Shown here one piece after another: positions 1 to 64,000 of a DNA stretch of 64,000 bases; position 1 is the first letter of the stretch; each line of letters opens with the position of its first letter. Origin of the DNA: Cellulomonas composti (lineage in GTDB: Bacteria > Actinomycetota > Actinomycetes > Actinomycetales > Cellulomonadaceae). The notes under the pieces are model-generated. The model searched no databases, was not told the DNA's origin, and worked only from the letters and a program-made list of their open reading frames with translations. The translations under genes were made by a program, and so were the position numbers. Location: NCBI RefSeq assembly GCF_007990245.1, contig NZ_BJWG01000006.1, positions 1 to 64,000 on the forward strand, written 5' to 3'.

Positions 1-46
1 GGTCGCCCGCCGTCGCGGGGAACGTGCTGCTCAGCCTCTCGTCGGC

Positions 47-1840
47 TCAGCTCTTCTCGGCCAGCAGCGCCCGCAGCTCGCGGCGCTCGCGCTGCTTCTC
101 CGGGTTCGGCAGCGGGACCGCGGCGATCAGGCGCTGCGTGTACGGGTCCTGCGGGTTGCGCAGGATCGCGTCGCGCGTGCCCTGCTCGACGATCCGGCCG
201 CGCTGCATCACGACGATCCGGTCCGCCAGCAGGTCGACGACCGCCAGGTCGTGCGTGACGAACAGGCACGCGAACTTCAGCCGCTCCTGGAGCTCCTGGA
301 GCAGCTCGAGGACGTGCGCCTGCACCGAGACGTCGAGCGCCGAGGTGGGCTCGTCGGCCACCAGCAGCTCGGGCGAGAGCGCGAGCGCCCGGGCGATGCC
401 CACACGCTGCTTCTGCCCGCCCGAGAGCTCGTGCGGGTACCGGTTGCGGTACTCGCGCGGCAGCTCGACCTGGTCCAGCAGCTCCTCGATGCGGCGCTGC
501 AGCTCGGCGCCCTTGGCGATCTTGGCCAGGAACAGCGGCTCACCGATCGACTCACCGATCGGCAGTCGCGGGTTCAGGCTCGAGGACGGGTCCTGGAACA
601 CCATGCCGACCTTGCGGCGCAGGCGGGCCACGACCTTGCGGTCCGCCGACGACACGTCGATGTCCCCGACCGTGAGCTTGCCCTCCGCGACGGGCAGGAG
701 CCCGACGGCGGCCCGTCCGATCGTCGTCTTGCCCGAGCCGGACTCGCCGACGAGGCCCACGACCTCGCCCGGCCGCACGACGAGGTTGGCACCCTCGACC
801 GCGCGGAACGCCGGGATCCGGCCCTGCTTGGGGTACTCGATCGCGACGTCCACCAGTTCGAGGATCGGCGCGATCGCGTCGTGCGCCGCGGCGCGTTCGA
901 CGCGCCGGGCGTCGTCGAGGCGGCGGGCGTTCTCCTCCTCGCGGCGCTTGAGCTCCTCGGGCGACACGTCCAGGACGAGGTCCTCGGCACCCGTCGCGCT
1001 CGCCAGCGCGGCCGTCAGGTCGATCTCCGAACCGCCGAGGTGCGGCACCGCGGCCAGCAGCTCCTGCGTGTACTGGTGCTGCGGGTTCGAGAAGATCTGC
1101 TCGGACGTGCCCATCTCGACGATGAGCCCGCGGCGCATGACCGCGATCCGGTCGGCGAGGTCGGCCACCACGCCCATGTCGTGCGTGATGAGGATGACGG
1201 CGGAGTCGAGCTGGTCACGCAGGTTGCGCATGAGGTCGAGGATCTCGGCCTGGACCGTGACGTCGAGCGCGGTCGTCGGCTCGTCCGCGATCAGCAGCGC
1301 CGGGTCGCACGAGAGCGACTGCGCGATCATCGCGCGCTGGCGCTGACCGCCCGAGAGCTGGTGCGGGTAGGACCGGAACGCCTTCTCCGGGTCCGGCAGC
1401 TCGACCATGGACAACAGCTCCAGGGCCCGCTCCTTGGCCTGCGCCGGCGAGATCGCGTTGTGCAGGCGCAGCGTCTCGATGATCTGCGACCCGACCGTGT
1501 AGGCCGGGTTCAGCGCCGTCATCGGCTCCTGGAAGATCATCGCCACGTCGTTGCCGCGGATGCGGCGCATGGTCTTTCCGCCGAGCTCGCGCAGCTCCTG
1601 GCCACGCAGCTTGATCGACCCGGAGATCCGCGCGTTGCGCGGCAGCAGGTCGAGGATCGCCATCGAGCTCACCGACTTGCCCGAACCGGACTCGCCGACG
1701 ATCGCGAGGACCTCGCCCGCTGCGACCTGGTAGTTCAGCCTGATGGCGGCAGGGACCCACTTGCGGTCCACCGCGAAGTCGACCGACAGGTCCGTGACCT
1801 CGAGCACCGGCTCGCGGGTCGTCGTCTCCGGCGTGGTCAT
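47..1840 (-). CDS. Oligopeptide-type ABC importer, fused two-domain ATPase (DppD-DppF)
   Basis: This 597-residue cytoplasmic protein carries two complete ABC ATPase domains of the Dpp/Opp family in one chain. Domain 1 has Walker A GESGSGKS at 49-56, signature LSGGQ at 162-166 and Walker B ending ADEP near 185. Domain 2 has GESGSGKT at 365-372, LSGGQ at 472-476 and ADEP near 495. A charged linker (about 295-320) joins them. It should power import by the permeases at 2532-5182 with the lipoprotein at 5452. The start is ATG with AGGAG upstream. Oddly, it is separated from the permease genes by an oppositely oriented gene. The family transports peptides, nickel or, in some lineages, oligosaccharides; the substrate cannot be read from the ATPase. 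Confidence 0.93.
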   Translation of the reverse strand: MTTPETTTREPVLEVTDLSVDFAVDRKWVPAAIRLNYQVAAGEVLAIVGESGSGKSVSSMAILDLLPRNARISGSIKLRGQELRELGGKTMRRIRGNDVAMIFQEPMTALNPAYTVGSQIIETLRLHNAISPAQAKERALELLSMVELPDPEKAFRSYPHQLSGGQRQRAMIAQSLSCDPALLIADEPTTALDVTVQAEILDLMRNLRDQLDSAVILITHDMGVVADLADRIAVMRRGLIVEMGTSEQIFSNPQHQYTQELLAAVPHLGGSEIDLTAALASATGAEDLVLDVSPEELKRREEENARRLDDARRVERAAAHDAIAPILELVDVAIEYPKQGRIPAFRAVEGANLVVRPGEVVGLVGESGSGKTTIGRAAVGLLPVAEGKLTVGDIDVSSADRKVVARLRRKVGMVFQDPSSSLNPRLPIGESIGEPLFLAKIAKGAELQRRIEELLDQVELPREYRNRYPHELSGGQKQRVGIARALALSPELLVADEPTSALDVSVQAHVLELLQELQERLKFACLFVTHDLAVVDLLADRIVVMQRGRIVEQGTRDAILRNPQDPYTQRLIAAVPLPNPEKQRERRELRALLAEKS

Positions 1841-1866
1841 GAGTGTGCTCCTGGGATCATGTTCTC

Positions 1867-2490
1867 GTGCCGACGGACGACGAGACCTGGACGTACCGAC
1901 CCCGCAGCGCGGTGCCGATCACGATCGGTGGCTGGCTGGTGGTCGCGGGCTTCACCGCGGCGCAGGCCTACGGCGGGGGCGTCGCCGCGCTCGGCCGCGC
2001 ACTGCCGCTCGCCCTCGCGGCGTGCCTCACCCTCTGGCTGGTGTTCTACCGGCCCACGGTCGCGCTCGACGAGGCGGGCGTGCACGTGGTGAACCCGTTC
2101 ACGACCAGCGACATCCCGTGGGCCGCGCTCGTCGAGATCCGCACGCGCTACGCATGCACGTTCGTGACACCGCACCGGGTGGTCGAGGCCTTCGCGGCGC
2201 CCGGCCCGGGCCGGCACGTCGCGGGCCGCGCATCGGTCGTCGACCTGCGTGCCGTGCGGGACAGCGCCTTCGACGGCATGCGGTCCGTGAGCATCGGCGA
2301 GATCGGCAGCTCGTCGTCCGCGATCGTGGCGACCGAGACCCGCCGCCGCTGGGAGCACCTCGTCGAGTCGGGCGAGCTCGAGCTCGGCGTCGCGGACGAG
2401 ATGCCCGTCGCGCACGGGCTCGAGCTGGCGGCGATCGCCGCGGTCGTCGCGCTCGGCTCCCTCGGCATCGTGCTCCTGCTGCTCACCTGA
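1867..2490 (+). CDS. PH-domain-like membrane protein, function unknown
   Basis: Predicted 207-residue membrane protein. Two hydrophobic segments lie near the N-terminus (about 17-36 and 43-60), then a soluble beta-rich domain of about 100 residues resembling bacterial PH-like domains (sequence VALDEAGVHVVNPF and following), and one C-terminal hydrophobic segment. A GTG at 1867 is chosen because the more upstream GTG at 1843 lies only 2 bp from the divergent ATPase start; neither has a strong ribosome site. The gene faces its ATPase neighbour head to head (26 bp) and the permease tail to tail (41 bp). It sits inside an otherwise minus-strand importer operon. The family assignment is by general resemblance. 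Confidence 0.7.
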   Translation: MPTDDETWTYRPRSAVPITIGGWLVVAGFTAAQAYGGGVAALGRALPLALAACLTLWLVFYRPTVALDEAGVHVVNPFTTSDIPWAALVEIRTRYACTFVTPHRVVEAFAAPGPGRHVAGRASVVDLRAVRDSAFDGMRSVSIGEIGSSSSAIVATETRRRWEHLVESGELELGVADEMPVAHGLELAAIAAVVALGSLGIVLLLLT

Positions 2491-2494
2491 GCCG

Positions 2495-2509
2495 CGAGCG
2501 CACCGCTCG
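2495..2509. terminator. Short hairpin between converging genes
   Basis: CGAGCG and CGCTCG form a perfect 6-bp stem with a 3-base loop between the converging ends of the PH-domain gene and the permease gene. There is no T-tract. It is a weak terminator candidate. Confidence 0.35.
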
Positions 2510-2531
2510 ACGCTCGGAGTCGACCCGGTCC

Positions 2532-3656
2532 TCACCGGTGCTCCTCGTTCGGGGTCTCGCCCAGCGGGCCGCCGGGTGCGTCGTCCTCCCAGCCGCTGCG
2601 GACCGCGCCCGGAGAGACGACCGCCGCGGCCAGCAGGGCACCTTCGACGTCGTCGTGCGGCGTCTCCGACATCCGGCGCAGGCGGATCTTGCGCTGGCGC
2701 GGGTCGAACGCGTCACGCAGGCCGTCGCCGACGAAGTTGATGCACAGGCAGATGAGGACGATGAACAGGCCCGGCCACCAGAACAGCCACGGCCGCGTCG
2801 AGAACGCCGCCTGGTTCTGGCTGATCAGCAGGCCGAGCGAGGTGTCCGGCGCCTTCACGCCCATGCCGAGGTAGGACAGCGACGTCTCCAGCAGGATCGC
2901 CGACGACATCAGCAGCGTGGTGTTCACGGTGATGACGCCGACCGCGTTCGGCAGGATGTGCTTGAAGATGATCCGCCGGTCCGAGGCGCCCGCGAGGCGC
3001 GCCGCGTCGACGAACTCGCGCTCGCGCAGGCTGAGGAAGTCGCCGCGCACGAGGCGCGCCATCCCGGTCCAGGTCGTCAGGCCGAGCAGGAACCCGAGCA
3101 CGAGGATGCCGCTGTTCGTGTTGTACCCGATCACCGCGCCGATGAGCAGCACGGGGATGATGATGACCATGTCCGTGAGGCGCATGAGCACCGTCTCGAC
3201 CCCGCCGCGGAAGTAGCCGGACAGCGAGCCGAACACGACGCCGACGACCGCGGAGATGATGCCGACGGTCAGCGTGATGAGCAGCGAGATCTGCGTGCCG
3301 CGCATCGTCATCGCGAAGTAGTCGCGTCCGACCGTGTCCTGGCCGAACGGGTGCTCACCCGCGGACAGCGGGAACAGGCTCAGCGTCGGCTTGCCGCCGT
3401 TCTGCAGCGGGGGCGTGTCGAGCCAGGAGTACTTCCACCAGCCGTGCCACGGCCCGATGCCCACGGACGTGACCGCGAGCAGCACGACGCAGCCGAGCAC
3501 GACGAGCGAGACGATCGCGCCGGTGTGGCCGAGGAAGCGCTTGCGGACGAGCGCGGCCTGGCTCTTGCCCTTGAGGTCGGCGGCGACCTCGAGGGAGTCC
3601 AGCTCGTCGGTCAACCGCTGCCGCGTCTGGATGGTGTCGTTCGGCTGGTCGCTCAT
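2532..3656 (-). CDS. Oligopeptide-type ABC importer permease (DppC/OppC)
   Basis: This 374-residue inner-membrane permease belongs to the DppC group of the binding-protein-dependent transport family. It has an N-terminal OppC-type segment with the first membrane helix near residues 42-62, a periplasmic region containing HPFGQDTVGRD, then about five more helices. The EAA loop (REFVDAARLAGASDRRIIFKHILPN) is in the expected place for docking to the ATPase. The C-terminus is an acidic tail of about 50 residues, longer than usual. The ATG at 3656 overlaps the stop of the DppB-like gene by 4 bp (ATGA), indicating translational coupling. Upstream in-frame sequence belongs to the other permease in another frame, so it is not part of this protein. 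Confidence 0.93.
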   Translation of the reverse strand: MSDQPNDTIQTRQRLTDELDSLEVAADLKGKSQAALVRKRFLGHTGAIVSLVVLGCVVLLAVTSVGIGPWHGWWKYSWLDTPPLQNGGKPTLSLFPLSAGEHPFGQDTVGRDYFAMTMRGTQISLLITLTVGIISAVVGVVFGSLSGYFRGGVETVLMRLTDMVIIIPVLLIGAVIGYNTNSGILVLGFLLGLTTWTGMARLVRGDFLSLREREFVDAARLAGASDRRIIFKHILPNAVGVITVNTTLLMSSAILLETSLSYLGMGVKAPDTSLGLLISQNQAAFSTRPWLFWWPGLFIVLICLCINFVGDGLRDAFDPRQRKIRLRRMSETPHDDVEGALLAAAVVSPGAVRSGWEDDAPGGPLGETPNEEHR

Positions 3657-5182
3657 GCCTTCACCCTCACGCGCGGGTCGAGTGCGGAGTACGTCAGGTC
3701 CGCGATGAGGTTGAACGTCACGGCGGTGATGCCGACCACGAGGAACACGCCCATCACGGGGTTCGGGTCCTGGTGGGACAGCCCCTGGATGAACAGCTGA
3801 CCCATGCCCTTGAACGAGAACACGTTCTCGGTGATGACGGCACCTCCGAGCAGGCCGCCGATGTCGAACGCGACGATCGTCGCGATCGGGATCAGCGCGT
3901 TGCGGAACGCGTGCCGCACGACGACCGTGCGCTCGGGCAGGCCCTTCGCGCGCGCGGTGCGGACGTAGTCCTGGCCCATCACCTCGAGCATCGACGCCCG
4001 CGAGTAGCGGGTGTACGACGCGAGCGAGATGAGGATGAGCGCCATCGTCGGGAGCAGCAGGTGCGCGTACTTGTCGATGCCCGTGATCCACAGGTCGCCG
4101 TCGAGGCCCGGCGTCTCGGAGCCGATCGTCGCGATCGGGCGGCCGCGCGTCGCCTTGAAGTACTCCGGCCAGGACTGCATGAACCGGTCGAGCAGCACGA
4201 GCCCGGCGACGAGGAACGACGTCAGCGCTGCGATCTTCATCGACTGGCCGCGGTCGTAGCCGCCCATCAGCCAGCCGACGAGGAGGCCCGCGCCGATCGC
4301 CGCGAGCCCGAGCAGCACGATGAGCCAGAACCCGGCGTCGTCGAGCTGCGGCACGAGCACGAGCTCCATCACCACCGCGAGCGCCACCATGATGAATGCC
4401 GAGTACAGCGCCTTGCGGTTGCGCAGCCCCGCGAGCAGCGCGGTCGCGCCCATCGCGATCCCGGCGCCGGTCACCGCGATCACGGCGGGACCCAGGCCCG
4501 GGTAGCTGAACCACTGCGACCAGCCGAGGTACCAGATGATGCCGGCCGTCACGACGGTGGCTGTGGCGAACACGACGAGTCGGCGGCGCATCGTCCCGCC
4601 GAGCAGGAGCGCCCAGATGAGGCCGGCGACGATGCCGATCCCCAGGGCTACCCCGACGCTCACGGTCGGATCGGCGAGGAAGTCGTTGAACCGGATCGCG
4701 CCGAACTGCTTGAGCAGGACGGCGACCCAGAAGACCGGCAGCGAGAAGAACAGGAACGTCATGAACGTGACGGAGTAGTCGAGCGCGGAGTACTGCCGCA
4801 GCGCGGTGACGATGCCGATCGTGATGCCGATGACGATCGCGAGGATCGTCGCGGAGGCGACGAGCTGCAGCGTGGAAGGGATCGCCGCAGAGAGCGCGTC
4901 GGTGACCTCCTGGCCCTGCAGCGTCTTGCCGAGGTCGCACTTGCCGGGGATCACGCACTTGAGCGCGCCGCCGAGCCACATGAAGTAGCGGACCGGAGCC
5001 GGCACGTCGAGGTTGAGCAGGTTGATGCGCGCCTGCATCAGCTGCTCCTTGTTCGGCCTGTTCGACTCGCGGTACTCCTGCAGCGGGTCGCCGGAGATGG
5101 CGACGAGCTGGTAGACGAGGAACGACGCACCGAGCAGGACCAGCAGCGACACGCCCAGGCGTCGCAGGACGAAGGAAGCCAT
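3653..5182 (-). CDS. Oligopeptide-type ABC importer permease (DppB/OppB) with extra membrane segments
   Basis: This 509-residue inner-membrane permease is far longer than the usual 310-340 of DppB proteins. Residues 1-160 (helix 1, periplasmic loop, helices 2-3) and 365-509 (EAA loop EVMGQDYVRTARAKG at 400-414 and final helices) match the family. Residues about 172-336 form an insertion predicted to hold six further helices (about 172-195, 201-221, 229-252, 258-279, 284-306, 316-334). The start MASF at 5182 is preferred to an upstream ATG because GCGAGAG lies in front of it and family N-termini begin there. It is coupled to the DppC-like gene by a 4-bp overlap. It transports the ligand delivered by the lipoprotein at 5452. 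Confidence 0.9.
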   Translation of the reverse strand: MASFVLRRLGVSLLVLLGASFLVYQLVAISGDPLQEYRESNRPNKEQLMQARINLLNLDVPAPVRYFMWLGGALKCVIPGKCDLGKTLQGQEVTDALSAAIPSTLQLVASATILAIVIGITIGIVTALRQYSALDYSVTFMTFLFFSLPVFWVAVLLKQFGAIRFNDFLADPTVSVGVALGIGIVAGLIWALLLGGTMRRRLVVFATATVVTAGIIWYLGWSQWFSYPGLGPAVIAVTGAGIAMGATALLAGLRNRKALYSAFIMVALAVVMELVLVPQLDDAGFWLIVLLGLAAIGAGLLVGWLMGGYDRGQSMKIAALTSFLVAGLVLLDRFMQSWPEYFKATRGRPIATIGSETPGLDGDLWITGIDKYAHLLLPTMALILISLASYTRYSRASMLEVMGQDYVRTARAKGLPERTVVVRHAFRNALIPIATIVAFDIGGLLGGAVITENVFSFKGMGQLFIQGLSHQDPNPVMGVFLVVGITAVTFNLIADLTYSALDPRVRVKA

Positions 5183-5388
5183 GAACTCTCGCTTCTCGCA
5201 TGAAGACCGCACGTCGGGGTGCGACGCCTGCGGTCTCGGCAGCGTCCCCGGAGGGACGCGGGGTGGTCAGGAACGCCGCACGTGGTGCGCGCGACGCGTC
5301 GGGCGGTCGAGGTCGGGATCGCCGACCTCGATAGGCACAGGACTCTAGCGCCGACGCGGAAGCGGGCAGCGTCGGAGCCGGACGCGAC

Positions 5389-5422
5389 GGTGCCGGGACC
5401 CGAGGGTTCGGGTCCCGGCACC
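5389..5422 (-). promoter_or_regulatory. Perfect 15-bp stem-loop inside the importer operon
   Basis: Two 15-base arms (5389-5403 and 5408-5422) pair perfectly around a 4-base loop. It lies between the binding-protein gene and the permease genes, with no T-run after it. Such hairpins often act as partial terminators or 3' mRNA stabilisers that let the binding protein be made in excess. The remaining 200 bases up to the permease show no other clear signal. Confidence 0.7.
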
Positions 5423-5451
5423 GTCGTCACCATGCCGGGGAGCTCAGGGGA

Positions 5452-7287
5452 TCAGCCGTCGTTGACGGTCCAGTCCCACACGTTCCACCAGACACCCGAC
5501 TGGCTCGGGTTGTAGTCCGCGATGCCACCGACACGGTCGCTGACCGCGTCGACGCCGACCGACTGGAACAGCGGCAGGCCGTAGGCGTCCGCGAACAGCA
5601 GCGGGTCGATCTGCTTCTGCAGGTTGACCTGCTCGTCGGGGTCGAGCGTCTTGACCAGCGTGTTGGCCAGCTCGTCGACCTGGGCGTTCGCGAAGCCGTT
5701 GTAGTTGCCACCGCCGGTGCTGCCGAAGATCTGCGGCACGCCGGAGACACCCACACCGGAGTTGATCCAGCCGAACACGACCGCGTCGTACGAGCCGTCG
5801 GAGAGGCGGCTGCCCCACTCGGCGTCACCCTGGTCGTCGACCTTGAAGCCGGCCGCGGTGGCCTGCGCCGCGATCAGCGTGTAGGCGTTCACGCGGTTCG
5901 GGTTGTTGACGTTGTACAGGAAGCGCACCGTCGGGTTCGGCACGCCGGCCTCGGCGAGCAGAGCCTTGGCACCCTCGATGTCCGGCTCGCCCGGGAACTG
6001 GTCCGACCCGTTGTTCGCGACCGAGTCGGCGTACGCCGCCTGGGCCGGGACGAACAGCTGCGAGTTCAGGATCGAGGCGTCCGCCTTCTGCGGGATGATG
6101 ATCGCGTCGAGGATCGCCTGGCGCGGGATGACCTTGAGGAACGCCTGGCGCACCTTGAGGGCCTTGGCCTCGTCGCCACCGTACGTCGCCGGGTCGAACG
6201 GGCCGCCGTTGTTGAACGTCAGGTCGACGTGGTCGTAGGCGAGCTGGTCACCCTTGTGCACCGTGACACCGCTGAGGGCGTCGAGCGCGGTGAGCGTGTC
6301 GGCCGAGGACTGGGGCGAGATGACGTCGACCTCACCGTTCTGCAGCGCCTGCACGGCCGCCGTGGCGTCCGGGATGGTGCGCATCACGATGGAGTCGAGC
6401 TTCGCCGTGAGGTCGCCCGCGTACTTCTCGTTCGGGACGAGCGTGACCGACTGGTTCTCGACGACGTCCGAGATGATGTACGGGCCCGAGGACAGGTACA
6501 GCGACGGGTCCGACGGCAGGATCGTGGAGTCGAAGCCCGTGTTCCAGAAGTCGGCGACCTTCTGCAGGTCCGGGTCCGCCGCGGTGGCGGTCGGCGCGGT
6601 GTCGGCGAGCTTGGTGAACAGGTCGATCAGCGCCTGGCCGTCCGCGAGGCCGGCGCCCTTGGCGACGACGTGCGCGGGGACCTCGGCGGCCAGGGCGTAC
6701 TCCCAGTCGGCCGCCGGCGAGGAGTACGTGACCGTCATCGAGCGGCCGTCGTCGCCGAACTCCGGGAAGTCCGTGAGCCCCAGCGTGCCCGTGTCGCCCG
6801 CGTAGTCGAAGTACGAGACGGAGCCGTCGGTCGAGTTGTAGTGACCCGAGTCGACCGCCCACGACAGGAGCAGGTCGTCCTCGTCGACGGGCTCGCCGTC
6901 GGACCAGACGACGCCCTCGTTGATCGTGTACTTGACCGTCAGCGGGTCCTCGGAGACGACCTCGTACGTGCCGAAGGACTCGTCCTTGGCCACGCCCGGG
7001 TTGCCGGCCGCGAAGCTGGAGCCGTCGACGTAGTTGAACCACGCACGCGTCGGGTACTGGGTGACCTTCGCGTTGATGTCGACGTTGCCGTTGCTCGTGT
7101 TCGAGTTGAACGAGAAGAACTGGTTCGTCTCAGCAACCGTGAGGGTGCCGCCCGTGGCGGCCTCCGTGGGCTCGGCCGTGGGAGCGGTCGTCTCGTCGGA
7201 GTCCTCCGGTGCGTTCGAGCACGCGGTGAGGATGAGTGCGGCGGACGCGACGAACGCGACACCGGCAATGGATCGCCTGATCTTCAA
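5452..7287 (-). CDS. Family 5 ABC substrate-binding lipoprotein (peptide/oligosaccharide type)
   Basis: This 611-residue extracytoplasmic lipoprotein captures the ligand for the importer encoded downstream. The N-terminus is a lipoprotein signal (MKIRR, hydrophobic stretch, LTAC with the lipidated Cys at 23) followed by a threonine/glutamate/alanine-rich linker (about 25-48). The rest is a bilobal solute-binding family 5 fold, including the typical GEPVDEDDLLLSW and NEGVVWSDG region. The start codon is TTG at 7287, with a strong AGGAGG four bases upstream and no better ATG. It is the first gene of the operon and shares its 370-bp upstream region with a beta-glucosidase. That placement makes a glycan ligand possible, but peptides are the family norm. 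Confidence 0.9.
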   Translation of the reverse strand: MKIRRSIAGVAFVASAALILTACSNAPEDSDETTAPTAEPTEAATGGTLTVAETNQFFSFNSNTSNGNVDINAKVTQYPTRAWFNYVDGSSFAAGNPGVAKDESFGTYEVVSEDPLTVKYTINEGVVWSDGEPVDEDDLLLSWAVDSGHYNSTDGSVSYFDYAGDTGTLGLTDFPEFGDDGRSMTVTYSSPAADWEYALAAEVPAHVVAKGAGLADGQALIDLFTKLADTAPTATAADPDLQKVADFWNTGFDSTILPSDPSLYLSSGPYIISDVVENQSVTLVPNEKYAGDLTAKLDSIVMRTIPDATAAVQALQNGEVDVISPQSSADTLTALDALSGVTVHKGDQLAYDHVDLTFNNGGPFDPATYGGDEAKALKVRQAFLKVIPRQAILDAIIIPQKADASILNSQLFVPAQAAYADSVANNGSDQFPGEPDIEGAKALLAEAGVPNPTVRFLYNVNNPNRVNAYTLIAAQATAAGFKVDDQGDAEWGSRLSDGSYDAVVFGWINSGVGVSGVPQIFGSTGGGNYNGFANAQVDELANTLVKTLDPDEQVNLQKQIDPLLFADAYGLPLFQSVGVDAVSDRVGGIADYNPSQSGVWWNVWDWTVNDG

Positions 7288-7437
7288 TGTTCCTCCTGGG
7301 AAGGTGGTGGACCGTCGTCCGCCCCGTCCTGAGGACGGCGCAAGCAGACGGACCCGCCAGGGTTTGGAGCAACGCTAGTCAAGCAGAAGACGACAAATCG
7401 GACAGGTGGTGCCACGGACGGCGATCGTTACGTGATT

Positions 7438-7457
7438 GATACTGACTGGTACGTATC
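7438..7457. promoter_or_regulatory. Operator-like palindrome 1 (TetR-type geometry)
   Basis: GATAC and GTATC form an inverted repeat spaced by 10 bases, with the inner sequence TACTGACTGGTACGTA. It shares TACTGACT-x-GTA-x-GTA with a second site 147 bp away (7584-7607). The geometry resembles TetR-family operators. No TetR gene is present in the window. Confidence 0.5.
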
Positions 7458-7478
7458 GGATCCTGAGAAATCAGCTTG

Positions 7479-7496
7479 GCGGATTGCCATATCCGC
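7479..7496. promoter_or_regulatory. Perfect 6-6-6 palindrome in the shared upstream region
   Basis: GCGGAT - TGCCAT - ATCCGC is a perfect inverted repeat with a 6-base spacer, between the two operator-like sites in the divergent region. It may be a second regulator's site. It does not match the CebR-type cellulose-utilisation operator (TGGGAGCGCTCCCA). Confidence 0.35.
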
Positions 7497-7583
7497 AGGC
7501 CAGAGGCGGCGCCGCGCGACCACCTCCTTGTCGGGAAGCGCCGGTCGCCACGGGTCGCAACGATTCGTGTCCGTTACCTGGAG

Positions 7584-7607
7584 GACTTACTGACTCGTAA
7601 GTAAGTC
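7584..7607. promoter_or_regulatory. Operator-like palindrome 2, close to the beta-glucosidase start
   Basis: GACTTAC and GTAAGTC are perfect inverted arms spaced by 10 bases, about 50 bp upstream of the glycosidase start. The centre TACTGACTCGTAAGTA matches the palindrome at 7438-7457 in 13 of 16 core positions. Repression by one factor of both the importer and the enzyme is an attractive inference. Confidence 0.5.
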
Positions 7608-7657
7608 TGTGGCACCATGGTCCCCGAACGCCGCCGTTCGCCTGAGAGGACTTCTCC

Positions 7658-9961
7658 GTGACCGCTGCCCCGACCAAGGCGCTGCCCTACCTCGATCCCG
7701 CCCTGCCGGTCGCGGATCGCGTCGCCGACCTCGTCGGACGCATGACGCTCGCGGAGAAGGTCGGGCAGATGCTGCAGCTCGACGCGCGCGACGGTGTCGA
7801 GGGCCTCGTCGAGGACATGTTCGCCGGTTCCCTGCTGCACGCGAAGCCTGCTGCGGTCCTCGCGGCGCACGAGAGCACCGCGCGCACGCGGCTGCAGATC
7901 CCGCTCCTGGTGGCCGAGGACTGCATCCACGGGCACTCGTTCTGGGTCGGCGCGACGATCTTCCCCACGCAGCTCGGGATGGCGGCGTCCTGGGACCCGG
8001 ACCTGCTCGAGCGCGCGGCCCGCGCGACCGCGGTCGAGGTCGCCGCGACCGGCGTGCACTGGACCTTCTCCCCCGTGCTGTGCATCGCGCGTGACCTGCG
8101 CTGGGGCCGGGTCGACGAGACGTTCGGCGAGGACCCGGTGCTCATCGGCGAGCTCGCGGCCGCGATGGTCCGTGGCTACCAGGGCGAGGGCCTGCACGAC
8201 GAGACCGCGGTCCTCGCGACCGCCAAGCACTTCGCCGGCTACTCCGAGACGCAGGGCGGACGCGACGCCAGCGAGTCCGACATCTCACGGCGCAAGCTGC
8301 GCTCGTGGTTCCTGCCGCCGTTCGAGCGCGTCGCGCGCGAGGGCTGCCGCACCTTCATGCTCGGCTACCAGTCGATGGACGGCGTCCCCGTGACCGTCAA
8401 CGACTGGTTGCTCACCGAGGTGCTGCGCGGCGAGTGGGGCTACACCGGCACGCTCGTCACCGACTGGGACAACGTCGGCCGGATGGTCTGGGAGCAGCGC
8501 ACCCAGCCCGACCACACGCATGCCGCCGCAGCCGCGATCCGGGCGGGCAACGACATGGTGATGACGACGCCCGAGTTCTTCGAGGGTGCACAGAACGCCG
8601 TGCGCCGGGGCCTGGTCGAGGAGGCCGCGCTCGACGCCGCCGTGTCGCGCATCCTCACGCTCAAGATGGAGCTCGGCCTGTTCGAGAACCCGCGGCGCCC
8701 CGATGCCGCGCGGCAGGCCGCCGTGATCGGTTGCGACGAGCACACCGCGCTCAACCTCGAGGTCGCCCGCCGCTCGCTCGTGCTGCTGCGCAACGACGGC
8801 GTGCTGCCGCTCGCGGGTGGCTGCACCGCCGGACCCTCCCAGCGGGCGGTGGCGCCGGAGGCCGCGCAGTCGCGCCGCGTGCTCGTCGTCGGGCCCAACG
8901 CGCACGACGACCACACCCAGCTCGGTGACTGGGCCGGCGCGTCCGGGCAGGCCGACTGGCTGCCCGAGGGCCACCCGCGGCACATGACCGAGACCGTGCT
9001 CGACGGGCTGCGCGCGCGTGTGCCCGCCGGCTGGTCGGTCGTGCACGAGCCGGGTGCGCAGGTGCTCACGCTCGAGGCCGACCCGGAGGGCGCGTTCTTC
9101 CCCGACGGGCAGCCGCGTCCCCAGGTCGTCGTGCCCGCCGAGCCCGACGAGACGCAGATCGCCGCCGCCGTCGCCGCGGCACGCGACGCGGACTACGTCG
9201 TCGCCGTCGTGGGCGACCGCATCGAGCTCGTCGGCGAGGGCAAGTCGACCGCCACGCTCGAGCTCGTCGGCGGGCAGGTCGCCCTGCTCGACGCGCTCGC
9301 CGCGACCGGGACGCCGCTGGTCGTCGTCGTGATCGCCTCCAAGCCGCTCGTGCTGCCGGACTCGGCGCTGGGCGCCGCCGCGATCGTCTGGGCGGCCAAC
9401 CCCGGCATGCGCGGCGGGCAGGCGATCACGGAGCTGCTGCTCGGGCTCGTCGAGCCGACCGGGCGCCTGCCGATCTCGTTCGCGCGGCACGCCGGTCAGC
9501 AGCCCACCTACTACAACCAGGTGCGCGGCCAGCACGGCTCGCGGTACGCGGACCTCACGCAGCGACCGACGTTCGCGTTCGGCGAGGGCCTGTCCTACAC
9601 CACCGTCGAGTACGACGACCTGCGCATCCTCGAGCCGCGCGTCGAGACGGCCGACGTGCTGCGTGCCCGGGTCACCGTCCGCAACACCGGGTCACGGCCC
9701 GCGGTCGAGACCGTGCAGGCCTACATCCGCGACCTCGTCACGTCCGTGACCTGGGCGGACATCGAGCTCAAGGCCTACCGGCAGGTCACGCTCGCGCCCG
9801 GCGAGTCCCGTGTCGTCGAGATCGACCTGCCTGCGGCCGAGTGCTCGATCGTCGACGCCGTCGGGCGGCGCGTGGTCGAGGCCGGCGACTTCGAGCTGCG
9901 GGTCGGGCCGTCGTCCGTGCCGGAGTCGCAGCTCGTCGCGCCGTTCACCATCACCGCCTGA
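7658..9961 (+). CDS. Glycoside hydrolase family 3 beta-glucosidase
   Basis: This 767-residue exo-acting glycosidase removes terminal beta-linked sugars from oligosaccharides. The N-terminal GH3 barrel (about 20-340) contains KHFAGY at 190-195, GRD at 201-203 and the nucleophile Asp269 in LVTDWDNV. The C-terminal GH3 domain (about 370-630) includes the region VVGDRIELVGEGKS, whose Glu527 is the probable acid/base. An FnIII-like domain ends the protein (about 665-740). There is no signal peptide, so it is probably cytoplasmic and acts on imported sugars. The GTG at 7658 is preceded by GAGAGGA at a good distance. It is divergent from the importer operon with shared operator-like sites. A beta-xylosidase activity cannot be excluded. 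Confidence 0.93.
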   Translation: MTAAPTKALPYLDPALPVADRVADLVGRMTLAEKVGQMLQLDARDGVEGLVEDMFAGSLLHAKPAAVLAAHESTARTRLQIPLLVAEDCIHGHSFWVGATIFPTQLGMAASWDPDLLERAARATAVEVAATGVHWTFSPVLCIARDLRWGRVDETFGEDPVLIGELAAAMVRGYQGEGLHDETAVLATAKHFAGYSETQGGRDASESDISRRKLRSWFLPPFERVAREGCRTFMLGYQSMDGVPVTVNDWLLTEVLRGEWGYTGTLVTDWDNVGRMVWEQRTQPDHTHAAAAAIRAGNDMVMTTPEFFEGAQNAVRRGLVEEAALDAAVSRILTLKMELGLFENPRRPDAARQAAVIGCDEHTALNLEVARRSLVLLRNDGVLPLAGGCTAGPSQRAVAPEAAQSRRVLVVGPNAHDDHTQLGDWAGASGQADWLPEGHPRHMTETVLDGLRARVPAGWSVVHEPGAQVLTLEADPEGAFFPDGQPRPQVVVPAEPDETQIAAAVAAARDADYVVAVVGDRIELVGEGKSTATLELVGGQVALLDALAATGTPLVVVVIASKPLVLPDSALGAAAIVWAANPGMRGGQAITELLLGLVEPTGRLPISFARHAGQQPTYYNQVRGQHGSRYADLTQRPTFAFGEGLSYTTVEYDDLRILEPRVETADVLRARVTVRNTGSRPAVETVQAYIRDLVTSVTWADIELKAYRQVTLAPGESRVVEIDLPAAECSIVDAVGRRVVEAGDFELRVGPSSVPESQLVAPFTITA

Positions 9962-9976
9962 CCGAGGCGCTGACGC

Positions 9977-10012
9977 CCTGGCAGGGGCCGGCTCAGCCCC
10001 GGTCCTGCCAGG
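9977..10012. terminator. Bidirectional hairpin between converging genes
   Basis: CCTGGCAGG (9977-9985) pairs perfectly with CCTGCCAGG (10004-10012), with an inner GGGGC/GCCCC pair. It spans the 31-bp gap between the glycosidase stop and the next gene and runs into the end of the latter. There is no T-tract. Confidence 0.55.
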
Positions 10013-10637
10013 TGCACAGGCATGCCCGGTTGCCCTCGGGGTCGGCCAGCACCCAGAAGCTCGGCGCCTGCTCGGCGTCGACCAGCGTGCCGCCCGCGGC
10101 CAGCGCCGCGTCGATGCGCGGCTGCACCTGGGTCGGATCGATCCACACGTCCGGGTGCCAGCGCTGCCGCGGCTCCTCGCTGCCCGACTCCTGGAACCAG
10201 ACCGGCGGGAGCGCGCCGGCGGGGTCGCGGACCTCGTCGTCGGACCCGGGCTGGCCCTGGTACCCGAGCAACGCCCGCCAGAACGGCAGCACCGCCGCCC
10301 GGTCCGGCGTGTCGAGGGCCAGCTCCAGGCGCGAGACGGCACCGGGGTCGAGCTCGAGGCCCGACCCTGCCGCGAGCGCCGTCACCGTGCGCGCGAGCCG
10401 CACGTCCCGCTCCGTGAGGCCACCCGCGTCGTGGCTGGTCAGCGTGATGTCGACGTGCGGGTAGCGCAGGTCGACATCGGGATGGTGGCCCTGCTCCTCG
10501 GCGGCCGCGCCGACCGCGTCGACGAGCGCGAGGCCCGCCACGAACGACCCCGTGCGCACCCGTGTGCGCAGCGAGCCGCCCAGGTTCGCCCAACCCGTCA
10601 GGCCCTCGTTCTCGATCTGGTCTCCGGTGAGTGTCAT
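9993..10637 (-). CDS. Pterin-4a-carbinolamine dehydratase domain fused to a VOC-type domain
   Basis: This 214-residue protein has two parts. Residues about 1-95 match 4a-hydroxytetrahydrobiopterin dehydratase: the helix ending EEQGHHPDVDL supplies the paired histidines, and THD-like SHDAGGLTERDVRLA closes the active-site region. Residues about 100-214 look like a vicinal-oxygen-chelate (glyoxalase/bleomycin-resistance) half, with WHPDVWID and FWVLADPEGNRACLC. No aromatic amino acid hydroxylase is nearby, so a classical BH4-recycling role is not supported by context. The start is ATG at 10637; the hairpin upstream belongs to the preceding gene. Confidence 0.82.
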   Translation of the reverse strand: MTLTGDQIENEGLTGWANLGGSLRTRVRTGSFVAGLALVDAVGAAAEEQGHHPDVDLRYPHVDITLTSHDAGGLTERDVRLARTVTALAAGSGLELDPGAVSRLELALDTPDRAAVLPFWRALLGYQGQPGSDDEVRDPAGALPPVWFQESGSEEPRQRWHPDVWIDPTQVQPRIDAALAAGGTLVDAEQAPSFWVLADPEGNRACLCTWQDRG

Positions 10638-10657
10638 CCCGCCATGCTCACCCCGAC

Positions 10658-10693
10658 CACCCACACCCGCACGTCCGGGTGCGGGTGTGGGTG
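10658..10693 (-). terminator. Terminator of the acetyltransferase gene
   Basis: Perfect 15-bp stem (10658-10672 with 10679-10693) and 6-base loop, directly abutting the stop codon of the minus-strand acetyltransferase. No U-tract follows, as is common in high-GC actinobacteria. Confidence 0.75.
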
Positions 10694-11356
10694 TCAGCTC
10701 ACGCCGAGGAACTCCCGCAGCCGATCCACGCCCTCGAGCGTGACCGGCGCACGCTGCTCGTCGGACCGGGCGCTCCACGTCGCGCGGTCGAGGACGTAGC
10801 GGCGCGAGACGACGGACGCGTCGTCCCGGACGGCGACGTCGGTGCCGTTGTCGCGGTAGCCCAGGCGGCGGGTCACGCCGTTCGACGGGGCGTTGTCCGC
10901 GAACGCCGTCGTCGTGGCGCGCTCGGCGCCGAGGCCGTCGAAGATCAGGTGCAGCACCGCGAGGCGCATCGCCGTGCCGACGCCCTGCCCCTGGAACCGC
11001 CGGCCGAGCCACGAGCCCGTCTCGGCCGTCCGGGTCACGGCGAACCGCTCGGTGTACAGGCCCTGCACGCCCAGCAGCTCGCCGTCGCGCAGCACGCCGA
11101 GCTCGAGCCCGCACCTGGCCGAGCTCGCCTCCGCGCGCAGCTTCCACTGGTACTGCAGCACGCTGCGGCGCACCTCGTCGGGCGTCCCCCGCGTCCACGG
11201 CACCACGAAAGGCATCGCGTCGGGGTCGTGCACGCCCTGCGCAGCGAGGTCCGCGAGCGCCGCCAACAGCCCGTCGTCGAGGAAGCGTAGTTCGAGGTCG
11301 CCGCAGGTCACACGAACACCGGCCGGCGGCCACAGGTCGACGAGATGGCTGGTCAT
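10694..11356 (-). CDS. GNAT-family N-acetyltransferase
   Basis: This 220-residue cytoplasmic acyl-CoA-dependent transferase is of the RimJ/RimL-like GNAT group. Supporting sequence includes the acetyl-CoA-binding stretch RRFQGQGVGTAMRLAVLHL (about 131-149, with the Q/R-x-x-G-x-G/A pattern) and the preceding beta-strand ELGVLRDGELLGVQGLY. FADNAPSNGVTRRLGYRDNG near 168-187 matches the conserved N-x-x-S-x-x-x-x-x-x-x-x-G-F/Y segment. The substrate (ribosomal protein N-terminus, amino acid or drug) is unknown. It stands alone, ending at a strong hairpin. Confidence 0.88.
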   Translation of the reverse strand: MTSHLVDLWPPAGVRVTCGDLELRFLDDGLLAALADLAAQGVHDPDAMPFVVPWTRGTPDEVRRSVLQYQWKLRAEASSARCGLELGVLRDGELLGVQGLYTERFAVTRTAETGSWLGRRFQGQGVGTAMRLAVLHLIFDGLGAERATTTAFADNAPSNGVTRRLGYRDNGTDVAVRDDASVVSRRYVLDRATWSARSDEQRAPVTLEGVDRLREFLGVS

Positions 11357-11485
11357 GGCGCGACCCTGGCGTACCCGTCGTCGTCCCGCAAGGACATACC
11401 GCCGGCGACGGACCCGTCAGGAATCGAGAAGCACGGGTGCCGCCGCGTTCCTACGATCAGGGGACGAGACAGAGGAGGGCCGACG

Positions 11486-11911
11486 ATGGCCAGGACCACC
11501 CCGACCGGCGGCTTCACCGAGGACGAGCGCGCCGCGATGAAGGAGCGCGCCCAGGAGCTGCGCGCGACGAAGAAGGGCGCGGACGGCGAGGCCGACGTGC
11601 TCGCCAAGATCGCCGAGATGCCCGATGACGACCGTGCGCTCGCCGGGCGCATCCACGCGATCGTCCAGGCGCAGGCGCCGCACCTCGCCGCGCGGACCTG
11701 GTACGGCATGCCCGCCTACACCAAGGACGGCAAGGTCGTCGTGTTCTTCAAGGCGGCCTCGAAGTTCAAGTCGCGCTACGCGACGCTCGGCTTCGAGGAG
11801 GCGGCGGCGCTCGACGAGGGCGCGATGTGGCCCACGTCCTACGCGCTGACCACGCTCACTGCGGCCGACGAGGCCCGCATCGCGACCCTGATCGAGCAGG
11901 CGGCGTCCTGA
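11486..11911 (+). CDS. DUF1801-type protein (YdhG-like)
   Basis: Small 141-residue cytoplasmic protein with an N-terminal charged helix (residues 9-35) and a DUF1801/YdhG-like domain (about 45-140). The latter includes RTWYGMPAYTKDGKVVVFFKAASKFKSRYATLGF, typical of this family. Family members have been discussed as iron-chaperone (frataxin-fold) proteins, but the biochemical role is not settled. The ATG at 11486 has AGAGGAGGG upstream. It converges on the secreted protein gene. Confidence 0.82.
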   Translation: MARTTPTGGFTEDERAAMKERAQELRATKKGADGEADVLAKIAEMPDDDRALAGRIHAIVQAQAPHLAARTWYGMPAYTKDGKVVVFFKAASKFKSRYATLGFEEAAALDEGAMWPTSYALTTLTAADEARIATLIEQAAS

Positions 11912-11914
11912 CGT

Positions 11915-11957
11915 CCGGGCAGCGGCGGTGCGCGTGTGCGCGTCCGCCGCTGCCCGG
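11915..11957. terminator. Bidirectional hairpin between converging genes
   Basis: Arms 11915-11928 and 11944-11957 form a perfect 14-bp GC-rich stem with a 15-base loop that can itself fold (GCGC ends). It lies between the DUF1801 stop and the stop of the secreted protein gene. Confidence 0.7.
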
Positions 11958-11968
11958 TGTCGCGGGAC

Positions 11969-13933
11969 CTACTTCAGCACGTACCGGGTGTAGCTGATCT
12001 TCCAGTAGTCGATGATCCCGTAGTCGTAGTTCTCGGACGCGTTGCCGGCGATCCACTCCACCCAGCCGTCCAGCACGTAGGCGGCCGGGAAGCTGACGCC
12101 CGCGCAGCCGCTGTCGCCCATCGCGAAGCCCTCGGCGAGGTCGCCGTACTCGTCGAACAGGATCGCGGCGACCTGGTTGTCCGAGACCGGGCTGTCCAGG
12201 CAGCCGTACAGCGTGAGGCCCGAGTACTTGTTCTGGAACGACGCGTCGAGCTTCGCCGCGAACGCGGCGATGTCGCTCTCGTAGGGCGACGAGTAGAACC
12301 ACGCGCTGCCGTCGACGTCGTACGGGTTGCCCGACAGGACGGCCGTCGCGGCGTCGGCCGCGTCGATCCTGTACGTCGACGCCGTCGCGGTGATCTTCTT
12401 GGCCGAGACGACGATGTCGCGGGTCGTGGTGCGCGCCGGGCCGTCGCCACCCTTCACGACGATCGTCGCGCGGTAGGTGCCGGCCGGGGCGGGCGTGCTG
12501 CCCACCAGCCCGGTCCACCGGTAGTTCCAGGACTGGGCGCGAGCGAGCGTGGCCGAGGCGACAGCCTTCGTCGAGCCCACCTTCGTGATCGTGATCTGCG
12601 CGGTCGCCGGAAGCGAGCTGGACACCGTGAGCTGCGCGGTGTCCACGTACCCGTCGCGAACCGGGTACAGGGTCGTCACCGACCAGGCGGCCGACGTCGG
12701 CTTCGCATCGGTCGCGAGAGCCTTGAGCTGCTTGTCGGCGACGGCGACGCCATCCAGGTACAGGCGCACCTTGTAGGTCCCCGGCGTGAGCGCGCGGCCG
12801 CTCGACGTGCGGCCGTCGAACTTGACCGACCACGACTTCGCCGAGGCGAGCTTCAGCGTCCGGACAGTTGCGCCCTTGGAGTCGACGACGTTGATCGCAC
12901 CCGCCTGGGCGTACGTCGAGCTGGCCTTGAAGGTGACCGAGTCGCGGTAGCCGTCCGGGAACGGGTAGAAGCTCCACGCGCTGAACGTCAGCGTCTGGGT
13001 CAGCTTGCGCACCGTGACGCCTGCGGACCTGACGGGGCCCTCACCGCCGGGGCCGACCGCCCGGACGACCAGCGTGTACGTCCCCGCCGGCGCGGTCAGG
13101 GTGATCGACGTCCCCTTGATCGACTTCGTCGTGACCACGGTCGACGAGCGCTTGAGGGTGACGGAGTACGTGCTGACCGGACCGCCGTCGGCGGGTGCCT
13201 TCCAGCTCGCGGTGATCGTGGTCGGCTTCGGGTTCGTCACCTGCAGCGAGGACACCGCCTTCGGCGCGAGCTGGCTGCTGGTGACGGCGACCACCTGCGA
13301 CGCGACCTGCCCGATCATGTTCGTCGCGACCGCGCGGTACCACCGCGTGACCTTCGGCGACGTGCTCACGGAGCCCGAGAAGGTCGTGCCGGTCGTCTCC
13401 GTGACGGTCCACGGTCCGCTCGACCCGTCGGCCACCTGCCACACGACCGTCGCCGCCGGACGGGCCTGCACGGCGACCGTCAGCTTGAACGCCCCGCCGG
13501 GTGCGACGGTCGCACCCACCGGCTGCGTCACGAACACCGGCGCGTACTGCACGCTCAGCACCGCCGGGGTGGTCGCGATCGTGCCGCCGAGCCCGTCGTC
13601 GAACACCGCGCGGTACGACGAGCCGTCGACCGTGGCCGTGACGTCCTCGACGAGGAGCGTCGCGTCCCCCTCGCTCTGCGACACCGGGGCCCACGAGCCG
13701 CCCTCCGGCTGGACGTCCCACCTCAGCACCGGGACGTCCGCGTCCGCCACGTCCAGCGCCTGCGCCTCGAAGGAGACGTCCGCGCCGGCCGTGACCGTCT
13801 GCGACGACGGCTCCGTCACGATCCGCACGGGCGGTTGGGGCGACTCCGCGGCGGCCGCGGGCAGTGCGCCGAGAACGACGACTACCGCGACGGCTCCAGC
13901 CACCGCGCCGGACCTCCACGACGACGAACTCAC
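11969..13933 (-). CDS. Secreted multi-domain protein with Ig-like, FnIII and FlgD-like repeats
   Basis: This 654-residue exported protein starts with a Sec signal peptide (residues 1-29, cleavage near AAAAES). Domains in order are two Ig-like modules (about 35-125 and 126-220), a fibronectin type III module (about 225-310, with SWKAPADGGPVSTYSV) and two FlgD-like Ig modules (about 312-420 and 421-525). The FlgD-like modules share the phrase FYPFPDGYRDS / LYPVRDGYVDT. Last is a unique C-terminal domain of about 125 residues with two cysteines (YGCLDSPVSDN, GDSGCAGVSF). No catalytic motif or LPXTG anchor is visible. It is probably a surface or matrix protein. The GTG start has GGGGGA upstream and a long structured leader. 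Confidence 0.85.
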   Translation of the reverse strand: MSSSSWRSGAVAGAVAVVVVLGALPAAAAESPQPPVRIVTEPSSQTVTAGADVSFEAQALDVADADVPVLRWDVQPEGGSWAPVSQSEGDATLLVEDVTATVDGSSYRAVFDDGLGGTIATTPAVLSVQYAPVFVTQPVGATVAPGGAFKLTVAVQARPAATVVWQVADGSSGPWTVTETTGTTFSGSVSTSPKVTRWYRAVATNMIGQVASQVVAVTSSQLAPKAVSSLQVTNPKPTTITASWKAPADGGPVSTYSVTLKRSSTVVTTKSIKGTSITLTAPAGTYTLVVRAVGPGGEGPVRSAGVTVRKLTQTLTFSAWSFYPFPDGYRDSVTFKASSTYAQAGAINVVDSKGATVRTLKLASAKSWSVKFDGRTSSGRALTPGTYKVRLYLDGVAVADKQLKALATDAKPTSAAWSVTTLYPVRDGYVDTAQLTVSSSLPATAQITITKVGSTKAVASATLARAQSWNYRWTGLVGSTPAPAGTYRATIVVKGGDGPARTTTRDIVVSAKKITATASTYRIDAADAATAVLSGNPYDVDGSAWFYSSPYESDIAAFAAKLDASFQNKYSGLTLYGCLDSPVSDNQVAAILFDEYGDLAEGFAMGDSGCAGVSFPAAYVLDGWVEWIAGNASENYDYGIIDYWKISYTRYVLK

Positions 13934-14037
13934 GGTCTCCCCCTTGAGGTGTGGGCGGTCGCCGGAAGGGCCCGCCGTGGGCTCTTCCTCGGCTCGTCCG
14001 CGCGCGGAGTTGAGGGACCTAGGTCCGGACCGCCCAC
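13934..14037 (-). promoter_or_regulatory. Structured 5' leader of the secreted protein gene
   Basis: The minus-strand leader begins with GTGGGCGGTC (14037-14028) and ends near the ribosome site with its perfect complement GACCGCCCAC (13960-13951), 67 bases apart. The enclosed sequence holds the 12-base palindrome GGACCTAGGTCC (14015-14026) and CCGCGCGCGG (13999-14008). A closed multi-branched RNA fold that places the Shine-Dalgarno next to the closing stem looks possible. I could not match it to a known riboswitch. Confidence 0.4.
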
Positions 14038-14115
14038 CCGTGGGACATCACCGGACCTGGCGTTTCACCCACCACGGGAGCACCCGGACATCCCGAGGAC
14101 CTACGAGCGCCCGGC

Positions 14116-14292
14116 GTAGCGATCGGTCGGCTCGCGGACGTGGTGATCGTCGCCGACGCGGGCATGATCTCGGACGCGAACAAGCGCGCGACAGCGAAGG
14201 CAACCCGACTCCGCTCGGGTGAGATGACATCCGTCCACACGACACAGCTCTGCCACTGGTCGGCACATGACGCGATGCGTGATGAGCGCTAG
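14116..14292 (+). pseudogene. Transposase remnant (IS1634/IS4-like fragment)
   Basis: An open frame without a start codon encodes GRLADVVIVADAGMISDANK at its N-terminal end. This strongly resembles the conserved VVADAGM block of DDE transposases of the IS1634/IS4 group. After about 25 residues the resemblance stops and the frame runs to a TAG at 14290-14292, overlapping the ychF stop. Only this scrap remains, with no visible terminal repeats. Confidence 0.55.
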
Positions 14293-15365
14293 ACGTTGAA
14301 CCTGAACTCGACCACGTCGCCGTCTGCCATGACGTAGTCCTTGCCCTCGATGCGGGCCTTGCCGGCCGCGCGGGCGGCGGGCACCGAGCCGGCCTCGACG
14401 AGGTCGTCGAAGCTGATCACCTCGGCCTTGATGAAGCCCTTCTGGAAGTCCGTGTGGATCACGCCCGCGGCCTGCGGGGCGGTCCAGCCGCGGCGGATCG
14501 TCCAGGCGCGGGCCTCCTTGGGGCCGGCCGTCAGGTAGGACTGCAGGCCGAGCGTGTGGTAGCCGGCGCGGGCGAGCTGGTCGAGGCCCGCCTCGGTCTG
14601 GCCGTTGGCCTCGAGCATCTCCGCTGCCTCGTCGGGCTCGAGCTCGACGAGCTCGGACTCGAACTTGGCGTCCAGGAAGATCGCGTCCGCGGGCGCGACG
14701 AGCGCGCGCAGCTCGTCCTGCATCGCGGTGTCGGCCAGGCCCGCGTCGTCGGTGTTGAAGACGTAGATGAACGGCTTGGCGGTCATGAGCTGCAGCGCGC
14801 GGACGTGCTCGTCGTCGGCCAGGCCGGCGACGTACAGGGTCCGGCCGGTCTCGAGGACCGCGAGCGCGCGCTGGGCCGCGTCGAGGACCTCGGGCGGGGT
14901 CTTCTTGCCGCGGACCTCCTTCTCGAGGCGCGGGATCGCGTTCTCGAGGGTCTGCAGGTCGGCCAGCACCAGTTCGGTGCTGATGATCTCGATGTCGTCC
15001 TTCGGGTTGACCGCGCCCGAGACGTGCACGACGTCGGGGTCGGCGAACGTGCGCGTGACCTGGCAGATCGCGTCCGCCTCGCGGATGTTCGCGAGGAACT
15101 TGTTGCCGAGGCCCTCGCCGACGGACGCACCCTTGACGATGCCCGCGATGTCCACGAAGGACACCGTCGCGGGCAGGATCCGCTCGGAGCCGAACAGGTC
15201 GGCGAGCACCTGCAGCCGCGGGTCGGGCAGCGGGACCACACCGACGTTGGGCTCGATCGTCGCGAACGGGTAGTTCGCGGCGAGCACCTGCGCGCGGGTC
15301 AGTGCGTTGAAGAGGGTGGACTTGCCGACGTTGGGCAGGCCGACGATGCCGATGGTGAGTGCCAC
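14289..15365 (-). CDS. ychF: Redox/ribosome-associated GTPase YchF (OLA1 family)
   Basis: This 358-residue Obg-like ATPase/GTPase is full length for the family. G1 is GLPNVGKST (9-17), G3 DIAGIVKGAS, and the nucleotide-base loop is the YchF-type variant (YVFNTDD) that favours ATP. The C-terminal TGS domain (about 275-358) includes GVIHTDFQKGFIKAEV. YchF proteins associate with ribosomes and influence stress responses. The GTG at 15365 gives the standard N-terminus ALTIGIVGLPNVGKS; the in-frame upstream extension is not conserved-looking. A TAGACT hexamer 8 bp upstream (15374-15379) may be a near-leaderless promoter. Confidence 0.95.
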   Translation of the reverse strand: MALTIGIVGLPNVGKSTLFNALTRAQVLAANYPFATIEPNVGVVPLPDPRLQVLADLFGSERILPATVSFVDIAGIVKGASVGEGLGNKFLANIREADAICQVTRTFADPDVVHVSGAVNPKDDIEIISTELVLADLQTLENAIPRLEKEVRGKKTPPEVLDAAQRALAVLETGRTLYVAGLADDEHVRALQLMTAKPFIYVFNTDDAGLADTAMQDELRALVAPADAIFLDAKFESELVELEPDEAAEMLEANGQTEAGLDQLARAGYHTLGLQSYLTAGPKEARAWTIRRGWTAPQAAGVIHTDFQKGFIKAEVISFDDLVEAGSVPAARAAGKARIEGKDYVMADGDVVEFRFNV

Positions 15366-15402
15366 GACGGGCAAGTCTACGGGCGTGCCCGCGCGCGGCC
15401 GG

Positions 15403-16968
15403 CTACGAGAACGAGACCAGGCGGTGCAGCAGCAGCGGCGCGCGCCGGTCCAGCACACGTCCGCCCGTCCGCACGCCCACGACGAGCACGATCGCGCCCA
15501 GCACGAGCCCGACGAGCGCGGCCGCCACACCGAGCGCCGCCGGGCCGCCGCGCACCGCGAGCCATGCCAGCACGATCTCGGGCAACGCGAGCACGATCAC
15601 GGCCATCCAGCCGACGGTCTGCGAGAGGAACGCCGCGAGCGAGGTCCCCTGCCTCGTCGCGAACGGGTTCTCCCCCGGCTGCTGCACGGGCATGACGACG
15701 AGCGCCGAGACCACGCTCGCGCCGCCGTACGCGGTGAGCAGGACGCCGAGGCTGGCGCCGAGCAGCGCGGGCAGGTCGTCGCTCGCGCCGACGACCGCGG
15801 CGGTCGACACGACGATCGCGGCGACGACGGGCACGCCGATCGTCGCGGAGGCGAGCACGCGCCCGAGCCGGTCGGTCACCCCGCGCAGGGGTGCCGCGAC
15901 GTGCGTCCAGAACGCGGTCCCGTCGTAGCTGAGGTCCGCCGAGATCCCCCAGCCGACGAAGAACGCGGCGATCGGACCCGAGATCAGCACCAGCGCGGAC
16001 CCGCGCCCGACGACCCACAGCAGCACGGGGGTCAGCGGCACCATCACGAGCGCCAGCGCGTAGCGCGGGTCGCGCACCCAGTAGGTCAGGCAGCGCGCGG
16101 TGACGGCCCCGAGCGGCGTGGCCGGCAGCCGGCCGAACCAACCGAGCCCCTTGCGCGGGCCCGCCGCCTCCTGGTGCGGCGGGTTGACCAGCACGTGCGC
16201 GGTCGCCCGGCCCCACACCCACCACGCGAGCACGAGCCCGGCCGCGGCGATCACGAGGCGCACGACGACGAGACCCCACCGACCCGCCGCGGCGTCGCCG
16301 GCTGCCGCCCACGGTGCACCGGCCGGCGTCCAGGCGAGCACCTGCGCGGGGCGGTCGAACGTGTGCTCGTCGACCGACACGACCGCGGCACCGGACAGCG
16401 ACCCGAGCGCCGGCCCGATCGACGCGAGCAGCAGCACGACGAGCACGGCGAGCAGCTCGCGCACCCGTCGGCGCGCGACCAGCGGCGCGGCGACGGTCGA
16501 GATCGCGCGGCCGCCGACGACCGCGAGCGCGAGGCCGGCGGCCGCACCGAGGAGCGCCACCGGGACGGTCAGCGGGTCGCGCCACCAGGTCAACCCGATC
16601 GCGAGCGACGTGACGGTGCTCATCGCGCCCGGGATCCCGACGAGCCCGGCGATCGCGAGCCCGGTCAGGAGGCTGCGCCGCGGGATCGCGAACGTCACGA
16701 AGCGCGCGGGGTCGAGCGTCGCGTCGACACCGAACGCGACGAGCGGCACGAACCACCAGCCCAGGACGAGCACCGACCCGACGACCACGGTGACGGTCTG
16801 CCGCAGCGCGGTGTCCTGCGTGCTGAGGGCGGCCAGGCCCGCCACGACGAGCCCGAGGACGAGCAGCCCGTAGACCAGTCCGAGCACGAGCCCGACGACC
16901 TGCCACGCGCTGCGGCGCAGCCCGTTGCCCAGCAGCGCGAGCTTCAGTCGGACGAGGTGCGCAACCAC
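15403..16968 (-). CDS. ABC-2-type exporter permease, large
   Basis: This 521-residue polytopic membrane protein has about 12 predicted helices and no ATPase motif. It overlaps the upstream ATPase gene by 25 bp in another frame, so the two are a coupled pair. The hydrophobic pattern, the long second half and lack of an EAA loop fit exporter-type (ABC-2) membrane subunits rather than importers. The substrate is not evident from sequence. The GTG at 16968 (VVAHLVRLKLALL) is the first start after the ATPase signature region. Confidence 0.82.
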   Translation of the reverse strand: MVAHLVRLKLALLGNGLRRSAWQVVGLVLGLVYGLLVLGLVVAGLAALSTQDTALRQTVTVVVGSVLVLGWWFVPLVAFGVDATLDPARFVTFAIPRRSLLTGLAIAGLVGIPGAMSTVTSLAIGLTWWRDPLTVPVALLGAAAGLALAVVGGRAISTVAAPLVARRRVRELLAVLVVLLLASIGPALGSLSGAAVVSVDEHTFDRPAQVLAWTPAGAPWAAAGDAAAGRWGLVVVRLVIAAAGLVLAWWVWGRATAHVLVNPPHQEAAGPRKGLGWFGRLPATPLGAVTARCLTYWVRDPRYALALVMVPLTPVLLWVVGRGSALVLISGPIAAFFVGWGISADLSYDGTAFWTHVAAPLRGVTDRLGRVLASATIGVPVVAAIVVSTAAVVGASDDLPALLGASLGVLLTAYGGASVVSALVVMPVQQPGENPFATRQGTSLAAFLSQTVGWMAVIVLALPEIVLAWLAVRGGPAALGVAAALVGLVLGAIVLVVGVRTGGRVLDRRAPLLLHRLVSFS

Positions 16969-17732
16969 GCGAAGCCCTCCGCCGCGACCCGCCCGCCGAC
17001 CAGCTCGACGAAGCGGTCCTCGAGACTGCCGTCGCCGCGCACCTGCTCGACCGGCCCGGCGGCGAGCACCTGGCCGCGCGCAACGACCGCGACGTGGTCG
17101 CACATGCGCTGCACCAGGTCCATGACGTGCGAGGACACGACGACAGTGCCCCCGCCGCGCACGTAGGACGCGAGGATGTCGCGGATGTTCGCGGCCGAGA
17201 CCGGGTCGACGGCCTCGAACGGCTCGTCGAGCACGAGCAGGTTCGGCGCGTGCACGAGCGCGCACGCGAGCGCGACCTTCTTCGTCATGCCCGCCGAGTA
17301 GTCGACGACGAGCGTGCGCGCGTCGTCGACGAGGTCGAACGCCGTCAGCAGCTCGCGCGAGCGCCCGGCGACGGTGTCCCGGTCGAGCCCGTGCAGCAGG
17401 CCGGCGTAGGTGATGAGCTGCTCGCCCGTCAGCCGGTCGAACAGCTTGACGCCGTCGGGCAGCACGCCGAGCGTGCGCTTGACGGCGACAGGGTCGGCCC
17501 ACAGGTCGCGGCCGTGCACGAGCACCTGACCCGCGTCGGGCTGCAGCAGGCCCGTGGACATCGAGATCGTCGTCGTCTTGCCCGCGCCGTTCGGCCCGAC
17601 GAGACCGTAGAACGAGCCCGCCGGCACCGTCAGGTCGATGCCCGCGACCGCGATCTTGGGCCCGAACCGGCGCCACAGACCGCGCAGCGCGAGCGCCGGC
17701 GTCGGGGTGGCGGGCGTGACGTCGTCGGGCAC
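16944..17732 (-). CDS. ABC exporter ATPase (NatA/CcmA-like)
   Basis: This 262-residue cytoplasmic ATPase drives the permease encoded immediately downstream. Walker A is GPNGAGKT (46-53), the signature is the exporter-type variant YSAGMTKKV, and Walker B is LLVLDEP. The switch histidine lies in VVVSSHVMDL. The GTG at 17732 is preferred because TATGCT lies exactly 6 bp upstream (17739-17744), the pattern of a leaderless transcript. A longer in-frame form starting at 17807 would run into the divergent rmuC start. Confidence 0.88.
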   Translation of the reverse strand: MPDDVTPATPTPALALRGLWRRFGPKIAVAGIDLTVPAGSFYGLVGPNGAGKTTTISMSTGLLQPDAGQVLVHGRDLWADPVAVKRTLGVLPDGVKLFDRLTGEQLITYAGLLHGLDRDTVAGRSRELLTAFDLVDDARTLVVDYSAGMTKKVALACALVHAPNLLVLDEPFEAVDPVSAANIRDILASYVRGGGTVVVSSHVMDLVQRMCDHVAVVARGQVLAAGPVEQVRGDGSLEDRFVELVGGRVAAEGFAWLRTSSD

Positions 17733-17744
17733 CTGGACAGCATA
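17733..17744 (-). promoter_or_regulatory. Leaderless -10 element for the ABC exporter
   Basis: TATGCT (17744-17739) is followed by 6 bases and then the GTG start codon, with no Shine-Dalgarno. A leaderless mRNA starting at the GTG is inferred. Confidence 0.5.
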
Positions 17745-17805
17745 GGGACCGCCGTCCGGGGCGCGGGGCGGCGGCCTTGTCAGTGGCTCGTGGGACGGTG
17801 CGGGC

Positions 17806-19212
17806 ATGGGTGGACAGGTGCTGGCGGGGCTGGTCGTGGGAGTGCTGCTCGGCGTCGTGCTGGGCTTCGCGGTGGCGTGGGCGGTCGCGACGAGGCGCGC
17901 GGACGCCTCGGTGCGTGCCGCGCAGGTCGAGGCTGCTCGGGCCGGCGCGCGGCTGGACGCGGAGCGGGCCTCGTCCGCCGAGCGGGTCGCGGCCGCGCAG
18001 TCGGACGACCAGCGCATCGCCGAACAGTTCCGCGCCCTGGCGGCGGACGCGCTCACCCAGAGCTCGGAGCAGTTCCTCGCGCTCGCGTCGCAGCGACTCG
18101 CGGCCGACCGGCAGTCGCAGGTCGGCGAGCTCGCGCAGCGCGAGCAGGCCGTGCGCGAGCTGGTCGAGCCGCTCGGCCGCACGCTCGACGAGGTGCGCAC
18201 GCAGCTCACCACCGCGCAGCGCGAGCGGGCCGCAGCCGAGGCCGCGTTGCGCTCGGAGGTCGACTCGATGCGCACCGCGACGCAGGCCGTGCGAGCCGAG
18301 ACCGCACAGCTCGTCACCGCGCTGCGTTCCTCGCAGGTGCGGGGCCGCTGGGGCGAGCTCCAGCTGCGGCGCGTGGTCGAGGCGGCCGGCATGCTCGCGC
18401 AGGTCGACTTCGTCGAACAGGAGCAGGTGCGTACCGACGACGGCCTGCAGCGGCCGGACCTCGTCGTGCGCCTCGCGGGCGGCAAGCAGGTCGTGGTCGA
18501 CGCCAAGGTGGCGTTCCTCGGCTTCCTCGAGGCCGCGCAGACCTCCGACGAGACGGTGCGCACCGAGCGACTGGCCGCGCACACCCGGCACGTGCGCGCG
18601 CACGTCGACGCGCTCGCGGCGAAGCGCTACTGGGAGCAGTTCACCCCGGCCCCCGAGTTCGTCGTGATGTTCGTTCCCGCCGAGTCCTTCCTGCAGGCCG
18701 CGCTCGAGCAGGACGCCGGCCTGATCGAGTACGCGGCGGCGCGCAACGTCATCCTCGCGACGCCGACGACGCTGCTCGCGCTCCTGCGCACCGTGGCCTA
18801 CGCCTGGCGGCAGGACGCGCTCGCGTCGAACGCGCAGTCGGTGCTCGACCTCGGCAAGCAGCTCCACGGCCGGCTCGCGACGATGGGCGGTCACCTCGCG
18901 CGGCTCGGTCGCTCGCTCGGGTCCGCCGCGGACGCCTACAACTCCACGGTCTCCTCGCTCGAGACGCGCGTGCTGGTCACGGCACGCCGGTTCGCGGCGC
19001 TGGAGGTGGTCGACGAGGCGCTGCCGACGCCCGCACCGGTCAACCCGCAGCTGTCCGCGGTGACGGCACCCGAGCTGGTGGCCTCGGTCGAGGAGCAGAT
19101 CGTCACGCTCGACGGGTTCGACTCGCGCGCCCGGCGTGACGAGGAGTCGTTCGCGGCCGAGGCGGTCACGAACGAGCCGGTCGAGCGCGCGGATGGCCGA
19201 GCCGGCGCCTGA
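17806..19212 (+). CDS. rmuC: DNA recombination protein RmuC
   Basis: This 468-residue protein has one N-terminal membrane helix (about 5-28), a long coiled-coil segment rich in Ala/Arg/Gln/Glu (about 30-175), and the RmuC nuclease-like core (about 180-400). The core includes QVRGRWGELQLRRVVEAAGM, RPDLVVRLAGGKQVVVDAKV (with the PD...D/E-x-K-like VDAKV) and ATPTTLLALLRTVAY. RmuC limits inversions at short inverted repeats and is predicted to be a nuclease. It is divergent from the ABC exporter genes. The C-terminal 60 residues are a variable tail. Confidence 0.93.
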   Translation: MGGQVLAGLVVGVLLGVVLGFAVAWAVATRRADASVRAAQVEAARAGARLDAERASSAERVAAAQSDDQRIAEQFRALAADALTQSSEQFLALASQRLAADRQSQVGELAQREQAVRELVEPLGRTLDEVRTQLTTAQRERAAAEAALRSEVDSMRTATQAVRAETAQLVTALRSSQVRGRWGELQLRRVVEAAGMLAQVDFVEQEQVRTDDGLQRPDLVVRLAGGKQVVVDAKVAFLGFLEAAQTSDETVRTERLAAHTRHVRAHVDALAAKRYWEQFTPAPEFVVMFVPAESFLQAALEQDAGLIEYAAARNVILATPTTLLALLRTVAYAWRQDALASNAQSVLDLGKQLHGRLATMGGHLARLGRSLGSAADAYNSTVSSLETRVLVTARRFAALEVVDEALPTPAPVNPQLSAVTAPELVASVEEQIVTLDGFDSRARRDEESFAAEAVTNEPVERADGRAGA

Positions 19213-19245
19213 CCTGCAGCGGCGCGACCGGGCGCGGCGTGCGGA

Positions 19246-20286
19246 TCAGGTGGGGGTGACCTGCAGCGACGTGCGGCCGTCACGGCGCGGACGGGGAACG
19301 GGCGTGCCGGCCGCCTTGAGGTCGGCACGCAGCTCGCGCGGCAGCGAGAACATCAGGTCCTCGGTGGCCGTGCGGACCTCCTCGACCTCGCCGAAGCCGT
19401 GGGCCGCGAGCGTGTCGAGCACGTCTCGGACCAGGATCTCCGGCACCGAGGCCCCTGACGTCACGCCGACCGTCGTCGCGCCGACGAGCCAGGCAGGGTC
19501 GATCTCGGCCGCCTTGTCGATGCGGTACGACGAGCCTGCACCGGCCTCGAGCGCGACCTCGACGAGCCGCACGGAGTTCGACGAGTTCGCGGAGCCGACC
19601 GTGATGACCACGTCGCACTGCGCCGCGATCTTCTTCACCGCGACCTGGCGGTTCTGCGTCGCGTAGCAGATGTCGTCCGACGGCGGGTCCTGCAGCGCGG
19701 GGAACCGCTCGCGCAGGCGGCGCACGGTCTCCATCGTCTCGTCGACCGAGAGCGTGGTCTGCGAGATCCACACGATGCGCTCGGGGTCCCGCACGACGAC
19801 GTCGTCGACCGCGGCCGGCGAGTTGACCACCTGGATGCGCTCGGGCGCCTCGCCCTGCGTGCCCTCGACCTCCTCGTGCCCCTCGTGGCCGATGAGCAGG
19901 ATGTCGTAGTCCTCGGCCGCGAACCGCACGGCCTCCTTGTGCACCTTGGTCACCAAGGGGCACGTGGCGTCGATCGTCTGCAGGTTGCGAGCGGCGGCGG
20001 ACGCGTGCACGGCCGGCGAGACGCCGTGCGCGGAGAACACGACGCGCGCACCCTCGGGCACCTCGTCGGTCTCGTGCACGAACACGGCGCCGCGCGCCGC
20101 GAGCGTCTCGACGACGTACTTGTTGTGCACGATCTCCTTGCGCACGTACACGGGCGCGCCGTAGTGCTCGAGGGCCTTCTCGACGGCGACGACCGCGCGG
20201 TCCACGCCGGCGCAGTAGCCCCGGGGAGCGGCGAGCAGCACGCGCTTGGGGCGCGTGGCGATGTCGTCGGCGTTCGTGGGAGTCAC
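19246..20286 (-). CDS. ispH: 4-hydroxy-3-methylbut-2-enyl diphosphate reductase IspH
   Basis: This 346-residue iron-sulfur enzyme performs the last step of the MEP isoprenoid pathway, giving IPP and DMAPP. The three cluster cysteines are Cys25 (RGYCAGV), Cys109 (IDATCPLV) and Cys207 ([10 protein letters not shown]). The active-site region [11 protein letters not shown] is at 133-143. Length is slightly above the family norm because of a 12-residue N-terminal lead. The GTG start sits exactly 6 bp after TAGACT, suggesting a leaderless mRNA. It is divergent from xseA, a common actinobacterial arrangement. Confidence 0.96.
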
Positions 20287-20298
20287 GTGGTGAGTCTA
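20287..20298 (-). promoter_or_regulatory. Leaderless -10 element for ispH
   Basis: TAGACT (20298-20293) then 6 bases then the GTG start. No Shine-Dalgarno is visible. A -35 element is not clear. Confidence 0.5.
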
Positions 20299-20397
20299 GT
20301 TCGGCCCCGCGTCGAGGGTCCCCGGGGCTGCGGTGCCCGGTGAGGCGGAGCTTGCGGATCCCCCGACCCCGGGCTTCCGCAGCGGGATGTAGGTGGC

Positions 20398-21678
20398 ATG
20401 CGGCAGGCTGGGCGGGTGGGCGTTCCCGACGAGGCAGTGGCCGCGAGCAGCGGCCGGCTCCCGCTGCCGCTGAAGGCGGCCGACACCAGCCCGGACCGGC
20501 CGTGGCCGGTGCGCCACCTGGCACCCAAGATCGCCGACTACGTGCAGAAGATGCCGCCGGTGTGGGTCGAGGGCCAGGTGCTGGACCTCAAGCGCTGGAA
20601 CAGCACCGTCTTCCTGACCCTGCGGGACACGGACGCGGACATGTCGCTGTCCGTGACCACCAGCGCGGGCGCGATCGCGCGGCTCGGCGGCAAGGTCGAC
20701 GACGGTGCGCACCTCGTCGTGCACGTGCGGCCGTCGTTCCACCTCAAGCGCGGCGCGCTGTCGTTCGCGGCCGACGACGTGCGCCTCGTCGGGCTCGGCG
20801 AGCTGCTGGCGCGCATCGAGCAGCTCAAGGGCGTGCTCGCGGCCGAGGGCCTGTTCGACGAGCGCCGCAAGAAACCGCTGCCGTTCCTGCCCGCCGTGGT
20901 CGGCCTCGTGTGCGCGCAGCAGGGCGACGCGGAGCACGACGTGGTCTCGAACGCGCGCGCCCGCTGGCCCGCGGTGAACTTCGAGATCCGTCGCGTCACG
21001 GTGCAGGGCCCGCGCGCGGTGCCCGAGGTCGCGGCCGCGATCGCGGAGCTCGACGCCGACCCACGCGTCGAGGTGGTCGTCGTGGCGCGTGGCGGCGGGT
21101 CGTTCGAGGACCTGCTGCCGTTCAGCAACGAGACCCTCGTGAGGGCCGCGGCTGCCTGCCGCACACCGCTGGTCAGCGCGATCGGCCATCACCTCGACTC
21201 GCCCCTGCTCGACCTGGTCGCGGACCTGCGCGCCTCGACGCCCACGGATGCCGCCAAGCGCATCGTGCCCGACGTCGCGGAGGAGCGCGCCCGGCTCACG
21301 CAGGCGCGGTTGCGCGCCCGGGCCGCGCTCGGGCAGCGGCTCGCGCGCGAGCAGGCGCAGCTCGACCACCTGCGATCGCGCCCGGTGCTCGCTCGGCCGC
21401 AGTCGCTCGTCGAGCAGCACGAGACGCGGGTGCTCGCGCTGCGCGAGGGCGCACGCCGCGCGTTGCACCACGCGCTCGCCCAGGGCGTCACCGAGGTGCG
21501 CGGCCTCGCGGCGCAGGTGCGTGCGCTGTCTCCCGCCGCAACGCTCGACCGCGGGTACGCGGTCGTGCAGCGCGGCGACGGTCACGTCGTGCGCGCGCCC
21601 GACGAGGTGTCGCCCGACGAGCCGCTGCGCCTGCGCGTCGCGCGCGGCGAGATCGCCGCCCGCGTGACCCCGCCGTGA
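20398..21678 (+). CDS. xseA: Exodeoxyribonuclease VII large subunit
   Basis: This 426-residue catalytic subunit of exonuclease VII degrades single-stranded DNA from both ends. An N-terminal OB-fold (about 42-140, [24 protein letters not shown]) is followed by the catalytic region with [34 protein letters not shown] (about 222-241) and [29 protein letters not shown] helical C-terminal arm contacts XseB. GHHLD replaces the more common GHE-x-D at the second catalytic block, a visible variation. A GTG 18 bp downstream is an alternative start. It is the first gene of a run with xseB, a sugar kinase and an AsnB-like gene. Confidence 0.94.
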
Positions 21679-21697
21679 GGGTGGGTGCTGGTTGACT

Positions 21698-22024
21698 GTG
21701 CCCGTGACGAGCAGGAGCGGTGCGCGCAAGGGCGGTTCGAGCGACGACGGTACGGCGACGCCGGGGGGCGACGGGGTGGACGAGGGTACGGACGCCGTCG
21801 GCGGGCTGAACTACGAGCAGGCGCGCGACGAGCTCGTCGCCGTCGTGTCCCGGCTCGAGACGGGCGCCGAGACGCTCGAGGAGTCGCTGGCGCTGTGGGA
21901 GCGTGGCGAGGCGCTGGCGGCCCGCTGCCAGGAGTGGCTGGACGGGGCACGCGAGCGGCTCGCGGCGGCCCGCGGCGAGACGACGACCTCATCGGCAACG
22001 GTGACGGAGGTGGAGGGTTCATGA
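21698..22024 (+). CDS. xseB: Exodeoxyribonuclease VII small subunit
   Basis: Small helical protein of about 108 residues. The conserved core [38 protein letters not shown] (about residues 37-80) is the XseB family pattern. The N-terminal 35 residues are low-complexity Gly/Ser/Asp and the C-terminus is Thr-rich, so the exact start is uncertain; TTG 21692 and GTG 21698 or 21704 are all possible. It follows xseA by about 20 bp and its TGA overlaps the next ATG by 4 bp. Confidence 0.9.
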
Positions 22025-22947
22025 GCGGCGGCGGGACGGCCCTGGTGATCGGCGAGGCGCTGATCGACGCGGTCGAGCGCGCCGACGGCTCGCGCGAGCG
22101 TCACCCGGGCGGCAGCCCGGCCAACGTGGCGATCGGCCTCGGCCGGCTCGGACGCGACGTGGCCCTGGCGACGTGGCTCGGCGACGACGCGGACGGCGAC
22201 GCGATCCGGGCGCACCTGCGCTCGTCGGACGTGCGCGTCCTGCGGGGCGACCGCAGCGCGACCCGGACGCCGACCGCGACGGCCCACCTGGACGCCCAGG
22301 GCGTCGCGACGTACGACTTCGACCTGGAGTGGGACCTCGCGGGCGCCTGGGACGACGAGCCGGTCGCGCCGCTCGTCGTGCACACGGGCTCGATCGCGAC
22401 GGTGCTCGAGCCGGGCGCGCAACGCGTGCGCGCGGAGCTGGAGCGCCGACGCGACACCGCGACGATCACCTACGACCCGAACCTGCGGCCGGCCCTCATG
22501 GGCAGCCCGGCCCACGCGCTGCCCTACGTCACCGCTCTTGTCTCGCTCGCGGACGTCGTGAAGGTGTCCGACGAGGATCTCGCGTGGCTCCACCCCGGCA
22601 CCCCACCCGGCGAGGTCGCGGCCGACTGGGCCCAGCGCGGGCCGGCGCTCGTCGTCGTGACCCACGGCGGCGAGGGGGCGTTCGCGGTCAGCGCGTCGGG
22701 TGCGCGGCTGTTCGTCGCGGCGCCGCGGGTGACGGTCGTCGACACCGTCGGGGCGGGCGACTCGTTCATGGGCGGGCTGGTGGACGGTCTGTGGACCGCG
22801 GGCCTGCTGGGCGCCGACCGTCGCCAGGCGCTGCGCGACGCCGACGCCACGACGATCGAGTCGGTGCTGACGCGCTGCGCGCGCATCGCGGCGATCACCG
22901 TCTCGCGCGCGGGCGCGAACCCGCCGCGCGCCGACGAGCTCGACTGA
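22021..22947 (+). CDS. PfkB-family carbohydrate kinase (fructokinase-like)
   Basis: This 308-residue cytoplasmic sugar kinase of the ribokinase/PfkB family is probably a fructokinase. The N-terminal GEALIDAV and [15 protein letters not shown] (signature 1, about 30-44) bind sugar. [16 protein letters not shown] in the C-terminal half is signature 2 with the catalytic Asp and anion hole. Normal length. It is coupled to xseB by ATGA overlap, although the two functions are unrelated. Confidence 0.9.
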
Positions 22948-22968
22948 GCCCGACCCGGCACCACTGGC

Positions 22969-24759
22969 GTGTCCAACTACTTCACGGCGGTCGTCCGCAC
23001 GGACCTGGTCACGCGGGTCGAGGCCTGGCTGCGCGAACGGGGATCGAGTCCGTCCGAGGAGCACGTCGAGCGGATCGGGCCGGACACGACGCTCGTCGTC
23101 GTGAGCGCGGGCATCTCCGACTGCCTGGCACCGGGCAGGTTCTTCCGCGGGACCGCGATGTCCCCGGAGCACGGCGCGATCGCCTACGGCCCCCGCGGCT
23201 GGGCCGCGCTTCCCGACGAGGCGCGGCGAGATCCGCACGGCGTCGCGGGCACGTTCGTGCTCGTCGAGTGGGACGCGGCGCAGGTCGTCGTGAGACGCGA
23301 CCTCACCGGGTCGGTGGGGTTGGCGTGGACCAGCGGGGACGGGATCACCGCGGCGAGCGACTCCCTGCTGCTGCTCGTCGACCTGCGCAGGTGGCTGGGC
23401 CTGCCCGTCACGCAGAACACCGAGCACCTGCTCGCGCGCGCGTTCCCGAACAACAAGGGCGCGCAGCAACCGTGCGAGGAGACCTTCGTCCAGGAGGTCT
23501 CCTACGCGGCGGCCGGCCGGGGCCTGCGCATCCCGCTGGACACCCTGCGTGGCGAGCAGGACGGGGCCCGCCTGACCGATCGCCTCCTCGACGCCGAGGT
23601 CGACGAGGTGGCGACGTTGCGCGCCGCCGCGGCGTTCGTCGTGCGGACGATGACGGCGCTCGTCCGCGCGCCGCACGTGGACGTGCGGTTGTCGTTCTCG
23701 GGTGGGTACGACTCACGGGTGCTGCTCGGCGGTGCGCTGCGCGGCGGTGTGCTCGCCGAGCTACCTGTCGCCGTCGTCGACCGAGATGCCGGGCACGCAC
23801 CCGACGTGGTGGCGGCACGAGGGGTCGCCGACCGCTACGGACTCGTGCTCGGTGACGGCACACGCAGATCGAAGGGCGACGAGCTGCGACCCGACGCGCT
23901 CGGCACCTTGGCCTCCACGACGCTCGGCTTCTACGACACGGTCTTCCTGGAGCCTGTCGTGCAGCGCGGAGCGGTCGGGCTCAACGGCATCGGCGCGGGA
24001 CTCCTCAAGGGCGGCTGGGGCTGGCGGTCGATCTCCGAGCTGCTGCCGGACGCCGAGAAGTTCGTCGCCGAGCGGGCCGCACTGCGCGCGCAGTCGGCCA
24101 AGGGCGTGCGCGCGGCGGGCGGCGAGCCGGGCTGGGCCGATGCGAGCGAGCTGCTCTACGCAGCGTTCCGCAACGGCATCCACGGCGCGGGCGTCTCGAT
24201 CGCCGTCACGATGACGACGCTGCGGCCGCTGGACCAGGTCGCACTGGCGCGGCTGGGTCACGCGCGGGTGGACGGTCGGTCGCCGCGTGAGCGCCGCGAA
24301 GCCGCGCTGCTGTACGGGGCGCAGCCCTCCCGGATGACGGGGCTGCTGGCGCTCATGGACCCCGAGCTGGCCACGTTGCCGTACGAGACACCCCAGAAGG
24401 CCCTCTCGCCCGGGCTGGTCGCCGAGCGACTGGCCGCCGCCGGCGGACCGCTCACCCCCAGCGAGATCGACCAGCCCGTCGCGCTGCTCGGGAGCCCGAG
24501 CGACGTCCCGGCGGGGCCGTCCCAGCTCGGCCTGGGCGCCGCCCGGCACGTCGGCTTCCACGGCCCGTTCCAGGGACCCGAGCTCCTGGACCTCGCGCGG
24601 CGCGGCGCCGAGTCGGTCGAGGACGCGCAGGCCCGGCTGGTCTACGAAGGTCTGCTGCGCAAGGCGGACCAGCACGTCGTGCGTCGAGGCGTGGAGCCCC
24701 GGTACGCGGGGCCCTCCCTCGGCAAGCTGCTCGCGCTCGCGATGATCGCCGGGCCGTGA
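22969..24759 (+). CDS. Asparagine-synthetase-like ATP-pyrophosphatase protein, orphan
   Basis: This 596-residue protein resembles AsnB-type amidotransferases and related amide/peptide-bond-forming enzymes. The C-terminal half holds the PP-loop SGGYDS at 244-249, the ATP-binding hallmark. The N-terminal 145 residues keep the outline of the Ntn glutaminase fold (GVAGTFVLVEWDAAQVVVRRDLTGSVGL) but begin MSNYF. The Cys2 nucleophile needed for glutaminase activity is therefore absent. It may use another amine donor or act as an ATP-dependent ligase or adenylating enzyme. It starts with GTG 21 bp after the kinase and converges with sugC. No precursor peptide or protease gene is adjacent. Confidence 0.65.
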   Translation: MSNYFTAVVRTDLVTRVEAWLRERGSSPSEEHVERIGPDTTLVVVSAGISDCLAPGRFFRGTAMSPEHGAIAYGPRGWAALPDEARRDPHGVAGTFVLVEWDAAQVVVRRDLTGSVGLAWTSGDGITAASDSLLLLVDLRRWLGLPVTQNTEHLLARAFPNNKGAQQPCEETFVQEVSYAAAGRGLRIPLDTLRGEQDGARLTDRLLDAEVDEVATLRAAAAFVVRTMTALVRAPHVDVRLSFSGGYDSRVLLGGALRGGVLAELPVAVVDRDAGHAPDVVAARGVADRYGLVLGDGTRRSKGDELRPDALGTLASTTLGFYDTVFLEPVVQRGAVGLNGIGAGLLKGGWGWRSISELLPDAEKFVAERAALRAQSAKGVRAAGGEPGWADASELLYAAFRNGIHGAGVSIAVTMTTLRPLDQVALARLGHARVDGRSPRERREAALLYGAQPSRMTGLLALMDPELATLPYETPQKALSPGLVAERLAAAGGPLTPSEIDQPVALLGSPSDVPAGPSQLGLGAARHVGFHGPFQGPELLDLARRGAESVEDAQARLVYEGLLRKADQHVVRRGVEPRYAGPSLGKLLALAMIAGP

Positions 24760-24763
24760 CGCG

Positions 24764-26026
24764 CTAACCGGCCTTGCGGCCCTCGTCGCGCTGGTGCACC
24801 CGCGCCAGCGAGGCCTTGCGGTCCGCCTCGTTCTGCTCGTCGATCGCGCGTGCCGTGTCCGCGTCGAACGTGAGGTTCTCACCGGTCTCCGGGTCGAACA
24901 CCATCATCTTCGTCGGGTCGAACGCGAGCGTCGCGGTGTCCCCGTCACGCACCCGGGACTCGGTGTCGAGCGCGACGACGAGCTGCGTGCGCATGCCCTC
25001 GCCGTCGAGGTCGCGGTCGAGCTCCTCGAGCTTGTCCGCGACCGCGTGGCTCGTCTCGAACGGGATGTAGGCGTACAGGTCGGAGCCCAGCCACTCCGTG
25101 ACGTCCACGTCGGCGTCGAACGTCACCGCGGAGGCCTTCTTGCTCTCCTCGAGCAGCGCGGCGTCCGCGAAGTGCTCGGGGCGCAGCCCGACGATCACGA
25201 CGCGGCGCGAGCCGATCCGGGTGCGCAGGTCCGCGGACAGCGTGACGTCCGCGATCGGCAGGTGCATCGTGCCCCCGTCGATCTCGCCCGGCAGGAAGTT
25301 CATCGGCGGGGACCCGATGAACCCGGCGACGAACAGGTTGACCGGCTGCTCGTAGAGCCCGCGCGGGGACGCGACCTGCTGCAGCTCGCCCTTGCGCAGC
25401 ACCGCCACGCGGTCGCCGAGCGTCATGGCCTCCGTCTGGTCGTGCGTCACGTAGACGGTGGTCGTGCCGAGCCGGCGCTGCATGCGCGCGATCTCGGTGC
25501 GCATCTGGCCGCGCAGCTTGGCGTCGAGGTTGGACAACGGCTCGTCGAACAGGAACGCGTTCGCGTCCCGCACGATCGCGCGGCCCATCGCGACGCGCTG
25601 CCGCTGGCCGCCCGAGAGGTTCGCCGGCTTGCGCTGCAGGTGGTCCTGCAGCTCGAGGGTGGCCGCGGCGCGCTCGACCTTCTCGCGGATCTCGTCGTCC
25701 GTGAACTTGCCCTTGGTGAGCCGGAGCGGGAACGCGATGTTCTCGAACACGGTCAGGTGCGGGTAGAGCGCGTAGTTCTGGAAGACCATCGCGAGGTGGC
25801 GGTCACGCGGCGCCTTGTCGTTGACGACGACGTCACCGATGCGCAGCTCGCCGGACGTGATGTCCTCCAGCCCGACGATCATGCGCAGCAGCGTCGACTT
25901 CCCGCAGCCGGACGGCCCGACGAGGATGACGAACTCGCCGTCGGCGATGTCCAGGCTCACGCCCTTGACGGCGAGGAACCCGTCGCCGTAGCGCTTGACG
26001 ATGTCCTTGAGGGTGATGGCAGCCAT
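24764..26026 (-). CDS. Trehalose/maltose-type ABC importer ATPase (SugC/MsmK-like)
   Basis: This 420-residue cytoplasmic ATPase belongs to the sugar importer (CUT1) group. Walker A is GPSGCGKS (37-44), the signature LSGGQ is at 137-141, and FLFDEPLSNLDAKLR is Walker B with the D-loop. The C-terminal third is a TOBE/regulatory domain (LRPEHFADA, FDPTKMMVFDPETGENL). AAGGAGA lies before the ATG at 26026. It is last in a minus-strand operon lipoprotein - permease - permease - ATPase, the same order as mycobacterial lpqY-sugA-sugB-sugC. In-frame upstream sequence is a shadow of the permease genes. Confidence 0.92.
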   Translation of the reverse strand: MAAITLKDIVKRYGDGFLAVKGVSLDIADGEFVILVGPSGCGKSTLLRMIVGLEDITSGELRIGDVVVNDKAPRDRHLAMVFQNYALYPHLTVFENIAFPLRLTKGKFTDDEIREKVERAAATLELQDHLQRKPANLSGGQRQRVAMGRAIVRDANAFLFDEPLSNLDAKLRGQMRTEIARMQRRLGTTTVYVTHDQTEAMTLGDRVAVLRKGELQQVASPRGLYEQPVNLFVAGFIGSPPMNFLPGEIDGGTMHLPIADVTLSADLRTRIGSRRVVIVGLRPEHFADAALLEESKKASAVTFDADVDVTEWLGSDLYAYIPFETSHAVADKLEELDRDLDGEGMRTQLVVALDTESRVRDGDTATLAFDPTKMMVFDPETGENLTFDADTARAIDEQNEADRKASLARVHQRDEGRKAG

Positions 26027-26040
26027 CGAAGTCTCCTTGG

Positions 26041-26883
26041 TCAGCCCTTGACGGCGCCCTGGGTCAGGCCGGACACGATCTGGCGCTGGAAGAGCAGCAC
26101 CAGGATGACGACGGGGATGGTCACGACGACGGCCGCCGCCGAGATCGCGCCGGTCGGTTCCTCGAACTGCGAGGCGCCGGTGAAGAACGCGAGAGCGGCC
26201 GGCACGGGGCGGGCCGCGGACGTGGACGTCAGCGAGATGCCGTACACGAAGTCGTTCCAGGCGATGAAGAACGCGATGAGCGCGGTGGTGAACACGCCCG
26301 GAGCGGCGATCGGCACGATGGCCTTGCGGAACGCCTGCCACGGCGTCGCGCCGTCCACCTGCGCGGCCTGCTCGAGCTCCCACGGGATCTGCCGGAAGAA
26401 CGCCGCCAGGGTCCAGATCGAGATCGGCAGCGTGAGCGACAGGTACGGGATGATCAGGCCGAGCCAGGTGTCGTACAGGCCGATCGAGCGCCACAGGTTG
26501 AACAGCGGCGTCACGATCGAGACCACCGGGAAGATCGAGACGCCGAGCGCGGTCGTCAGGATGAGCTTCTTGCCGCGGAAGTTGAGCCGCGCGATCGCGT
26601 ACGCCGCGAACGTCGCGAGCACCACGGCGATCGCCGTCGCGATCAGCGAGATGCCGATCGAGTTGCGCAGCGCGGGCAGGAACAGGTCCTTCGCGGAGCC
26701 GGTGAAGATCTGCTCGTAGTTCGTCGTCGTCCAGGTCTTCGGCCAGAACGTGCCGAGGTTGAGCTGGCTGGGCAGCTTGAAGGACGTCGCGAGGATCGAG
26801 ACCACCGGCAGCAGCGCCCAGACCATCACGACGACCGTGATGACGGCCCACGCCACCTTGGCCCGCGTCGAGAGCGTGCGCAT
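26041..26883 (-). CDS. Sugar ABC importer permease 2 (SugB/MalG-like)
   Basis: This 280-residue inner-membrane permease has six predicted helices. It has the EAA-type loop WELEQAAQVDGATPWQAFRKAIVPIAAPG (about 168-196), which docks on the ATPase, and the typical MalG ending. Membrane segments begin at about 11, 75, 108, 140, 195 and 245. It is adjacent (1 bp apart) to permease 1 and 14 bp before the ATPase gene. Together with LpqY-like protein it should import a disaccharide such as trehalose. Confidence 0.92.
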   Translation of the reverse strand: MRTLSTRAKVAWAVITVVVMVWALLPVVSILATSFKLPSQLNLGTFWPKTWTTTNYEQIFTGSAKDLFLPALRNSIGISLIATAIAVVLATFAAYAIARLNFRGKKLILTTALGVSIFPVVSIVTPLFNLWRSIGLYDTWLGLIIPYLSLTLPISIWTLAAFFRQIPWELEQAAQVDGATPWQAFRKAIVPIAAPGVFTTALIAFFIAWNDFVYGISLTSTSAARPVPAALAFFTGASQFEEPTGAISAAAVVVTIPVVILVLLFQRQIVSGLTQGAVKG

Positions 26884-27843
26884 CTACTTCTCCCCCCTCG
26901 CGCTGGCCAGATCGACCTTGAACAGCTTGATCGCGACGAAGCAGATGAGGATCACGCACAGGAACAGGAGCACCGAGATCGCCGAACCCATGCCGATCTC
27001 GAGGCGTCCGATGGACGTACGGTAGGCCACCAGCGAGAGCACGTCGGTGCCGTTCGCGCCGTTCGTCATGATGAACACGTTGTCGAAGATGCGGAAGGCA
27101 TCGAGCGCTCTGAACAGGACCGCGACCATGATCGCCGCGCGCATGTTCGGCAGGACGACGCGCTGCATGCGCTGCCACCACGTCGCGCCGTCGACCTGCG
27201 CCGCCTCCTCGAGCTCGGTGGGCACCTGGGCGAGCCCCGCGAGCAGCAGCAGCGAGATGAACGGCGTCGTCTTCCAGATCTCGGACATGCAGATGACGAA
27301 CAGGCTCGTGCCCTGGTGGGCGAACCAGTTCAGGTCGGGATCGACTCCGGGCACCCAGTCGAACCAGTGGTTGACGAACCCCGAGTTGATGTCGAACGCG
27401 TAGAACCACGCGAACGCCGAGACCACGGTGATGATGCCGTAGGGCACGAGGATCACCGTGCGCAGCATGGTGCGCACGGACTTGATCGCGCGGTGCATGA
27501 CGAGCGCGAGCGCGAAGCCCAGGACCAGCTCGACGAGCACCGTCACCACGGTGATCAGGGTCGTGACCCCGAACGCGCCCCACCACACCGGGTCGGTGAG
27601 CACGACCGCGTAGTTCTGTCCGCCGACGAACTCCCGGTCCGCGGGCGCCGTCAGCCGGTAGGAGTACAACGAGTCGAAGAACGCCTGCAGGATCGGGTAG
27701 ACGGTCACGGCGATCATCACGACGAATGCGGGCCCGGCGAGCAGCCAGCCGAGCCTCGCCTCGTCACGTGCGCGCTCGGAACGCTCGGGCTTGCGCGCCC
27801 GGCGCGCCCGCCCGTCCGTCACGACGGTGTCGGCGGTGGTCAC
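26884..27843 (-). CDS. Sugar ABC importer permease 1 (SugA/MalF-like)
   Basis: This 319-residue inner-membrane permease of the MalF type has a basic N-terminal tail (RRARKPERSERARDEAR), a first helix near 31-52, and about five more. The EAA loop is TELEEAAQVDGATWWQRMQRVVLPNMR. The GTG at 27843 overlaps the stop of the lipoprotein gene by 4 bp (GTGA), so translation is coupled. It pairs with the MalG-like permease to form the pore. Confidence 0.92.
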   Translation of the reverse strand: MTTADTVVTDGRARRARKPERSERARDEARLGWLLAGPAFVVMIAVTVYPILQAFFDSLYSYRLTAPADREFVGGQNYAVVLTDPVWWGAFGVTTLITVVTVLVELVLGFALALVMHRAIKSVRTMLRTVILVPYGIITVVSAFAWFYAFDINSGFVNHWFDWVPGVDPDLNWFAHQGTSLFVICMSEIWKTTPFISLLLLAGLAQVPTELEEAAQVDGATWWQRMQRVVLPNMRAAIMVAVLFRALDAFRIFDNVFIMTNGANGTDVLSLVAYRTSIGRLEIGMGSAISVLLFLCVILICFVAIKLFKVDLASARGEK

Positions 27844-29144
27844 AGCAGCGCCTCCCCTCGGAGCACCGAGGTGATGAAGTCGGTCGACTCCTGCGGGGTC
27901 GTGTCCGGGTTCACCGAGATCGGCGGGTGCCACGTCTCCTGGAGACCGATCGAGACCTCGTTGTAGTAGGGCGTCTGCGGCCGCGGCGCCGCCTGCTCGA
28001 GAGACTCGCGGATCACGTCCGCCATCGGGAACGCCTTGGCGACCTGAGGGTCGTCGTACGCGGCGACCGACGCGGGCGGGTTGCCGTTCGTCGCGAAGTA
28101 GTACGACTGGTTCTCCGGCGCGACGATGCACTGCGCCGCCTCGAACGAGAAGTCGGTGTGGTTGCTGAACGCGCCCACGCCCAGGCTGATGCCGCCGTAC
28201 GGGGGCCGGGAGTCGGTGCCCTCGGTCACCTGCGGGTACAGCGCCCATCCGATGTCGTCGATCAACGACTGGTCGAGCGTGCCGTCCGCGACCGCCGCGT
28301 TCGTGGCCGACCAGACGAACGGCCAGTTGACCATGAACGAGCCGCGGTCCCCCTGGAAGACGGTCATCGTCGCGTTCTCGTCGGCCGTGGGCAGGCCCGG
28401 ACCACCCAGCCCGTCGCGCCCGATGGTGCCGACGATGTCCGCCGCCGCGCGTCCGGCGTCGGTGTCGAGGCCGAGCGTGATCTCGTCCGCCGGGGCCTCC
28501 GGGTTCTCGAGGATGTGCCCACCGGCCGACTCGACGAGCGCGTTGATCCACACCGTCAACGACTCGGCCTTGGCGCCCTGCACCCCGAGGAACTTGTCCT
28601 GGTCACGGGCCGCGTCCATGATCTGCTGCCACGTCACCGGCGTCGTGGACGGGTCCAGGCCGGCCTTCTCCGCGACCGACTTGCGGTACCAGAGCAGCTG
28701 CGTGTTCGCCCAGAACGGGATCGCGACGAGCTTGCCCTTCCAGGTCGCTCCGTCGATCGCGCCCTGCACGACGCCGTCGCTCGCCTTGGCCGCGACGTCG
28801 TCGGGGATCGGTGCGAGGAAGCCGGGTTCGGCCAGCTCGGGGATGAAGGGCGGGTCGAGGCTCATGATGTCGATCGACGAGTCGTGGGCGGCCAGGCGGC
28901 GCGCGAGCTGCTCGCGCTGCGAGGCGGCGTCGCGCGGGAGGACCTCGGTCGTGATCGTGTACCTGCCCGCCGCGGCATCGGTGCAGCGCCTGGCGATCTC
29001 GACCTGGCCGCCGTTGTCCGGGTTGATGTACCAGATCAGCGTCGGTGGGCCGGACTCGCCCGCGCAGGCAGCCAGCGGCAGGACGAGAGCGACCGCGGCG
29101 GTGATCGCCAGGTTGCGGCTACGTCGTCGCACGTGGACCCCCAT
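27840..29144 (-). CDS. LpqY-like sugar-binding lipoprotein
   Basis: This 434-residue lipoprotein has a signal peptide ending LAAC (Cys27) and is the binding component for the importer downstream. Several stretches match what I recall of mycobacterial LpqY, the trehalose receptor: IARRCTDAAAGRYTI, REQLARRLAAHDSSIDIM, NTQLLWYRKSV, and the C-terminal FPMADVIRESLEQAAPRP. Together with gene order this supports trehalose or a related alpha-disaccharide as ligand, by inference. The ATG at 29144 has only a weak ribosome site; GTG 9 bp downstream is an alternative. It is the first gene of the operon. Confidence 0.85.
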   Translation of the reverse strand: MGVHVRRRSRNLAITAAVALVLPLAACAGESGPPTLIWYINPDNGGQVEIARRCTDAAAGRYTITTEVLPRDAASQREQLARRLAAHDSSIDIMSLDPPFIPELAEPGFLAPIPDDVAAKASDGVVQGAIDGATWKGKLVAIPFWANTQLLWYRKSVAEKAGLDPSTTPVTWQQIMDAARDQDKFLGVQGAKAESLTVWINALVESAGGHILENPEAPADEITLGLDTDAGRAAADIVGTIGRDGLGGPGLPTADENATMTVFQGDRGSFMVNWPFVWSATNAAVADGTLDQSLIDDIGWALYPQVTEGTDSRPPYGGISLGVGAFSNHTDFSFEAAQCIVAPENQSYYFATNGNPPASVAAYDDPQVAKAFPMADVIRESLEQAAPRPQTPYYNEVSIGLQETWHPPISVNPDTTPQESTDFITSVLRGEALL

Positions 29145-29272
29145 GTCCGTCTTGCGCCGGTGTGTCCTGGTCCTTGGTTACACCCCTGCGGGGACGTGCG
29201 CACCCCGAGACGGAACTTCGGCGCCGTCCGCCCTTCGATCCCCCGGTGCCGAGGACGCTCCCGGCTGCCACG

Positions 29273-29914
29273 ATGGGCGTCGTGACGACCCCCCTCACTC
29301 CCGCGCAGGCCTGGGCCGCGCTCAAGGCCGGCAACGACCGCTTCGTCCGCGGCGAGATGGAGCATCCGTCCCAGGACGTCGGGCGTCGCGCCGAGGTCGA
29401 GGACAGTCAGCACCCGTTCGCGGTGCTGTTCGGCTGTTCCGACTCGCGGGTCGCGGCCGAGATCATCTTCGACCGCGGGCTCGGCGACCTGTTCGTCGTG
29501 CGCACCGCCGGGCACGTACTCGACACGACCGTGATCGGATCGATCGAGTACGGCGTCGAGCTGCTCAGCGCCCCGCTCGTCGTCGTGCTCGGCCACGACT
29601 CGTGCGGTGCGGTCGCTGCCGCGACCGCCGCGCTCAGCGACGGCAGCGTCCCGCCAGGCTTCGTGCGCGCCGTCGTCGACCGCGTGATCCCGAGCATCGT
29701 CGGGCTCGTCGCGCACGGCGAGCCCCTCTCGAGCGTCGATGCCGCGACCCTCGGGCACGAGCACGTCAAGCACACCGTCCGCATGCTGCAGGGCTACTCC
29801 GTCTCGCTCGCCGAGGCCGTGACGCAGGGCCGCTGCGCGATCGTCGGGCTCGAGTACGCGCTCGTCGACGGCCGCGTGCGGATCGCGGAGGTCGTCGGCG
29901 ACATCGGCGAGTGA
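29273..29914 (+). CDS. Beta-class carbonic anhydrase
   Basis: This 213-residue cytoplasmic zinc enzyme interconverts CO2 and bicarbonate. Zinc ligands are Cys55 (FGCSDSRV), His108 and Cys111 (LGHDSCGAV). The Asp57-Arg59 dyad of CSDSR is intact. Full length for the family. The ATG at 29273 or the GTG at 29282 could be used; neither has a strong Shine-Dalgarno. It precedes fumC by 57 bp in the same direction and is divergent from the LpqY-like gene. Confidence 0.94.
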   Translation: MGVVTTPLTPAQAWAALKAGNDRFVRGEMEHPSQDVGRRAEVEDSQHPFAVLFGCSDSRVAAEIIFDRGLGDLFVVRTAGHVLDTTVIGSIEYGVELLSAPLVVVLGHDSCGAVAAATAALSDGSVPPGFVRAVVDRVIPSIVGLVAHGEPLSSVDAATLGHEHVKHTVRMLQGYSVSLAEAVTQGRCAIVGLEYALVDGRVRIAEVVGDIGE

Positions 29915-29971
29915 CGCCGGTGTGGCGACGCTCACGGCCTCCCGTCCGCGTGGGTGCGGCAGGATGAGCGC

Positions 29972-31390
29972 ATGACTTCTGCACCCCTCGACGACGGCGT
30001 CGAGTACCGGATCGAGCACGACACGATGGGTGAGGTCCGGGTCCCGGCCGCCGCCCTGTACCGCGCCCAGACGCAGCGCGCCGTCGAGAACTTCCCGATC
30101 TCCGGCAGCACCCTGGAGCGCGGGCACATCGAGGCCCTGGCCCGCATCAAGAAGGCCGCGGCCCGCGCCAACGCCGAGCTCGGCGTGCTGCCGCAGGACG
30201 TGGCCGACGCGATCGTCGCGGCCGCCGACGACGTCGCGAGCGGCGCGTACGACGCGCACTTCCCGGTGGACGTCTACCAGACCGGCTCGGGCACGTCGTC
30301 GAACATGAACACCAACGAGGTCGTCGCGACGCTCGCCACGCGCCGCCTGGGCCGCGACGTGCACCCGAACGACCACGTCAACGCCTCGCAGTCGTCCAAC
30401 GACGTGTTCCCGACGAGCGTGCACGTCGCGGCCACCGCCGGCGTCGTGCGTGACCTCGTGCCCGCGCTCGAGCACCTCGCCGGCGCGCTGCAGGACAAGT
30501 CCGACGCCTGGGCCGGCGTCGTGAAGTCGGGCCGCACGCACCTGATGGACGCGACGCCCGTGACCCTCGGCCAGGAGTTCGGCGGCTACGCCGCCGCCGT
30601 GCGCTACGGCGTCGAGCGTCTGCAGGCAGCGCTGCCCCGCGCCGCGGAGGTCCCGCTCGGCGGCACCGCGGTGGGCACCGGCATCAACACCCCCGCAGGC
30701 TTCCCGCAGCGTGTGATCACGCTGCTGCGCGAGGACACCGGCCTGCCGCTGACCGAGGCGCGCGACCACTTCGAGGCGCAGTCCTCGCGTGACGGGCTCG
30801 TCGAGCTCTCCGGTGCGCTGCGCACCATCGCGGTCAGCCTGACCAAGATCTGCAACGACCTGCGCTGGATGGGCTCCGGCCCCAACACGGGGCTCGGCGA
30901 GATCGCCATCCCCGACCTGCAGCCCGGTTCGTCGATCATGCCCGGCAAGGTCAACCCCGTGGTCCCCGAGGCCGTGCTCATGGTCGCGGCGCGCGTCGTC
31001 GGCAACGACGCCACGGTCGCCTGGGCCGGGGCCTCCGGCTCGTTCGAGCTCAACGTCCAGATCCCTGTGATCGCGTCGGCGCTGCTCGAGTCGATCCGTC
31101 TGCTCGCGAACGCCAGCCGGGTGCTGGCCGACCGCACCGTCGTCGGGCTCGTCGCCAACGAGGCACGCGCCCGGGCGTTTGCGGAGTCGTCGCCGTCGAT
31201 CGTCACGCCCCTGAACCGCGTGATCGGCTACGAGGCCGCCGCGAAGATCGCCAAGCACGCCGTCAAGGCGGGCATCACGATCCGCCAGGCCGTGATCGAC
31301 CTCGGCTACGTCGAGCGCGGCGAGCTCACCGAGGCCACCCTCGACGAGGCCCTCGACGTCCTCACCATGACCCGCCCACCCCAACCCTGA
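29972..31390 (+). CDS. fumC: Fumarate hydratase, class II
   Basis: This 472-residue enzyme of the TCA cycle hydrates fumarate to L-malate as a homotetramer. Family hallmarks are [14 protein letters not shown] (104-117), the active-site block [13 protein letters not shown] (185-197) and the signature [11 protein letters not shown] (319-329). Full length, no anomalies. AGGA lies 8 bp before the ATG at 29972. It is followed by 1.4 kb of repeats before the next, converging gene. Confidence 0.97.
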
Positions 31391-31426
31391 CCCTCCTCCC
31401 CCGGCCCCGCCAGCCCCCCCGACCTG

Positions 31427-31500
31427 AATGCAGAGATGAATACAGGTCTCGCCGGCCCCACCCGCCGAGTCCTGCACCCATAGCTGCACCCACCAGCGCC
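31427..31500 (+). repeat. Hairpin unit A1
   Basis: First forward copy, the most diverged of the four (AATGCAGAGATGAATACAGG as left arm). Core at 31454-31466. Confidence 0.75.
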
Positions 31501-31511
31501 GGCACGAGCCG

Positions 31512-31595
31512 GTCGGCGCAGGTGGGTCGGCGCGGGTGGGTCGGCGCGAGTCGGTCGGCGCGGGTCGGTCGGCGCGAGTCGGTCGGCGCGGGTGG
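31512..31595 (+). repeat. 14-bp minisatellite, 6 copies
   Basis: GTCGGCGC starts recur at 31512, 31526, 31540, 31554, 31568 and 31582, exactly 14 bp apart. The unit is GTCGGCGCGRGTSG with few variants. Confidence 0.9.
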
Positions 31596-31620
31596 GTGGG
31601 GGGCGAGCTACTCGGGCGTG

Positions 31621-31694
31621 AGTGCAGGGATCGATGCAGGTCTCGCCGGCCCCACCCGCCCGTTCCTGCACCCACAGCTGCACCCACCAGCGCC
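31621..31694 (+). repeat. Hairpin unit A2
   Basis: Second forward copy, core at 31648-31660, preceded by the shared spacer GAGCTACTCGGGCGTG. Confidence 0.85.
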
Positions 31695-31758
31695 TATCAG
31701 TCGGCGCCGGCGCGCGGGGCTGGGCCCGGACGGGCGAGTTGCCGGCGACTCGGGCGTG

Positions 31759-31832
31759 AGTGCAGGGATCGATGCAGGTCTCACCGGCCCCACCCGCCGG
31801 GTCCTGCACCCATAGCTGCACCCACCAGCGCC
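31759..31832 (+). repeat. Hairpin unit A3
   Basis: Third forward copy, nearly identical to A2 and A4. The A2-A3 interval (138 bp) lacks the minisatellite. Confidence 0.85.
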
Positions 31833-31843
31833 GGCGCGAGCCG

Positions 31844-31941
31844 GTCGGCGCGGGTGGGTCCGCGCGGGTCGGTCGGCGCGAGTCGGTCGGCGCGGGTCGG
31901 TCGGCGCGGGTGGGTCGGCGCGGGTCGGTCGGCGCGGGTGG
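31844..31941 (+). repeat. 14-bp minisatellite, 7 copies
   Basis: The same 14-bp unit at 31844, 31858 (variant GTCCGCGC), 31872, 31886, 31900, 31914 and 31928. The A3-A4 interval is 208 bp, exactly one 14-bp unit longer than A1-A2 (194 bp). Confidence 0.9.
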
Positions 31942-31966
31942 GTGGGGGGCGGGCTACTCGGGCGTG

Positions 31967-32040
31967 AGTGCAGGGATCGATGCAGGTCTCACCGGCCCCA
32001 CCCGCCGGGTCCTGCACCCATCGCTGCACCCACCAGCGTC
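31967..32040 (+). repeat. Hairpin unit A4
   Basis: Fourth forward copy. Arms 31968-31986 and 32011-32029 pair at 16 of 19 positions; the inner CCGGC/GCCGG pair closes a CCCACCC loop. Confidence 0.85.
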
Positions 32041-32116
32041 GGCGCGGATCGGTCGGCGCGGGTACGGGTGATTCGAGCGGGCGACCGTCGGGACGGGGTG
32101 GGCGCGGCGCGGGCTA

Positions 32117-32190
32117 CTCGTGTGTGGGTGAAGCGATCGGTGCAGGGTTCGGCGGGTGGGGCCCGTCAGCCCTGCATCCATGACTGCACT
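32117..32190 (-). repeat. Hairpin unit B1 (reversed)
   Basis: First reversed copy, with core GGCGGGTGGGGCC at 32151-32163, the exact reverse complement of the A core. Confidence 0.8.
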
Positions 32191-32283
32191 CATCGGGGAT
32201 GGCGCAGCGACGGGTGCGGGGCGGGGTGCGGTGCCGGGACGGCGCCGGTGTGCTGGGCGATGCCGGGGCGATCGGGTGGCGGG

Positions 32284-32357
32284 TGCAGGCGTCGGTGCAG
32301 CAGTGAATGCAGGGTTCGGCGGGTGGGGCCCGTCAGTCCTGCATTCATGGCTGCACT
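32284..32357 (-). repeat. Hairpin unit B2 (reversed)
   Basis: Core at 32318-32330. The outer arms pair at 17 of 19 positions. Inner arm bases next to TGCAGG/CCTGCA differ from the A units on both sides in a compensatory way (AATGCAGG with CCTGCATT). Confidence 0.85.
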
Positions 32358-32482
32358 CATCGGGGATGGCGCAGCGACGGGTGCGGGGCGGGGCGCGGTG
32401 CCGGGGCGGGGTGCGGTGCCGGGACGGCGCCGGGGTGCCGGGACGGCGCCGGGGTGCTGGGCGATGCCGGGGCGGTGGCGGG

Positions 32483-32556
32483 TGCAGGCGTCGGTGCAGC
32501 AGTGAATGCAGGGTTTGGCGGGTGGGGCCCGTCAGTCCTGCATCCATCGCTGCACT
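32483..32556 (-). repeat. Hairpin unit B3 (reversed)
   Basis: Core at 32517-32529, nearly identical to B2 including flanks. Confidence 0.85.
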
Positions 32557-32611
32557 CATCGGGGATGGCGCAGCGAGGGGTGCGGGCGGGGTGCGGCGTC
32601 GGGGTGGCGGG

Positions 32612-32685
32612 TGCTGGCCTCGGTGCAGCTATGAGTGCGGATGTCGGCGGGTCGGGCGGCCGGGTGCTGCACCCATTGGTGCATC
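32612..32685 (-). repeat. Hairpin unit B4 (reversed, diverged)
   Basis: Most diverged reversed copy, core GGCGGGTCGGGCG at 32646-32658, still in the same register with arms around TGCACCCATTGGTGCA. Confidence 0.55.
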
Positions 32686-32714
32686 CGTCGGGGCCCAGAC
32701 GGGGGACGGTGTGG

Positions 32715-32742
32715 GTGAGGGGCGGCGTGGGCCGCCCCTCAC
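32715..32742 (-). terminator. Terminator downstream of the MFS pump
   Basis: GTGAGGGGCGGC and GCCGCCCCTCAC form a perfect 12-bp stem with loop GTGG, about 65 bp past the stop codon of the minus-strand transporter. Confidence 0.75.
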
Positions 32743-32744
32743 GG

Positions 32745-32820
32745 GTCAGTGGCCGGCACTCAGGTGCCAGTGGCCGGCGCTCACGGTCAGTGGCCGGCAC
32801 TCACGGGTCAGTGGCCGGCG
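32745..32820. repeat. ~21-bp tandem repeat covering the 3' end of the MFS gene
   Basis: Four imperfect copies of GTCAGTGGCCGGCACTCACG. The last copy contains the stop codon and final Gly-His codons of the minus-strand transporter, so the repeat appears to have grown by duplication of the gene's own 3' end. Confidence 0.75.
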
Positions 32821-34454
32821 GTGGTGGTGGCCACTGCCGTCGGGTCGGGGGCGCCGTGGTGGTGGGGGCGGACCGAGGACATGACGAGCGCCGAGACCAG
32901 GCCGAGCGCCAGCACACCGACGGTGAGCAGGAGGGTCTGGCCGACGGCGGTGGACAGGCCGGCGTGGATGGCGTCGGCCGCGGCGGTCTGGACCTGGGCC
33001 CAGACGTCGTCGGGGACACCGTCCGGCTTCGGGAACGCCTCGGCACCGCCGCCCGCGAGCGCGGACGGGTCGATGTGCGAGAAGGCCTCGAGGAACGGGG
33101 TCCGCGCCGCCTCGGGCAGCGACTGCGCGGCGGTGGCTGCCTCTGCCGGGATCTCGATGCCGAGACGCGACGTGAACAGCGCAACCACGGCCGCCGAGCC
33201 GATGACCCCACCGATCTGCCGGTTGGTGTTGAACGCACCCGCCCCGGCGCCGGCGTTGCGGTGGTCCAGACCGGACGTCGCGAGGTTTGCCAGCGGCGAG
33301 AACAGGCAGCCGGTGCCGATGCCGAAGAAGCACATCGTGAGGACGAGCTTCCAGACGGCCACGTCCGGTGCCACCAGCTCGGCCAGCGCCCACACGACGA
33401 GGACGAGGATGCCGAAGCCCGTCGCGACGATCCACTTGCCGGGCACCTTGTCGGACAGGCGGCCCGCGAACGGCGCGACGATGCCGGACAGGAGCGAGCC
33501 GCCCAGCCCGACGAGCGCGGACTGCAGCGGGGTCATGCCGAGAGCGACCTGCAGGAAGATCGTGAACGGGAAGAAGATGCCGGTCATCGCGAACGTCACG
33601 GACCAGCCGGCGACGTTGGAGAGCGTGAAGTTGCGGTAGTGGAACAGCCGCAGCGGCATGAGCGCGTCGTCACCCAGGTGGCGCTGCCAGAAGCCGAACG
33701 CGACGAGCAGCGCGACGCCGGCGGCCATCACGCCCCACACGGTGATCGGGCCGCGGATGGTCCCCCAGTCGTAGGTCGACCCCTCCTGCAGACCGAACAC
33801 GAACAGGAACATGCCGACGACGGAGAGCCCGACGCCCACGAGGTCGAACGTGCGGTCCGAGGTGGGCAGCCGGGGCAGGTTCCGCAGCGCGAACACGAGC
33901 GCGACGATGCCGACCGGGATGTTGACGAAGAAGATCCACTCCCAGCCGATCGGCACGAGCAGGCCGCCGAGCACCGGGCCCGTGATCGTCGCGACACCCG
34001 CGACGGCACCCCACACGCCCATCGCCGCGCCACGCTTCATCGGCGGGAACACGCGCGTGATCATCGACATGGTCTGCGGCGTCATGAGCGCACCGCCGAC
34101 GCCCTGGACAGCACGGGCGATGATGAGGAGCTCGACGGTGCCGGCCAGGCCGCAGGCGAGCGAGGCCAGCGTGAACAGCACCAGGCCGGAGACGAACACG
34201 GGCCGTGGCCCGAACTTGTCACCGAGCCGGCCGGTGACCAGGAGGAGCACCGCGAACGTGAGCAGGTAGGCGCTGTTGACCCAGCCGACCGCGGTGACGT
34301 CGGCGTCGAGCTCCTCCATCAGCTTCGGGACCGCGACGTTCACGATCGTCGTGTCGAGCATGATCATGAAGAAGCCGAGGCACAGCGGCGGGAGGATGCT
34401 CCACGGGCTGCGGCCGTGCAGGTCGACGAGCGACTCCGGCTGGGGGTGGGACAT
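32808..34454 (-). CDS. DHA2-family multidrug MFS transporter
   Basis: This 548-residue inner-membrane proton-driven exporter fits the 14-helix DHA2 (EmrB/QacA) class. Motifs are the N-terminal LDTTIVNVAVPKLMEEL (helix 1), GRLGDKFGPRPVFVSG (motif A after helix 2), ARAVQGVGGALMTP (helix 4) and the motif C-like GPVLGGLL in helix 5. A periplasmic loop of about 75 residues precedes the last helix. Upstream in-frame sequence beyond ATG 34454 is not conserved-looking. It lies 104 bp downstream of a PadR regulator gene, which probably controls it. The last codons lie in a tandem repeat. Confidence 0.92.
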   Translation of the reverse strand: MSHPQPESLVDLHGRSPWSILPPLCLGFFMIMLDTTIVNVAVPKLMEELDADVTAVGWVNSAYLLTFAVLLLVTGRLGDKFGPRPVFVSGLVLFTLASLACGLAGTVELLIIARAVQGVGGALMTPQTMSMITRVFPPMKRGAAMGVWGAVAGVATITGPVLGGLLVPIGWEWIFFVNIPVGIVALVFALRNLPRLPTSDRTFDLVGVGLSVVGMFLFVFGLQEGSTYDWGTIRGPITVWGVMAAGVALLVAFGFWQRHLGDDALMPLRLFHYRNFTLSNVAGWSVTFAMTGIFFPFTIFLQVALGMTPLQSALVGLGGSLLSGIVAPFAGRLSDKVPGKWIVATGFGILVLVVWALAELVAPDVAVWKLVLTMCFFGIGTGCLFSPLANLATSGLDHRNAGAGAGAFNTNRQIGGVIGSAAVVALFTSRLGIEIPAEAATAAQSLPEAARTPFLEAFSHIDPSALAGGGAEAFPKPDGVPDDVWAQVQTAAADAIHAGLSTAVGQTLLLTVGVLALGLVSALVMSSVRPHHHGAPDPTAVATTTAGH

Positions 34455-34558
34455 GGTCGTTCCTTCGTGTTCGGGGCCGGCGCTGGAGACACCGGGACGG
34501 GCGGTCACGGCTGGTCGGCCGCGACGGGGTTCAGGACGGGTTCGGTGGCAGGACGAGG

Positions 34559-35206
34559 TCAGGACCGCACGGAGCGGTCGGGGATCCGGGGGCCGCAGGC
34601 GGCCTTGCGCGCCTCGACGTACGCGAGCGGGAACGGCTCGGTCCAGTCGAGCGGGTCGGCCTGGTCCTCCAGGTCGGTGACGAGGCCGTCGAGCCACGCG
34701 ACCTCGGCCACGGCGAGCGCGAGCTCGTGCTCGACGTCCAGCATGTACCGGCGCGGCAGGCCGAGCGCGCGGGCCTCGTCGTACCGTGCCTGCAGCTGCG
34801 CGAGGGTGGCCGCCACGCGGTCCCGACGGCGGCGCAGCTCGAGCGCGACGACCTCCGCGGGCAGCTCGTTGGCCTCGGCGAGACCGACGGGGAACAGCGG
34901 GTAGGTGGGGTGGTCGTCACCGAGCAGGCTGCGCAGGCGGGTGCCGAACGCGGCACGCCCCTCGGGCGTGACCTGGTAGGTGGTGCGCTCCGGCCGACCG
35001 CCCTCACGGTCCACGCCGAGCGCCTCGACCAGGCCGTCACGTTCGAGCCGCTCGACGGCGTGGTAGACCGCACCGGGGTTGACCCGCACGAGGCGGGCGT
35101 CCCCGCGCTGCACGAGCGTCTGGTGCAGCTGGTAGGGGTGCATGGGCTGCTCGTGCAGCAGCGCGAGCAGCAGCACCGCGACCGCCGAGAGATCCCCCGT
35201 AGCCAT
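34559..35206 (-). CDS. PadR-family transcriptional regulator
   Basis: This 215-residue DNA-binding repressor has an N-terminal winged helix (about 5-85: LLALLHEQPMHPYQLHQTL, GAVYHAVERLERDGLVEAL and the wing RTTYQVTPEGR). The C-terminal helical dimerisation domain (about 110-215) fits the longer PadR subgroup (Vir_act_alpha_C-like). It is followed by the MFS pump gene on the same strand. A PadR-type operator (ACATC-N8-GATGT) lies 25 bp upstream of its ATG, suggesting autoregulation and possibly control of the divergent four-gene ABC operon. Confidence 0.92.
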   Translation of the reverse strand: MATGDLSAVAVLLLALLHEQPMHPYQLHQTLVQRGDARLVRVNPGAVYHAVERLERDGLVEALGVDREGGRPERTTYQVTPEGRAAFGTRLRSLLGDDHPTYPLFPVGLAEANELPAEVVALELRRRRDRVAATLAQLQARYDEARALGLPRRYMLDVEHELALAVAEVAWLDGLVTDLEDQADPLDWTEPFPLAYVEARKAACGPRIPDRSVRS

Positions 35207-35230
35207 GTCCGGATCCTCCCCCTACCTCTG

Positions 35231-35248
35231 ACATCCGTCGCTCGATGT
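35231..35248. promoter_or_regulatory. PadR-type operator
   Basis: ACATC (35231-35235) and GATGT (35244-35248) flank an 8-base spacer. PadR proteins typically recognise ATGT/ACAT half-sites in such a layout. It lies in the divergent region between the padR-like gene and the FtsX operon. Confidence 0.55.
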
Positions 35249-35259
35249 TCCGTTCGAGT

Positions 35260-35275
35260 TATTCCGGCTGGAATA
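35260..35275. promoter_or_regulatory. Second palindrome, TATTCC-GGCT-GGAATA
   Basis: Perfect 6-4-6 inverted repeat 12 bp from the PadR-type site, in an AT-richer stretch (TTATTCC...ATATACC) likely to include promoter elements for one or both divergent units. Confidence 0.45.
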
Positions 35276-35421
35276 TACCCCCCGGAACCCGCATGGGGTC
35301 AACCTCGCGCATCGTGATCGTTTCGAGATGTGGAATCGCTCCCACAAACCCAGGAGGCGCTCCTACGATCGTCCGACCAGTCCGGAGACCCGGACCGTCG
35401 ACGGCGACGAGGAGGGCCCGG

Positions 35422-38400
35422 GTGAGCTGGAACGCGCGGCTCCTGCTGCACCGCGCCCGCGCCCAGCAGACGCTGCTGGCGACGGTCCTCGCGGTCGCAC
35501 TCGTCGCGACGACCCTGCTCGGCGCGTTCACGCTCCTCGTCGTGACGAGCCAGGAGCGGCTCCTCGGCGTCGCGCTCGATCGCACGGCGCCCGACGAACG
35601 CGAGATCGACGCGGTCCTGCGTCCGGTGAACACCGCCAACGGCCCCTCGCTCGTCGAGCACGGCGAGCAGTTCCTCGACGAGGTGCTCGACGGCATCCCG
35701 GCGACCCGCGAGCGCTGGCTCGCCTCCGCCATGTACGCGGCGCAGGACACCTCCGACCGGCAGGCGCCGTACGTCTACCTCGCGTCCCAGCCGGCCGTGC
35801 GCGACGACGCCACGCTGGTCGGCGGCGACTTCCCGACGACGGGCGTCGACGACGCGGGACGCATCCCCGTCGCCGTGCCGCAGGTCGCGGCGGACGCGTA
35901 CGACTGGGCCGTGGGCGACGAGGTCGCCGTGCTCGACAGCTCGAACCGCACGCCACGCACGTTCGTCGTGACCGGGACCTTCCGGCTCGACGACCCCGGA
36001 CCCGAGTGGGACCGCGACGTGCTGGAAGGCGCCCTGCACGAGCCCGACTACCCCGTGCTCGGCTCGGCCGGGATGCTGACGACGCAGGCCTGGGGCCCGT
36101 TCGTGGTCGCCGACGACACCGTGTTCACGGACGGCACGTCGAGCCTGGGCCTCGCCCACCTGCTCGCGCACCCCGACCTCGCCGACCAGGACGCGGCCGC
36201 GCTCGACGGCCTGCGCGCACGCGCGAACGACGGCAAGCAGCGGCTCGCGGCGCTGACGGCGGACGACTTCGCGACGACCTATGTCTCCACCGCGCTCCAC
36301 CGGACGATCGACGGCGCGGTGCGCAGCCTGCGCATCACACAGGTGGTCATCACGGTCGTCGCGCTCCTGCTCGTCGTGCTCGCGGTCACGGTGCTGCTGC
36401 TCGCCGCCCGGCTGCTCGCGGAGCGACGCGCGGCCGAGCAGAGCCTGATGTCCTCGCGCGGCGCGTCCGGCCGCCAGCTCCTGCGGCTCGCCACGCTCGA
36501 GGCGTTCGCGGTCGCGCTGGTCGCGGCGACGCTCGCACCGTGGCTCGCCGTCGGCCTCTACCGGCTCGTGACCCGGTACGGCCCGCTGCGCGCCGGCGGC
36601 CTGCACGTCGATCCCGGGCTCCCGGTACCGCTGTGGGTCGTGTGCGCGCTCTCGGCGTTCGGGCTCGCGGCCGTGCTGCTCGCGCCGCTGCTGCGCCGAC
36701 GCACGTCGGACGCCGAACAGGGGCTCGTACGGCAGGACCGGCGAGGGGCACTCGCGCGCACGGGGGCCGACCTCGCGCTCGTCGTGCTCGCGGGGATCGC
36801 GCTGTGGCAGCTCGCGTCCTACCGCACCCCCGTCGGGGACAGCGCCTCGGTCGACCCCGTGCTCGTGCTCGCGCCCGCGCTCGTGCTGCTCGCGGGCGCG
36901 GTGCTCGCGCTGCGGCTCCTGCCGGTCGTCACCGGCGTCGGAGAACGGCTCGCCACGCGCAGCCGTTCGCTCGTCGCGCCGCTGGCCGCGTGGGAGCTCG
37001 GACGGCGTCCCGCGCGCGCCACGGCGTCCGTGCTGCTGGTCACGCTCGCCGTGGGCGCCGGGACGTTCTCGCTGTCCTTCCTCACCACGTGGCGCGTCTC
37101 GCAGCACGACCAGGCCGACCTCGCGACGGGCGCCGACGCGCGCGTCGTGGCGACCGTGTCCCCGCTCGAGGCGGCGCAGCGGATCGCCGCGGTCCCCGGC
37201 ATCGAGACCGTCACCCCGGTGACGTTCCAGGACGTCACGATCGGCGTGCCGAGCGGTGCGCGCGACGAGACCAGGGGCGGGACCACGGCGACGCTGCTGG
37301 CCGTCGCCGCGACCGACGTCCTGCGCGGCCGCGTCCCCGGAAGCTGGGAGGACCTCACGCGCAGCCTGCGACCGACCTCGCCCGCGGGCGGGGTGGCGCT
37401 GCCCGGTGCGCCCCGCGCGCTCGTGGTCGACCTGGGCTCCACGACGAGCGCGCCCGTGGCCGGCACCGTCACGACGTCCCTCGTCGTGCAGGACGAGTCA
37501 GGCGCCCGCACGACGATCGCGCTGCCGACCACGGACCTGGGCGCCACCAGCACCGACGTGGTCGTACCGCTGCCCGCGGCGGTGGCCGGTCTGCGGCTCG
37601 TCGCCGTCAGCGCGCGGGTCGTCCCGGACCCGACCGCCGACGCGCCCGTCGGCGACGTCACGGTCGCGGTCACGGTCGGGAACCCGCGCGTCGCCGCGGG
37701 TCCTGCGCCGGTCGACGAGCAGGTCCTCACGCTCGACGACCTCGACGACGTCCGGTCCGTCGCACTCGGCTCCGACGAGTGGCTCGCGGCCGGCGACGCG
37801 ACGCGCAACGTCACGGACGACGCGATCCGTCTCTCGGGCGACGTCTCCGGCGGGATGTTCTACGGCCTCCCCCTGACGTTCGCCGCCGCGACGTTCGCCG
37901 CGCCCGGCGAGGACGACGAACCGCTCGTGAGCGCGCTCGTCACCCCGGACCTGCTCACGACGCTCAGCGCGGACATCGGCGACCGGCTCCGCGTCGTCGT
38001 CGACGGCAGCCCGCTCGACGTCGTCGTCACCGGCACGGTGCCGTACCTGCCCGGCGTGCCCACGGGCGCCGGGATGCTCACCGACGCGGACCTGCTCGGC
38101 CGACAGGCCATCACCTCGGGCGAGAGCCTGCCGCCGGTCGACGAGTGGTGGCTCGTCGTCCCCGACGATCGACAGGGCGAGGTCGCGAGCGCGCTCGAGG
38201 GCGTCGGCACGACGCTGACCCGGATGGATGCCCGCACCCAGGCCACCGACGGCCCGTTGCGGGTCGGTGTGCAGGCCGCGCTCTGGATCGTCGTCGCGGC
38301 GGCACTGGCCCTCGCGGTCGCGGGGCTCGGCATGGGCGCGACCGTCTCCGTGCGGATGCGCCGCCTCGAGCTCGCGCGGCTGCAGGCGCTCGGCGCGGCG

Positions 38401-38694
38401 CGGGCCGGGCTCGTGCGTTCGGTGCTGGTCGAGCACGCGATCGTCGCGGTCATCGGGCTGGCGGTCGGCATCGCGCTCGGCGCGCTGCTGGGCCGCGTCG
38501 TCGCGCCGCTCGTCACGCTCTCCCCCACCGGGTCCACGCCGGTGCCCGGGGTCGTCGTGCACGAGGGCTGGTCCGCGCAGGTCGCGCTCGTCGGCGCGCT
38601 CGTCGTCGGCGGCGCGCTCGTCGTCGGGATCACGACGAACCTGCTGCTCAAGCGCGCGTCGGGTGAGCTGCTGCGACTGGGGGACGAGCGATGA
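35422..38694 (+). CDS. FtsX-like (MacB-type) ABC permease, very large
   Basis: This 1,090-residue membrane protein has about ten predicted helices: one near 20-42, six between 303 and 557, and three at the C-terminus (about 953-978, 1006-1030, 1054-1076). This duplicated FtsX/MacB layout has two large extracytoplasmic regions (about 45-300 and 560-950). The C-terminal FtsX motif region MRRLELARLQALGAARAGLVRSVLVEHA is clear. GGAGGG precedes the GTG at 35422. It is coupled by ATGA to a second large permease and two ATPases. Such systems export lipids, lipoproteins or antimicrobial peptides, or transmit signals to hydrolases. Confidence 0.85.
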   Translation: MSWNARLLLHRARAQQTLLATVLAVALVATTLLGAFTLLVVTSQERLLGVALDRTAPDEREIDAVLRPVNTANGPSLVEHGEQFLDEVLDGIPATRERWLASAMYAAQDTSDRQAPYVYLASQPAVRDDATLVGGDFPTTGVDDAGRIPVAVPQVAADAYDWAVGDEVAVLDSSNRTPRTFVVTGTFRLDDPGPEWDRDVLEGALHEPDYPVLGSAGMLTTQAWGPFVVADDTVFTDGTSSLGLAHLLAHPDLADQDAAALDGLRARANDGKQRLAALTADDFATTYVSTALHRTIDGAVRSLRITQVVITVVALLLVVLAVTVLLLAARLLAERRAAEQSLMSSRGASGRQLLRLATLEAFAVALVAATLAPWLAVGLYRLVTRYGPLRAGGLHVDPGLPVPLWVVCALSAFGLAAVLLAPLLRRRTSDAEQGLVRQDRRGALARTGADLALVVLAGIALWQLASYRTPVGDSASVDPVLVLAPALVLLAGAVLALRLLPVVTGVGERLATRSRSLVAPLAAWELGRRPARATASVLLVTLAVGAGTFSLSFLTTWRVSQHDQADLATGADARVVATVSPLEAAQRIAAVPGIETVTPVTFQDVTIGVPSGARDETRGGTTATLLAVAATDVLRGRVPGSWEDLTRSLRPTSPAGGVALPGAPRALVVDLGSTTSAPVAGTVTTSLVVQDESGARTTIALPTTDLGATSTDVVVPLPAAVAGLRLVAVSARVVPDPTADAPVGDVTVAVTVGNPRVAAGPAPVDEQVLTLDDLDDVRSVALGSDEWLAAGDATRNVTDDAIRLSGDVSGGMFYGLPLTFAAATFAAPGEDDEPLVSALVTPDLLTTLSADIGDRLRVVVDGSPLDVVVTGTVPYLPGVPTGAGMLTDADLLGRQAITSGESLPPVDEWWLVVPDDRQGEVASALEGVGTTLTRMDARTQATDGPLRVGVQAALWIVVAAALALAVAGLGMGATVSVRMRRLELARLQALGAARAGLVRSVLVEHAIVAVIGLAVGIALGALLGRVVAPLVTLSPTGSTPVPGVVVHEGWSAQVALVGALVVGGALVVGITTNLLLKRASGELLRLGDER

Positions 38695-41504
38695 CCGCGC
38701 CGCGCGAGACCGCCGCCCCGCCGCGCCCGGGCTCCTCGACCGGGGTCGCGACCCGGGCCGCGACCGCCGGGGCGCTGCTCGTCGCGCGCCGCCGCGCCCG
38801 TGCGGACGCCGGCCTGCTCGCGCTGGGCGCGACGGTCCTGGCCGTGAGCGTCGCGTTGTCGGTCGTCATCCCGCGCACCGTCGCCCGCACGGCCGACGAC
38901 GCGGTGCAGCAGGGCGTCGCGGCGATCGGGACGTCGGCGGACCTCGTCGCGCGGATCGGGACGAACACCGCGCCGGGCTTCGAGTCGTCCGACGTCGGCT
39001 CGCGCAACCCGAACGACGCCGCCGAGCTGCGGCGCACCGTGAGCAAGGTGCACGACGCACTGCCCCCCGAGCTCGCGGCGGTCGTCGGGCCCGGCACGGC
39101 CACGGTCGCGACGAACGTCGTCAACGCGATCGCCGGGACCACGCCGATCGCGACGCGGCTCGTGTACGTCGGCGTGCCCGACGAGGGCCGGCAGGACGGG
39201 CTCGTCGAGTGGGTCGACGGACGCGCACCCGACGCGGCGGACCTCGAGCCCGACGACCCGGCGTCCGAGGGCGTCGCGCCGCGCCAGATCGAGGTCGGCA
39301 TGCAGGCCGACGCCGCCGAGCTGCTCGGCGTCCAGGTCGGCGACGAGGTGCGCGGCCGCCTCACGACCCGCAACAGGGTGGACGTCGTGGTCACCGGCCT
39401 GTACACCGTGGCCGACGAGCACGACGTCGCCTGGGTCGGCCTCGAGGACCTCGTCGGACCGCAGCCCGCCGCGGACCCGACGCAGCAGGAAGGCCGTGCG
39501 GCGCTGCTGGTCACGCCGCGCTCCCTTCCCGACGTGAACCTCAACGCGACCGACTCGACGCTCCTGACACAGGTGCGCTACCCGACCGACCCCGACGCGA
39601 TCGACACGTCGAACCGCGCCGCGGTGCGCGCGGCGATCACGCGCGTGCAGGCGGACCCGACGACGCTGCGCCAGTCCGACGGGCGCCACGTGACGGTGAC
39701 GACGGCGCTCGGCACCGCGCTCGACGAGATCGGCGGGCGGCTCGCGGCGGCCCGCGCGCAGCAGTCGGTCGTCGTGCTCGGCATCGCGGGGGTCGCCGCG
39801 CTCGTCCTGGTGCTCGCCGCGCGGCTGCTCGTGACGCGGCGCGAGACGTACCTGCTCGCCGAACGCGCGCGGGGGGCCTCGCTCGCGTCGGTCGCGGTCC
39901 GCGCGCTCGTCGAGTCGGTCCCGCTGGCGCTGCTCGCAGGCGGGCTCGGGCTGCTGGCCGCGGGGCTCGTCCTGCCCGGACCGACCCTGTGGTCGGTCGC
40001 GGCGGGACTTGTCGCCGTCGCCGCGGCGGCGCCCGCCGTGGTCGCGGTGCTCGCGGTGCGCCGCGCCTGGTCGGGTCGGCGGCAGCCCGCCAACCGGTCG
40101 GACCGCGCGCGGGTCGCGAGCCGGCGTCGCGCCCGCCGCTGGGTCGCCGAGCTCGCGCTGATCGCGCTGGCTGTCGCGGCCGTCGTGTCCGTGCGGCGGC
40201 GCGGGCTGCTCACGACCGGCAGCGGCGGCGTCGACCCGCTGCTGGCGGCGGCGCCCCTGCTCGTCGCGGCGGCCGCGACGATCGTCGTCGTGCACGCCCT
40301 GCCGCCGCTGCTGCGCGCCGCCGCGAACGCCGCGGGCCGGACGCGCGGCGTGGTCCCGCTCGTCGCGACCGCTCGCGCGAGCACGGTCGCCGGGACGGTC
40401 GTACCGCTCATGGCGCTCACGACGGCCGTCGGCCTGCTCGTGTTCTCCGGCACCACGACCGTCACGGTCCAGGCCGGCCAGGCGACCGCGGCCCTCGAGC
40501 GGATCGGTGCGGACGTGCGCGTCGAGGGTGAGCTCACCGAGCAGGACGTCACCGCGCTGCGCGCCGCGGACGGCGTGACGTCGGTCGCCGCGCTCGCGGT
40601 GCTGGGCTCGCGCAGCCTCGGCAGCAGCACGGGCGTCACCGTGGACGTGGTCCTCGCGGACGCCGACGAGCTCGCGACGATCGGCGCCACGCACGACCAC
40701 CCGATCCCCGGGCTGACCGACCTGGTGGCCACGGACGGGACCGTCCCCGCCCTGGTCAGCGCGTCGGTCGAACCGACGACGCGGCTCGTGCGGCCGACGT
40801 TGCGCGCCGCGGACGGGCGGCTCGAGCTGTCCGTCGTCGGCCTCCTCGGGGCCGAGCCGTACGTCACGACGACCGGCCCGGCGGCCACGGGGCGCCTGCT
40901 CGTCGACCGCGCGACGTTCGACGCGGCGCAGGGCACCTCGACGGCGCCCTCGACGATCCTCGTCGACGGTCCCGGCGCCTCCGCGGCCGTCGTGGCGCTG
41001 GCCCTGACCGAACGGCCGGACGTGACCGTGACGACGCGTGCCGACTGGCTGCGTGACTGGTCCTCCACCCCGCTCAACGACGGCCTGGTCACGCTGCTGC
41101 GGGCCACGGCCGCGATCCTCGCCGCGTACGCGGCGCTCGCACTCGTGCTGCTCGTCGTCGCGACGTCCGGCGACCGCGGCCGCACGCTGTCCGCGCTGCG
41201 CACGCTCGGGCTCGACGGCCGCACCGCGCGCGCCCTGACGTTCGCCGAGGTCGCTCCGCTCGCGGGCGCCGCGCTCGTCGCCGGGACGGTGATCGGTGTC
41301 GGGATCCCGTGGCTCCTGTCGGGTGCGCTCGGGCTCGACGTCGCGACCGGTGGCCTGCGTCCGCCGGCGACGAGCGTCGGCTGGTGGCCGCTGGTCGCGG
41401 CGGTCGCGGCGGTCGTCGTCGCGCTCGTCGTGGCGGTGCTCGTCGAGTCCGCGGTGCGCCGTCGGGACCGGCTGGGCGAGGTCCTGCGGGTGGGCGAACG
41501 ATGA
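38691..41504 (+). CDS. FtsX-like (MacB-type) ABC permease, second subunit
   Basis: This 937-residue paralogue of the preceding protein also has duplicated FtsX-type membrane blocks. There is an N-terminal helix near 44-63, a central set from about 360 to 600 and a C-terminal set from about 795 to 930, with extracytoplasmic domains between. The C-terminal phrase SALRTLGLDGRTARALTFAEVAPLAGA is the FtsX coupling region. It overlaps the upstream gene by 4 bp. A heterodimer of the two permeases is the simplest model. Confidence 0.83.
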   Translation: MTAPRETAAPPRPGSSTGVATRAATAGALLVARRRARADAGLLALGATVLAVSVALSVVIPRTVARTADDAVQQGVAAIGTSADLVARIGTNTAPGFESSDVGSRNPNDAAELRRTVSKVHDALPPELAAVVGPGTATVATNVVNAIAGTTPIATRLVYVGVPDEGRQDGLVEWVDGRAPDAADLEPDDPASEGVAPRQIEVGMQADAAELLGVQVGDEVRGRLTTRNRVDVVVTGLYTVADEHDVAWVGLEDLVGPQPAADPTQQEGRAALLVTPRSLPDVNLNATDSTLLTQVRYPTDPDAIDTSNRAAVRAAITRVQADPTTLRQSDGRHVTVTTALGTALDEIGGRLAAARAQQSVVVLGIAGVAALVLVLAARLLVTRRETYLLAERARGASLASVAVRALVESVPLALLAGGLGLLAAGLVLPGPTLWSVAAGLVAVAAAAPAVVAVLAVRRAWSGRRQPANRSDRARVASRRRARRWVAELALIALAVAAVVSVRRRGLLTTGSGGVDPLLAAAPLLVAAAATIVVVHALPPLLRAAANAAGRTRGVVPLVATARASTVAGTVVPLMALTTAVGLLVFSGTTTVTVQAGQATAALERIGADVRVEGELTEQDVTALRAADGVTSVAALAVLGSRSLGSSTGVTVDVVLADADELATIGATHDHPIPGLTDLVATDGTVPALVSASVEPTTRLVRPTLRAADGRLELSVVGLLGAEPYVTTTGPAATGRLLVDRATFDAAQGTSTAPSTILVDGPGASAAVVALALTERPDVTVTTRADWLRDWSSTPLNDGLVTLLRATAAILAAYAALALVLLVVATSGDRGRTLSALRTLGLDGRTARALTFAEVAPLAGAALVAGTVIGVGIPWLLSGALGLDVATGGLRPPATSVGWWPLVAAVAAVVVALVVAVLVESAVRRRDRLGEVLRVGER

Positions 41505-41556
41505 ACGGTCGCGCGGTACGACGAGGCAGACGGCACGGTCCGACGAGGGAGGCGGC

Positions 41557-42543
41557 ATGACGACGACGCTCGGCGCGCTCGAGGAGCGGGCCCGCACGCG
41601 CAACGGCGAGTTCGGTGAGGACGCGCTGATCGTGTGCGACTCGCTCGTGCGCATCTACCAGTCCGAGGGCATCGAGGTGCAGGCGCTGCAGGGCCTGGAC
41701 CTGCTCGTCGAGCGCGGCGAGCTGGTCGCGATCGTCGGGGCCTCGGGGTCCGGCAAGTCGACGCTCCTGTCGGTGCTGTCCGGCCTCGACGCACCGACCG
41801 CAGGCCGCGTGCGCGTCGGGCCGTGGGACCTCATGGCGATGTCGCCGCGGCAGCGCGTCGACTACCGGCGCCGGATGGTCGGCTTCGTCTGGCAGCAGAC
41901 CGCGCGCAACCTCGTGCCGTACCTGACGTCGGCGGAGAACGTGACGCTGCCGCTCGCGCTCGCGGGCGTCGGGCGCGCCGAGCGGACCCGGCGCGCCAAG
42001 GACCTGCTCGACGTGCTCGGCGTCGGCTACTGCGCCGACCGTCGGCCCGGCGCGATGTCCGGTGGTGAGCAGCAGCGCGTGGCGATCGCGGTCGGGCTCG
42101 CCAACGAGCCGCAGGTGCTGTTCGCCGACGAGCCGACGGGTGAGCTCGACACCGCGACCTCGCACGACGTGCTCGAAGGCCTGCGCACCGCCAACCGCGA
42201 GCTCGGCACCACGGTCGTGGTCGTCACGCACGACTCGGGCGTCTCCGAGCACGTGCAGCGCACCGTCGCGATCCGCGACGGCCGCACGTCCTCGGAGGTC
42301 GTGCGGCGCACGCACACCCGCGAGGACGGTTCCGAGCACGTCGTCGCCGAGGAGTTCGCGGTGCTCGACCGCGCGGGGCGGGTCCAGCTGCCGCGCGAGT
42401 ACCGCGACGCGCTCGCGCTCGTCGGACGCGTGCGGCTCGCGCTCGAGGAGTCGCACGTGTCCGTGTGGCCGTCCGGCCGTCCGGAGCCCGCCCCGGACCC
42501 CGGACCTGACACGAAGCACGGTCGACACCGGGAGCAGCCATGA
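41557..42543 (+). CDS. MacB/LolD-type ABC ATPase with C-terminal extension
   Basis: This 328-residue ATPase has Walker A GASGSGKS, signature MSGGEQQR, Walker B LFADEPTGELD and an H-loop in VVVTHDSG, as in LolD/MacB exporters. After the ATPase core (about 25-255) it continues for about 70 residues with FAVLDRAGRVQLPREYRDAL, which resembles an AbrB/SpoVT-like swapped-hairpin element. The ATG at 41557 follows GAGGGAGGCGG. It is 52 bp after the second permease and coupled by ATGA to another ATPase. Confidence 0.88.
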   Translation: MTTTLGALEERARTRNGEFGEDALIVCDSLVRIYQSEGIEVQALQGLDLLVERGELVAIVGASGSGKSTLLSVLSGLDAPTAGRVRVGPWDLMAMSPRQRVDYRRRMVGFVWQQTARNLVPYLTSAENVTLPLALAGVGRAERTRRAKDLLDVLGVGYCADRRPGAMSGGEQQRVAIAVGLANEPQVLFADEPTGELDTATSHDVLEGLRTANRELGTTVVVVTHDSGVSEHVQRTVAIRDGRTSSEVVRRTHTREDGSEHVVAEEFAVLDRAGRVQLPREYRDALALVGRVRLALEESHVSVWPSGRPEPAPDPGPDTKHGRHREQP

Positions 42544-43235
42544 GCACCACCGTCGGAACCCGCGCGGCCGTCCTCGTCGAGGGCGTCACCCGCACCTACG
42601 GCTCGGGCGCGACCGCGGTGCACGCCGTGCGCGACGTCTCGTTCTCGATCGCGCCGGGCGAGCTCGTCGCGCTCGTCGGACGCTCCGGGTCCGGCAAGAC
42701 GACCCTGCTGAACTGCATCGGCGGGCTCGACCGGCCCGACACGGGACGCGTGCTGGTCGACGGCCGCGAGGTCTCCTCGCTCGACGAGGCCGGTCTGGTC
42801 GAGCTGCGGCGCGACGTCGTCTCGTTCGTCTTCCAGACGTTCGGCCTGGTACCGGTGCTCTCGGCGGCGGAGAACGTCGGCGTCCCGCTGCGGCTGCGAC
42901 GCGTACCCGCCGCGGACCGCGAGGCGCGGGTGCAGCTCCTGCTCGACCTCGTCGGGCTCGGCGACCACACGCAGCAGCGCCCGGGCGAGATGTCCGGCGG
43001 GCAGCAGCAGCGGGTCGCGATCGCACGCGCGCTCGCGAACTCGCCGCGTCTGCTCGTCGCCGACGAGCCGACCGGTCAGCTCGACACCGAGACCGGTACG
43101 GCCGTCATGGCGCTGCTGCGCGCGGTCGTGGAGGCCGAGGGCATGACCGCGATCGTCTCGACGCACGACCCGCTGATGGTCGCGCTGGCCGACCGCGTGC
43201 TGCACCTCGCCGACGGACGCCTCGTCGAGGCGTGA
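42540..43235 (+). CDS. MacB/LolD-type ABC ATPase
   Basis: This 231-residue ATPase of standard LolD length has Walker A GRSGSGKT, Q-loop FVFQTFGLVPVLSAAENV, signature MSGGQQQR, Walker B LLVADEPTGQLD and H-loop VSTHDP. It completes the two-permease, two-ATPase set, allowing a heterodimeric ATPase under a heterodimeric permease. It ends 6 bp before a converging gene. Confidence 0.92.
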   Translation: MSTTVGTRAAVLVEGVTRTYGSGATAVHAVRDVSFSIAPGELVALVGRSGSGKTTLLNCIGGLDRPDTGRVLVDGREVSSLDEAGLVELRRDVVSFVFQTFGLVPVLSAAENVGVPLRLRRVPAADREARVQLLLDLVGLGDHTQQRPGEMSGGQQQRVAIARALANSPRLLVADEPTGQLDTETGTAVMALLRAVVEAEGMTAIVSTHDPLMVALADRVLHLADGRLVEA

Positions 43236-43241
43236 GCCGGC

Positions 43242-43517
43242 TCAGGTCCACTGCTTGAGCGGCAGGCCTTCCTTGTCCTTGAAGGAGCCCACGGCCAGCA
43301 TGATCAGGTCGATCAGCGTCCAGACGCCGAGGCCGCCGAGCGTGAAGATCATGGCGATCGCGGTGCCGATCTTGCCCACGTAGAAGCGGTGCGCGCCGAG
43401 CGTGCCGAGGAAGAAGCACAGCAGGAAGGCCGGCAGGATCGTCCGGGAGCTCACGTCGTTGCCGTGCCACGGCTGCGCCTGCGGGACCGACTGCGGGACC
43501 GGGTCGGGATACGTCAT
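43242..43517 (-). CDS. TM2-domain membrane protein
   Basis: Small 91-residue membrane protein with two helices. It has the TM2-domain pattern: AFLLCFFLGTLGAHRFYVGKIGTA followed by GGLGVWTLIDLIMLAVG. The proline/glutamine-rich N-terminus is cytoplasmic or exposed. The ATG at 43517 is preferred to the one at 43523 because GGAGG is then 6 bp upstream instead of adjacent. Function is unknown for the family. Confidence 0.88.
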   Translation of the reverse strand: MTYPDPVPQSVPQAQPWHGNDVSSRTILPAFLLCFFLGTLGAHRFYVGKIGTAIAMIFTLGGLGVWTLIDLIMLAVGSFKDKEGLPLKQWT

Positions 43518-43619
43518 CGTCATCCTCCAGAGGTGGGCGCCCGGACCGGACGGCCCGACGACACGCGCCGACAGTAGTGGTGCGAGGCGGCGCGTGTCGT
43601 CGGTCCGAGCGGGTGAGTC

Positions 43620-45044
43620 TCAGGCCTCGATACCCTCGAGCAGCTCGGTGACCAGCGCGGCGACCGGCGAGCGCTCCGAACGGGTGAGCGTCACGTGCGC
43701 GAACAGCGGGTGGCCCTTGAGCGCCTCGATCACCGCCGCGACGCCGTCGTGCCTGCCGACCCGCAGGTTGTCGCGCTGCGCGACGTCGTGCGTGAGCACC
43801 ACGCGCGACGACTGGCCGATCCGGGACAGGACCGTGAGCAGGACGTTGCGCTCGAGCGACTGCGCCTCGTCGACGATCACGAACGCGTCGTGCAGCGACC
43901 GGCCGCGGATGTGCGTGAGCGGCAGGACCTCGAGCAGGTCGCGGTCCATGATCTCCTCGACGACCTCGCGGCTGACGAGCGCGCCGAGCGTGTCGAACAC
44001 CGCCTGCGCCCAGGGGTTCATCTTCTCGGCCTCGGAACCCGGCAGGTAGCCGAGCTCCTGCCCGCCGACGGCGTACAGCGGCCGGAACACCATGACCTTG
44101 CGGTGCTGACGACGCTCGAGCACCGCCTCGAGCCCCGCGCACAGCGCGAGCGCGGACTTGCCGGTCCCGGCCCGCCCGCCCAGCGACACGATCCCGATCT
44201 CCTCGTCGAGGAGCAGGTCGATCGCGATGCGCTGCTCGGCGCTGCGGCCGTGCAGGCCGAACACGTCCTGGTCGCCGCGCACCAGCCGGACGTGCTTGTC
44301 GGCCGTGACCCGGCCGAGCGCCGAGCCGCGCGGGCTGTGCAGCACCAGGCCCGTGTGGCACGGCAGGTCGCTCGGGTTGCGGCTGGGACCGCCCGCGAGG
44401 TCCGACGACGACGGCATGACGTCGGCGAGCGGGACCGACTCGTGCTCCCAGAGCTGGCCCATCTGGTTCTCGGCGAGGTCGAGCGCGTCCATCCCGGTCC
44501 AGCCGGACTCGACCGCGAGCTCGTGGCGGTACTCCTCGGCGCGCAGCCCGACCGCCGACGCCTTGACCCGCATCGGCAGGTCCTTGCTCACGACCGTGAC
44601 GTCCTGGCCCTCGGCCGACAGGTTCGCCGCGACGGCCAGGATGCGCGTGTCGTTGTCGCCGAGCCGGAAGCCCGCGGGCAGCACGTCCGGTTCGGTGTGG
44701 TTGAGCTCGACGCGCAGCGTGCCGCCGATCTCGTTGAGCGGGATCGGCGCGTCGAGCCGGCCGTGCTGGATGCGCAGGTCGTCGAGCATCCGCAGCGCGG
44801 ACCGGGCGAAGTAGCCCAGCTCGGCGTGGTGGCGCTTGGCCTCCAGCTCGGTGACGACGACCACCGGGAGCACGACGTCGTGCTCGGCGAACCGGTAGAT
44901 CGCGCGGGGGTCGGAGAGCAGGACCGACGTGTCGAGCACGTGCGTGCGGCGGCCGTCCTCAGGTTCGAGCGGGCCCGTTCCCGACGACCCCGACGACATC
45001 CCCGACGACGGTGCGGTGCCCTGCTGCTGAGCGCTCCTGACCAC
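43620..45044 (-). CDS. PIN-PhoH fusion protein (PhoH2-type ribonuclease/helicase)
   Basis: This 474-residue protein has an N-terminal PIN RNase domain (about 34-170, acidic residues in [12 protein letters not shown] with Asp38, and DNDTRIL) and a C-terminal PhoH ATPase (about 260-474). The latter has Walker [12 protein letters not shown] and Walker [11 protein letters not shown]. Mycobacterial PhoH2 of this layout is a sequence-specific RNA helicase and ribonuclease, partnered with a small upstream antitoxin PhoAT. A GTG start at 45044 has GGAGGGAG before it. The first 30 residues are Ser/Gly-rich. Confidence 0.92.
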
Positions 45045-45352
45045 GGCGTGCTCCCTCCGGCGCTGGTGTCGCGCCGCTAGAGGCGCCTCGCGCCGGCGCC
45101 CCGCGCGAGCGGGACCACGTGCCGGCGATCGGCGACGGGTCGAGGTCGGCCGGGCCCTGACGAGCAGGGCCGGGACCGGCCCTCCTCCCGGAGCGGATGC
45201 TCCATGGGCTGGCCTCCCGGGGACGGCGGGGTGCCGTCCTCACCCGGACGCTAACCCCGCGCCAGGGTGTGACGTGCGCAACACGGTCGGCGTGCCGCAC
45301 GACTAAACGCAAAGTTCACCTGAGCGCCCCGATCTCGTCGTCGGGGGGTCGC
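45045..45352 (-). promoter_or_regulatory. 308-bp intergenic leader region of phoH2
   Basis: No confident gene. It contains hairpins GGCCCTG-ACGAG-CAGGGCC (45153-45171) and GGACGGC-GGGGT-GCCGTCC (45221-45239), and an AT-richer stretch near 45300-45315 that may hold promoter elements. A minus-strand open frame of 117 codons (44959-45312) runs through it and overlaps the phoH2 start. It is Arg/Pro-rich and has no ribosome site, so it is not called as a gene, though mycobacteria do have phoAT at this place. Confidence 0.4.
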
Positions 45353-46114
45353 TCAGCGGCCGAGGCGACGCTCGCGCGCGGCGTACGCACGCACGGCGCG
45401 CAGGAAGTCGACCCGGCGGAAGTCCGGCCAGTACGCCTCGCAGAAGTAGAACTCCGAGTGCGCCGACTGCCACAGCAGGAACCCGCCGAGCCGCTGCTCG
45501 CCCGACGTGCGGATGACCAGGTCCGGGTCGGGCTGGCCCTTGGTGTACAGGTGCGCGGCGATGTGCTCGACGTCGAACGACTCCGCCAGCTCGTCGAGGC
45601 TGATGCCCTTCTCGGCGCCGTGACGCAGGTAGGAGCGCACGGCGTCGGCGATCTCGCGCCGCCCGCCATAGCCGACCGCGACGTTGACGTGCAGCCCGGC
45701 GACGTCGCGCGTGGCCTCCTGCGCGTCGCGCAGCGCCTGCGCGGTGCGCTCCGGCAGGAGCTCGAGCGAGCCCATCGCCTGCAGCCGCCAGCGCCGGGTC
45801 GCCGCGAGCGCGCGCACGGCGTCCTCGATGATGCCGAGCAGGTCCGCCAGCTCCGCGGGCGGCCGGTTGAGGTTGTCGGTCGAGAGCATCCAGAGGGTGA
45901 CGACCTCGACGCCGACGTCCTCGCTCCACCCGAGCAGCTCGGCGATCTTGTCGGCCCCCGCCTGGTGGCCGGTCGCCGCGGACTTGCCCGACGAGCGCGC
46001 CCACCGCCGGTTGCCGTCGAGGATGACCCCCACGTGCCGCGGGACCCGATCGGGGGGCAGCGAGGCGGCCAGGCGCCGCTCGTACAACCCGTACAGCGGG
46101 TGGGGCAGGCGCAC
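45353..46114 (-). CDS. Z-type isoprenyl diphosphate synthase (UppS family)
   Basis: This 253-residue cis-prenyl transferase condenses IPP units onto an allylic diphosphate to make polyprenyl carriers for cell-wall synthesis. The catalytic Asp33 lies in GVILDGNRRWAR. LWMLSTDNLNRP, GYGGRREI and the C-terminal PDLVIRTSGEQRLGGFLLWQSAHSEFYF are family signatures. The GTG at 46114 has GAAGGAG upstream; in-frame sequence further upstream is Arg-rich shadow. Confidence 0.94.
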   Translation of the reverse strand: MRLPHPLYGLYERRLAASLPPDRVPRHVGVILDGNRRWARSSGKSAATGHQAGADKIAELLGWSEDVGVEVVTLWMLSTDNLNRPPAELADLLGIIEDAVRALAATRRWRLQAMGSLELLPERTAQALRDAQEATRDVAGLHVNVAVGYGGRREIADAVRSYLRHGAEKGISLDELAESFDVEHIAAHLYTKGQPDPDLVIRTSGEQRLGGFLLWQSAHSEFYFCEAYWPDFRRVDFLRAVRAYAARERRLGR

Positions 46115-46223
46115 GCGCGCTCCTTCGGGACACGGACGAGGGCGGCTCCACCGTACCGTCGCGCGACGCGTGCGAGGCGCGCGGGACACGGCTTGCCGCC
46201 GCGACCGGCGGCGTTCGACATCC

Positions 46224-46258
46224 AACCTACGCTCGCGTAACCTACGCTTTCGTAGGTT
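46224..46258. promoter_or_regulatory. Operator-like repeat upstream of the hemolysin III gene
   Basis: AACCTACGCTNNCGT occurs twice in tandem (46224-46238, 46239-46253). The second copy continues into a perfect palindrome AACCTACG-CTTT-CGTAGGTT (46239-46258). TTCGAC (46214-46219) and TAACCT (46238-46243) could be -35 and -10 boxes, so a bound repressor would block the promoter. Confidence 0.6.
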
Positions 46259-46287
46259 GCCGCGTCCGACGAGAGCGAGTCCCCCGC

Positions 46288-46971
46288 ATGAGTGCCGCGT
46301 CGAGCGCACCAGGCGCCATCGAGAAGGCCGCCGACGCGGTCAAGCCGCACCTGCGCGGGTGGATCCACGCCGGGGTCGCGCCGTTCGTGCTGGTCGCGTC
46401 GATCGTGCTCGTCGTGCTGTCCCCGACGCCGGCCGCGAAGTGGTCGACCGCGATCTTCGGCGTCACCGCGGTCATGCTGTTCGGCACGAGCGCGGTCTAC
46501 CACCGCGGGCACTGGTCGCCGCGCGTCGCGGCCGTCCTGCGCCGGCTCGACCACACCAACATCTTCCTCATCATCGCGGGCACCTACACGCCGCTCGCGG
46601 TGCTGCTGCTGCCCACCGAGACGGCCCGCAACCTCCTGATCGTGGTGTGGTCCGGCGCCATCGTCGGACTGCTCGCGCGCATCTTCTGGCTCGGGGCGCC
46701 GCGCTGGGTCTACGTGCCGATCTACGTCGCGCTCGGCTGGGTCGCGCTCGCGTTCCTGCCGCAGTTCTGGCGCTCGGGCGGGCCGGCGATCGTCTGGCTC
46801 GTCGCCGCCGGCGGGCTCGCGTACACGCTCGGCGCGGTGGTCTACGGCACCAAGTGGCCGAACCCGAGCCCCCGCTGGTTCGGCTTCCACGAGATCTTCC
46901 ACGTGCTCACCGTCGTCGGCTACACGTGCCACTACATCGCCGTCTCGATCGCGAGCTACTCGCTGCGCTAG
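46288..46971 (+). CDS. Hemolysin III / PAQR-family membrane protein
   Basis: This 227-residue protein has seven predicted membrane helices of the YqfA/HlyIII (PAQR) family. Metal-site motifs are present: SAVYHRGHWS after helix 2, LDHTNIFLIIAGTYTPL, and GFHEIFHVLTVVGYTCHY near the C-terminus, giving the expected conserved histidines. Bacterial members affect membrane fluidity and energy state. A strong operator-like palindrome lies 30 bp upstream, but no regulator gene is adjacent. Confidence 0.9.
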   Translation: MSAASSAPGAIEKAADAVKPHLRGWIHAGVAPFVLVASIVLVVLSPTPAAKWSTAIFGVTAVMLFGTSAVYHRGHWSPRVAAVLRRLDHTNIFLIIAGTYTPLAVLLLPTETARNLLIVVWSGAIVGLLARIFWLGAPRWVYVPIYVALGWVALAFLPQFWRSGGPAIVWLVAAGGLAYTLGAVVYGTKWPNPSPRWFGFHEIFHVLTVVGYTCHYIAVSIASYSLR

Positions 46972-46983
46972 GGACTCCGCCCC

Positions 46984-47829
46984 TCAGGACCGGGGGGCGA
47001 CCGTGTAGCGGCGGTTGACGAGGGACGGGTTCGCCGCGCGGACCGCGTCCAGGTCGTCCGGGTCGAGGTCGACCGTGCGGATCGCGGGTCGTTCGTCCAT
47101 CTCGAGCCCGACGACACCGTCCGGCCCGACGACGAGCGAACGACCGATCACACCCTTGCCCGCCATGCCGACGCCGAGCACGACCGCCGTGTTCTCGATC
47201 GCGCGGGCCACGGCGAGCGCGCGCCAGTGCATCGCCTTGAGCTCGCCGTCGGCCCAGGCCGCCGGTACGACGATCACCTGCGCCTCCGCGTCGACGAGGC
47301 GGCGTGCGGACTCGGGGAACCGCAGGTCGTAGCAGGTGATCACGCCGAACCGCACACCGGCGACGGTCAGCACGAGCGGCGGGGCGTCGGGCGGCCCGGC
47401 CTGCAGGCGGTCGGACTCGCGGGTACCGAACGCGTCGTACAGGTGCACCTTGCGGTACGTCCCGACGAGCGTGCCCGTGCCGTCCACGGCGACGACGGCG
47501 TTCACCGCGCGGTCATCCGCCGCGCCCGGCTCGGCGTCCGCCGGGATCGTCGTACCGGCCAGCACCGCGACGCCCGTGCGCGCCGCGCGCTCGCGCAGCA
47601 GCCCGACGAACGGCCCGCCCAACGGCTCGGCGTGCTCGCGGCCGACACCGCGCGGGTCGAAGCCCGAGGCGTACTCCGGCAGCACCAGCAGGTCGGCGCG
47701 GACCCGGTGCGCGGCCTCGAACGCGTCGGCCACGGCGGTCCGGTTGGCGCCGTGGTCGTCGGACGCCGCGACCTGCGCGATCGTCACACGGACCGCGGGT
47801 CGCGTGGGCGGCGCGGGCCGGTCGTTCAA
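46984..47829 (-). CDS. Carbon-nitrogen hydrolase (nitrilase superfamily)
   Basis: This 281-residue cytoplasmic amidase or omega-amidase-like enzyme has the Glu-Lys-Cys triad in LPEYASGF (Glu), YRKVHLYDAFG (Lys) and GVITCYDLRFPE (Cys). The TTG start at 47829 overlaps the stop of the preceding small gene by 4 bp (TTGA). With mca and the membrane protein it forms a tightly coupled three-gene unit. Members of this branch detoxify deaminated glutathione-like compounds; a link to mycothiol-derived products is possible but inferred. Confidence 0.88.
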   Translation of the reverse strand: MNDRPAPPTRPAVRVTIAQVAASDDHGANRTAVADAFEAAHRVRADLLVLPEYASGFDPRGVGREHAEPLGGPFVGLLRERAARTGVAVLAGTTIPADAEPGAADDRAVNAVVAVDGTGTLVGTYRKVHLYDAFGTRESDRLQAGPPDAPPLVLTVAGVRFGVITCYDLRFPESARRLVDAEAQVIVVPAAWADGELKAMHWRALAVARAIENTAVVLGVGMAGKGVIGRSLVVGPDGVVGLEMDERPAIRTVDLDPDDLDAVRAANPSLVNRRYTVAPRS

Positions 47830-48122
47830 CGGTCCCCCGTCGGCGCGGGGCCTGCGTCAGGGCCCTCGTCGGGCTCGGTCGGCTCGTCCTGCACCACGGC
47901 GTCCGACGCGACCAGCGCGGCCGCCGCGGCGTCGTCGGCCTCCTGCTGGCGCGCGCGCCGGTCGACGCGACGCAGCTGGCGGGTCAGCGACAGGAACAGG
48001 AACACGGCGGCGATCGCGAGCGCGAACGTGAAGACGAAGCCGAGGAAGCCGGGCGAGCCACCGCCGGCGGGCACGCTCGTCGTGCCCGGCGAGGGCGTGA
48101 CCGCGAGCAGCAGGCCGATCAC
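47826..48122 (-). CDS. Small membrane protein of the mca cluster
   Basis: This 98-residue protein has a short N-terminal hydrophobic stretch and one clear membrane helix (about 26-48, [22 protein letters not shown]). A basic segment ([13 protein letters not shown]) and a 40-residue acidic tail follow. It overlaps mca upstream (GTGA) and the nitrilase gene downstream, so it is co-translated with both. No function is known. Confidence 0.82.
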
Positions 48123-49003
48123 CGCACACCCGCGAACAGGTCGTCCTCGGGCAGGGTCGTCGGGACGCGCGACTCCGCGAGCTCGAACTCCTCGGTGGGC
48201 CACTGCGCCGCCTCGACGCTGCGCGGGATCGCGAAGAAGAACCCGTCGGGGTCGATCTGCGTCGCGTGCGCGCGCAGCGCGTCGTCGCGCGCGGGGAAGT
48301 ACTGCTCGCAGCGGATGGTCGTCGTGACCTGCCGCTCGGGGATCTCGCGCGCGACGCGCGACTCGATCCAGTCGCCGAACGGCGACTCCCGGCCCGCCTC
48401 GACGAGCGCCTCGTGCAGCGCCCGCAGGCGCGCGAGCGAGAAGCCGTGGTTGTAGTAGAGCTTGAGCGGCGTCCAGGGCTCGCCCAGACCCGGGTAGCGC
48501 TGCGGGTCGCCGGCTGCCGCGAACGCCTCGACCGAGACCCGGTGGCACATCACGTGGTCGGGGTGCGGGTAGCCGCCGCTCGGGTCGTACGTCGTGATCA
48601 CGTGCGGGCGGAACGCGCGCACGGCCTCGACGAGCGGCGCGGTCGCCTCCTCGAGCGGGACGAGCGCGAAGCAGCCGTCGGGCAGCGGCGGCAGCGGGTC
48701 GCCCTCCGGCAGACCCGAGTCGACGAACCCGAGCCACTGCTGCCGGACGCCGAGCGCGGCGGCCGCGGCGGCCATCTCGGCGCGCCGGATCTCGCCCATG
48801 TGCTCCGGGTCGAGCGGACCGTACTGCGGGTTGAGCACGTCGCCGCGCTCTCCACCCGTGCACGTCACGACGAGCACCTCGACGCCCTCGGCCACGTAGC
48901 GGGCGGTGGTCGCGGCACCCTTGCTCGACTCGTCGTCGGGGTGCGCGTGCACCGCCATGAGGCGCAACGGCTCGTCGGTCGCGTGGTTCTGCTGCTCGGG
49001 CAC
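48119..49003 (-). CDS. mca: Mycothiol S-conjugate amidase
   Basis: This 294-residue zinc amidase cleaves mycothiol S-conjugates, releasing a mercapturic acid for export, and belongs to the LmbE/PIG-L family. Zinc ligands are in HAHPDDE (His21, Asp24) and [13 protein letters not shown]. It is longer than MshB-only enzymes at its C-terminus and matches the Mca type. Start is GTG. It is divergent from a DUF4307 gene and heads a coupled operon. It also proves the host makes mycothiol, hence an actinobacterium. Confidence 0.93.
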
Positions 49004-49056
49004 GCGACAATGATCGCCTAACCGAGCCTCGCCGACGAAACGACCAGGAGCCTGCC

Positions 49057-49458
49057 GTGACCACCGCCACCCCGCCCGCGGCCACCCCGCCGGCCGGACG
49101 CTACGGGCCCGAGCGCTCCCGCCGGTCGCCCGCGCTGATCGCGGCGATCGCGGTGGCGGTCGTCGTCGGACTCGTCGTGGTGACGTGGCTCGCGATCGGC
49201 GCGGCGCGCGACCCGGTGCAGTGGAAGGACGTCGGGTTCGTCGTGCACGACGCGGGTTCGGTCGAGGTGACGTTCGAGGTCACCAAGGCGAGCGACGCGA
49301 CCGCGACGTGCCGCGTGCAGGCGCTCTCGCAGTCCTACGCCGAGGTCGGCGTGGTGGACGTCGAGGTCGGTCCCGGCGCACGCTCGCAGCGCGTCACGAC
49401 CACGGTCCCGACCGCCGAGCTGGCGGTCACCGGAACCGTCGAGTCCTGCACCGTCTGA
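49057..49458 (+). CDS. DUF4307 membrane protein
   Basis: This 133-residue protein has a Pro/Thr-rich N-terminus, one membrane helix (about 25-47) and an extracytoplasmic domain with one Cys pair candidate ([21 protein letters not shown] and the final SCTV). This is the DUF4307 pattern that sits between mca and greA in many actinobacteria. The start GTG has AGGAG upstream. Role unknown. Confidence 0.85.
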
Positions 49459-49512
49459 CCGCTCGGCGACCGCTCGCGGCCACCCGAACGGGGCCGACGG
49501 GCGTGCTGTTGC

Positions 49513-49518
49513 TATCCT
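49513..49518 (+). promoter_or_regulatory. Probable -10 box for greA
   Basis: TATCCT in TTGCTATCCTGG matches a housekeeping -10 well, giving a leader of about 150 nt before greA. No good -35 is visible. Confidence 0.45.
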
Positions 49519-49670
49519 GGGCGTTTCGCACGCCGCCCCGGCCGTCGCCTGACGCCCGGACCCGACGGTCGACGCGACCGGAACGGAACGGCGACACCCC
49601 CGTCCTGACATCCTCCGTGGCATGCCGCCACGACCTGGTGCGGGACCACCTGAGCATGGAAGGAGCGATC

Positions 49671-50156
49671 GTGACCGACACGACTGCGGGCACCTGGCTG
49701 ACGCAGGAGGCCTACGACCGCCTCAGCGCGGAACTCGAGGACCTCAAGGGCTCCCGACGCGACGAGATCACGCGCCGCATCGCCGCCGCGCGTGACGAGG
49801 GCGACCTCAAGGAGAACGGCGGCTACCACGCCGCCCGCGAGGAGCAGGCCAAGAACGAGGCCCGCGTCCGCGAGCTCGAGGCCAAGCTGCGCAACGTGCA
49901 GATCGGCACCCCGGCCGACGACGGCGTGGTCGAGCCCGGCATGCTCGTGACCGCGCTCATCGCGGGCGACGAGGAGCAGTTCCTGTTCGGCTCGCGCGAG
50001 ATGGCCGGCACCACCGACCTGTCGGTGTTCTCCCCCACGTCTCCGCTGGGTGCCGCGATCAACGGCCGCTCGGTCGGCGACACGACGAGCTACACCGCTC
50101 CCAACGGGCGCGAGATCGAGGCCAAGATCCTCGCCGCGACCCCCTACGCGGGCTGA
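49671..50156 (+). CDS. greA: Transcription elongation factor GreA
   Basis: This 161-residue factor rescues stalled RNA polymerase by stimulating transcript cleavage. The N-terminal coiled coil (about 10-80) ends its tip with the acidic DEGDLKENGGYHAAREEQ motif; the C-terminal FKBP-like domain (about 85-160) includes GDTTSYTAPNGREIEAKIL. A GTG at 49671 follows AAGGAG by 5 bp. It ends at a strong terminator. Confidence 0.95.
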   Translation: MTDTTAGTWLTQEAYDRLSAELEDLKGSRRDEITRRIAAARDEGDLKENGGYHAAREEQAKNEARVRELEAKLRNVQIGTPADDGVVEPGMLVTALIAGDEEQFLFGSREMAGTTDLSVFSPTSPLGAAINGRSVGDTTSYTAPNGREIEAKILAATPYAG

Positions 50157-50165
50157 GACCGGCGA

Positions 50166-50193
50166 ACGCCCGGACCGGCTGCGGTCCGGGCGT
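50166..50193 (+). terminator. Terminator of greA
   Basis: ACGCCCGGACC and GGTCCGGGCGT form a perfect 11-bp stem with a 6-base loop just after the greA stop, between converging greA and ilvA. Confidence 0.75.
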
Positions 50194-50241
50194 CCGGCGT
50201 GCCCGTCGACGGGCGGGAAGCGCAGGCGGTGAGCCGGCAGC

Positions 50242-51444
50242 TCAGTCGGTGAGCCGGTAACCGGCGACCCGCAGCGCGTGCTGGACCGCCGCGCAGTGGT
50301 CGGGGCCCTTCGTCTCGACCTGCACCTCGATCGCGACCTCGTCGACCGCGAGCTCGCCCTGCGTGCGCACGTGCGAGACGTGCATGACGTTGGCGCCGGT
50401 CGCGGCGAGGTCGCGCAGCAGCCCCGCGAGCGCACCGGGACTGTCCGCGATGCGCAGGTGCAGCCACAGGAAGCGGCCCGCCGACGCGAGGCCGTGCCGC
50501 ACGACGCGCAGCAGCACCTGCGGGTCGATGTTGCCGCCGGACAGGATCGCGACCACGGGCCCCTCGAAGTCGCCCGGGGCCGCCATGAGTGCCGCCACGG
50601 CGGCCGCGCCGGACGGCTCGACGAGCAGCTTGGCGCGCTCGGCGACCAGCAGCAGGGCGCGCGAGAGGTCCTCCTCGGAGACCGTGCGGACCTCGGCGTG
50701 GGCGTGCGCGAGCACCTCGAACGGCACCTCGCCGGGCAGCCCGATCGCGATGCCGTCGGCCATCGTGCGCAGCTCGGGTGCCTTGACCGGGTGGCCCGCC
50801 GCGAGAGAGGCCGGGTAGGCCGCGGCCTTCGCGGCCTGCACCCCGACGACCCGCACCTGCGGGCGCAGCTCCGCGAGCGTCGCGACGATGCCGGCCGCCA
50901 GCCCGCCGCCGCCGACGGGGACGATCACGGTCGCCACGTCGGGCACCTGCTCGACGATCTCGAGCGCGATCGTGCCCTGTCCCGCGACGACGTCCGGGTG
51001 GTCGAACGGGTGGATCAGCGCGGCGCCCGTGCGCTGCGCGTACGCGCGGGCGTGCACGAGCGCCTCGTCGACGCTGCTCCCGACGAGCTCGACGTGTGCG
51101 CCGTACTCACGCGTCGCCGCGATCTTGGGCAGCGCGGCGTCCACCGGCATGAACACGACGGCCTCGATGCCCAGCAGTCGCGCGGCGAGCGCGACCCCCT
51201 GCGCATGGTTGCCCGCACTGGCCGCCACGACCCCGTGCGCGCGTTCGTCGTCGGACAGGCGTGCCATGCGCACGTACGCACCGCGGATCTTGAACGAGCC
51301 CGCGCGCTGCAGGTTCTCGCACTTGAGCAGCACCGGGACGCCGGCGATCTCGGACAGCGCCCGGCTCGACTCGACGGGTGTGCGCGACGCCACGCCCGCG
51401 AGCAGGTCCGCGGCCGCCAGCACGTCGGCCAGGGTCGTCGTCAC
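50242..51444 (-). CDS. ilvA: Threonine ammonia-lyase with ACT-like domain
   Basis: This 400-residue PLP enzyme deaminates threonine to 2-oxobutanoate, feeding isoleucine synthesis or catabolism. PLP lysine is Lys52 in SFKIRGAY, the phosphate cup is VGGGGLAAG, and the C-terminal 80 residues (LHLRIADSPGALAGLLRDLAATGANVMHV) form an ACT-type domain. The single short ACT domain matches the shorter catabolic/biosynthetic hybrid type common in actinobacteria. It is coupled by a 4-bp overlap (GTGA) to the AI-2E-type permease upstream. Confidence 0.92.
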   Translation of the reverse strand: MTTTLADVLAAADLLAGVASRTPVESSRALSEIAGVPVLLKCENLQRAGSFKIRGAYVRMARLSDDERAHGVVAASAGNHAQGVALAARLLGIEAVVFMPVDAALPKIAATREYGAHVELVGSSVDEALVHARAYAQRTGAALIHPFDHPDVVAGQGTIALEIVEQVPDVATVIVPVGGGGLAAGIVATLAELRPQVRVVGVQAAKAAAYPASLAAGHPVKAPELRTMADGIAIGLPGEVPFEVLAHAHAEVRTVSEEDLSRALLLVAERAKLLVEPSGAAAVAALMAAPGDFEGPVVAILSGGNIDPQVLLRVVRHGLASAGRFLWLHLRIADSPGALAGLLRDLAATGANVMHVSHVRTQGELAVDEVAIEVQVETKGPDHCAAVQHALRVAGYRLTD

Positions 51445-52754
51445 CGCTGCCCCGATGTCTCGTCGCCGGCGTCGGACAGGTCGACCGCCGCACCCTCGTC
51501 GGCCCCCGTGGCAGGCTCCTCGCCCAGGTCGCGGTCGTCGAAACCGGCTGCGCCCTCGGAGTCGAGCTCCGCCATCCGCGCGATCTCACGGTCCAGGATC
51601 GGATGCCCTCGCTCGCGCACGGTCACGTGGTCGTCCCGGCCGAGCTGCGGGAACTTGTCGTGCCCGTGCAGGTACAGGACCACGGTGTTGGCCACCGCCA
51701 CCACCGGCACCGCGAACAGCGCACCGAGGATGCCGGCCATGAACGAGCCCGCCGCGACCGCGAGCAGCACCGCGACCGGGTGCAGCGAGACGGCGTGGCC
51801 CATGAGGAACGGCTGCAGCACGTGGCCCTCGATCTGCTGCACCAGCAGCACCACCGCGAGCATCAGCAGCGCGACGAACGGCCCCTGCGCCACGAGCGCG
51901 ACGAGCACCGCGATGGCGCCGGTCAGCACCGCACCGACCACCGGGATGAACGACCCGACGAAGACGAGGATCGCGAGCGGGAACGCGAGCGGCACCTGCA
52001 GGATCGCGGCGCCGATGCCGATGCCCGTCGCATCGACCGCCGCGACCAGGATCTGGGTGCGCGTGTACGCGCCGAGCGTGACGAGCCCGCGCCGACCCGC
52101 CTGGTGGATGTGCTCGCGGCTGCCGCGCGGCGCAAGCCCGACGAGCCAGGACCAGATGCCGCGGCCGTCGAGCAGGAAGAAGAACGTGCAGAACAGCGCG
52201 ATGACGGCACCCGCGAGCACGTGGCCCAGCGTGACGGTGGCCGCGACCGCGCCCGAGACGATCGACTCGCGGTTCTCGGTCGCGGCCGTGCGGGCCTGCT
52301 CGATCCATGCCTCCATGTCGACGGTCGACACATGGAACGGACCGTCCGCGAGCCAGACGAGCACCTTGTCGATGCCCTCCTGCGCCTGGTCCCACAGGTC
52401 CGCGATGCCGACGACGACGGAGTGCCCGGCGACCGCCAGCAGGCCGACGACGAACAGCACGAGCCCGACCACGGCCACCGCCGACGCCGCCGCCCGCGGC
52501 AGCCGCAGTCGGTGCTGCAGGAACCCGACCAGCGGGTGCAGCAGGACCGTGACCAGCAGCGCGACCGCGATCGGCACGACGACGAGCTTGAGGTAGATCA
52601 CTCCCGACACGAGCACGAGCCCACCGATCGCGATCAGGATCAGCCGCCACGACCACTCGGCCGCGCGCTGGACCGACATCGGCACCGCGTCGGCGGCCCG
52701 GCCCGGCGGCACGGCGGCCACCTCGACGTCGTCGTGCCCCAGGGGAGTCGTCAT
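51441..52754 (-). CDS. AI-2E family membrane transporter
   Basis: This 437-residue protein has about eight predicted helices and the AI-2E (PerM/TqsA-like) pattern: SFIPVVGAVLTGAIAVLVAL in the core and QQIEGHVLQPFLMGHAVSLHP near helix 7. The cytoplasmic C-terminal tail of about 70 residues is acidic. The substrate is unknown; family members include quorum-signal and sodium/proton exporters. Start ATG lies 6 bp after TAGCCT, suggesting a leaderless mRNA shared with ilvA. Confidence 0.88.
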   Translation of the reverse strand: MTTPLGHDDVEVAAVPPGRAADAVPMSVQRAAEWSWRLILIAIGGLVLVSGVIYLKLVVVPIAVALLVTVLLHPLVGFLQHRLRLPRAAASAVAVVGLVLFVVGLLAVAGHSVVVGIADLWDQAQEGIDKVLVWLADGPFHVSTVDMEAWIEQARTAATENRESIVSGAVAATVTLGHVLAGAVIALFCTFFFLLDGRGIWSWLVGLAPRGSREHIHQAGRRGLVTLGAYTRTQILVAAVDATGIGIGAAILQVPLAFPLAILVFVGSFIPVVGAVLTGAIAVLVALVAQGPFVALLMLAVVLLVQQIEGHVLQPFLMGHAVSLHPVAVLLAVAAGSFMAGILGALFAVPVVAVANTVVLYLHGHDKFPQLGRDDHVTVRERGHPILDREIARMAELDSEGAAGFDDRDLGEEPATGADEGAAVDLSDAGDETSGQR

Positions 52755-52766
52755 CGCCCCAGGCTA
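52755..52766 (-). promoter_or_regulatory. Leaderless -10 element for the AI-2E transporter-ilvA unit
   Basis: TAGCCT (52766-52761), 6 bases, then ATG. No Shine-Dalgarno. Confidence 0.5.
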
Positions 52767-52876
52767 CGGTCCCGACGCTCGTCGGACGGGGAACATGCTC
52801 GCGCCGTCGCCGGTTGTGCTGACCGGTGGACCCGGCGCCGTGAGGGCGGCCCCGCAGGTCCCCAGGAGGAGTGGTC

Positions 52877-53539
52877 ATGGGCTGGCTGTTCGGATCTGCG
52901 CTGCGCTCGACGATGGTCGAGCCCGAGCGCGCACTGGCCGGTCGCGACGGGTACGCGTTCGAGGTCCCCGCGACGCACACCGTGCTCGGCACGCCGCTGC
53001 AGGGCCCGTGGCCCGCCGGGACCGCCACGCTCTCGCTCGGGCTCGGTTGCTTCTGGGGGGCCGAGCGCGAGCTGTGGCAGATCCCCGGCGTCGTCACGAC
53101 GGCCGTCGGCTACCAGGGCGGGCACACACCGTTCCCGACGTACGAGGAGGTCTGCACCGGCATGACCGGGCACACCGAGGCGGTTCTCGTCGCGTACGAC
53201 CCCGCGGTCCTCACGCACGACGAGCTGCTGCGCCGGTTCTGGGAGGCGCACGACCCGACCCAGGGCTTCCGGCAGGGCAACGACGTCGGCACGCAGTACC
53301 GCTCGGCGATCTACCCGACGACGCCCGAGCAGGCCGAGGCCGTCGAGCGCACCCGCGCCACGTTCGCCCCGCGCCTGGCCGCCGCCGGCTACGGCGCGAT
53401 CACCACCGAGGTCCGCCCGGCCGCCGAGGCGGGGCCCTTCTACTACGCCGAGCCGTACCACCAGCAGTACCTCGACAAGAACCCGCACGGCTACTGCCCG
53501 GTCCACTCGACAGGCGTCGCCTGCCCTCTCCCCTCCTGA
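52877..53539 (+). CDS. msrA: Peptide methionine sulfoxide reductase MsrA
   Basis: This 220-residue cytoplasmic repair enzyme reduces methionine-S-sulfoxide. The catalytic Cys58 lies in [35 protein letters not shown] and [16 protein letters not shown] are family blocks, the latter with recycling cysteines. The ATG at 52877 is correct because AGGAGGA is 6 bp upstream, whereas it would touch a GTG at 52871. It stands alone before a long hairpin. Confidence 0.95.
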
Positions 53540-53545
53540 CGCCGG

Positions 53546-53600
53546 CGCGATCTTTCGAGGAATCGGCCACGATTCGTGGCCACATCCTCGAACGATCGCG
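53546..53600. terminator. Long bidirectional terminator hairpin
   Basis: Arms 53546-53561 and 53585-53600 pair at 15 of 16 positions and enclose a perfect inner hairpin GGCCACG-ATT-CGTGGCC. It is placed between converging msrA and the response regulator. Confidence 0.8.
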
Positions 53601-53622
53601 GCTGCGGGGGTGGGGGTGGTGC

Positions 53623-54276
53623 TCAGGGGTGCAGGCGGCCCGTCTCGTGGGCCCACATGGCGATCTCCACGCGGTTGCGGGCGGCGAGCTTCGTCATCAG
53701 GGCCGTCAGGTGGGTCTTCACCGTGCCCAGGCTGATGTGCAGCTCGTCGGCGATCTCCGCGTTCGTCAGGCCGCGCGCGACGGTGAGCAGCACCTGCTCC
53801 TCGCGGCCCGTGAGGGGCTCGATCGGCTGGGCGGGCGCGCTCGTCGGGCGCCCGGCGAACGCGGCCAGCAGGCGGACGGTGACCTGGGGCGCGATGAGCG
53901 CCTCACCGTCCGCGGCGGCACGCACCGCCTGCGCGAGCAGGGCGGGGCCTGCGTCCTTGAGCAGGAAGCCTCGCGCACCCGCGCGCAGCGCGCCGTGCAC
54001 GTACTCGTCGAGGTCGAAGGTCGTGATGACGACGACGGCGATCGGGTCGGCGACGCCGGGGCCCGCCAGGAGTCGGGTCGCCTCGAGGCCGTCCAGCACC
54101 GGCATCCGGATGTCGAGCAGGCACACGTCGGGACGCAGCGAGCGGGCCAGCTCGACCGCCTGCGCGCCGTCGGCGGCCTCGGCGACGACCTCGATCCCGG
54201 GCTGCGCGTCGAGGATCATCCGCAGCCCGGTGCGGACCAGCTCCTGGTCGTCGGCGACCAGCACCCGGATGCTCAC
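53623..54276 (-). CDS. NarL/LuxR-family response regulator
   Basis: This 217-residue regulator has a receiver domain (1-120) with phospho-acceptor Asp55 in CLLDIRMPVLDG, acidic pair Asp9-Asp10 and Lys in FLLKDAG. The LuxR-type helix-turn-helix (about 150-215) includes LTGREEQVLLTVARGLTNAEIADEL. The GTG at 54276 overlaps the kinase stop by 4 bp. A longer in-frame version would begin inside the kinase gene and is rejected. Confidence 0.93.
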   Translation of the reverse strand: MSIRVLVADDQELVRTGLRMILDAQPGIEVVAEAADGAQAVELARSLRPDVCLLDIRMPVLDGLEATRLLAGPGVADPIAVVVITTFDLDEYVHGALRAGARGFLLKDAGPALLAQAVRAAADGEALIAPQVTVRLLAAFAGRPTSAPAQPIEPLTGREEQVLLTVARGLTNAEIADELHISLGTVKTHLTALMTKLAARNRVEIAMWAHETGRLHP

Positions 54277-55409
54277 GACAAGGTCCGCGGGAGCACGACG
54301 TCGACGCGCCACCCCCGGTCGGCACCGGGGCCCGCCGTCATGGTGCCGCCGAGCAGCGCCGCCCGCTCGGTCATCCCGAGCAGCCCGTACCCGGCGCCCA
54401 CGCGACCCGGCGTGACGGGGTCGCCGTCGTCGCTCACCGACGCATGCACCTCGCGCTCGTCGGCCGCGACGCGCACGCGCACCTGGCGCACATGGCGGCC
54501 GTGGCGGGCCGCGTTCGTGAGCGACTCCTGCACGCAGCGGTAGACCGCCGCGTCGAGCGCGGCGCCCAGGTCGTCGAGCTCGCCCGTGCGCTCGATGCTG
54601 ACCGCGAGCGGGACGCCCGCCGCGAGCCGTTCGAGGTCCCCCACACCGCCCTGCGGCACGAGGTCCGCGTCTCCCTGCCGCAACGCCCCGACGAGCGAGC
54701 GCATCTCGGTCAGGGTGCGCGAACCCTCCGCCTCGATCACCGCGAGCGCGTCGCGCGCCGCCGCGGGGTCGACGTCCGCGAGGACCTGCCCGGCCTGCGC
54801 ACGGATCACCATCGCCGAGACGTGGTGCGCGACCGTGTCGTGCAGCTCACGTGCGAGCTGCTCACGCTCGCGAAGCCGCACCTGGTCCAGCTCACGCGAG
54901 CGTGAGACGCGGGTCTGGCGCACGGCGAGCCCGAGCAGACCCGCGAACACGACGATGCCGAACCCGGCGATCGCGTCGGGCAACGGACCCGGGTCGCGCA
55001 CGACCCCGAAGGCTGCGGCGAGCATCACGACCGCCGAGCCGAGCACGATCTCGCGGCCCGACCCCCAGCGCACCAGCGCGTACACGAGGATCAGCACGTA
55101 GCCCATCGAGGCGAGCCCGACCGAGGTGTCCACCCCCGAGACGTACGCGACGAGGTCGACCAGCACGACGACGCCGAAGGCGACCAGCACCGCGAGCAGC
55201 GGGCGGGTGCGCCGCCACAGCAGCGTCGACGTGAGCGCGACGGCCTCGACCAGCACCACCGGGCGCCACGGCAGCTCGGGCCGCAGGAACGTCTCGAGGA
55301 TCGCGAGCCCGACGAACAGCGCGACCAGCGCCCAGTCGCGCCACACCCGCACGGGTGCGCCGACCGGACGTGGGACGGCCCACAGTCGGCGTGCGGCGGA
55401 GGCGATCAC
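54273..55409 (-). CDS. NarL-type sensor histidine kinase
   Basis: This 378-residue inner-membrane sensor has about five predicted helices in residues 25-165, with little extracytoplasmic sequence. A HisKA_3 dimerisation domain follows, with phospho-acceptor His190 in LARELHDTVAHHVSAM, then a C-terminal HATPase domain (NAARHGRHVRQVRV, GAGYGLLGMTERAALLGG). It phosphorylates the coupled regulator. GTG 55409 is supported by TACGCT exactly 6 bp upstream (leaderless). The divergent MMPL gene is a plausible target. Confidence 0.91.
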   Translation of the reverse strand: MIASAARRLWAVPRPVGAPVRVWRDWALVALFVGLAILETFLRPELPWRPVVLVEAVALTSTLLWRRTRPLLAVLVAFGVVVLVDLVAYVSGVDTSVGLASMGYVLILVYALVRWGSGREIVLGSAVVMLAAAFGVVRDPGPLPDAIAGFGIVVFAGLLGLAVRQTRVSRSRELDQVRLREREQLARELHDTVAHHVSAMVIRAQAGQVLADVDPAAARDALAVIEAEGSRTLTEMRSLVGALRQGDADLVPQGGVGDLERLAAGVPLAVSIERTGELDDLGAALDAAVYRCVQESLTNAARHGRHVRQVRVRVAADEREVHASVSDDGDPVTPGRVGAGYGLLGMTERAALLGGTMTAGPGADRGWRVDVVLPRTLS

Positions 55410-55421
55410 GAGGTCAGCGTA
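55410..55421 (-). promoter_or_regulatory. Leaderless -10 element for the kinase-regulator pair
   Basis: TACGCT (55421-55416), 6 bases, then GTG. Confidence 0.5.
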
Positions 55422-55592
55422 GAGAACCCGGCGCGGCCGCGGATCGGCCGGAAGGACGAGCCCGCACCCGGCCGGGCGGCCGAGCCGACTGCGGCCCGAC
55501 GGCCGATGTGACCAGGGGCGACGTCTCGCGACGATCGAGAGCCGGCACCCGCCGGTGACCGGCCCGTCCGGGCCCGACCCTGGAGGATCCGC

Positions 55593-57812
55593 ATGCTGTC
55601 GCACGCCTTGTACCGGCTGGGGCTCACGAGCGCCCGGCGTCCCTGGCTCGTCATCGGCACCTGGGTGCTGCTCGCCGTGCTCGTCGTGGGCGCGTCCCAG
55701 GCCGTGGGCGAGAAGCTGCGCGACTCGTTCCGCGTGCCCGGGCTCGACTCCGAGCGGGCCAACGAGCTGCTCGCCCAGGCCGGCTCCGGTCAGGCCGGGC
55801 TCACCGCGCAGATCGTCGTGACACCGACCGACTCCGACGCGACGCTCGCGTCGCCCGAGGCACGCGACGCGCTCGCCGCGCTCGAGGCGGACGTCGCCGC
55901 GCTGCCGCAGGTGCTCGGTGTCAGCGACCCGGCGGGTGCGCTCGTCGCCGGGTCGGCGACGCCCGCCGACGGCGTCTCCGCCGACGGTCGCATCGCGCTG
56001 GTCCGCGTGCAGTACCCGACGAGCGAGGCGCTGACCGCCGCCGACCTCACCCGGCTCAAGGACGTGCTCGCGCAGGTCGACGGGCACGGACCGCTGCGCG
56101 TCGAGGCCGGCGGCGACCTGTACTTCGCGTTCGAGAGCCCACCCGCGGGCGCGGGTGAGCTCATCGGCCTGATCGCGGCGCTGGTCATCCTGCTCGTCGC
56201 GTTCCGCTCGCTCGTGGCGGCCGCACTGCCGATCGGGGTCGCGCTCGTCGGCCTGGCGGTCGGGGTCGGCGCGATGCCGCTGATCGCGCACGCCATCGAG
56301 ATCCCGTCCTACGCGCCGACGCTCGGGGCGATGGTCGGCCTCGGCGTCGGGATCGACTACGCGCTGTTCGTCGTCTCCCGGCACCGCGGCAACCTGCGAC
56401 GCGCCCTGCCCGTGCCGGAGGCGGTCGCGCGCTCGCTCGCCGCCGCGGGTCAGCCGGTGGTGTTCGCGGGCGGCGTCGTCGTGGTCTCGATCCTCGGCCT
56501 GGCCGTCGCGCGGGTGCCGTTCATGACGGCGGGCGGCATCGCGATCGCGGTCGTCGTGCTGGTCATGGTCGCCGCGTCCGTGACGCTGCTGCCCGCGCTG
56601 CTCGGGCTGGCCGGTCACCGCGTCGACGGTCGGCACCCCGAGCGCACCGAGGCGCGCGCCGCCGCGGAGGGCGCCGGCTGGCGCCGGTGGTCGACGCACG
56701 TCACGCGGCACCCCGTGCCCTACCTCGTCGGGGTCGTCGTGCTGCTGATGGCGATGGCTGCGCCGGTGCTCGGGCTGCGCGTCGGGATCCCCGACGACGG
56801 TGCGCTGCCGCCGAGCTTCACGCAGCGCCAGGCGTACGACCTGGTCGCGCAGGGGTTCGGTCCCGGCGCCAACGGTCCGCTGGTGCTCGCGATCGAGACG
56901 GCCGGCGACCCGGACGCCGCGGCCCGCGTGGCCGACGCGGTCGCGCAGGATCCCGGCATCGCCGCGGTGCGCGAGCCCGTGGCCTCCGGGGACGTCACGA
57001 CGGTCGTCGTCGTGCCCAGCACCGGGCCGCAGGACGAGGCCACGCGCGAGACGATCACCCGTCTGCGCGCCGACGTGCTGCCGGCCGCGCTCGAGGGCAG
57101 CGCCGCGAGCGCCCACATCGGCGGTCAGACGGCGAGCTTCGCGGACGTGGGTCAGCGGGTCAACGACCGCCTGCCGCTGCTCATCGCGACCGTGCTCGCG
57201 ATGTCCTTCCTGCTTCTGATGCTCGTGTTCCGCTCGGTGCTCGTGCCGCTGAAGGCCGTGGTCCTCAACGTGCTGAGCATCGCCGCGTCGTACGGCGTCA
57301 TGGTGATGGTGTTCCAGTGGGGCTGGGGTGCGGATCTCATCGGGCTGGAGGCGACCGTGCCGATCGTGTCCTTCATCCCGATGTTCATGTTCGCGATCCT
57401 GTTCGGGCTGTCCATGGACTACGAGGTGTTCCTGCTCTCGCGGATCCGGGAGAGCTACCTCGCCACGGGCGACAACGACCGCGCCGTGGTGGACGGGATC
57501 GCGCGCACCGGGCGGGTCATCACCTCGGCGGCGCTGATCATGGGCTCGGTGTTCCTCGCCTTCGTGCTCGGCGCGGACGCCGCCACCAAGATGTTCGGCG
57601 TCGGGCTCGCGACCGCGATCCTGCTCGACGCGACGCTCGTGCGGATGGTGCTCGTGCCCGCGACGATGACGCTGCTCGGCCGCGCGAACTGGTGGCTGCC
57701 GCGCTGGCTGGACCGCGCGCTGCCCACCGTCATGGTCGAGGTGCCCGACGAGCCCGCCACACCGCTGCCGGCACCCACCGCACCCCGGCAGGAGCGTCCG
57801 GTCCCCGCCTGA
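55593..57812 (+). CDS. MMPL/RND-family transporter
   Basis: This 739-residue inner-membrane RND-type transporter of the MMPL group is proton-driven. It has two halves: an N-terminal helix (about 19-40), an extracytoplasmic domain (45-185), then a helix block with GLGVGIDYALFVVSRHR (about 249-265). This repeats, with a second loop (about 395-520) and GLSMDYEVFLLSRIRE (about 606-621). The two GxxxDY blocks are the proton-relay motifs. Shorter than mycobacterial lipid flippases. GGAGG precedes the ATG. It is divergent from a two-component system and ends at a strong terminator. Confidence 0.92.
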   Translation: MLSHALYRLGLTSARRPWLVIGTWVLLAVLVVGASQAVGEKLRDSFRVPGLDSERANELLAQAGSGQAGLTAQIVVTPTDSDATLASPEARDALAALEADVAALPQVLGVSDPAGALVAGSATPADGVSADGRIALVRVQYPTSEALTAADLTRLKDVLAQVDGHGPLRVEAGGDLYFAFESPPAGAGELIGLIAALVILLVAFRSLVAAALPIGVALVGLAVGVGAMPLIAHAIEIPSYAPTLGAMVGLGVGIDYALFVVSRHRGNLRRALPVPEAVARSLAAAGQPVVFAGGVVVVSILGLAVARVPFMTAGGIAIAVVVLVMVAASVTLLPALLGLAGHRVDGRHPERTEARAAAEGAGWRRWSTHVTRHPVPYLVGVVVLLMAMAAPVLGLRVGIPDDGALPPSFTQRQAYDLVAQGFGPGANGPLVLAIETAGDPDAAARVADAVAQDPGIAAVREPVASGDVTTVVVVPSTGPQDEATRETITRLRADVLPAALEGSAASAHIGGQTASFADVGQRVNDRLPLLIATVLAMSFLLLMLVFRSVLVPLKAVVLNVLSIAASYGVMVMVFQWGWGADLIGLEATVPIVSFIPMFMFAILFGLSMDYEVFLLSRIRESYLATGDNDRAVVDGIARTGRVITSAALIMGSVFLAFVLGADAATKMFGVGLATAILLDATLVRMVLVPATMTLLGRANWWLPRWLDRALPTVMVEVPDEPATPLPAPTAPRQERPVPA

Positions 57813-57873
57813 GCGGACGGACCCGCAGAACGGACCGACCCTGAGAACGGACCGACCCGTCCGAACAGACCGA

Positions 57874-57908
57874 ACGGGCGGTCGGCTGCCCCGTAGCCGA
57901 CCGCCCGT
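57874..57908 (+). terminator. Terminator of the MMPL gene
   Basis: Perfect 14-bp stem (57874-57887 with 57895-57908), 7-base loop, about 60 bp after the stop. Confidence 0.8.
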
Positions 57909-57969
57909 CCAGGTCCGCCGACACTGGTCCCCCGTGGCCCATGCAGCGGCTCCGAGATTGCTCGGTCGA

Positions 57970-58005
57970 CGGTACGTGAAGCACCTCGTCGTGCCTCACG
58001 AACCG
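57970..58005 (-). terminator. Hairpin downstream of the FKBP gene
   Basis: Arms 57970-57984 and 57991-58005 pair with two mismatches (CGGT/ACCG outer, CGTGAAGCAC/GTGCCTCACG inner). Likely terminator of the minus-strand isomerase gene. Confidence 0.5.
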
Positions 58006-58104
58006 TCAGGACAGACCGTAGAACCGGACGGACCGGACACGCATCCGGTGTCCACGCCCAGCCGGACCATGGTCCAGGTCACCCGCACACGCCGGGCGGG
58101 GGGT

Positions 58105-58512
58105 TCAGTTCGAGGTGCCGACGATGTCGACGACGAACACGAGCGTGTCGCCCCCGCGGATACCGGCCTGCGGCACGCCCCGGTCGCCGTAACCGAGGTG
58201 CGACGGGATCGACAGCAGCACGCGGGAACCGACCTGCTGGCCGACCAGACCCTCGTCCCAGCCCGCGATCACGGCGCCGACGCCGATCGGGAAGCTGATC
58301 GACTCACGCCGGTCGTACGAGTTGTCGAACACGCCGCCACCCCAGGACTGGCCGAGGTAGTGCACCTCGATGTCGTCGCCGGCCTCGACCAGCGCGCCGT
58401 CGCCGCGGCTCAGCACGACGATCTCGAGCTCACCCGAGGGAGCGGCGTCCGGGAACGTGAGGGACGGCTTCTGGCCGAACGAGCCGGAGGCGTCGGGCAG
58501 TGCTGCGGACAT
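58105..58512 (-). CDS. FKBP-type peptidyl-prolyl isomerase
   Basis: This 135-residue cytoplasmic single-domain FKBP (about 28-133) has the active-site stretch EVHYLGQSWGGGVFDNSYDRRE, FPIGVGAVIAGWDEGLVG and IPSHLGYGDRGVPQAGIRGGDTLVFVVD. No signal peptide. The ATG follows AAGGAG by 7 bp. It catalyses cis-trans proline isomerisation in protein folding. Confidence 0.94.
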   Translation of the reverse strand: MSAALPDASGSFGQKPSLTFPDAAPSGELEIVVLSRGDGALVEAGDDIEVHYLGQSWGGGVFDNSYDRRESISFPIGVGAVIAGWDEGLVGQQVGSRVLLSIPSHLGYGDRGVPQAGIRGGDTLVFVVDIVGTSN

Positions 58513-58602
58513 GGAGGGCTCCTTGCGTCGGGTTGTCAGGTGCGCGCCCGTCGACGTCGGGCAGCCCGACCATGGTGCCAGCCACCGCCGACATCCACGA
58601 CG

Positions 58603-59592
58603 TCAGCCCACCAGCGAGCGCAGCCAGTGCAGCTGGCGGTCGAGCTGGTGCGCCTGGCCGCCCTCGTGGTCGTTGAACTCGTAGACCTCGATCTGCGTCG
58701 CGGGACGCGTCGGTGCGAGACCCGCGTAGTGGTGGTAGGCCGCGTAGACCGTCGAGGGCGGGCACGTGGTGTCGCGCAGCGCGACCGAGAACAGCGCGGG
58801 CGCGGTCGCTCGCCGGCCAAGGTGCATCGCGTCGAAGTACGACAGCGTGCGCATCGCGGACTCGACCGCGCCGCGGTGCACCGCGAGGTACTGCACGACC
58901 TCGCCGTACGGGAAGCTGTCGGTGATCCCCACCGCCCGGCGGATGTGGCACAGGAAAGGCACGTCCGGCATCGCGGCGACCAGGCCGTCCGACAGGCCCG
59001 CCGCGGCGAGCGCCAGCCCGCCCCCCTGGCTGATCCCGGCCACGGTGACGCGCGCCGGGTCGACGCCCGGCAGCGCGCGCACCGCATCGACGGCCCGCAC
59101 CGCGTCGGTCATCAGGCGCCGGTAGTAGTGGTCGTGCGGGTCCTCGATGCCGCGCGTCATGACGCCCGGTACGGCGGGTCCGCTGCCACCCTCGTCGGGC
59201 GTGTGGCCGCCCGCGCCCCACGACGAGCCCTGCCCGCGCGAGTCCATCACCAGGTGCACGTAGCCGGCGCTCGCCCACGCCAGGCGCTCGTGCGCGAAGC
59301 CGCGTCCCCCTCCGTAGCCGAGGTACTCCACGACCGCGGGCAGCGCGTCCCCCGACGAGCCCGCGGGCCGCGTGACCCACGCGCGCACGGGCTGGCCGGC
59401 GTACCCGGCAAACGTCAGGTCGAGCGTCTCGACGAGCCGCAGCCCGGTGTCGACGGGCTCGGCGGCGAGGAGGACGGGGTGACGGCGGGCCTCGGCGAGC
59501 GTCGAGGCCCAGAACGCGTCCAGGTCGTCGGGCTCGTCGAGCTCGGGCAGGTAGCGCTCGAGCTCGTCGAGCGGCAGGTCGAAGAGGGCCAC
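58603..59592 (-). CDS. Acetyl esterase of the CE7 (acetylxylan / cephalosporin-C deacetylase) family
   Basis: This 329-residue alpha/beta hydrolase has the CE7 signature set: RGQGSS (119-124), nucleophile Ser188 in GISQGGG, acidic residue in SVALRDTTCPPSTVYAAYHHY and catalytic His in NDHEGG. These enzymes remove acetyl groups from xylo-oligosaccharides and antibiotics. No signal peptide, so intracellular. The GTG start is exactly 6 bp after TAGGGT (leaderless) and lies within a perfect 12-bp inverted repeat. Confidence 0.92.
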   Translation of the reverse strand: MALFDLPLDELERYLPELDEPDDLDAFWASTLAEARRHPVLLAAEPVDTGLRLVETLDLTFAGYAGQPVRAWVTRPAGSSGDALPAVVEYLGYGGGRGFAHERLAWASAGYVHLVMDSRGQGSSWGAGGHTPDEGGSGPAVPGVMTRGIEDPHDHYYRRLMTDAVRAVDAVRALPGVDPARVTVAGISQGGGLALAAAGLSDGLVAAMPDVPFLCHIRRAVGITDSFPYGEVVQYLAVHRGAVESAMRTLSYFDAMHLGRRATAPALFSVALRDTTCPPSTVYAAYHHYAGLAPTRPATQIEVYEFNDHEGGQAHQLDRQLHWLRSLVG

Positions 59593-59620
59593 CCGCCGAC
59601 CCTAGCGAGGTCGGCGGGTG
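59590..59620. promoter_or_regulatory. Palindrome over the esterase promoter and start codon
   Basis: CACCCGCCGACC (59590-59601) and GGTCGGCGGGTG (59609-59620) are perfect 12-bp inverted arms with a 7-base spacer. They contain the putative -10 TAGGGT (59604-59599) and the GTG start. It could be an operator, or a terminator for the upstream gene. Confidence 0.55.
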
Positions 59621-59674
59621 GCAACGGGTCGATGGTCCCGGCACCGGACCGAGGTCCGGCGCGCAGGCGCGGTG

Positions 59675-60484
59675 TCAGTTCCGCAGGATCGCCAGCAGGC
59701 GCAGCATCTCGAGGTAGAGCCAGACGAGCGTGACGATGAGGCCGAAGGCGGCCGACCAGGCCATCTTCTTGGGGGCGCCCGCGTCGACGCCGCGCTTGAT
59801 CGCGTCGAAGTCGACGATGAAGCTCGCGGCGGCCAGGCCGACCGCGAACAGGCCGACCGCGACGCCCCAGCCGCCCGCGCGCAGCGGCCCGAAGCCGTCG
59901 CCGGAGTTGCCGAAGATCATGAACACGACGTTGACCAGCGAGAACACGAGGTAGCCGACCATCGACAGGATGAGCCAGCGCGTGAACTTGGGCGTGACGC
60001 GCACCTTGCCGGAGCGGAACAGCGCGAGCGCGGTCGCGGCGACGGCGAGCGTGCCGAGCACGGCCTGCCCGACGATCCCGGGGAACCGCGCCTCGTAGAA
60101 CGCCGAGATCCCGCCGAGGAAGACGCCCTGCGCGACGGTGTAGAGCGTGATGAGCACGGGGTTCGGCTCGCGCCGGAACGCGTTGACCAGGCCGAGCACG
60201 AGCCCGACGACCGCCCCGATGATCCACAGCCCGGGGGCGACCACCCAGGTCACCGCTCCGGTCGCGATCAGGAGCGCCAGCAGGCCGGCGGTCTTGACGA
60301 TGACGTCGTCGTAGCTGAGCCGGCCCGTCTCGCGGGTGGTCGCGCTCGGTGCGCCGTACAGCTGCTCGAGGGTCGCGGCGTCGACCGTGGAGTCGGGCGC
60401 CGTCGTCGTGCCCGCGGTGCCGGAGACGCGCTTGTCGCGCGGGTCCCCGAAGGTCGGGCTGTTGCTGAAGACCGGGTTGGCCAC
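59675..60484 (-). CDS. Bax inhibitor-1/YccA-family membrane protein
   Basis: This 269-residue protein has a 60-residue cytoplasmic N-terminus and seven predicted helices in the BI-1 pattern, ending KKMAWSAAFGLIVTLVWLYLEMLRLLAILR. FDAIKRGVDAGAPKK before the last helix is typical. Bacterial members are pH-sensitive calcium leak channels or protease-modulating proteins. The GTG at 60484 has GGAGGA upstream. Monocistronic, divergent from an ABC exporter. Confidence 0.92.
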   Translation of the reverse strand: MANPVFSNSPTFGDPRDKRVSGTAGTTTAPDSTVDAATLEQLYGAPSATTRETGRLSYDDVIVKTAGLLALLIATGAVTWVVAPGLWIIGAVVGLVLGLVNAFRREPNPVLITLYTVAQGVFLGGISAFYEARFPGIVGQAVLGTLAVAATALALFRSGKVRVTPKFTRWLILSMVGYLVFSLVNVVFMIFGNSGDGFGPLRAGGWGVAVGLFAVGLAAASFIVDFDAIKRGVDAGAPKKMAWSAAFGLIVTLVWLYLEMLRLLAILRN

Positions 60485-60667
60485 GTCGTCCTCCGGACGG
60501 CTCTGCCGCGGTCGCGCCGCGGGCGGTCGGATCCTCTGGTGGGATTCACTGTACGGAACGCACGCGGCCACCCGGGCGTTCCCTGTGGGTACGACCGTGG
60601 GGGGATACCGGAACGCGCGCGCTGCCCTCTAGGGTCGAGTGTCCGGTTCCCGACGAAGGACGACGCG

Positions 60668-61642
60668 ATGATCGAGGCCGAGGGCCTGACCAAGAGATAC
60701 GGCGACAAGCTCGCCGTCGACCACATCAGCTTCCGTGTAGAGCCCGGCAAGGTGACGGGCTTCCTCGGCCCGAACGGCGCCGGCAAGTCGACGACCATGC
60801 GCATGATCATGGGCCTCGACCGGCCGACCGCCGGGCACGTGCACCTCAACGGGCAGCCCTACGCGAGCCTGCGCTCGCCGCTCACCGAGGTCGGCGCGCT
60901 GCTCGAGGCCAAGGCGGTCCACACCGGCCGCTCCGCGCGCAACCACCTGCGGGCGCTCGCCGCGACCCACGGCATCAGCGACAAGCGGGTGACCGAGGTG
61001 ATCGCGATGACCGGCCTCTCGGAGGTCGCCGGCAAGCGCGTCGGCGGGTTCTCGCTCGGCATGGGTCAGCGCCTCGGCATCGCCGCGGCGATGCTCGGCG
61101 ACCCGCGCACGCTCATCCTCGACGAGCCGGTCAACGGGCTCGACCCCGAGGGCGTGCTCTGGGTGCGCACCCTGGTGCGCTTCCTCGCGCACAGCGAGGG
61201 CCGCACGATCTTCCTGTCGTCGCACCTCATGAGCGAGATGGCCCTCACGGCCGACGAGCTCATCGTGATCGGGCGCGGCCGGATCATCGCGAGCGGCCCG
61301 GTCTCCGAGATCGTGGCCCGCGGCACCCGCTCGACCGTGCGGGTGCGCTCGCCGCACGCGACCCGGCTCGCCGAGCTGCTCGCGGGGCCGGACGTCGTCG
61401 TGACGGCGACGGAGCCCGGGCTGCTCGAGGTCTTCGGGCCCAGCGCGGAGCAGGTCGGGGACACCGCCGCGGCGGCGGGCCTGACGCTGCACGAGCTCAC
61501 CCCGGTGCGCGGCTCGCTCGAGGACGCGTACCTGAGCCTCACGCAGGACGAGGTCGAGTTCCACGCCGAGGCACCGCACGAGTCCGCGCCGACCGATGCT
61601 CCGGCCACGGGCGCGACGAGCACGACGGAGGAGGTCCGATGA
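60668..61642 (+). CDS. ABC exporter ATPase (BcrA-like)
   Basis: This 324-residue ATPase has Walker A GPNGAGKS (34-41), signature FSLGMGQRLG (the BcrA-type variant of LSGGQ), Walker B LILDEPVNGLDPEG and H-loop LSSHLMSEM. A C-terminal extension (about 220-324) ends in a Thr/Glu/Ala-rich tail. Relatives export peptide antibiotics or lipids and give self-resistance. It is coupled by ATGA to its permease. Confidence 0.93.
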   Translation: MIEAEGLTKRYGDKLAVDHISFRVEPGKVTGFLGPNGAGKSTTMRMIMGLDRPTAGHVHLNGQPYASLRSPLTEVGALLEAKAVHTGRSARNHLRALAATHGISDKRVTEVIAMTGLSEVAGKRVGGFSLGMGQRLGIAAAMLGDPRTLILDEPVNGLDPEGVLWVRTLVRFLAHSEGRTIFLSSHLMSEMALTADELIVIGRGRIIASGPVSEIVARGTRSTVRVRSPHATRLAELLAGPDVVVTATEPGLLEVFGPSAEQVGDTAAAAGLTLHELTPVRGSLEDAYLSLTQDEVEFHAEAPHESAPTDAPATGATSTTEEVR

Positions 61643-62502
61643 GCGCCGCCACGACCACGCCGGCCACCGCACCGGCCGTCGGTGCGGCGACGCACCGTGT
61701 CACCTTCCCGCGCCTGCTGCGCTCGGAGCGCATCAAGCTGTTCACGGTCCGCTCGACCACGTGGACGCTCGGCACGTTCTTCGTCGGGTTCGTCGGGCTC
61801 GCGCTGCTGATCTCGTTGGCCTTCGCGAACGCGTCGGACGAGGGCGTCGACCCCGGCATCGGCCCGGTCGCGGCACTGGCCGTGCTCCAGCCCGTGGTGC
61901 AGCTCGCGCAGGTCGCGGTCGTCGTGCTCGGCGCGCTCGCGATCACGAGCGAGTACTCGACCGGAATGATCCGCGCGAGCCTCGCGGCCGCGCCGCGGCG
62001 CCTGGGCGTGCTGTGGGCCAAGGCCATCGTGGTCTGGGTCGTCGTGTTCGTCGTCTCGGCGGTGGCCGTCGGGATCGCGATGTCGCTGCAGCGTCTGCTG
62101 TTCGACTCGAAGGGCCTGTCGGTCGACCTCGGTGACTCCCAGATCCAGCGCGCGCTGCTCGGCACCGCGCTCTACCTCGCGACGATCGCGCTGCTGGCCT
62201 TCGCGCTCGGGGCGCTGCTGCGGCACTCGGCGGCGACGCTCGGCATCGCGCTCGCCGTGCTGATCGTGCTGCCGATCGTGTTCAGCGCGATCCCGTGGGA
62301 CCCGCTGCACACGATGTTCCCGTACCTGCCGAACGTCGCGGGCACCCAGATCATGGCGACCGACGCGCAGATCGAGTTCAGCAACGCCGCCAGCGAGGAG
62401 CTCCAGGGCCTGTCCGCCTGGGGCGGCTTCGCGGTCCTGTGGGCCTACGTCGTCGTACTGCTGGGCGCCGCGGCGATCCAGCTCAAGCGCCGCGACGCCT
62501 GA
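61639..62502 (+). CDS. ABC-2-type exporter permease
   Basis: This 287-residue membrane protein has six predicted helices. The cytoplasmic N-terminus (residues 1-35) is followed by a first helix near 45-65. A conserved ABC-2 region TSEYSTGMIRASLAAAPRRLGVLWAKAI (about 109-136) contacts the ATPase. A large loop (about 225-255) precedes the last helix. It pairs with the BcrA-like ATPase and ends before a long terminator. Confidence 0.9.
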   Translation: MSAATTTPATAPAVGAATHRVTFPRLLRSERIKLFTVRSTTWTLGTFFVGFVGLALLISLAFANASDEGVDPGIGPVAALAVLQPVVQLAQVAVVVLGALAITSEYSTGMIRASLAAAPRRLGVLWAKAIVVWVVVFVVSAVAVGIAMSLQRLLFDSKGLSVDLGDSQIQRALLGTALYLATIALLAFALGALLRHSAATLGIALAVLIVLPIVFSAIPWDPLHTMFPYLPNVAGTQIMATDAQIEFSNAASEELQGLSAWGGFAVLWAYVVVLLGAAAIQLKRRDA

Positions 62503-62519
62503 CCGGACCCGCTCCGACG

Positions 62520-62564
62520 CACGACGACGGCCGCGCCCCGAGGTGGGACGCGGCCGTCGTCGTG
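62520..62564. terminator. Bidirectional terminator between converging genes
   Basis: Perfect 16-bp stem (62520-62535 with 62549-62564) and 13-base loop, between the ABC permease stop and the MFS stop. Confidence 0.8.
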
Positions 62565-62580
62565 CTCGTGGTCGTGATCG

Positions 62581-63822
62581 TCAGACGAGCTCGAGGGCCT
62601 CCTCGGGTGAGCCCTCCGCCGCGCGCGCACCCGCGTTCGCGCGCGACCACAGGACGCGCTCGCCGATGCCGTGCGCGATGACGTGGCCGGCGACGAGGAA
62701 CGTCAGCACGCCGAACGCCAGGACGCCGAACGCGAGCCAGAACGGAGCGGTCGGACCGACCTGCTCGGCCAGGATGCCGGCCACGACGGGCGCGGGCGCG
62801 GCACAGCCCCACCGCACGAGGTTGAACGACCCGGTCGTGACGCGCCGGTCGGGTGAGCCGGTCGCGAGCGCCAGGTCGGTGAGGTTCGCGTTCGCGACGC
62901 CCATGCACACGCCCGCGAGCACGAGGAACGCGACCGCGACCGGCGTCGCGTGGCTCGTCGCCAGTCCGACGAGCGTGCCCAGCAGGACGACGAGCGCGAA
63001 CCCGACGGTCTGCACGGCCCCGAACCGGTGCGCCAGGCGGTGCCCGACGACGAGGATGCCGACCGCCATGCCGACACCCCACGCGGTGAACACGAGCCCG
63101 AGCGGGACCACGCCGAGCCCGAGGAACACGGGCGTGTAGCCGAGCACGACGAAGAAGACGAAGTTGTACGTGCCGGTGATGACGCACAGCAGCACGAACC
63201 CGGTGCGGCGGAACGGCTGCCACACCTCGCGCAGCCGCAGCGACGCGGGCATCACCTCGGGGTCGCGCAGCCGGGTCACGGACAGCACGAGCGCGACGAT
63301 CATGAACAGCCCGCACAGCAGGAACGGGAACCGCCAGCTGATCTGGCCGAGCAGGCCACCGAGCAGCGGGCCGAGCGCGAAGCCCAGGCCGAGCGCGGTC
63401 TCGAACAGCTCGACGGCCCAGGCCCGGTCGTTCGCGAGCGAGACCAGGAGCACCATCGCCGTGGCGAAGAACATCGCGTTGCCCAGCCCCCACAGGCCGC
63501 GCAGCGCGGCGAGCTGGCCGATGCTGCCCGCGAGCGACGCGAGGATCGCCGAGACCGCGACGACGCTGACCCCGAGCGAGAGCACGCGCTTGTAGCCGAA
63601 CCGTCCCGTCAGCATCACGGCGGGGATCATGCCGACGGCCATCACCGCGATGTACGCCGTGAACAACAGCTCGACCTGCCAGGTGCTGGCGCCCAGCTCG
63701 GCGCCGATCGCGGGCAGGATGGGGTCCACGATCGCGATGCCCGCGATCGCGAAGAACGCGGTGAGGGCGGTCGCGAGGATCGCGGTGCGGTGCGGTTCGT
63801 TGCGTCGTGCGGTGGTGGTCAC
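62581..63822 (-). CDS. MFS multidrug-type exporter
   Basis: This 413-residue inner-membrane transporter has 12 predicted helices. FGYKRVLSLGVSVVAVSA follows helix 2 (motif A region) and LGLGFALGPLLGGLLGQ marks helix 5 (antiporter motif C). A short acidic C-terminus ends it. A GTG start at 63822 lies 6 bp after TAGGAC (63834-63829), a near-consensus leaderless -10. It is divergent from a MarR-type regulator and probably regulated by it. Confidence 0.9.
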   Translation of the reverse strand: MTTTARRNEPHRTAILATALTAFFAIAGIAIVDPILPAIGAELGASTWQVELLFTAYIAVMAVGMIPAVMLTGRFGYKRVLSLGVSVVAVSAILASLAGSIGQLAALRGLWGLGNAMFFATAMVLLVSLANDRAWAVELFETALGLGFALGPLLGGLLGQISWRFPFLLCGLFMIVALVLSVTRLRDPEVMPASLRLREVWQPFRRTGFVLLCVITGTYNFVFFVVLGYTPVFLGLGVVPLGLVFTAWGVGMAVGILVVGHRLAHRFGAVQTVGFALVVLLGTLVGLATSHATPVAVAFLVLAGVCMGVANANLTDLALATGSPDRRVTTGSFNLVRWGCAAPAPVVAGILAEQVGPTAPFWLAFGVLAFGVLTFLVAGHVIAHGIGERVLWSRANAGARAAEGSPEEALELV

Positions 63823-63892
63823 GCGGCCGTCCTAGTTCTCTGTATGATGCAGGTAACTCGTGGGACGATACACCTACCTCCGGAGGGTCGGC
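63823..63892. promoter_or_regulatory. Divergent promoter region of the MFS and MarR genes
   Basis: TATGAT (63843-63848) is a strong -10 for the MarR gene; TAGGAC (63834-63829) faces the MFS gene. TGTAT (63841-63845) and ATACA (63868-63872) are inverted arms that could mark a regulator site. CGGAGGG at 63881-63887 is the MarR ribosome site. Confidence 0.5.
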
Positions 63893-64000
63893 ATGGACGA
63901 GGCGGTCAGGGACGTCGAGCTGCAGGTCGCGATGCTGCTGCGGCTCGCCGACCGCAACCGGCGCAGCAACGTCCGGCTCGACCGGACGCTCGAGCGCTCC
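63893..64000 (+). CDS. MarR-family regulator, 5' part only
   Basis: The first 36 codons (MDEAVRDVELQVAMLLRLAD, then RNRRSNVRLDRTLERS) match the N-terminal dimerisation helix of MarR regulators. The gene continues beyond the window. A good Shine-Dalgarno lies 5 bp upstream. Its divergent position suggests it represses the MFS exporter. Confidence 0.75.
   Translation, partial: MDEAVRDVELQVAMLLRLADRNRRSNVRLDRTLERS

Follow-up and report, generated by a model that had tools for sequence, protein, structure and literature searches.

The stretch of DNA analysed here, called the window, comprises bases 1 to 64,000 of contig C6 of the Cellulomonas composti genome (3.54 Mb in 34 contigs, 99.99% complete). 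Within it, a gene-free interval of 1.4 kb separates fumC, which encodes a class II fumarase (29,972–31,390, forward strand; gene call, with Pfam matches to Lyase_1 and FumaraseC_C), from the gene of an MFS transporter that converges on it from the right (32,808–34,454, reverse strand; gene call, Pfam MFS_1 at 1.6e-59), and this interval holds an array of eight palindromic 70-bp units between 31,424 and 32,688. Genes were called with a simple composition model, trained on the window, that misses some genes. Taking the strand of a unit as the orientation of its centre, four units in reverse orientation (31,424–31,493, 31,618–31,687, 31,756–31,825 and 31,964–32,033; nhmmer profile E values of 1.4e-15, 8.1e-15, 9.9e-17 and 1.1e-16) are followed by four in forward orientation (32,124–32,193, 32,291–32,360, 32,490–32,559 and 32,619–32,688; E values of 1.8e-14, 7.6e-15, 2.3e-15 and 8.6e-10), the last of which is the weakest of the eight, matched by nhmmer at 32,619–32,687 and with its end placed by the dyad. 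The units are spaced at 129 to 208 bp, and tandem repeats with a period of 14 bp occur in some spacers (family D5 of the repeat search, forward strand, at 31,517–31,592, with a second run at 31,849–31,938). The array sits between the stop codon of fumC and a strong, GC-rich, terminator-like hairpin at its far end (32,715–32,742, assigned to neither strand; 12-bp stem, -29.6 kcal/mol). Three further direct repeats (family D7; 32,723–32,820) lie outside the array, around the 3′ end of the MFS gene.

A preliminary description of this DNA had reported eight related units, four in one centre orientation and then four in the other, between converging genes, and this is borne out by the repeat, profile, gene-call and Pfam checks. 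Its finer points fared less evenly, and the observation of the array is partly confirmed. The core said to be exact in every unit, GGCCCCACCCGCC, is indeed exact in all four left units, whereas only three of the four right ones have its exact reverse complement. Where 16 to 17 of 19 outer pairs had been claimed, units 1 to 8 form 12, 13, 14, 15, 13, 16, 15 and 14 Watson–Crick pairs respectively (pairs 4 to 22). As the best window per shuffle averages 12.7 of 19 pairs and reaches 15 (100 mononucleotide shuffles of the interval), the dyad symmetry of any single unit is modest, and the excess over chance lies in its recurrence across units and loci.

A 12-bp half-site, RTSGRTGCAGNN, occurs four times in each unit: the left arm has a tandem pair and the right arm an inverted pair, at fixed spacing, with 26 bp separating the inner TGCAG from the inner CTGCA. 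Over 276 pooled half-sites the bases T, T, G, C, A and G are conserved at 96, 92, 98, 98, 96 and 96%, while the S and R positions are variable; three units (L028:4764, L011:4671 and L020:4215) carry an extra 12-bp repeat in one arm. The design is dispersed through the genome. At the 24 loci fetched, a profile search located 77 units; 61 have a length of exactly 70 bp, in place of the 74 bp first given, and one is a 45-bp fragment. BLAST with one unit returned 95 HSPs at E values up to 1, with many palindromes counted on both strands, and a pattern of 22 fixed bases, allowing up to three mismatches, matched 78 places compared to one for the reversed control pattern. Loci outside the window hold between one and six units. 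Mixed centre orientation was called at three loci alone, i.e. the window, L015 and L020 (orientation being undecided for 12 units), so that the four-and-four mirror arrangement of the window is unusual. Six contigs (C2, C5, C12, C13, C19 and C21) start or end with an element, which suggests that the draft is probably broken at arrays, that the element count is a minimum and that the true number may be higher. Searching Rfam gave no match at the curated gathering score, its two matches both falling far below.

These elements are intergenic with respect to the called genes: among 69 clusters, 26 from C. composti and 43 from congeners, none extends more than 15 bp into a called gene. The clusters fall into 20 convergent, 35 tandem, seven divergent and seven contig-edge contexts, classes that rest on a home-made gene caller, and a few of which are wrong because it misses some genes. 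A fixed convergent-gene context was rejected, as these contexts do not differ from the gene layout of the window itself (12, 27, 12; chi-square p 0.19). The median distance from an element is 55 bp to adjacent 3′ ends (n=79) and 134.5 bp to adjacent 5′ ends (n=52).

Related elements were also found in other members of the genus. BLASTN with the element found nothing in 24 genomes of the genus and, in G034, a genome of another family, a single short match of 31 bp; a sequence-only model of the element matches nine of 81 genus genomes, C. composti included. The congener units keep their arms and a total length of 70–71 bp, and their centre sequence differs between species. The half-site, too, has species-specific versions, which occur in both arms together: GRTGCAG in C. 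composti, GGTTGCAG in Cellulomonas sp. JH27-2 (G002), CGTYGCAG in Cellulomonas sp. PhB150 (G068) and CGTTGCAG in G060. This joint change of both arms between species keeps the dyad. Congener elements are mostly single and dispersed, with 14 places in G002, 10 in G050, nine in G068, eight in G060 and seven in G058, compared to 1, 0, 2, 2 and 0 places respectively for the control pattern, although in G060 and G068 most dispersed matches are at three mismatches, where the control gives two. Single matches to the N27 pattern in G055, G013 and G022 (two to three mismatches) are read as chance, as controls reach four per genome.

The array has no counterpart at the fumC locus of the congeners examined. 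The fumC gene was found in 77 of the 81 genus genomes, and the interval after it was examined in the 29 congeners with a returned locus; the next called gene follows after 49–167 bp in all of them, converging in 23, and no element was found at any of the 29 loci at up to four mismatches. By eye, an ordinary GC hairpin can be seen in many of these intervals. In one of them, G064 (L227), there is a single palindrome which, judged by eye, is similar to the GTGAAGA palindromes of the ino1 type (described below); the gap there is 97 bp, compared to 49 bp in G017 and 50 bp in G023, and looks like an element-sized gain, with no target duplication seen. The strict GTGAAGA pattern matches neither this palindrome nor the ino1-type locus of G064 itself, and the kinship is thus one judged by eye alone. 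For the 70-bp element, neither a target-site duplication nor a clean recent insertion was demonstrated, which counts against the explanation favoured below.

Comparing the neighbours of elements between species brings out one common place, the gene for a 319-aa protein adjoining that of NAD synthase. In C. composti it lies away from the window, at positions 278–1,234 of contig C5 (G000:C5). Close orthologues occur in seven of the 81 genus genomes, and the gene is located between nadE and glnA in six of seven loci (in C. gelida on two contigs), the C. composti contig ending before the glnA side; the identity of nadE and glnA rests on Pfam for one of each and on likeness for the remainder, and the orthologue of G002 is among the genes missed by the gene caller. 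Palindromes of the same layout stand on both sides of the 319-aa gene in C. composti and in six other Cellulomonas, one of them borderline. In terms of left–right flank similarity, all six testable loci score 18–41, and 97 control genes of the wider set reach at most 18; G024, whose score of 18 equals the highest control, is the borderline case. In C. gelida a contig break divides the gene, and each of the two contigs has an element. The association has exceptions, which weigh against the favoured explanation: the palindromes beside the gene in G060 and G068 are of another version (TTGCACGACACGCC, GTGTGCGACACGCC) than most of the dispersed ones, three genomes (G057, G058 and G091) have elements without the close gene, and in two that have the gene (G024 and G039) the TGCAG pattern finds no element, with one match to the model in G024. 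Nevertheless, the association between gene and palindromes is well supported and the 319-aa protein is likely to be the partner of the 70-bp element; binding, cleavage, copying and a physiological role are inferred.

A confident AlphaFold2 model of the 319-aa protein combines an AbiEi-like winged-helix DNA-binding part with a putative catalytic domain of Vsr/EDxHD-type nuclease fold. Across 69 homologues E202, D236 and H254 are invariant and D267 is conserved in at least 90%, residues which may correspond to the EDxHD motif. The residue aligned to the glutamate of the ELDG of paralogues is a glutamine in the 319-aa type, and its nuclease may therefore be altered or inactive. Sequence searches of solved structures and of NCBIfam gave no match.

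Weaker homologues, with 29–39% identity, extend the pattern to other palindromes. Most of those examined lie beside ino1 and have different palindromes on both sides, among them TGAAGCG and GTGAAGAC; in G094 and G015, for example, the gene is flanked by TGAAGCGTTGTTGCCGGATTCCGGCAACAACGCTTCA, which has nine places in each genome and whose pattern matches 14 of the 81 genus genomes, some with one chance-like place. The protein search found the ino1-type gene in 31 of the 81 genomes. From 30 loci, 26 have testable flanks and 20 of these score at least 20, compared to none of 22 control genes; the layout is absent at the other six, including G083, which counts against the favoured explanation. Co-occurrence of the TGAAGCG palindrome with the ino1-type gene is weak, the gene being present in six of nine genomes with the element and 25 of 72 others (p 0.08). 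Palindrome similarity follows protein identity, with a Mantel r of 0.79 over 20 loci (0 of 5,000 permutations) and of 0.70 for pairs below 80% identity, values taken from the matched palindromes alone, as adjacent coding sequence inflates the whole-flank version; part of the correlation could stem from common descent alone. The ino1-type gene is in two pieces in G070, G020, G057 and G060, suggesting its decay. C. composti also has a second palindrome family, GGGTGGA...TCCACCC, which adjoins its own ino1-type gene (L143:2251-2588, contig C20) and has one more copy at a contig start (L012:6-44, contig C2), near a 70-bp element.

Further afield, 1,001 of 7,996 scored candidates are homologues at an E value of 1e-5; some of the counts in this analysis are inflated by shared ancestry. 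In a set of named Actinobacteria, for which 45 of 46 loci were given (L158 being left out) and 40 were testable, 14 loci score at least 19, compared to none of 97 control genes. Six of the 14 are Cellulomonas; the other eight include a Kineosporiaceae metagenome-assembled genome, whose arms have the tandem 12-bp half-site layout in another sequence. For Mumia and two Terrabacter, further copies of the palindromes that flank the gene were found at other places in the genome: the Mumia palindrome has four forward and five reverse matches, and a Terrabacter palindrome has 10, 13 and seven places in three genomes at up to three mismatches, where the control gives none, although some of the weaker Terrabacter matches may be due to chance. 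Against the favoured explanation, 26 of the 40 loci score below 19; the layout was found at none of six testable Lentzea loci and at one of eight named Streptomyces.

Considering these observations together, we favour, with a probability of roughly 0.6, the reading that a dispersed, REP-like palindrome has expanded locally into the array, and that this palindrome would be recognised by a dedicated DNA-binding, nuclease-like protein whose gene lies outside the window. The clearest parallel is the REP–RAYT system, where two inverted REPs border a RAYT gene that keeps its place as the REPs diverge, and where arrays also occur, as described in the available text of PMC2817692. Both share dispersed extragenic palindromes, a gene in a conserved position with two flanking copies, orthologues that remain at their locus despite divergence of the palindromes around them, and arrays, and the arrangement of a cognate gene between two palindromes with further copies dispersed is present here, with the exceptions given above. 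They differ in the element, the 70-bp unit being longer, with tandem half-sites and without a GTAG/GTGG tag at one end: units do start with GTSG, with C as the third base in 47% of first half-sites, but this start belongs to the half-site that is repeated at both ends. They differ as well in the partner, which here has a predicted AbiEi plus EDxHD/Vsr fold, and in the host, which is actinobacterial, RAYTs with abundant REPs having been found only in gammaproteobacteria as far as the same text of PMC2817692 goes. Membership of the REP–RAYT family was rejected, as a search for Y1_Tnp (PF01797), the Y1 (HUH) transposase domain, gave no match in the 99.99% complete C. composti genome while the control was positive in five of 14 genomes. 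The REP/BIME-like guess of the preliminary description was thus the best of the three it offered, in that the elements are dispersed, present in congeners and likely to have a protein partner, but that partner is not a RAYT.

Other known systems also invite comparison. PMC3733652 describes, in the part available, TIRYTs and TIRtrons, transposase genes whose long flanking inverted repeats form families, and the CGTC REPs, which have no known dedicated transposase. The TIRYTs resemble the present genes in being flanked by repeats but are tyrosine (HUH) transposases, and the same part of PMC3733652 links neither them nor TIRtrons to AbiEi or Vsr-like proteins. Compared to the AbiEi antitoxins (AbiEi of S. 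agalactiae and Rv2827c of M. tuberculosis), the 319-aa protein has an additional predicted nuclease-like domain at its C-terminus; its sites, unlike those of AbiEi type IV toxin–antitoxin systems, are dispersed through the genome, and no gene for an AbiEii nucleotidyltransferase toxin was seen beside it, the neighbours being nadE and glnA, or ino1 on one side. It differs from the EDxHD homing endonuclease I-Bth0305I and from Vsr in that no intron was seen, orthologues occupy one fixed locus and palindromes are dispersed.

An alternative is that the protein organises the chromosome as a sequence-specific bridging or partition factor, the palindromes being its dispersed sites around the origin and any mobility incidental. 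Fixed spacing and intergenic placement fit binding sites, and in six complete genomes with dnaA first (DnaA being identified by Pfam in one and from the appearance of the sequence in the remaining five) all 40 counted ino1-type palindrome sites lie in the origin-proximal half, with smallest-arc p values of 0.0009 to 0.021 per genome (G049, G083, G094, G003, G061 and G070); this count, from the TGAAGCG search, takes one of two neighbouring sites for G049, G070 and G094, and omits G051 and G023, which matched on one strand, as well as G093, G059 and G087, which have a single site each. The MatP–matS system offers a precedent, in which one protein has dispersed sites confined to part of the chromosome. 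Such confinement is seen here for the ino1-type family, but these sites are long palindromes on the origin side, and no MatP-like fold is among the structure matches listed for the model of the 319-aa protein. However, the cognate-type gene is itself near the origin in four of the genomes (G083, G094, G061 and G070), so that origin clustering may be just local spread around the gene, which has been reported for some REPs (PMC2817692, available text). The six genomes are also of common ancestry, and arrays of eight and strong differences in copy number are ill-suited to a conserved architectural role. Overall, we regard an organising function as rather unlikely.

Less probable still is autoregulation, with the protein as a transcription factor, the flanking palindromes as its operators and the dispersed copies as its regulon. 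According to the available text of PMC7319586, the promoters of AbiEi and Rv2827c contain inverted repeats to which these proteins themselves bind, and palindromes do occur upstream of the gene. They are, however, found on both sides of it; of the 62 clusters for which both neighbours were seen, 20 are flanked by converging genes, a setting in which no neighbouring promoter is expected; and the elements lie nearer to adjacent 3′ than to adjacent 5′ ends, the window array itself being between two 3′ ends.

It is highly improbable that the elements act at the RNA level, as hairpin terminators or mRNA stabilisers between genes whose fold is under selection. The units can fold, the window array lies between converging genes with a terminator-like hairpin after it, both arms change jointly between species, and the centre forms more pairs than the 3.9 of 13 expected by chance in C. 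composti (6.9), G002 (8.2), G068 (7.4), G060 (6.8) and G057 (6.0). In G050 and G058, by contrast, the centre is at chance (4.1 and 4.3 of 13 pairs; 16 elements), and within the C. composti genome covariation is absent: over 69 units, 68 of them distinct, the score of the full stem is 0.138, below the mean of 0.154 (sd 0.007) for shuffled alignments, 497 of 500 of which equal or exceed it, and the four variable arm pairs are independent across all units (Fisher p 0.26 to 1.00). The compensating difference between A and B arms, which the preliminary description took as a sign of selection on the fold, is therefore not general within the genome. Independent variation of the arms is what is expected of a duplex site read half-site by half-site, unlike selection on an RNA hairpin, and so supports a protein-binding DNA site rather than an RNA fold. 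A terminator array, also proposed there, is unlikely as a general function, given that 42 of the 69 clusters lie in tandem (35) or divergent (7) intervals and that all 29 congener fumC intervals are short and without the element. The description had further staked its interpretation on the units recurring beyond the array and on covariation of their pairing; the first expectation held, with units dispersed in the genome and diverged copies in congeners, whereas the second failed within the genome. Lastly, chance or passive tandem duplication of an intergenic palindrome with no protein partner would explain the near-constant unit period often seen within one locus, but has very little chance of being right in view of the same geometry at 24 loci and in congeners, and since genes of one family are accompanied by matched palindromes in several genera, unlike the controls (0 of 97 and 0 of 22).

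Returning to the favoured reading of a palindrome with a dedicated protein, a possible route can be outlined. The winged-helix domains of dimers or tetramers would bind the half-sites as duplex DNA, and the nuclease domain would nick or cut at or near the palindrome; repair or replication could then copy the element into new intergenic sites, where unequal recombination would build tandem arrays like that of the window. In line with what has been proposed for REPs and RAYTs, the element would travel as a passenger, with the gene as a partner passed on by vertical descent. Overall, the interpretation of the preliminary description is partly supported; as to its idea of a binding cluster, the evidence points indirectly to protein binding of the units, in which a nucleoid protein may have a part. 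More broadly, we consider it an even call whether these proteins make up an undescribed class in Actinobacteria, of AbiEi–EDxHD fusions, selfish or domesticated, each of which would bind duplex DNA and spread its own palindrome family between genes, near its gene or the origin, forming an independently evolved, non-HUH counterpart of REP–RAYT systems with many specificities.

What is new here is the pairing of protein and repeat, for which the evidence consists throughout of sequences and models, and its organisation parallels REP–RAYT. Where REP-like repeats have a known dedicated partner, it is a tyrosine transposase (a RAYT or one of its kin), and for some REPs none is known, according to the available part of PMC3733652; within the open-access PMC literature, nothing was found that links AbiEi, DUF559, MTES_1575 or Vsr-like proteins to dispersed palindromes. 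If the pairing is real, a second, unrelated class of nuclease would have matching palindromes, implying that such systems arose more than once, and the route may use duplex rather than single-stranded DNA. Actinobacterial proteins named ‘AbiEi antitoxin’ or ‘DUF559’ may be misread as parts of toxin–antitoxin systems, and natural protein–palindrome pairs of many specificities would provide a ready test of co-evolution between a DNA-binding domain and its site.
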